IMG/VR virus record: IMGVR_UViG_3300042908_000769 | Location: 1-21,106 of that record | Reading direction: 5' to 3' (one strand) | DNA: 21,106 bases | Source: a virus | Shown here: one piece after another, positions 1-21,106 of the stretch | How positions within the stretch are numbered: the first letter of the stretch is position 1 | Layout of the letters: the number at the start of each line of letters is the position of its first letter | Notes under the pieces: model-generated | Seen by the model: the letters and a program-made list of their open reading frames with translations, nothing else | What the model was told of the DNA's origin: nothing | Database searches by the model: none | Program-made: the position numbers and the translations under genes

Positions 1-355
1 GTGGCCGGTCGGTCGGCACGATCCGCCACTCCTCGGCCGTGATCACCAGCCGGGTCCGTTCCTCGCCGGTGTTGCGGTCGGTCCATCGGTCGGACTTCAC
101 ACGGCCGGAGACGTCGAGCAGCATGCCCTTCCTTGCCTGGTCAGCGAACGCGGCACCGGCCTGGCCCCATATCGTCACCTTGAACCAGTCCGGCTCCTGT
201 CCGTCGCCCTGCCGTTGGCCTGGGCGGTTGACGGCGATGTTCGCCTCAGCCACGCAGCTGCCCGACTCGAAGTAACGGACCTCAGGGTCACGGCCAAGGC
301 GGCCGATGAATCGATGCACGCTCGCGCGTAGCACGCTGTTGAACAGATCAGACAT
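1..355 (-). CDS. ssb: Single-stranded DNA-binding protein SSB (3' end cut by window edge)
   Basis: Reading leftwards from ATG at 355-353, 118 codons are visible before the window ends. The protein would coat single-stranded DNA during phage replication and recombination. The OB-fold signature is clear: a GRLGRDPEVRYFESGS stretch near residues 18-34, an IAVNR strand, then PDWFKVTIWG, RKGMLLDVSGRVK and DRWTDRNTGEER. This order and wording match, from memory, the SSB of Synechococcus/Prochlorococcus-type cyanobacteria more than the E. coli form. The start overlaps the recT stop by one base (TGATG), so the two are probably translationally coupled. The C-terminal tail lies outside the window, so the partner-binding acidic tip cannot be checked. 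Confidence 0.9.
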   Translation of the reverse strand, partial: MSDLFNSVLRASVHRFIGRLGRDPEVRYFESGSCVAEANIAVNRPGQRQGDGQEPDWFKVTIWGQAGAAFADQARKGMLLDVSGRVKSDRWTDRNTGEERTRLVITAEEWRIVPTDRP

Positions 356-1149
356 CAGAAGGGGTCAGCGGATGGGATGGACGGGGTGGATGGTTCGGTG
401 ACGATCTCAGCCTCAACGGCATCATCGATCACCTCGGGCTCAGGTTCAGGCGCCGGGGCGGCCCGACGGCGGCGGGGTGCTGCGGGCTCCGCAGGGGCCT
501 CAGCAGGGGCCTCGGCCGCGGCGGCGATCTGGCGGTTCAGGTCAGCGATCGTGTCGCCGGTGGTCTCCACCTCGCTCACCGCCGCCCGCTGAATCCGGGT
601 CTCCGCTTCCTCCCGCACGCCCAGGCCGAACAGCACTTCAGGCAGGTAGAGGTTGATCAGCCGGGTGGCCGCACGCCACCTGAGCATCTGCTCAGGGATG
701 CTGCGGTACTTCGGGTTGCGAGTCCAGCCATCGGCGGCAGCCTCCTTCATGGTGACCGTGGCGGTCACCTGCTCCTGTGTCTCCCACAAGGTCGCGGTGG
801 CGGTCACCTCCAACGTGTCTCCGGCCCCTTTGCTGGTCCAGGTGATGGGGCCGGCAAGCAGTCCAGAGCGGTTTGCGCGGCTGATCGCGTACCGGGCCGA
901 GGTGTTCGGCCGGCCGTTGATGATGCTCACCTCCTGGAACATCACCATCGGCGACTCGCCCAGCTGCTGCGAATACATGAGGGCAACCATGCAGCTCTCG
1001 GGCTTCGACTGGAAGTGAGCCGGCACCATGCCGCTACGGCTGAAGGCCTGGGCGACGCGCCAGAGGTGATCGAAGGCAGAGGAATCAGAGAGGAACGCCA
1101 GAGCACCTGGCGCTGCGGTCGCGGTCGTGATGGATGTGGATTCGGTCAT
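355..1149 (-). CDS. recT: RecT-family single-strand annealing protein
   Basis: A 264-residue protein that would bind single-stranded DNA and anneal complementary strands, working with the RecE-like exonuclease two genes upstream of the membrane-protein gene. The RecT core spans about residues 20-185: FQSKPESCMVALMYSQQLG, then VSIINGRPN, SARYAISRANRSG, and the basic stretch WTRNPKYRSIPEQMLRWRAATRLI. I chose ATG at 1149 because the upstream extension in frame runs through the preceding small gene, and because GGAG lies about eight bases before this ATG. The ATG also overlaps that gene's stop (ATGA). Residues 205-264 form an Ala/Pro/Glu-rich tail with an RRRR patch, ending acidic then ADPF. Family identity is solid; biochemical properties are inferred. 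Confidence 0.9.
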   Translation of the reverse strand: MTESTSITTATAAPGALAFLSDSSAFDHLWRVAQAFSRSGMVPAHFQSKPESCMVALMYSQQLGESPMVMFQEVSIINGRPNTSARYAISRANRSGLLAGPITWTSKGAGDTLEVTATATLWETQEQVTATVTMKEAAADGWTRNPKYRSIPEQMLRWRAATRLINLYLPEVLFGLGVREEAETRIQRAAVSEVETTGDTIADLNRQIAAAAEAPAEAPAEPAAPRRRRAAPAPEPEPEVIDDAVEAEIVTEPSTPSIPSADPF

Positions 1150-1361
1150 GGTGTGTCTCCGGGGATTGCCCGGGGTGGGGGGAACTGAGGTTTGGTCGGG
1201 GCCGCCGGCGGAGCATCCAGGTAGATCGCCTGCGGATCCCATGGGCCGGGTGCCACGGGCCTGGTCCTGCGGCGGCGGCGATGGATCCAGCTGGAGAGGA
1301 CGCCCGACAAGCTGATGCCGGTGGCCAGTCCTGACAGCCAGTGGGTGATGGGGTCAATCAC
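1146..1361 (-). CDS. Small one-helix membrane protein of unknown function
   Basis: A 71-residue ORF from GTG at 1361-1359. Its start overlaps the stop of the upstream gene (GTGA) and its stop overlaps the recT start (ATGA). Double coupling inside an operon is the main reason to believe it. Residues about 8-26 (HWLSGLATGISLSGVLSSW) could form one membrane helix, followed by HRRRRR, which by the positive-inside rule would place the Pro-rich C-terminal tail in the cytoplasm. I recognise no family. Its place between exonuclease and RecT suggests a role tied to recombination or membrane location of the complex, but that is only inferred. It could instead be a passenger gene. Confidence 0.6.
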   Translation of the reverse strand: MIDPITHWLSGLATGISLSGVLSSWIHRRRRRTRPVAPGPWDPQAIYLDAPPAAPTKPQFPPPRAIPGDTP

Positions 1362-1370
1362 GACACCACC
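1354..1370. repeat. 17-bp direct repeat, left copy
   Basis: The sequence TCAATCACGACACCACC is identical to positions 1809-1825. This copy holds the stop of the inserted gene and the GTG start of the membrane-protein gene. The two copies bracket the low-GC segment, and their starts are 455 bases apart. Confidence 0.85.
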
Positions 1371-1753
1371 AGGACAGGGCGGATCCTGTAGTAGCCGTTT
1401 CGCGCGCGCTCGAAAGGACTGTCTTTCCATGTAGCAGGCTGAACAGCATGGCCGACCTGATGATCAAAACGAGTAGTTGTGGACTTTCCGGTTTCGGCGT
1501 GCGGTTCCGTGTCCTTGGATCTCATGATAACTTTGCTGGCAAGAAAGAAACGCAGGAAGCTGACTGGAAACTCCCTGTCTTTCACTTGATCCCGAAGCTC
1601 TGGCAGGTGCTTCAAGACAAGATGCCGGATCTCGCGTGTGGTGTGATACTCCTTGCGTTGGATTGAACGTGAGTGTCTTGCGCTAAGTCGCGCAATCATT
1701 CGCCGATCAATAATCTGTTCAATAAATTCGATTTGCTCTGGAGTGAACGTCAT
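1358..1753 (-). CDS. Hypothetical protein on a low-GC insertion, possible winged-helix DNA-binding protein
   Basis: A 131-residue protein starting at ATG 1753-1751. An upstream in-frame ATG at 1816 would overlap the exonuclease end, and I judged it less likely. The gene lies in DNA of about 49% G+C (178 of 360 bases at 1441-1800 by hand count) against roughly 70% in the neighbours, so it looks acquired. Residues 1-20 look helical. The C-terminal part, TTRFDHQVGHAV then SPFERARNGYYRI (residues about 93-124), resembles the winged-helix of Mrr-N-like domains, where a Gly-x-Tyr-x-Ile/Leu strand ends the wing. This is a weak match from memory. The last codons are supplied by one copy of the flanking 17-bp repeat. 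No Shine-Dalgarno sequence is visible. Confidence 0.6.
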   Translation of the reverse strand: MTFTPEQIEFIEQIIDRRMIARLSARHSRSIQRKEYHTTREIRHLVLKHLPELRDQVKDREFPVSFLRFFLASKVIMRSKDTEPHAETGKSTTTRFDHQVGHAVQPATWKDSPFERARNGYYRIRPVLVVS

Positions 1754-1808
1754 CGGATTAGGTTGGAGAAAGGATTTTTGATACAGCAGTTGCCGCTGCG
1801 GCCGCTCC

Positions 1809-1825
1809 TCAATCACGACACCACC
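1809..1825. repeat. 17-bp direct repeat, right copy
   Basis: Identical to 1354-1370. This copy encodes the last residues (WCRD) and stop of the exonuclease. Removing one copy plus the segment between would join the exonuclease end directly to the GTG start of the membrane-protein gene with an 8-base overlap, a plausible ancestral arrangement. Confidence 0.85.
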
Positions 1826-2708
1826 CCGGCAGTTCGATCGGCTCCTGAATCAGATCGCCGTAGCCCGGCCAGCGATTCGTCCGGTGGCATTCGGCCAGCA
1901 GCTCCAAGGCTGCTGTGAACCGCCGTTCACCCGCGGCGATCATCGCCGGCGAGGCCGGATAGACCGCAACCGCGAACGGTCGGACGTTCTCAACCGCGAT
2001 CGACAGGAACTGCGCAGCACCCAGGGCCCGCAGGTTCCAGGCCGCCTGCAGGTGATAGTCGAACCCGGCGATGCTGCGGGCGAACTCAGACCGGCTGGCG
2101 TCCTTCGTGGTCTTCAGGTCCACCACCAGCAGGCCGTCCTCACCGTGCCAGTCGGGCCGGCACTTGCACGGCAGACCCGTGGCGGCATCGGTCCATGTGT
2201 AGCTGGCCTCGCGGCGGCCCTTGATGTCGAGCAGTGTCCGGGCTGCCGGGTGGCGGTGGACGGCATCAGCCATCCGGCGCACGCGGTCGGCATCATCAGG
2301 TGTCAGCACGATGCGGCCGGCGTTCTCCGCCTCGAACTCCTCGGCCAGCTGGCGGCCGATGTTCGTCCGGCGGTCGAACTGCTGCCGTGGGACCGCGACC
2401 GTGGAATCCCACAGGTCAGGTTCCAGGACGGCGGTGTGGAGTGCGGTGCCGACCTCCATCGCTGGTGTCGGCGGCTTGATCTCCCGATCAGGGGCCAGGT
2501 AGGCGTCGAAGTAGTGGGCAGCCGATCGGGCGAGCAGCTTCAGCCTGCTGGGGCTGTTCGCCGGCAGCTGGTGATACTGCTCGTTGGTCAGGCCCGGGTG
2601 ATAGGTCAGACCGTTCGGGCCGGTGGTGGTGACGTCGTAGCCGTTGGTGGCGAGCGCATCAGCTGCGGTCGGCGGCGGCTGCTCCAGCGTCAGAGCTGGT
2701 TGATCCAT
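1809..2708 (-). CDS. RecE-like PD-(D/E)XK exonuclease (DUF3799 type)
   Basis: A 299-residue protein, probably the 5'-3' exonuclease that resects DNA ends for RecT. The nuclease domain starts near residue 36 with a HPGLTNEQYHQL...SPSRLKLLARSAAHY segment typical of RecE/exonuclease VIII C-terminal domains. Likely catalytic residues are His91 (VGTALHTAV), Glu168, Asp186 (CRPDW), Asp197 and Lys199 (VVDLKTT), and Gln221 (YHLQAAW). Residues 1-35 are a variable, Pro/Ala/Thr-rich lead. It is the first gene of the leftward operon. The ATG follows a CACACCACCGCC leader rather than a Shine-Dalgarno sequence. Its end lies in a 17-bp repeat, so the C-terminal three or four residues may have been shaped by the insertion. 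Confidence 0.88.
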   Translation of the reverse strand: MDQPALTLEQPPPTAADALATNGYDVTTTGPNGLTYHPGLTNEQYHQLPANSPSRLKLLARSAAHYFDAYLAPDREIKPPTPAMEVGTALHTAVLEPDLWDSTVAVPRQQFDRRTNIGRQLAEEFEAENAGRIVLTPDDADRVRRMADAVHRHPAARTLLDIKGRREASYTWTDAATGLPCKCRPDWHGEDGLLVVDLKTTKDASRSEFARSIAGFDYHLQAAWNLRALGAAQFLSIAVENVRPFAVAVYPASPAMIAAGERRFTAALELLAECHRTNRWPGYGDLIQEPIELPGWCRD

Positions 2709-2791
2709 GGCGGTGGTGTGCCGTTGGCCCCGGAACCATACAGGTTGATCGCGGTGCTGGCGACCGCGGCTGTCGCAATCCGTTACGTGGG
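2709..2791 (-). promoter_or_regulatory. Upstream region of the leftward recombination operon
   Basis: The divergent gap between the exonuclease and the rightward cassette is 153 bp and must hold the control region of the leftward operon. I do not see a convincing -35/-10 pair reading left. The CCGTTACG at 2780-2787 is an inverted match to CGTAACGG at 2800-2807, a dyad that could be shared by both directions. Confidence 0.35.
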
Positions 2792-2820
2792 TTGCCAGCC
2801 GTAACGGTGTGCGCTACGAT
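2792..2820 (+). promoter_or_regulatory. Rightward promoter P1 with GTAACGG motif
   Basis: TTGCCA at 2792-2797 (5 of 6 to the sigma-70 -35 consensus) lies 17 bp before TACGAT at 2815-2820 (4 of 6 to the -10). The spacer contains GTAACGGTGTGCGCTAC (2801-2817), repeated almost exactly at 3184-3200 before the next transcription unit. The GTAACGG half forms a dyad with CCGTTACG just upstream, so a regulator could bind here. The promoter is inferred from sequence only. Confidence 0.6.
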
Positions 2821-2829
2821 ATGGGGACC

Positions 2830-2845
2830 GGGGCGAAAGAGCCCC
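2830..2845 (+). other. 5' leader hairpin of the 2862 gene
   Basis: GGGGC (2830-2834) pairs with GCCCC (2841-2845) around the six-base loop GAAAGA. It lies ten bases after the -10 box, so it would form at the very 5' end of the transcript, where it may protect the RNA. No U-tract follows, so it is not a terminator. Confidence 0.55.
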
Positions 2846-2861
2846 ACCACCACACCAGGAC

Positions 2862-3080
2862 ATGACCGCAACCACCCCCGCCTTCTACGCTCTGGTTTCC
2901 CGCAATGAAGAATCCCGTTATGAATTCCAGCCCTGCGGGGGACATCAGGCCTACTGCCGCCGCTACGTCAAAGACGACAACGGCGAGTGGGCGCTTCTTT
3001 CGGTCGGCTGCAACTGGATCGGCATCATGATGCGCCGCTACGACAAGCTCACGAAAGACGGATTCGTTCCTTCCTTTTGA
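2862..3080 (+). CDS. Small hypothetical protein in its own promoter-terminator cassette
   Basis: A 72-residue protein of no family I recognise. It contains three cysteines (GYxCGGHQAYC-like region near residues 25-32, and GC near 49-50) and a mixed basic/aromatic composition with WIGIMMRRYDKL near residues 52-63. It is likely a soluble small early protein. The gene is preceded by promoter P1 and a leader hairpin, and followed 20 bases later by a strong terminator, so it is transcribed alone. The ATG follows an A/C-rich leader with AGGA placed too close to act as a normal Shine-Dalgarno. Such stand-alone small genes next to a divergent control region are often host-takeover or regulatory proteins, but nothing here proves that. 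Confidence 0.7.
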   Translation: MTATTPAFYALVSRNEESRYEFQPCGGHQAYCRRYVKDDNGEWALLSVGCNWIGIMMRRYDKLTKDGFVPSF

Positions 3081-3100
3081 CTGCCACGCTCAGAATTCTC

Positions 3101-3125
3101 GCCCCCGGCCACCCGGGGGCTTTTT
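3101..3125 (+). terminator. Rho-independent terminator after the 2862 gene
   Basis: A perfect 8-bp stem GCCCCCGG (3101-3108) / CCGGGGGC (3113-3120) with loop CCAC is followed by TTTTT. It separates the single-gene cassette from the next promoter. Confidence 0.9.
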
Positions 3126-3171
3126 CATGCTCACCCGTAGCGTGTGACGTTATGTGAACTGGCCGGCCGGA

Positions 3172-3203
3172 TCAGACAACAGGGTAACGGTCTGCGCTAC
3201 TGT
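3172..3203 (+). promoter_or_regulatory. Rightward promoter P2 with GTAACGG motif
   Basis: TACTGT at 3198-3203 is a fair -10. GTAACGGTCTGCGCTAC at 3184-3200 matches the P1 motif at 16 of 17 positions. The -35 is poorer: GACAAC at 3175-3180 sits 17 bp upstream. An upstream CGTTATGTG (3148-3156) matches CGTTACGTG at P1 (2781-2789) but lies 16 bp further from the motif. It should drive the early operon from 3312 on. Confidence 0.55.
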
Positions 3204-3213
3204 ATGTGCATCG

Positions 3214-3246
3214 GGGGGAGAGATCCCCCTCCGGGGCTTCAGCCCC
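3214..3246 (+). other. Two tandem 5' leader hairpins before the early operon
   Basis: Stem 1 is GGGGGA (3214-3219) / TCCCCC (3224-3229) closed by a GAGA (GNRA-type) tetraloop. Stem 2 is GGGGC (3233-3237) / GCCCC (3242-3246) with loop TTCA. They begin about ten bases after the -10, as at P1. No U-tract follows. A protective or regulatory leader is more likely than a terminator. The sequence from there to the ATG at 3312 is A/C-rich and looks unstructured. Confidence 0.55.
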
Positions 3247-3311
3247 TGGCCCGCCCGGAGCCCGCCAGATCGTCGGCAATCCGGGCACACCACACCACCG
3301 CACCACCAGCC

Positions 3312-3503
3312 ATGACCATCATCGACATCCAAGGCAAGAGCTACGAAGTGCACAGCGTCAAGCCTTACTTCCACGCCGCAGGCGCAACCGGCAACGCCGC
3401 TGATGTCCAGGGCGAATCCCTGATCGTGCGTCAAGTCCGCAGCAAGAAGTTTTGGCTTGTCAACCGCTACGAAAACGGCACCTACTCCAAGCTGATCGCC
3501 TGA
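3312..3503 (+). CDS. Small hypothetical early protein (63 aa)
   Basis: Starts at ATG 3312 after a run of CACCACACCACCGCACCACC-type leader. It begins MTIIDIQGKSYEVHSVKPYF and ends VRSKKFWLVNRYENGTYSKL then IA. The pattern suggests a small beta-rich fold with a basic, aromatic C-terminal half. I recognise no family. It is the first gene after promoter P2 and its leader hairpins, so it should be among the first expressed. The much longer frame upstream of this ATG would run through the promoter and hairpins, so I rejected it. Confidence 0.65.
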   Translation: MTIIDIQGKSYEVHSVKPYFHAAGATGNAADVQGESLIVRQVRSKKFWLVNRYENGTYSKLIA

Positions 3504-3562
3504 CCCCCCACGGCCCGCCGGGCGCCGCAAGCCCGGCAACCCATCCAATCGCACTGCCAACC

Positions 3563-3757
3563 ATGTCCGTCTCCATCGTCATTCAGCACCGTGAAAACCA
3601 CCCGCATAACCCAGGCTGGTGGCGCTTCAGCCGACCCCGCCACGAGGTGCATGATGCCGCGCCGAGGATCAGGGAGGAAACCCGCTGGTCCTACGGCACC
3701 CCAGCCGATGCGGCCAGGATGGCGGCCGAATGGGACGCGGCGAACCCCAGAGGTTGA
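3563..3757 (+). CDS. Small hypothetical early protein (64 aa)
   Basis: Starts at ATG 3563, 59 bases after the previous stop, again after an A/C-rich stretch (CACTGCCAACC) with no Shine-Dalgarno. It is rich in His, Arg and Trp (IQHREN, NPGWWRFSRPRHEV) with an Ala-rich helical C-terminus (ADAARMAAEWDAANPRG). It is cytoplasmic, with no membrane segment. Function is unknown. Its place in the early operon suggests a role in host takeover or DNA metabolism, but this is inference from position only. Confidence 0.6.
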   Translation: MSVSIVIQHRENHPHNPGWWRFSRPRHEVHDAAPRIREETRWSYGTPADAARMAAEWDAANPRG

Positions 3758-3768
3758 CTCCTGATCGC

Positions 3769-3951
3769 ATGACCGTCCCCACCATTGACGACCTGATGGC
3801 CCAGACCGCCATCGGCAATGGTCTGCACAGCTGGAGCGTCGAAGGCGGCGCCATCACGGTTGACGCCGATCAGCTGCGGAGGGCCCTGGAGCTGGCCTAC
3901 GACCCGACCATGCCCAACTGGCCCGCCATGGTCGAAATCGAAGATGCCTGA
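3769..3951 (+). CDS. Small hypothetical early protein (60 aa)
   Basis: From ATG 3769, 11 bases after the previous stop. Acidic; it reads MTVPTIDDLMAQTAIG at the start and ends in DPTMPNWPAMVEIEDA. The middle has VEGGAITVDADQLRRALEL, which suggests a strand-turn-helix arrangement. No recognised family. An in-frame ATG at 3730 would overlap the previous gene by 28 bases, so I preferred 3769. The 3' end overlaps the next gene by eight bases, which supports it being translated. Confidence 0.6.
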   Translation: MTVPTIDDLMAQTAIGNGLHSWSVEGGAITVDADQLRRALELAYDPTMPNWPAMVEIEDA

Positions 3952-4165
3952 CCCAACCAACGCCGACCGTCAGCGCCGCTGGCGCGCGCGGCGCAAGGCC
4001 GGCACCACATGGCAGCCGCTGATCTGCCAGTCATGCGGCAAGCCCCACATCGGCGCGCATGGTTCCCTCTGCTCACGCTGCTGGGAGCAGCTCACCCCAG
4101 ACGGTCGAGCAGCCAAGGCCGCACGCGTGCGGCGATCCCGCGCGCGCAAACGACAGCAGCCATGA
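3944..4165 (+). CDS. Small zinc-ribbon protein, Arg-rich
   Basis: A 73-residue, very basic protein with two CxxC knuckles, CQSC near residues 28-31 and CSRC near 43-46, spaced as in a small zinc ribbon. The flanks are Arg-rich (RQRRWRARRK at the N-terminus, RVRRSRARKR at the C-terminus), which suggests nucleic-acid binding. ATG 3944 overlaps the previous stop by eight bases, and its own stop overlaps the helicase start (ATGA). Coupling to the helicase suggests a shared role in DNA replication or repair. The N-terminal NADRQRRWRARRK motif is common in small phage and HNH-adjacent proteins, but no HNH residues are present. Confidence 0.7.
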   Translation: MPDPTNADRQRRWRARRKAGTTWQPLICQSCGKPHIGAHGSLCSRCWEQLTPDGRAAKAARVRRSRARKRQQP

Positions 4166-5577
4166 AGATCGTCCTCCGCCCCTACCAGGCCTCGGCCGTC
4201 GCTGAACTCCGCGGCCGGTTCATGGCCGGTGATCGCCATGTCCTCTTCTGCCTCCCCACCGGTGGCGGGAAGACCGTGGTCTTCTCACACATCGCCGAGC
4301 AGGCCGCAGCCCGCGGCAACCGCGTTGCCATCCTTGTGCACCGTCAGGAGCTGGTCGACCAGTCCTGCCGCACCCTCCGCGAGATCGGCCTAGAGCACGG
4401 CGTGATCGCCGCCGGCTACCGCATGGACCTCTCCCGCGGCTGTCAGGTCGCGTCAGTTCAGACCCTCGCCCGCCGGCGCGCGCAGATCCCGCCCGACTTC
4501 TTCCAGCTGCTGATCATCGACGAGGCACACCACGCTGTCGCCGGCACCTGGGCCCGCCTGCTATCACACTTCGCCGACGCACGCACGCTCGGGGTGACGG
4601 CAACGCCGGAACGGCTCGACGGCAAGGGCCTCGGCGGTCACTTCGACAGCCTCATCCTTGGCCCCGATCCCGCATGGCTCACCGGTCAGGGCTTCCTCGT
4701 GCCGGCCCGGATCTTCGCCCCCCCAGGCCTCGACCTCAGCTCCATCAAGCGGTTCGACACCCGCAGGGGCCAGGCTGATGCCGAACAACGGCTGCAGCAG
4801 GGCCAGGCCATGGGCGATGCGGTCAGCCACTACCGGCGCACGATCGCCGATCAGCACAATGGGACCGCCATCGCGTTCTGTGTCTCCGTCGCCCATGCCG
4901 AAGCTGTCGCCGAAGCGTTCCGCTCCACTGGTATCCCCGCGGCCATGCTGGACGGCAACATGGACCGCGCTCAACGCCGCCGGCTGATCACTGACCTCGG
5001 CGCCGGTGTCCTGAAGGTGCTCACGTCCTGCGACATCATCAGCGAGGGCACCGACATTCCCTCAGTCACCGGTGCGATCCTGCTCCGGCCCACCGACTCC
5101 CTCGGCCTGTATCTGCAGCAGGTCGGCCGTGTGCTCCGCCCCGCTCCCGGCAAGACGACCGCAATCATCAACGACCACGTTGGCAACGTCCTCCGCCACG
5201 GCCTGCCGACCGATCCCCGTCAATGGTCCCTTGCCGGCCGCGTCAAGGCCACCAGGACAACCACCGCCAAGCCCATCACCGTCTGCCCGTCCTGCTTCGC
5301 CACCCTGCCTGCCGGCATCGCGCAGTGCCCCGAATGTGGCCATGTCTTCGCCACCGCAGGGCCCAGGGAGCTCCACACTGTCGCCGGCCACCTCCAGGAG
5401 CTCACCCCCGCACAGGTCGCCGCCGCACGGTTCCGACGCATCAACGAGGAACGCGACTGCCAATCCCTCGAAGACCTTGAAGAGCTCGGCCGCCGCCGCG
5501 GCTACAAACCCGGATGGGCCCGTTACCGCTGGTCAGCGCGAGAATCACGCCGCTTCGCCCGCGCTGGTGGCCGTTAG
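4162..5577 (+). CDS. SF2 DEAD/DEAH-box helicase with C-terminal zinc ribbon
   Basis: A 471-residue ATP-dependent nucleic-acid translocase of the type III restriction/UvrB-like (ResIII) group found in many phage replication modules. Visible motifs are RPYQ (residues 6-9), Walker A PTGGGKT (32-38), DEAH (120-123), TATP (146-149), a motif V-like TSCDIISEGTDIP (288-300), and motif VI QQVGRVLRP (319-327). A zinc ribbon follows with Cys375, Cys378, Cys389 and Cys392. ATG 4162 was chosen because it begins exactly where helicase homology begins and overlaps the preceding stop. The next gene is a VRR-NUC nuclease two bases downstream, a common helicase-nuclease pairing. It could unwind recombination intermediates or origins. 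Confidence 0.9.
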   Translation: MKIVLRPYQASAVAELRGRFMAGDRHVLFCLPTGGGKTVVFSHIAEQAAARGNRVAILVHRQELVDQSCRTLREIGLEHGVIAAGYRMDLSRGCQVASVQTLARRRAQIPPDFFQLLIIDEAHHAVAGTWARLLSHFADARTLGVTATPERLDGKGLGGHFDSLILGPDPAWLTGQGFLVPARIFAPPGLDLSSIKRFDTRRGQADAEQRLQQGQAMGDAVSHYRRTIADQHNGTAIAFCVSVAHAEAVAEAFRSTGIPAAMLDGNMDRAQRRRLITDLGAGVLKVLTSCDIISEGTDIPSVTGAILLRPTDSLGLYLQQVGRVLRPAPGKTTAIINDHVGNVLRHGLPTDPRQWSLAGRVKATRTTTAKPITVCPSCFATLPAGIAQCPECGHVFATAGPRELHTVAGHLQELTPAQVAAARFRRINEERDCQSLEDLEELGRRRGYKPGWARYRWSARESRRFARAGGR

Positions 5578-5579
5578 TC

Positions 5580-5948
5580 ATGACCCGATCCGATGAGGCT
5601 GCCGTCAGCGCAGCGATCCAGCTGGCCTGCGGTCGTGGCCCCTGCAGGCTGCTCCGCAACAACGTCGGAGCACTGCCCGCACCAGATGGCCGGCTGGTGC
5701 GCTACGGCCTCGGCCAGTCCGGCGCCTCACGCGTCGTCGGCACCAGTGACCTTATCGGCTGGCGATCCGTCACCATCACCCCCGACATGGTGGGCCAGAC
5801 CATCGCCCAGTTCGTCGCTATCGAGGTGAAAGACCGCGGCCGCGCGACCCCCGAACAGCTGACCTGGCTCGATGCCGTTACCCGCGCCGGTGGCCTCGCC
5901 GGTGTCGCACGATCGCCCGACGACGCCCGCACCATCCTTGGCATGTAA
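5580..5948 (+). CDS. VRR-NUC family nuclease
   Basis: A 122-residue PD-(D/E)XK-type nuclease domain standing alone, as is usual for phage VRR-NUC proteins, which act on branched or flapped DNA. The core is visible: NNVGALPAPDGRLVRYGLG near residues 27-45, GTSDLIGW (Asp57), FVAIEVKDRGRATPEQ (Glu82, Lys84, Gln93), and a final helix-strand TRAGGLAGVARSPDDA. It starts two bases after the helicase stop. Together with the helicase it may process recombination or replication intermediates. All core acidic and lysine residues appear present, so it is probably active. Confidence 0.87.
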   Translation: MTRSDEAAVSAAIQLACGRGPCRLLRNNVGALPAPDGRLVRYGLGQSGASRVVGTSDLIGWRSVTITPDMVGQTIAQFVAIEVKDRGRATPEQLTWLDAVTRAGGLAGVARSPDDARTILGM

Positions 5949-6016
5949 CGGACTGCAACAGCCCACAGGATCCGCCGCAGCCAGCCCCCTACCGTCCGAT
6001 GGCACCACCACACACC

Positions 6017-6292
6017 ATGTCCCTCACTCCACAACAGGCACTGACCCGGCTCAGGGCCTACTACCGCGACTCTCACCGCGCCGATCCAGCCACCCCCGCC
6101 GACCTCCTCCACTGGGCTCAGCATCCTGAGCACTGGGCCGAACTCCAGATCAGACACTCCGGCTGGTCGTTTCACGCCGCCGAAGCCGTCGTCCGCGCCT
6201 GCCGGTCCCTCCGCGGTCGCGCCATCCGCGCGCTCAACAACACCCCGCCCGGCACCGACCCATTCGATCCGCTCTACCCCGTCGAGCCATGA
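6017..6292 (+). CDS. Hypothetical protein (91 aa)
   Basis: From ATG 6017, preceded by GGCACCACCACACACC, the A/C-rich leader seen at other starts here. An alternative ATG at 5999 would add six residues. The protein is helical and rich in Arg, His and Trp (LTRLRAYYRDSHRADPATP, LLHWAQHPEHWAELQIRHSGW, RACRSLRGRAIRALN). No family is recognised. The 68-base gap before it contains another GTAACGG at 5945-5951, so a further regulated start is possible. Its stop overlaps the next ATG (ATGA). Confidence 0.65.
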   Translation: MSLTPQQALTRLRAYYRDSHRADPATPADLLHWAQHPEHWAELQIRHSGWSFHAAEAVVRACRSLRGRAIRALNNTPPGTDPFDPLYPVEP

Positions 6293-6453
6293 CCGTTGCA
6301 TTCACCACCTGGGTCGAATCAACCAACCTGCTCCGCGTCCTCCAGGTGCCAGCAGACTCGCCCGCTCATGCGGTCGCCCGCGTCCGCTCCGCATTCCCCG
6401 CAGCCGCGCGAATCCTCGTTGACGTCCCCCCATCGCCGCCCGATGCCTCATGA
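6289..6453 (+). CDS. Very small hypothetical protein (54 aa)
   Basis: A 54-residue ORF bounded by ATGA overlaps on both sides (start at 6289 within the previous stop, stop at 6451-6453 sharing bases with the next ATG). It starts MTVAFTTWVESTNLLRVLQ, then has an Ala/Val/Arg-rich middle (AHAVARVRSAFPAAARIL) and ends VPPSPPDAS. The double overlap is the main evidence that it is translated. No family or motif is recognised. Confidence 0.5.
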   Translation: MTVAFTTWVESTNLLRVLQVPADSPAHAVARVRSAFPAAARILVDVPPSPPDAS

Positions 6454-6641
6454 CCGACGAAATCCCCACATCCCAGGCCTATGAGGCCGGCAGGCAGTTC
6501 GAGCGGCATCAGCTGATCCAGCGCCTGCAGGTTCGCCTCTCAGAGCTCGACCGGATCATCGCCCTAGGTGGCTCCGAGGGCCGCTGCGCGCACATCGCCG
6601 GCGAGGTCCGGCGCATCATCGATCAGCTGCAGGGCCTCTGA
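6450..6641 (+). CDS. Small coiled-coil protein (63 aa)
   Basis: From ATG 6450, overlapping the previous stop. Almost entirely helical, with heptad-like spacing through FERHQLIQRLQVRLSELDRI and HIAGEVRRIIDQLQGL, so a short coiled coil or dimer is likely. It lies one base upstream of the primase-helicase start at 6643. It may be a small partner of that enzyme, but this is inference from position. Confidence 0.65.
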   Translation: MTDEIPTSQAYEAGRQFERHQLIQRLQVRLSELDRIIALGGSEGRCAHIAGEVRRIIDQLQGL

Positions 6642-6642
6642 C

Positions 6643-8847
6643 GTGTCCCTGATCGACCAGCTCCAGGCGCTGCCTGATGGCTGGGGCCTTGTCGCCGTTG
6701 ACGGCAGCAAGCGGCCCTATCAGCCCGACTGGCAGCACAACGCACTCACCAAGCAACAGATCGCTGCAGAGATCACCGCCGGCCGGGCCCGCGCCATCGG
6801 CGTGATCGCTGGCCCCACCTCCGGCGGTCTCCTGTTCGTTGACCACGACGGCTTGAGCGCCACCGGCAAGCTCGAAGAGCTCGGCCTGCCGCTCCGCGAT
6901 CTGCCCAAATCCCTCGCAATGACCAGCGGCAGGGACGGCCGGTTCCAGATCATCTACGGCGTGCCGCCCGACTATTGGCCCCACATGAAGGGCCGCCGCG
7001 TCTTCCGCACCGGTGCCACCGACGACACCGGCAAGGCCGAACAGCTCGAACTCAGATGGCACGGCCATCAATCGGTCGTCATCGGCGCCCACCCCCAGAC
7101 CTCCGGTTACCGGTGGCTGTCAGGTCGTGGCCCGGGTGAGCAGGCCCTGGCGGATGCACCCCTGGCACTGATTGAACTGCTGCTCAATGACCCCGAACCA
7201 CCGCCTACCCCGCCGGCGCCGCTCCTTGATCTGCTGCCGTCCGTCGATGCCGTCCCCTTCCTCGACTTCATCTCCCGCGACAGTCGCCAGCTGATCGAAT
7301 CCGGCGGCACGCCCGGCGCATGGAACGACGATCAGCTCCGTCTGTCGCTCGACCTCCTCGGGACTGAGGCATGGCTGACGCAGCAGGGCGCCCGCGTCGA
7401 CATGACCGCACGGGATGCCTTCGCACATCACATCGCCGCCGCACGCGGCAAGGCGCCCGACTTCGACGACCGCAAGGCCTGGGGCCGCTTCGATGGCGCC
7501 GCCAACCTCAACCCCACACCCTCGACGCCTCACGACAAGCTCGCCGATCGGCTGCGCTACCACCTCCGAAGAAAAGAGCCCGCAGGTGTCCCTAGACCCC
7601 CGGGCTCAGTCCCACTGCCTCACCAACCTACCCCGGCGCCGACAACACCAGCAGCAGGGCCAGCACCAGCCCCGCCGCCGGCGCACGGCCCGCCGATCCT
7701 CGCCAAGCCCCAGAAGCTCGAAGCCGCAGAAGTGCTCGCCCACCTCCGCCAGCTGTCAGCCGCAGGCGGCCTCCGTTGGAACATCTTCACCCAGCAGATC
7801 GAACTGCACGGCCGACCGATCGAGGGTGCAGATCGGTTCTACCTCATCCTCGCGGAACAGGGCTACAAGGTATCCAAGGAAGTCGCCTGCGATTGCCTGG
7901 TGCAAGTCGCCCGCGAAAACACCTATGACCCCGTCGCCGAATACCTTGATCACGTCGCCGCTACCGTCTCGCCGATCTGGATTGATCGCCTCGCATCCAT
8001 CTACCTCCGCCCACAGGATGCGCACCTGACGACGCCAACGATCTATGACCACATGATGAAATGCACCCTCATCGGTGCTGTTCGGCGTGCATTCGAGCCC
8101 GGTGCCAAGCACGACACCGCAACCATCCTGCAGGGCGATCAAGGCGCCCGCAAGTCTTCATTCTGGGCCGCACTCGCTGGCCCATTCTTCTCTGATGCAC
8201 TCGGCGATTGCACCACGAAAGATGACTTTATGATCCTTCACCGTTCGTGGATCATGGAGTGGTCCGAAATCGACCACATCACGAACCGGCGCCATGCCGG
8301 CCAGGTGAAGGCGTTCCTCAGTCAGTCCACCGACCTCTTCCGGCCGCCCTACGGCAAGGCCACCGAGGCCCATCCGCGCCGCGGGATCATCGTCGGCAGC
8401 ACCAACCGCCAGGGCTTCCTGGCCGATGAGACCGGCAACCGCCGGTTCTGGATCATCCCCACACCACGCTCCGAATCCGACCCGATCGATACCGGCAGCA
8501 TTGCCGCGGAACGGGACAGCATCTGGGCCGCTGCCGTCCTCGCCTATCGCGACGGCCAGGCCAACTACCTCCCGCCTGACCTCGCCGCCCAGGTCACCAA
8601 CGAGAACGAGGCGCATCAGACGGAGCACCCATGGGCGGCCCCCATCGCCGCCTGGCTGGCCCAGCAAGGGGCATGGGAGGCGATCTCCACCGAACGGGTG
8701 CTCACCGATGCCGTTCAGCGGCCACTCGAACGGCAGACCCGCGCTGATCAGATGGCGGTCGCCGACATCCTCCGATCCCTCGGCTGCGAACGCCGCCGCT
8801 GCATGTCACACGGCCACCGCGCCTGGAGGTGGCATCGGCCCGGCTGA
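6643..8847 (+). CDS. Prim-pol/VirE-type bifunctional replication primase-helicase
   Basis: A 734-residue replication protein starting at GTG 6643, the second base after the previous stop. The N-terminal third (about 1-185) resembles the bifunctional DNA primase/polymerase domain: WGLVAVDGSKRP, IGVIAGPTSGGLLFVDHDG with Asp67 and Asp69 as likely metal ligands. A Pro/Ala-rich linker runs about 312-356. The C-terminal part (about 430-610) is a virulence-associated-E type P-loop helicase: Walker A GDQGARKSS (498-506), an acidic strand WIMEWSEID (536-544), a sensor-like GSTNRQGFL and GNRRFWIIP with likely arginine finger. Walker A has Arg where the consensus has Gly. It would initiate and unwind at the phage origin, perhaps the non-coding stretch just downstream. 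Confidence 0.87.
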   Translation: MSLIDQLQALPDGWGLVAVDGSKRPYQPDWQHNALTKQQIAAEITAGRARAIGVIAGPTSGGLLFVDHDGLSATGKLEELGLPLRDLPKSLAMTSGRDGRFQIIYGVPPDYWPHMKGRRVFRTGATDDTGKAEQLELRWHGHQSVVIGAHPQTSGYRWLSGRGPGEQALADAPLALIELLLNDPEPPPTPPAPLLDLLPSVDAVPFLDFISRDSRQLIESGGTPGAWNDDQLRLSLDLLGTEAWLTQQGARVDMTARDAFAHHIAAARGKAPDFDDRKAWGRFDGAANLNPTPSTPHDKLADRLRYHLRRKEPAGVPRPPGSVPLPHQPTPAPTTPAAGPAPAPPPAHGPPILAKPQKLEAAEVLAHLRQLSAAGGLRWNIFTQQIELHGRPIEGADRFYLILAEQGYKVSKEVACDCLVQVARENTYDPVAEYLDHVAATVSPIWIDRLASIYLRPQDAHLTTPTIYDHMMKCTLIGAVRRAFEPGAKHDTATILQGDQGARKSSFWAALAGPFFSDALGDCTTKDDFMILHRSWIMEWSEIDHITNRRHAGQVKAFLSQSTDLFRPPYGKATEAHPRRGIIVGSTNRQGFLADETGNRRFWIIPTPRSESDPIDTGSIAAERDSIWAAAVLAYRDGQANYLPPDLAAQVTNENEAHQTEHPWAAPIAAWLAQQGAWEAISTERVLTDAVQRPLERQTRADQMAVADILRSLGCERRRCMSHGHRAWRWHRPG

Positions 8848-8908
8848 CGATTGCCCCCAACTGCCCCTCCTCATGCCCCCTTCTGACCGGTAGGAGGGGC
8901 AGCCGAGA

Positions 8909-8931
8909 CCCCAGGCCCAGCCTGGGGTTTT
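8909..8931 (+). terminator. Rho-independent terminator of the early operon
   Basis: A perfect 8-bp stem CCCCAGGC (8909-8916) / GCCTGGGG (8920-8927) with a 3-base loop is followed by TTTT (8928-8931). It lies 62 bases after the primase-helicase stop. Confidence 0.88.
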
Positions 8932-8990
8932 GTCGTATTGCCCCCTTTGCCCCCTGCCCCACCTTTGCCGAAGACTTTGCCAGAAACAGA

Positions 8991-9010
8991 CCCCCCTACC
9001 CCCCCCTACC
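8991..9010 (+). repeat. Tandem 10-bp repeat CCCCCCTACC x2
   Basis: Two exact, adjacent copies of CCCCCCTACC, followed by a partial CC. The second copy also forms part of the left arm of an inverted repeat with 9039-9046 around an AT-rich loop. It could be iteron-like or simply low-complexity C-rich sequence. Confidence 0.6.
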
Positions 9011-9091
9011 CCTCTTTTTATAAATCAACCATTAGAAGGGGGTAGGTAGTACCACATAGGGCAATCCCAGCCACCGCAACGGGTTTCGGGG

Positions 9092-9107
9092 TGCCCTACG
9101 TAGGGCA
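9092..9107. promoter_or_regulatory. 16-bp perfect palindrome, putative operator
   Basis: TGCCCTACGTAGGGCA reads the same on both strands. A further half-site TAGGGCA occurs at 9057-9063, 44 bases upstream in the same orientation. It lies 64 bases before the NblA-like ATG, so a dimeric regulator could bind here. No protein is identified. Confidence 0.5.
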
Positions 9108-9170
9108 GAGATGGGGGCAGGAGGGGCAGCCTCCCGCCAGGCCTAGCCTTGGCGCATCAGCAGCCCGTTA

Positions 9171-9353
9171 ATGGAGCTCACCCTGTCGCAGCAGCTGGAC
9201 CTCGAACGCCTTCACCGATCCCTAGACCGCGCATCACCTGAGCAGCTGCTCGACATGGCCCACCGGCTCGCGGATGCATGGATGGCGCAGCAAGCCGCCG
9301 CACGCTGGGCGATCAAGCAGGGCCTACCAGGCTCCCGACTGCGGGGCCACTGA
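9171..9353 (+). CDS. NblA-like phycobilisome degradation protein
   Basis: A 60-residue helical protein. NblA binds phycobilisomes and delivers them to the Clp protease in starved cyanobacteria; some cyanophages carry it. From memory of Synechococcus elongatus NblA, residues 3-51 align without gaps. Shared anchors are L-x-L/V-x-QQ-x-DL at the start, Ser then Glu at the second-helix start (ASPEQLLD), Met-Ala in the middle (WMAQ), and I-K/R-Q-G at the end. Length and two-helix layout also fit. It starts at ATG 9171 with no Shine-Dalgarno. Its stop overlaps the next gene (TGATG), an unusual setting for a metabolic gene. It could instead be an unrelated small helical protein, as the match is recalled rather than searched. 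Confidence 0.55.
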   Translation: MELTLSQQLDLERLHRSLDRASPEQLLDMAHRLADAWMAQQAAARWAIKQGLPGSRLRGH

Positions 9354-10276
9354 TGAGCGACATCACCACCGACCCGATCGCTACAGCCGGCCGGTGGTTC
9401 ACCCAATCCGGCGACCGCCTCCACCTGGTCGGCTCCCACAGCTGGAACGGCGTTCAGTCGATCGGGGGCGCCACGCTCGACCCCGGCAGCCTCCACGGCA
9501 ACCTCACCGCTGCCTGGCTGTTCGAGGCCCCCACCTGGAACACCACCGGCAGCCGGTACGCACAGGGCCGCGGCCGGCCCCTCAACGTCGCCCCCATGCC
9601 CTGGCTGGCCCGTCAGGGCGCCTACGACCTATCACGCCCCCACAGGGGGCTCTACGGCCGCCTGCGGGCTTTCGTGGCCCGTCAGGCGGCACAGGGCCGC
9701 GCCACGGTCGTGATCGGCTTCGAGGGCACGCAGCCGGCCTATGGCGATTCGTGGGCGACCCATCCCCTCCGCCCCGGGAAGAACCACCAGGGCATCCACC
9801 TGGACCGACCGCAGCAGGTCCACGCTCCCGGCCACCACAACCGCTACCAGCGCCAACACCTCGCCCGCGTGATCCGCGCTATCGCCGGACTGCCCGCCCT
9901 GCTGCAGATCGGCAACGAGCTCCCGGCCTCCAGCTGGCCATGGCAGCGCCGCATGGTTGCATTCGCTGAACGCCTGACCGACATTCCCGTAGGCGTGAGC
10001 CACACGCCCAACACATCCGACCGCTGGATGCTGTCTTCCGGCGCCGATTGGTACGGCCCTGGCTGGCACACAGGCCCGATCGCTGGCGCCAGGGTGCCCC
10101 AGCTGCTCGACACCGATCACGGCATCGCACTGCGGGCACCCGACCTCGACACCATCACTGGCCTGCACCGTGCCGGGCATGCCATCCTGCTGATGGACGG
10201 TCTGAACGGTCGCGTGCTGCCCAACATCGACAACCTCGCCCCCGCCCGTGATCACATATCAGGGCTGATCCGATGA
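9353..10276 (+). CDS. Glycoside-hydrolase-like TIM barrel protein
   Basis: A 307-residue protein resembling a bacterial family of putative clan GH-A hydrolases. The first strand is LHLVGSHSWNG (residues 23-33). The acid/base pair of clan GH-A appears as QIGNELP (Asn188, Glu189). A later strand has LLDTDHGIA (Asp253-His256), and the barrel ends with HAILLMDGL. I recall the DTDH motif as usual for this family, so its Asp should not be read as a lost Glu. There is no signal peptide. ATG 9353 overlaps the previous stop and its own stop overlaps the next start (ATGA). It may degrade surface polysaccharide as a virion part or lysis factor. The substrate cannot be told. Confidence 0.65.
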   Translation: MSDITTDPIATAGRWFTQSGDRLHLVGSHSWNGVQSIGGATLDPGSLHGNLTAAWLFEAPTWNTTGSRYAQGRGRPLNVAPMPWLARQGAYDLSRPHRGLYGRLRAFVARQAAQGRATVVIGFEGTQPAYGDSWATHPLRPGKNHQGIHLDRPQQVHAPGHHNRYQRQHLARVIRAIAGLPALLQIGNELPASSWPWQRRMVAFAERLTDIPVGVSHTPNTSDRWMLSSGADWYGPGWHTGPIAGARVPQLLDTDHGIALRAPDLDTITGLHRAGHAILLMDGLNGRVLPNIDNLAPARDHISGLIR

Positions 10277-10932
10277 TCACCATCAAGGTGGACTCTCGCG
10301 GTGTGAATCGCGCTCAGGCATTCGTCGCCGCATACAAGAACCAACTACCCTTCGCCACATCCGTCGCGCTGAACCAGACCGCGCGTGATGTGCAGCTGGC
10401 GCTAAAGGCAGAAACCACCCGATCATTCACCGCTCCGGTGGCATTCACGAAATCAGCATTCCGCTACTCCAAGTCCACGAAGCTATCCCTGGTGGCTCAG
10501 GTCTACCCCTCCCCAGACCGTCCCTACTTCGACCCCCAAGTATTCGGCGGACAACGCCGATGGAAGGCCTACGAGGGTTTCATCCGTGGCCTGGCCGGTG
10601 GCAACCTCCCACCCGGCAAGTTGATCCCAACGAAGCTGGCGCAGAACGCCGCCGGCAATCCAAAGCGGTCGCTGTTCGGACAGATTGAATCCAACCTCTC
10701 CACCACCGATCAAGGCGGGTTCTTCATTGGCACACCACGGGGCGGCAACCGCGCGCCTGGTGTCTACCGCCGATCGCGTGGTCGCTTGTTCCCGTACTTC
10801 CTCGTAGTTCGCTCCGATCCGCGCTACAACCCTCGATTCCCCTTCGAGCGTGTCGGCAACGCGACCGCATCGCGCGTGTTCATCAGTCATCTTTCGCTCG
10901 CGCTGGATCGGGCGATGGCATCCGCGCGATGA
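10273..10932 (+). CDS. Minor-tail-Z-like phage morphogenesis protein
   Basis: A 219-residue protein of a phage family related to lambda gpZ-type tail completion proteins. The N-terminal pattern LPFATSVALNQTARDVQLAL (about residues 25-44), a FTKSAF segment, FGGQRRWKAYEGF, and the C-terminal part GTPRGG...APGVYRRSRGRLFPYF then NPRFPFERVG are characteristic as I remember them. It would cap the tail at the head-tail junction. Its ATG overlaps the hydrolase stop. Finding it upstream of terminase rather than among tail genes is unusual. A gap with hairpins follows. Confidence 0.55.
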   Translation: MITIKVDSRGVNRAQAFVAAYKNQLPFATSVALNQTARDVQLALKAETTRSFTAPVAFTKSAFRYSKSTKLSLVAQVYPSPDRPYFDPQVFGGQRRWKAYEGFIRGLAGGNLPPGKLIPTKLAQNAAGNPKRSLFGQIESNLSTTDQGGFFIGTPRGGNRAPGVYRRSRGRLFPYFLVVRSDPRYNPRFPFERVGNATASRVFISHLSLALDRAMASAR

Positions 10933-11116
10933 TCGACCCCCGATTCGCGGGTCCTTCCCCACCCACCCCGTAAGGGTAATCCTGCGGCTCGATATTTTTC
11001 TAGCGGGAGGGCGGAGACCCTCTAAAACCCAGTCATAGCAAGCACTTTGGGCCCCTCCCCCAAATCTTTTAAGGGGCCGGACTAAAATTTAAGTTAGTTC
11101 AGTGGCCTCTTAAGGA
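10933..11116 (+). other. 184-bp non-coding junction between early and packaging modules
   Basis: No gene is visible. It has a hairpin GAGGG (11007-11011) / CCCTC (11018-11022), a second GGCCCCT (11050-11056) / AGGGGCC (11072-11078), and an AT-rich block around 11081-11100. Neither hairpin has a clean U-tract. The block could hold a late promoter, but I find no good -35/-10 pair. It might also hold the packaging (cos or pac) site, which in lambda-like phages lies beside the small terminase gene. Confidence 0.4.
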
Positions 11117-11707
11117 TTGGCACTTGTTCGGAAGGGTGAGTTTGCGAAGGCGAAGGGCGTGACACCGGCGGCGGTGACGTTCGCGATTCGGTCTGGCCGG
11201 TTGAGCGGTGCGGTGGTGACTGAGAACGGGCGGGAGATGATCGACCTTGATCTTGGCCTGGAGCTGTGGGACCGGAACACCGCGCGGAACAACAACGCGA
11301 AGGTGGGTTCTGCTGATGGCCGCACCGCTGGCCCTGCTCAGCGGCGGCGGACACCACCTGTAGCGGTTGCGGCGCCGGCGGCGGCACCACCGATGGATCA
11401 GCTGCGGGCCTACATCGAGGCGCTGCCTGAGGATTCGATACCGGACCTGAACGAAAGCCGCGCGCGGCGTGAGCACTACCAGGCGGAGAAGGCGAAGCTA
11501 GAGGCACTGCAGGGCAGGGGCGAGCTGGTGCCGGTGGCTGAGGTGCGTGCGGAGGCGTTCAACCTGGCGCGATCGATCCGGGAGAGCATGATGGCGATAC
11601 CGGCGCGGTTGGCGCCGATGCTGGCTGGCACGGCTGATACCAGGCAGTGCCACCACCTGCTTGAGCAGGAGCTGAGAATTGCGCTGCGGGTGCTGAGCGA
11701 TGGCTGA
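11117..11707 (+). CDS. Terminase small subunit (Nu1-like)
   Basis: A 196-residue DNA-packaging protein that recognises the phage packaging site. The N-terminus (ALVRKGEFAKAKGVTPAAV, then AIRSGRLSG, near residues 2-31) is the winged helix-turn-helix of Nu1-like small terminases, followed by a Pro/Ala-rich linker and a C-terminal helical part (SRARREHYQAEKAKLEAL, ending in LLEQELRIALRVL) that should bind the large subunit. The start is TTG 11117, because the family usually begins MALVxK and no ATG or GTG fits upstream. Translation start is thus uncertain. It overlaps the large subunit by eight bases. Confidence 0.8.
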   Translation: MALVRKGEFAKAKGVTPAAVTFAIRSGRLSGAVVTENGREMIDLDLGLELWDRNTARNNNAKVGSADGRTAGPAQRRRTPPVAVAAPAAAPPMDQLRAYIEALPEDSIPDLNESRARREHYQAEKAKLEALQGRGELVPVAEVRAEAFNLARSIRESMMAIPARLAPMLAGTADTRQCHHLLEQELRIALRVLSDG

Positions 11708-13592
11708 TCCGGCGCTGGTGTATCGGGAGGCATGGCGCGAGGGCCTGCGGCCGGCGGACCCGATGGGCGTTGATGAATGGGCGGATCGTTACCGGATGCT
11801 GAGCAGCAAGGGCAGCAGCGAGCCGGGCCCGTGGCGGACGGATCGGACGCCGTACCTGCGCGAGCCAATGCAGTGCCTGAGCCCGAGCAGCCCATGGCGG
11901 CGGGTGGTGCTCATGTTCGGCTCGCAGCTGGGCAAGACCGAGGTAGTGCTCAACTGGCTGGGGGCGATCATCCATCTATGGCCGGCGCCGACGCTGCTGG
12001 TGCAGCCGACTCTCGACATGGCGAAGCGGCTGAACCGCCAGCGGCTGGATCCGCTGCTGAAGGAAACCCCGGTACTGAGCGAGCTGATCGCACCGGCGCG
12101 GTCGCGGGACTCGGGCAACACGATGTTTCTCAAGGAGTTCCGCGGGGGGCTGTTCGTGCTCACCGGTGCGAACAGCGGGAGCGGCCTGCAGTCCATGCCG
12201 GCGGCCTATTTGGCAGCGGATGAGGTGAGCAGTTACCCGCTCGAGGCGGATGACAAGGGCGACCCGCTGGAGAATGCCGAGGCCAGGACGTCCACGTTCC
12301 CGATGGGCAAGGTGCTGATCACCAGCACGCCCGGCACGCGGGGCATGTGCCGCATCACTGCGGAGTTCGAGACCAGAAGCGACCGGCGACAGCTGGCGAT
12401 GCTGATGCCGTGCTGCGGATCGCTGGAGGTGCTGCGGTGGCGTGAGCACATGCGATGGGATCGGCCGGATGGTGAGGTGTGGTGCCAGTGTCCGGCGTGC
12501 GGCGAACGTGTGGGGCAGCGGCACAAGACATCGATGTTGGCGGGTGCGGTGTGGGGTGCAACGGCGCCGGGCGATGGGATGACGGCGGGATTCCATCTGC
12601 CGGGGTGGTATGCGCCGGCGGGGTGGAAGAGCTGGGAGGAGATCCGGGATGAGTTCCTGCGGGCGAAGAGCGACCCGCTGCTGCTCAAGGGCTGGGTCAA
12701 CAAGCGGGCAGCGGAAGCCTGGGAGGATGAAGCGGTGGCGGCGATCAACGCTGATGGCCTGATGGGCCGGGCCGCGGCCGACCCGTACCCGACTGGCCAG
12801 TGCCCTGATGGTGTGCTGGTGCTGCTGATGGCGGTGGATGTGCAGGACACCTGGCTAGAGGTGAGCGTGTGGGGCATCGGCCGGGGGGAAGAGATGTGGC
12901 TGGTGTGGCATCAGAAGGTTGAGGGCAGCCCGGCGGATGGCGAGGTGTGGGAGCAGGCGGATTCGATCCGCCGGACGGAATGGCCCCGGGCTGGGGGTGG
13001 GGTGATGACGGTGCGTCATTGCGGGGTGGACACGGGCGGCCACTTCACGCAGGAGGCCTACGAGTTCTGCCGGCAGCGGGTGCGTGAGGGCGTGGTCGCA
13101 TTGAAGGGCAGCAGCACAAAGGCGGCGCCGGCGTTGAGCAAGGGCAGCAAGGTGGATGTGAACTGGCGCGGCCGGGTGATCAAGGGCGGCGTCGTGCTGT
13201 ACATGGTGGGCGGCGACACATTGAAGCGGACGATCTACGCGAGGCTGCGGAAGGAGGGCACAGGCCCCGGCGCCGTGCACTTCGGGCAGAACGCAACCGA
13301 GGATTACCTCCAGGGCCTGACGTGTGAGCGGCTGGTGCCGAAGACGGTGAAGGGATTCCAGGTGCTGTCGTGGCAGAAACCGGCGGGTGCGCGAAATGAA
13401 CCGCTCGACCTGGTGGTCTACTGCCTGGCGGTGCTGGAGCTGGTGAAGCGGCGCTACAACCGGGCGACGATGTGGGATCAGCTGGCGGCAGCAGTTGCGA
13501 CTGAGAAGGCACCACCGGCCGCGGCTGGTGGTGGTGGCGCACGGCGGCGGCGGCCGGCGAGGACCGGGCCGAGTTTCGTCTCCGGCTGGTAG
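11700..13592 (+). CDS. Terminase large subunit (gpA family)
   Basis: A 630-residue ATPase-nuclease that translocates DNA into the prohead and cuts it. The ATPase shows gpA-type Walker A GSQLGKTE (74-81), Walker B LAADEV (171-176) with DEVSSYP, and the coupling strand KVLITSTPG (about 204-212). A possible zinc site has CC at 238-239, then CxCxxC at 262-267. The nuclease half contains likely metal residues Asp380 (LMAVDVQ) and Asp444 (GVDTGGH). Length and order match the lambda gpA class. The start ATG 11700 overlaps the small subunit gene. Codons are mostly G-ending, unlike the early genes. Confidence 0.93.
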   Translation: MADPALVYREAWREGLRPADPMGVDEWADRYRMLSSKGSSEPGPWRTDRTPYLREPMQCLSPSSPWRRVVLMFGSQLGKTEVVLNWLGAIIHLWPAPTLLVQPTLDMAKRLNRQRLDPLLKETPVLSELIAPARSRDSGNTMFLKEFRGGLFVLTGANSGSGLQSMPAAYLAADEVSSYPLEADDKGDPLENAEARTSTFPMGKVLITSTPGTRGMCRITAEFETRSDRRQLAMLMPCCGSLEVLRWREHMRWDRPDGEVWCQCPACGERVGQRHKTSMLAGAVWGATAPGDGMTAGFHLPGWYAPAGWKSWEEIRDEFLRAKSDPLLLKGWVNKRAAEAWEDEAVAAINADGLMGRAAADPYPTGQCPDGVLVLLMAVDVQDTWLEVSVWGIGRGEEMWLVWHQKVEGSPADGEVWEQADSIRRTEWPRAGGGVMTVRHCGVDTGGHFTQEAYEFCRQRVREGVVALKGSSTKAAPALSKGSKVDVNWRGRVIKGGVVLYMVGGDTLKRTIYARLRKEGTGPGAVHFGQNATEDYLQGLTCERLVPKTVKGFQVLSWQKPAGARNEPLDLVVYCLAVLELVKRRYNRATMWDQLAAAVATEKAPPAAAGGGGARRRRPARTGPSFVSGW

Positions 13593-13616
13593 ATTCTCTC
13601 TGTGGTGTGTCATGAG

Positions 13617-13650
13617 CCCCCCGGTTGTGCCTGCGGCCGGGGGGTTTCTT
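13617..13650 (+). terminator. Terminator-like hairpin between terminase and neck genes
   Basis: CCCCCCGG (13617-13624) pairs with CCGGGGGG (13637-13644) around a 12-base loop and is followed by TTTCTT. It splits the late gene string 24 bases after the terminase stop. It may be leaky or antiterminated so that the head genes can still be read, or a promoter may lie just downstream. Confidence 0.7.
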
Positions 13651-13681
13651 GTGCCCTATGCTGTGTTCGGAGGTGATCCCC

Positions 13682-14254
13682 GTGCCGGTTCCCGCTGAGA
13701 TCAAGGCTGGCGATACCGTGCAGTGGATCGAACCGTCACAGGTTGATCTGTTGGGTGCTGCTGCGACATCGGCCACCTGGGCATTCACGACGTACCTCAG
13801 AACCAACACGGCCAGCGAGGGCGCGACGGTTGCCGGCACCGCACGATCAGACGGCGGATGGGACATGGCGATCAGTGCCACCACCACCGAGGCATTCGAT
13901 GCGGGCGACTGGTTCTGGCAATCGGTGATCAGCAGCGGCGCGACGAAGATCACGGTCGGGAGTGGGATGCTGCTGGTGCAGCCATCCCTGATCTACGCGG
14001 GTTCGCCGGGTGCATTCAATGGCCAGAGCCAGGCTGAGCAGGATCTGGCGGCAGTGCAGGCGGCGATCCGCGCGATCATCTCTGGCGGAGCCAAGCAGTA
14101 CACGATCGGTAGCCGGTCCTTCACGAAGCTGGAGCTATCGCAGCTGATGCAACGTGAGGCGCAGCTGAAGGCGATTGTTGCGCGCGAGCGCGCAGCTGAG
14201 AAGGTTGCACAGGGCCTGGGCAATCCCGGCAATCTGTTTGTGAGGTTCAGCTGA
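13682..14254 (+). CDS. Neck protein: beta-rich N-domain fused to gpW-like head-tail joining domain
   Basis: A 190-residue protein starting at GTG 13682, which has a clear GGAGGT seven bases upstream, the best Shine-Dalgarno in the window. Residues 1-105 read as beta-strands (AGDTVQW, ATWAFTTYLRT, GGWDMAISAT, DWFWQSVISSG). Residues about 118-189 match the gpW pattern: a helix DLAAVQAAIRAII, a hairpin QYTIGSRSFTK, a second helix ELSQLMQREAQLKAIVARE, and a final strand LFVRF. gpW of lambda (68 residues) plugs the head and joins it to the tail. The fused N-domain is unusual for gpW. It overlaps the portal start by one base (TGATG). Confidence 0.6.
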   Translation: MPVPAEIKAGDTVQWIEPSQVDLLGAAATSATWAFTTYLRTNTASEGATVAGTARSDGGWDMAISATTTEAFDAGDWFWQSVISSGATKITVGSGMLLVQPSLIYAGSPGAFNGQSQAEQDLAAVQAAIRAIISGGAKQYTIGSRSFTKLELSQLMQREAQLKAIVARERAAEKVAQGLGNPGNLFVRFS

Positions 14255-15873
14255 TGGCGAAGCGGAAGCGGTCGAAGCCGGCACCGCCCACGGTGGCACC
14301 AGGCGCCCGCCGCGGCCGGCGGGCCTACGAGGGCGCGCTGATGTCGCGGCTGACCTCGGACTGGGTGACCAGCGGCACCAGCGCCGATGCCGAGATTGAC
14401 GGCAGCCTGGTGCGGCTGCGCAACCGCTCGCGGCAGCTGGTGCGGGACAACCCCTACGCACGCCAGGCGCTGCGGGCGATCGGCGCGAACGTGGTCGGCC
14501 GGGGCATTCGGATGCAGGGCCGGGTGATGATGCAGCGCGGCAGCGGCCAGCTGGATCAACGGATCAATAGCATGATCGAAGCCGAGTGGACCCGCTGGTG
14601 CCGGCCGACGACGTGCCACGCTGCGGGCCGGCTGTCGTTCGTGGAGATCTGCCGGTTGGCGATTCAGGCGATGGCCGAATCGGGTGAGGTGTTTATCAGG
14701 ATCGTGCCGGAGGCATTCGGCGGCGGCAGGGTGCCCCTCGGCCTGGAGATCATCGAGAGCGACTACTGCGACGAGGGAAAGAGCCTTGGGCCCTTGCCTG
14801 ATGGAAGCGAGTGGCGGATGGGGGTCAGGGTGAACCGCTGGGGCCGGCCAGTGTCCTATGCGTTCCGCACCCGCCACCCGGGCGACATGGTGAACGGGGT
14901 AGGGTATCAGACGCGGGAGGTGCCGGCATCGGAGATCATCCACCTGTATGTGACCGAACGGCCGGGGCAGACCCGCGGTGTGCCGTGGTTCAGCTCAGCG
15001 GTGAAGCGGTTGCATCACCTGGCGGGGTACGAAGAGGCGGAGGTTGTGCGGGCGCGGGCGAGCTCCAGCCTGATGGGATTCATCACAAGCCCTGAGGGTG
15101 AGCTCCACGCTGATGAGGTGTTCGACGATGAGCGGGTGAGCAACTTCGAGCCGGGGGTTTTCAAGTATCTGGCGCCGGGCGAATCGGTGAACGTGCCGCA
15201 GCTCGACGCACCGGATGGGCAGTTCGAGCCGTTCATGCGTGGGATGCTGCGGGCGGTTGCGGCGGCGATCGGCTGCAGCTACGAAACGATCTCGCGGGAC
15301 TTCAGCCAGAGCAACTACAGCAGCAGTCGGCTCAGCCTGCTGGAGGATCGGGAGACATGGAAGACGTTGCAGGACTATCTGATTGACCACCTGCTGCGGC
15401 CGGTGTTCGAGCGGTGGCTGGCAGCAGCGGTCGGCAGCGGCGCCATGCCCCTGCCTGGATACGACGTGATGCCGGAGCGGTACGAGTCGGTGCGGTGGTT
15501 CCCGCGCGGGTGGGAGTGGGTCGATCCTGCCAACGACGTGTCTGCCTACAAGGAGGCTGTGAGGTGCGGATTCAAGACTCAGGCGGACGTCGTGGCCGCC
15601 GGTGGCGGAGACCTTGAGGATCTGCTGGTGGCGCTGGCGGCTGAGCGTGAGCGTGCGCAGGAGCTGGGCCTCACGCTCGACATCGACCCTGGCAAGGTCA
15701 GCGGCGCCGGACTGACTCAGGCGCGGCCACCGGGGAGCATCATCCCCCAGGATCCCTACAGCCCTGAGGACACGGCGGCTGAGTCTGGCGACAGCACGGG
15801 TGAGGTGGAGGTCACCCCGGAGGATCTGGCAGAGGATCTGGCGGAAGGCGACGACATCGAGGACGACGCCTGA
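14254..15873 (+). CDS. Portal protein, lambda gpB family
   Basis: A 539-residue protein forming the dodecameric portal ring through which DNA enters and leaves. The family signature near residues 50-90 is clear: LRNRSRQLVRDNPYARQAL then GANVVGRGIRMQ. Later are WTRWCRP, a LAIQAMAESGEVFIRIVP strand, a RGVPWFSSAVKRLHHLAGYE stem-like region and the YETISRDFSQSNYSSSRL stretch followed by a helix EDRETWKTLQDYL. The C-terminus is acidic (EDLAEDLAEGDDIEDDA). It lacks an obvious fused maturation protease, which here is fused to the capsid protein instead. Overlaps both neighbours by one base (TGATG). Confidence 0.92.
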   Translation: MAKRKRSKPAPPTVAPGARRGRRAYEGALMSRLTSDWVTSGTSADAEIDGSLVRLRNRSRQLVRDNPYARQALRAIGANVVGRGIRMQGRVMMQRGSGQLDQRINSMIEAEWTRWCRPTTCHAAGRLSFVEICRLAIQAMAESGEVFIRIVPEAFGGGRVPLGLEIIESDYCDEGKSLGPLPDGSEWRMGVRVNRWGRPVSYAFRTRHPGDMVNGVGYQTREVPASEIIHLYVTERPGQTRGVPWFSSAVKRLHHLAGYEEAEVVRARASSSLMGFITSPEGELHADEVFDDERVSNFEPGVFKYLAPGESVNVPQLDAPDGQFEPFMRGMLRAVAAAIGCSYETISRDFSQSNYSSSRLSLLEDRETWKTLQDYLIDHLLRPVFERWLAAAVGSGAMPLPGYDVMPERYESVRWFPRGWEWVDPANDVSAYKEAVRCGFKTQADVVAAGGGDLEDLLVALAAERERAQELGLTLDIDPGKVSGAGLTQARPPGSIIPQDPYSPEDTAAESGDSTGEVEVTPEDLAEDLAEGDDIEDDA

Positions 15874-18116
15874 TGGCCAACGTGAACGGCACCGACATCG
15901 ACCTCATGCCGACCGATGGGATGCGCACCGAGGCCGAACGGTACCGCGCGTGGAAGGCAGACGGCGAACCCGGCGGAACCGAGGTGGCCGCAACCCGCGC
16001 CAGCCAGATCCTGTCGGGTGATGAGCTGAGCCCTGACACGGTGATCACCATGGCGGCGTGGTTCGCCAGGCATGAGGTGGACAAGGCCGGCGAGGGTTTC
16101 AGCCCGGGTGAGGATGGCTATCCCAGCCCCGGCCGTGTGGCATGGGCAGCCTGGGGTGGTGACCCCGGCCAGACATGGGCCGATGCGAAGGCGGCGCGGA
16201 TCAAGGCGGCGCGGGATGAACGCGGGATGAAGTGTGAAGCTACAGCTACAGTGGAGAGACAACCTGTGCACGGATTGATGGAACTGCGCGAGCTGAACAG
16301 CCAACCGCTGAGGCGCGTCGCCAGTTTCGACTATGCGACCGCCGGCCGTGGCATGAAGCCCGACGACGACGATCGGCGGACGCTTGAGTTTTCGTTCAGC
16401 TCTGAGGCGCCGGTTGATCGGTGGTTCGGTCCTGAAGTGCTCAGCCATGCCGAGGGTGCGCCTGACATGAGCCGTCTGAACGATGGCGCACCGCTCCTTT
16501 GGAATCACGACCCTGATCGTGTGCTGGGAGTGGTCGAACGTGCATGGCTGGACGATGGCCGCGGCATGGTCGCGGTGCGGTTCAGCCGGAGTGCATTCGC
16601 TGAGGAGAAGTACGGGGAAATCCGTGACGGGATCCTGCGCAATGTGTCGGTCGGCTATTCGATCGCCGATGCACAGCCGATGCGCGCGAACGGCCAGGAC
16701 GGCATCCTGGCCACCTCATGGCAAGCTCACGAGGTGTCCATCGTGTCGTTGCCGGCTGACCAATCGGTCGGGATCGGGCGCAGTCTCGACAACGACCAAT
16801 CCGCGGCCCCGGCCGCAACCAACCCCCTACCCCCCCAACCAATGGAACCCCAACTCGACATCGAGGCGGTGCGGGCTCAGGCTGCGGCCGATGAGCGTAC
16901 CCGCGTCGCCGGCATCACCAGCCTTTGCCGTGAGCACGGCGCCGACGATCTGGCTCAGGGCCTGATCGAACGCGGCGCCACTGAAACCGAGGCCATGCGC
17001 GATGTGCTCGCCGCCATCGGCCAGCGCGCGAAGCAGCCCGCTCAGCCTGCAACCCCCGCCGCCCGGCCGATCGCTTCCGGCGGTTCGGCTGACATCGGCC
17101 TGTCCGACAAGGAGGTGCGCCAGTTCAGTTTCATCAAGGCCATCCGTGCCCAGCTGATGCCCGGCGACCGTGCCGCCCAGGAGGCCGCGGCATTCGAGCG
17201 TGAGTGCTCGGCTGCTGTGGAGCAGCGGACCGGCCAGCAGGCCCGCGGCATGTGGGTGCCCCACGACGTGCTGCGCCGTGATCTGCAGGTCAGCTCCGCA
17301 TCTGCCGCCGGTGATCTGGTGTTCACCGACGCCAGGCCCGGCAGCTTCATCGAGCAGCTGCGGAACCGGCTCGCGCTGACCACGCTTGGCATGACCACGC
17401 TCACCGGCCTGCAGGGCCCGGTGGCGATCCCCCGCAAGACCGGCGCCAGCACCGCCTATTGGCTGGCTGAGGGCGGCGCCCCCACCGGTTCTAACCCCAC
17501 GGTGGATCAGGTCACGATGACCCCCCGCACCTGCGGGGCCTACGTCGACTTCACCCGGCGTCTGATGCTCCAGTCTTCGCTGGACGTTGAGACCATGGTG
17601 CGGGCCGACCTGGTCGAGACCCTGGCGCTGGAGATCGAACGAGTGGGCCTGTACGGCCTGGGCGCCAGCGGCGAACCGCAGGGCCTGAAGTTCACCACGG
17701 GGATCAACACCGAGGACTTCAACGCCGACAGCCCGACCTACGTCGAGCTGGTTTCGATGGAGACCAAGGTCAATGCTGACAACGCCGACATCGGCGCCAT
17801 GCAGTACCTGACGAACTCCACCCGGTTCGGTGCATTCAAGACCACCAGCAAGATCGGCAGCGAAGCCCAGTTCGTGCTGGAGCCCGGCGGCACCGTGAAC
17901 GGCTACCCGGTGGTGCGCTCCAACCAGGTCGCCACCGGTGATGTGTTCTTCGGTGTGTGGAACCAGCTGCTGCTGGGCCTGTGGTCCGGCATCGACCTCA
18001 CCGTCGACACCGCAGCCCTGGCCACCTCCGGCGGCGTGCGGGTGATCGCCCTGCAGGATCTGGACTTCGCCGTCCGGCATCCTGAGGCCTTCTGCCGCGG
18101 CAACAACACCCTCTGA
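15873..18116 (+). CDS. HK97-type prohead protease fused to major capsid protein
   Basis: A single 747-residue frame. Residues 1-115 are an accessory N-domain (LSGDELSPDTV, FARHEVDKAGEGFSPGEDGY, AWAAWGGDPG). About 140-305 is the prohead protease, with catalytic His212 (LWNHDPDRVLG) and Ser259 (ILRNVSVGYS), then EVSIVSLPADQ. About 328-390 is a scaffold/delta-like helical segment, and about 410-747 an HK97-fold capsid protein (GSFIEQLRNR, VAIPRKTGASTAYWLAEGG, GLYGLGASGEPQGL, DLDFAVRHPEAF). An internal ATG at 16842 (residue 324) follows an A/C-rich leader and could start a separate 424-residue capsid protein. Codon use changes near the same point. Confidence 0.88.
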   Translation: MANVNGTDIDLMPTDGMRTEAERYRAWKADGEPGGTEVAATRASQILSGDELSPDTVITMAAWFARHEVDKAGEGFSPGEDGYPSPGRVAWAAWGGDPGQTWADAKAARIKAARDERGMKCEATATVERQPVHGLMELRELNSQPLRRVASFDYATAGRGMKPDDDDRRTLEFSFSSEAPVDRWFGPEVLSHAEGAPDMSRLNDGAPLLWNHDPDRVLGVVERAWLDDGRGMVAVRFSRSAFAEEKYGEIRDGILRNVSVGYSIADAQPMRANGQDGILATSWQAHEVSIVSLPADQSVGIGRSLDNDQSAAPAATNPLPPQPMEPQLDIEAVRAQAAADERTRVAGITSLCREHGADDLAQGLIERGATETEAMRDVLAAIGQRAKQPAQPATPAARPIASGGSADIGLSDKEVRQFSFIKAIRAQLMPGDRAAQEAAAFERECSAAVEQRTGQQARGMWVPHDVLRRDLQVSSASAAGDLVFTDARPGSFIEQLRNRLALTTLGMTTLTGLQGPVAIPRKTGASTAYWLAEGGAPTGSNPTVDQVTMTPRTCGAYVDFTRRLMLQSSLDVETMVRADLVETLALEIERVGLYGLGASGEPQGLKFTTGINTEDFNADSPTYVELVSMETKVNADNADIGAMQYLTNSTRFGAFKTTSKIGSEAQFVLEPGGTVNGYPVVRSNQVATGDVFFGVWNQLLLGLWSGIDLTVDTAALATSGGVRVIALQDLDFAVRHPEAFCRGNNTL
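16842..18116 (+). other. Possible internal in-frame start for a separate capsid protein
   Basis: ATG 16842 lies after CCCCCTACCCCCCCAACCA, the same kind of A/C-rich leader that precedes several other starts here. Initiation here would give 424 residues of scaffold plus capsid, the normal length of a free-standing HK97-like capsid protein. The alternative is that all capsid protein is cut from the 747-residue precursor. Confidence 0.4.
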
Positions 18117-18118
18117 TC

Positions 18119-18325
18119 ATGTTGATTCGGATCCTGCGCCAGACATCCATCAGCGGCCGACCCGCCCGGGTCGGTGATCTGATTGACGTGTCCGATTCCG
18201 ATGCCCGGCTCCTGCTGGGCATGGGCAAGGCGGAGATGGCGCCGGATCCGGTCACACCAACCCCTGAGGCCGAGGAACGGCCTCGCCCCCGCAAACCCCG
18301 CACCCGGACCCATGGCAGTACATGA
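18119..18325 (+). CDS. Small head-associated hypothetical protein (68 aa)
   Basis: Starts at ATG 18119, two bases after the capsid stop. It begins MLIRILRQTSISGRPARVGD then LIDVSDSDARLLLGMGKAEM, a strand-turn-strand-helix pattern found in small phage genes just after capsid genes, and ends in a Pro/Arg/Thr-rich tail. Function unknown; probably a virion or assembly protein by position. It overlaps the next gene by 14 bases. Confidence 0.65.
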   Translation: MLIRILRQTSISGRPARVGDLIDVSDSDARLLLGMGKAEMAPDPVTPTPEAEERPRPRKPRTRTHGST

Positions 18326-18689
18326 GCTCACGCTGGACAAGCTCCAGCACTTCACCCTCCTCGCCACGACCACGATCACCGGCACCGGCAACCAAACCGG
18401 CGTTGACATCAAGGACTATGAAGGCGACGTCCAGATCATCCTCGCTGGCACCGCTGCTGGCGCTGATGCCTCGCTGGCGTTTCGGATCGAAGAATCCTCC
18501 GATGATTCGACCTACACCGCCGCCGCCGGTGGAACCTTCACGGTGATCGGCAATGCCGCCGCCAAGCAGGTGATCACCCTCAACAGCAACGACCTCAAAC
18601 GGTACATCCGGCTCAGCTGCACGGCTGAGGTTGGCACTGCCTCCAGTGCCGTCACATGCTTCGGGTTCGGCCTGAAGAAGTACGGCTGA
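18312..18689 (+). CDS. Virion beta-sandwich protein, possible capsid decoration protein
   Basis: A 125-residue protein from ATG 18312. It is almost all beta: FTLLATTTITGTGNQTGVDI, then DVQIILAGTAAG, SLAFRIEESSDDSTY, GGTFTVIG, KQVITLN and LKRYIRLSCTAE. The NDLKRYIR motif and the overall pattern are common in phage proteins coded next to the major capsid gene. A head decoration or tail-attached role is likely from position and fold type, but neither is proven. The longer in-frame ORF upstream shadows the previous gene and was rejected. Confidence 0.6.
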   Translation: MAVHELTLDKLQHFTLLATTTITGTGNQTGVDIKDYEGDVQIILAGTAAGADASLAFRIEESSDDSTYTAAAGGTFTVIGNAAAKQVITLNSNDLKRYIRLSCTAEVGTASSAVTCFGFGLKKYG

Positions 18690-18698
18690 GGTTGACCG

Positions 18699-19061
18699 AT
18701 GGCATTCGTCGAGGATCCAACCGACTTCCTAGATGACTTCGGGGTCAGCGTGACCGCGAATGGCACGACGGGGCTCGGCATCCTCGACATGCCCGGTGAG
18801 TACGTGGCCGATGGGCGGGTGATCACCAATGAGTACCTGCTGAGGGCCGAGACATCACGATTCGGATTCGTGACCTATGGCGACACGATGACGGTGGCAG
18901 GGAACAGCTACCAGGTGCGCGAGGCACCGCTGATGATTGATGACGGTGTCTTCTGCCTGATCCTGCTGACGAAGATCGCCGTCGCCGTTGCACATCTGCT
19001 CCTGGAGGATGGATCATTCTTCCTGCTTGAGGATGGCTTTAAGTTGCTGCTGGAGTCCTAA
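18699..19061 (+). CDS. FII-like head-tail joining protein with LLLEDG repeats
   Basis: A 120-residue protein. The part up to about residue 90 resembles gpFII-type head-tail connectors: an N-terminal acidic helix (FVEDPTDFLDDF), LRAETSRFGFVTYGDTMTVAG and NSYQVREAPLMIDDGVFCLI. The C-terminal end has three leucine-rich units, LLLEDGSF, FLLEDGF and KLLLES, absent in lambda FII and often seen in tail-fibre-like proteins of other phages. ATG 18699 is nine bases after the preceding stop. Its TAA overlaps the next ATG (TAATG). Confidence 0.55.
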   Translation: MAFVEDPTDFLDDFGVSVTANGTTGLGILDMPGEYVADGRVITNEYLLRAETSRFGFVTYGDTMTVAGNSYQVREAPLMIDDGVFCLILLTKIAVAVAHLLLEDGSFFLLEDGFKLLLES

Positions 19062-20302
19062 TGCCTGATCAGAAGCTCTCACAACTCCAATCAGCGACGA
19101 CGCCACTGGCGGGGACTGAGCTGGTCTACGTGGTGCAGGGCGGCAACAGCCGGAAGGTTGCGGCCAACGCCATCGCCCCTGGCACCAACCTGACCTACAC
19201 GCCTGCCAGCCGGACGCTGGCGAGCAGCACGGGCGACGACGTGGTGTTGCCTCTGGCGACCGATTCTCTGGATGGCCTGATGTCAGCCGCTCAACGGCTG
19301 CTGACCCAGGCCTTGATTGATGCCGGGGTCAGCGCCACGGGGTCGGTGGTGTCGATCCCGCACATCCACGGCGACCTTGCGGGTGCGGTCTACATCCATG
19401 TTAAGAACACCAGCGGCGGCCAGCTGGTGAAGGGCACTCCTGTGCGGGTGACCGGGACGGTGGGAGACACGACGACGCTGGAGGTTGCTGCTGCTGATGC
19501 GACATCACAGGCGACGATGCCAGCGATCGGGATTCTTGATGCGACGTTGGCGCAGAACGGAACCGGCCATGCGGTGGTGGCGGGCGAGCTGACGGGACTG
19601 GCAACCAATGGTTACACGATTGGCGACCCGCTCTATGTGGCGATCGGCGGCGGCCTGACGGCAACACGGCCGACGACGGGGCTGGTGCAGCAGGTGGCGA
19701 TCGTGGGCCGGGTGAATGCCTCGACCGGATCGGTCACGGTGACGATCGGATCTGAGATGGATCCACCGCATTCTGCGGTGACTCTTGCCGCCAGCGTTGC
19801 GGACATCCTCAACCTGTCGGGCCAGGAGCTGCAGGCGGACGACCCCGGCGGGGACCGGCTGCTGTTCTGGGACGACTCAGAGGGGAAGCTGACCCATGCG
19901 GCCGTGGGGCCAGGCCTCCAGTTCGACGGCACGACGCTCCGGGTGGAGGAATGGCTATGGGTGGCGTGCTCGGATGAGGCAACGGCGCTCACCACCGGCA
20001 CCGCCAAGATCACGTTTCGGATGCCATTTGCCGCCACGCTGCTGAGCGTGCGGGCCAGCGTGAACACTGCACCAGTCGGCGCGAATCTGGTGGTGGACAT
20101 TAACGAAGCGGGCACTTCGGTGTTGAGCACGAAGCTCAGCATTGATACCACCGAGAAGACCTCTACCACGGCAGCGACAGCAGCAGTGATCAGCGATTCA
20201 TCGTTGGCTGATGACGCGGAGATCACGATTGACATTGATCAGGTGGGCAGCTCAACAGCAGGCACGGGCCTGAAGGTTGGCCTGTACGTTCGGAGAATCT
20301 GA
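19061..20302 (+). CDS. Tail fibre / receptor-binding-like structural protein
   Basis: A 413-residue, Thr/Ala/Val-rich protein. The N-terminus (KLSQLQSATTPLAGTELVYV then VQGGNSRKV) is a common phage tail-fibre attachment motif. The middle holds repeated beta-strand segments (VYIHVKNTSGGQLVKGTPV, GHAVVAGELTGLATNGYTIG). The C-terminal domain (about 300-413: ITFRMPFAATLLSVRASV, VVDINEAGTSVLSTKLSID, ITIDIDQVGSS) is a compact beta domain often at the distal end of phage fibres. It would bind the host surface. No enzyme motif is seen. No tape-measure gene precedes it in this window. Confidence 0.7.
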   Translation: MPDQKLSQLQSATTPLAGTELVYVVQGGNSRKVAANAIAPGTNLTYTPASRTLASSTGDDVVLPLATDSLDGLMSAAQRLLTQALIDAGVSATGSVVSIPHIHGDLAGAVYIHVKNTSGGQLVKGTPVRVTGTVGDTTTLEVAAADATSQATMPAIGILDATLAQNGTGHAVVAGELTGLATNGYTIGDPLYVAIGGGLTATRPTTGLVQQVAIVGRVNASTGSVTVTIGSEMDPPHSAVTLAASVADILNLSGQELQADDPGGDRLLFWDDSEGKLTHAAVGPGLQFDGTTLRVEEWLWVACSDEATALTTGTAKITFRMPFAATLLSVRASVNTAPVGANLVVDINEAGTSVLSTKLSIDTTEKTSTTAATAAVISDSSLADDAEITIDIDQVGSSTAGTGLKVGLYVRRI

Positions 20303-20304
20303 CG

Positions 20305-20820
20305 ATGCCGAGGATCCTCTACGACCCGCAGACCGCGACACTCATCACCTGGCCCCGGCAGGACGACGAGGACGTGGTGGGCCTGCAGCCGCCGGTGGTG
20401 ATGTTGTGGATTGAGCAGGCTCAAGCCCCCACCGACTACGACCCGGCGGCCTACGGGCTGGCGCCGACGCAGGATGTGGATCTCGATGCGCTGGTGTTGC
20501 GGCGCGGGTGGGAGCTGGTGGAGTTGCCGCCTCCCCCTCCAGTGGTGCCCGCGCCCCGGTGGGTGCAGTTTGCTGAGCAGCTCGCGGCGGATGCTGCGGT
20601 GAATGGCCTGGTCGCCACATGCGCGAGTCAGGCCCCGGTGCTGCATCTGATGCTCGGCGTGGGGCTGGGCCAGGCCGCGCAAGGCGACCCGGCCACGTTC
20701 CTGGCGGCATGGGGGCAGGCGCGGGCGACCGGGCTGGTGGCGCCTGAGCTGGCGGCGCAGGTTGCTGCGCTGGCTGGTGGGTTCGATCTACCGGCGGAGT
20801 TCGTGGAGGGCCTCGGCTGA
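20305..20820 (+). CDS. Hypothetical protein following the fibre gene (171 aa)
   Basis: A 171-residue protein that follows the fibre gene with a two-base gap, in the place where fibre chaperones or assembly proteins often lie. It starts MPRILYDPQTATLITWP, has a Pro-rich link (ELPPPPPVVPAPRW, about residues 73-86), and a helical C-terminal half (FAEQLAADAAVNGLVATCAS, VLHLMLGVGLGQAAQGDPAT, AWGQARATGLVAPELAAQV). I do not recognise a defined family. It ends with TGATG overlapping the next start. Confidence 0.6.
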   Translation: MPRILYDPQTATLITWPRQDDEDVVGLQPPVVMLWIEQAQAPTDYDPAAYGLAPTQDVDLDALVLRRGWELVELPPPPPVVPAPRWVQFAEQLAADAAVNGLVATCASQAPVLHLMLGVGLGQAAQGDPATFLAAWGQARATGLVAPELAAQVAALAGGFDLPAEFVEGLG

Positions 20821-21106
20821 TGTGGTTGCTCAATCCCTATCGGTTTGCGGCTGGGGTGGCGCTTCTTCTTGATCTATACCCCAGCGCCGCAGCGGCCTAC
20901 AGCCTCCGCCTGCTGCGAACCGCTTACAATGGCCCGGTGATTCGCGTGCGACGGAGCAGCGACAACACCGAACAGGACTTCACCGCTGCTCAGGTGACAG
21001 ATGGAACGCTGACGGCCTTTTGTGGCGCTGGCAATGGTTTCGTGCGGACTTGGTACGACCAAAGTGGTAACGGCATACACATTGCACAGACCGACAATAC
21101 AAAACA
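20820..21106 (+). CDS. Arabinofuranosidase-B-like tail protein (3' end cut by window edge)
   Basis: About 95 residues are visible before the window ends. It starts MWLLNPYRFA, a common N-terminus of phage tail-tip and fibre proteins. It then has LDLYPSAAAAYSLRLLRTAY, VIRVRRSSDNTEQDF, AFCGAGNGFVRTWYDQSGNG. That series is the start of the catalytic/lectin-like domain of alpha-L-arabinofuranosidase B and of phage proteins sharing it. It may bind or cut surface polysaccharide. Catalytic residues lie further on and cannot be checked. G+C falls near the right edge. Confidence 0.7.
   Translation, partial: MWLLNPYRFAAGVALLLDLYPSAAAAYSLRLLRTAYNGPVIRVRRSSDNTEQDFTAAQVTDGTLTAFCGAGNGFVRTWYDQSGNGIHIAQTDNTK

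Follow-up and report, generated by a model that had tools for sequence, protein, structure and literature searches.

The window, that is the whole 21,106-nucleotide stretch of viral DNA analysed here, carries on its plus strand a short open reading frame (Table 1) whose 60-amino acid product is MELTLSQQLDLERLHRSLDRASPEQLLDMAHRLADAWMAQQAAARWAIKQGLPGSRLRGH. Two further IMG/VR contigs (L001 and L002) hold the same gene at 98% protein identity. Between the window and these contigs 14 codons of the gene differ, 13 of them silently and one with replacement of the amino acid, the reading frame is kept, and 12 of the 13 silent changes fall in the third codon position. Because 13 of the 14 codon changes are silent, 9171-9353 is a translated protein gene under purifying selection. 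The possibility that the frame is spurious and has no product was rejected, since its shortness and the lack of a clear ribosome-binding site are outweighed by the codon pattern, which in practice refutes it, and by the homologues that hosts and other phages possess. Inspection of the surroundings revealed no consensus promoter, and a terminator-like site 3' of the minor tail gene (11046-11064) is about equally frequent in shuffled sequence. In L001 and L002 approximately 340 bases lie upstream of the gene (4660-5000 in both contigs), where the window has approximately 40 (9131-9169) instead; the longer stretch holds an open reading frame, and the end of this frame resembles the C-terminus of the VapE primase.

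Table 1. Features of the NblA-like gene and its surroundings (positions in the window)
Feature	Position	Strand	Basis or remark
Prim-Pol/VapE-like primase-helicase, upstream neighbour	6568..8847	+	
NblA-like gene, 60 aa	9171..9353	+	ORF, PF04485, silent-change pattern, host family, AlphaFold2 model
ELTLSQQLDL, residues 2-11; counterpart of NblA N-terminal motif ELSLEQQFxL	9174..9203	+	alignment
Predicted helix 1, residues 5-20	9183..9230	+	AlphaFold2 model
Predicted helix 2, residues 23-49	9237..9317	+	AlphaFold2 model
AIKQG, residues 47-51; where S. elongatus NblA has MIRQG	9309..9323	+	alignment
307-aa protein, no known family	9353..10276	+	starts on last base of NblA-like stop codon
Minor tail protein (phrog_1924)	10273..10932	+	PHROGs match; S-CBS3 homologue
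Terminase small subunit (phrog_57)	11117..11707	+	PHROGs match
Terminase large subunit, lambda GpA type	11700..13592	+	85% to Synechococcus phage S-CBS3

The gene is located between the VapE/Prim-Pol primase gene and the genes for the minor tail protein and the two terminase subunits (TerS and TerL), with the portal and capsid genes coming after TerL; the first-pass annotation, which had placed it on the packaging side, was fair in this respect. The gene shares one base with the next gene (TGATG at 9351-9355), provided that the latter starts at 9353; an alternative in-frame ATG upstream, at 9278, would lengthen it. Four nucleotides (ATGA at 10273) are in turn common to the 307-aa gene and the minor tail gene. 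Because of the one-base and four-base overlaps, the three genes are probably translated together. An overlap with a hydrolase gene had also been proposed: the overlap stands, as one base if the start is 9353, and the hydrolase label was rejected because the product of 9353-10276 had no match in Pfam, PHROGs or NCBIfam and no convincing match in the PDB. This 307-aa protein is conserved in the two near relatives only (91% in L001 and L002).

The TerL of the window is 85% identical to that of S-CBS3, 83.5% identical to that of S-CBS1, and less than 60% identical to those of all other annotated phages. Judged by this comparison, the window comes from a siphovirus of lambda type with S-CBS1 and S-CBS3, two Synechococcus phages, as close relatives, and the closeness to S-CBS3, whose host is Synechococcus CB0202, suggests that the host may be a picocyanobacterium. 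Unlike the window, S-CBS1 and S-CBS3 contain no NblA-like gene, and a PF04485 search of 49 related siphovirus records, many of which are fragments, gave no match. In S-CBS3 the minor tail gene comes directly after the helicase gene; to judge by this gene order, an insertion at the helicase/minor tail junction would have brought in both the NblA-like gene and the 307-aa gene next to it.

The sole Pfam match of the 60-aa protein was the NblA family PF04485 (E 7.9e-5, model positions 1-49 of 50). The score of 23.5 bits is below the curated gathering cut-off of 25 bits, and the protein was filed as NblA-like. The first-pass annotation had related it to NblA by its length and by an ungapped alignment over 49 residues with 14 identities. 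The length agrees (60 aa compared to about 60 aa), and the alignment was reproduced with S. elongatus NblA (PDB 3cs5). Fourteen identities were also reached ungapped with several other NblA proteins; this number was equalled by one of 2000 shuffles. The HMM search suggested there thus gave a match of nearly full length at a sub-threshold score. With an NblA-only profile, built from 34 classical NblA sequences, the phage protein scored 14.1 bits, compared to a maximum of 9.0 among 20,000 shuffles. Neither PHROGs nor NCBIfam contained a match for the 60-aa protein, a tblastn search of annotated phages yielded nothing, and a sequence search of the PDB did not return NblA.

The AlphaFold2 monomer model (mean pLDDT 87.6) is a two-helix hairpin, the fold predicted if the protein belongs with NblA. 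A classical NblA folded as control had helices at 11-25 and 29-56, a layout that is the same as in the phage model with an offset of six residues. Searches of the PDB by Foldseek and VIA gave no match; this outcome carries no weight either way, because Foldseek left the classical NblA control equally unmatched. The conserved N-terminal motif of NblA is present: ELTLSQQL has five of eight residues identical to ELSLEQQF, the others being S/T, E/S and F/L changes. The segment AIKQG aligns to MIRQG of S. elongatus and not to the commoner LKHQWG (NblA C-terminal motif LKHxWG); it falls within the C-terminal portion by which NblA reportedly touches phycobiliproteins (PMC4103541).

To our knowledge, picocyanobacteria are often said to be without nblA, and PF04485 was nearly silent in them, matching five of 151 genomes. 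Three of these five weak matches were a 65-aa protein resembling the phage protein, and as a family member it opened the way to the wider family. When the 65-aa protein was used as query, matches were obtained in 94 of the 151 genomes. The phage protein itself matched in 195 of 400 picocyanobacterial genomes, with full-length similarity, identities up to 52% and E values down to 1.6e-11, the latter in one genome. (The genomes were read as picocyanobacterial, Cyanobiaceae-like, from genome traits including their phycocyanin and phycoerythrin content.) The host proteins are 57-90 aa long, a genome often has two, three or four of them, and a typical member begins MSEPLALSLGQQFELERMNRAIEATADLQALQGIAKQLLQAWHSQKAATQWVMRQQL. 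A member was present in 154 of 172 genomes with CpcB (90%) and in 41 of 228 without (18%), an odds ratio of 39 that is uncorrected for kinship, and some of the 41 member-bearing genomes lacking a CpcB match may be incomplete. The gene context at five host loci provided no clear functional hint.

The picocyanobacterial genomes L135-L140 and L141-L197 carry as many as four NblA-like paralogues each; these are unnamed by Pfam and NCBIfam, and a common one begins MSEPLALSLGQ. Two other picocyanobacterial proteins of 102 and 95 aa (L133, L134), which match PF04485 at 23-27 bits, fall outside the NblA-like family; their long branches lie close to those of classical NblA and podovirus NblA. A 'divergent nblA-like gene' of WH8102 is noted in a passage of PMC7439483 citing Nadel et al. 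2019; going by that description, the host family is probably the same.

A tree set classical NblA apart from the picocyanobacterial/phage family with full support, and the protein of the window fell in the latter. There its group included L169 and L173 from hosts as well as the protein of phage PSS2, although with 67 usable columns and many long branches its exact placement is unsure. A classical NblA acquired from a host outside the picocyanobacteria and diverged since could explain why the loop between the helices is of classical length, whereas that of the host family has one residue more. Such a transfer is very improbable and was rejected on the tree placement; moreover, the phage protein is 35-45% identical to most aligned host members (52% at best) and approximately 25% identical to NblA, and the relatives of the phage infect picocyanobacteria. 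By these sequence comparisons the nearest kin of the gene is the picocyanobacterial NblA-like family, not classical NblA.

The family profile also matched annotated phages, namely S-SCSM1 ORF237 (annotated as nblA), a small gene of S-TIM5, and PSS2_gp049. An nblA in S-TIM5 was predicted by Nadel et al. 2019, as reported in PMC9602691, and we infer that the small gene found here is the same. PSS2_gp049 (L198:2983-3210) is the member in a Prochlorococcus siphovirus with the recorded host MIT9313. Scanning of viral sequences with the family profile yielded 30 further IMG/VR contigs. Phage neighbours were confirmed for the members in L211 (beside TerL and portal genes), L233 (portal), L239 (a VapE primase nearby), L222 (a tape measure gene nearby) and L210 (primase, dCMP deaminase, sigma factor, RNR); the viral origin of the remaining contigs rests on IMG/VR. 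The members in L210-L239 sit in clearly different phage types. In L210 the gene lies between dCMP deaminase and the sigma factor, a layout shared by L213 and L216. The unnamed phrog_27081 was touched by 13 of 21 viral members. Compared in this way, the gene of the window is a phage-borne member of a divergent picocyanobacterial NblA-like family that has phage members of its own.

Whether this family is homologous to NblA was addressed by profiles. When 15,696 viral open frames were ranked with the NblA-only profile, all of the top 30 places were taken by members of the family, with many loci sharing one contig, so that the independent members number fewer than 30. Because of this ranking, distant homology to NblA is very likely. 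A profile of the host family alone aligned with classical NblA over 64 columns with a probability of 94.6%, a value that neither the reversed profile nor any of 150 column permutations approached; with the phage protein included the probability was 92.7%. The viral members without the window protein aligned weakly (33%, 15 columns). The alternative, that an unrelated picocyanobacterial family of helical hairpins with another function came to resemble NblA by convergence, could draw on the sub-threshold Pfam score, on PF04485 being matched at E 1 or better by 3 of 21 viral members only, and on the PDB, where neither the 60-aa protein nor the family profile found NblA among the sequences. It is improbable, given the first ranks in the NblA-only search, the permutation and reversal controls, and a phage protein that outscores all 20,000 shuffles. 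The original identification therefore holds as distant NblA homology, supported by PF04485, the profiles and the predicted hairpin, and not as a classical NblA copy.

NblA has been reported to bind ClpC via its N-terminal motif and phycobiliproteins via the C-terminal one (PMC4103541), and to form four-helix dimers (PMC7966870). The two-helix hairpin of NblA is the most likely fold of the phage protein, and two such hairpins would pair as a four-helix bundle. During infection of a Synechococcus- or Cyanobium-type host the protein would serve as a Clp adaptor that contacts ClpC by the N-terminal motif and phycobiliproteins by the C-terminal helix. Phycobilisomes would then be loosened and degraded, amino acids freed and light capture lowered, presumably to the benefit of the phage. 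We give a probability of about 0.6 to the reading that the divergent NblA-like family has here a phage-borne member, which acts as a Clp adaptor and promotes phycobilisome breakdown. This role appears the most likely because the N-terminal motif is kept, because the host family co-occurs with CpcB, and because test hosts that express NblA of other phages lose pigment (PMC9602691). Counted against it were the sub-cut-off Pfam score, the failure of the family profile to find NblA in the PDB, the weak NblA alignment of the other viral members, the 41 member-bearing genomes without a CpcB match, and the member in PSS2. MIT9313, the host of PSS2, is a Prochlorococcus of the group without ordinary phycobilisomes.

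A protein of the same family could also have a different or even opposite role, pairing with the host's NblA-like proteins to block or retune them, or bringing another substrate to Clp. In that case the antenna would be kept, or another host protein removed. With up to four paralogues in a host a division of roles may have come about, the distance between the family and classical NblA is large, and some genomes without a CpcB match have members. We consider such a role rather unlikely, since the host family tracks phycocyanin and the tested phage NblA, although of other branches, cause pigment loss (PMC9602691).

If the adaptor reading is extended to the whole family, picocyanobacteria mostly carry one or more members of an NblA-like family that is missed by Pfam and tracks phycocyanin, and many unrelated cyanophage lineages each took a copy, placing it next to terminase, primase or nucleotide-metabolism genes, in order to drive antenna proteolysis while infecting. 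This scenario is tentative, at somewhat less than even odds. Should it hold, phycobilisome turnover in Synechococcus of marine and freshwater habitats, as well as its hijacking by phages, would be explained by a single adaptor family that had been overlooked. Tracing one phage gene exposed a family that approximately 90% of the picocyanobacterial genomes with phycocyanin share with 30 further viral contigs and of which nearly all members are missed by Pfam and unnamed in PHROGs, and how picocyanobacteria dismantle phycobilisomes is now directly testable.

Discussion of phage NblA usually centres on phages of freshwater blooms and on some marine isolates. Phage nblA has been published (PMC9602691, where the legend of Fig. 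5 lists a cyanosiphovirus class), and according to the passage of PMC7439483 that cites Nadel et al. 2019, so have divergent nblA-like genes of picocyanobacteria and of the phages that infect them. The window adds an NblA-like member in the S-CBS1/3-type siphovirus lineage, whose isolates S-CBS1 and S-CBS3 are without the gene, and it may be a new finding that the family is so widespread among hosts and phages.

Among the known systems, classical NblA (S. elongatus 3CS5, Anabaena 1OJH) resembles the window protein in its length of about 60 aa, helical hairpin, N-terminal motif and ungapped alignment, but the window protein lies outside the classical clade. The cyanopodovirus NblA (S-RIP2 type) is likewise phage-borne with a weak PF04485 score (25.1 bits), but belongs to another branch and is not found by the family profile; the S-RIP2 open reading frame (L202:1501-1668) is unannotated in its GenBank record. 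The NblA of S-SCSM1 and, by inference, S-TIM5 are phage-borne and recognized by the same family profile as the gene of the window; unlike the latter they are 54 aa long, much diverged, without a PF04485 match, and carried by T4-like marine myoviruses. The picocyanobacterial family agrees with the window protein in length and hairpin layout, is up to 52% identical to it, and shares with it the motif L-x-x-Q-x-F/L-x-L/I-E-R...D...L...A...AW..Q.AA, whereas many of its members have longer C-terminal tails, which the phage protein does not.
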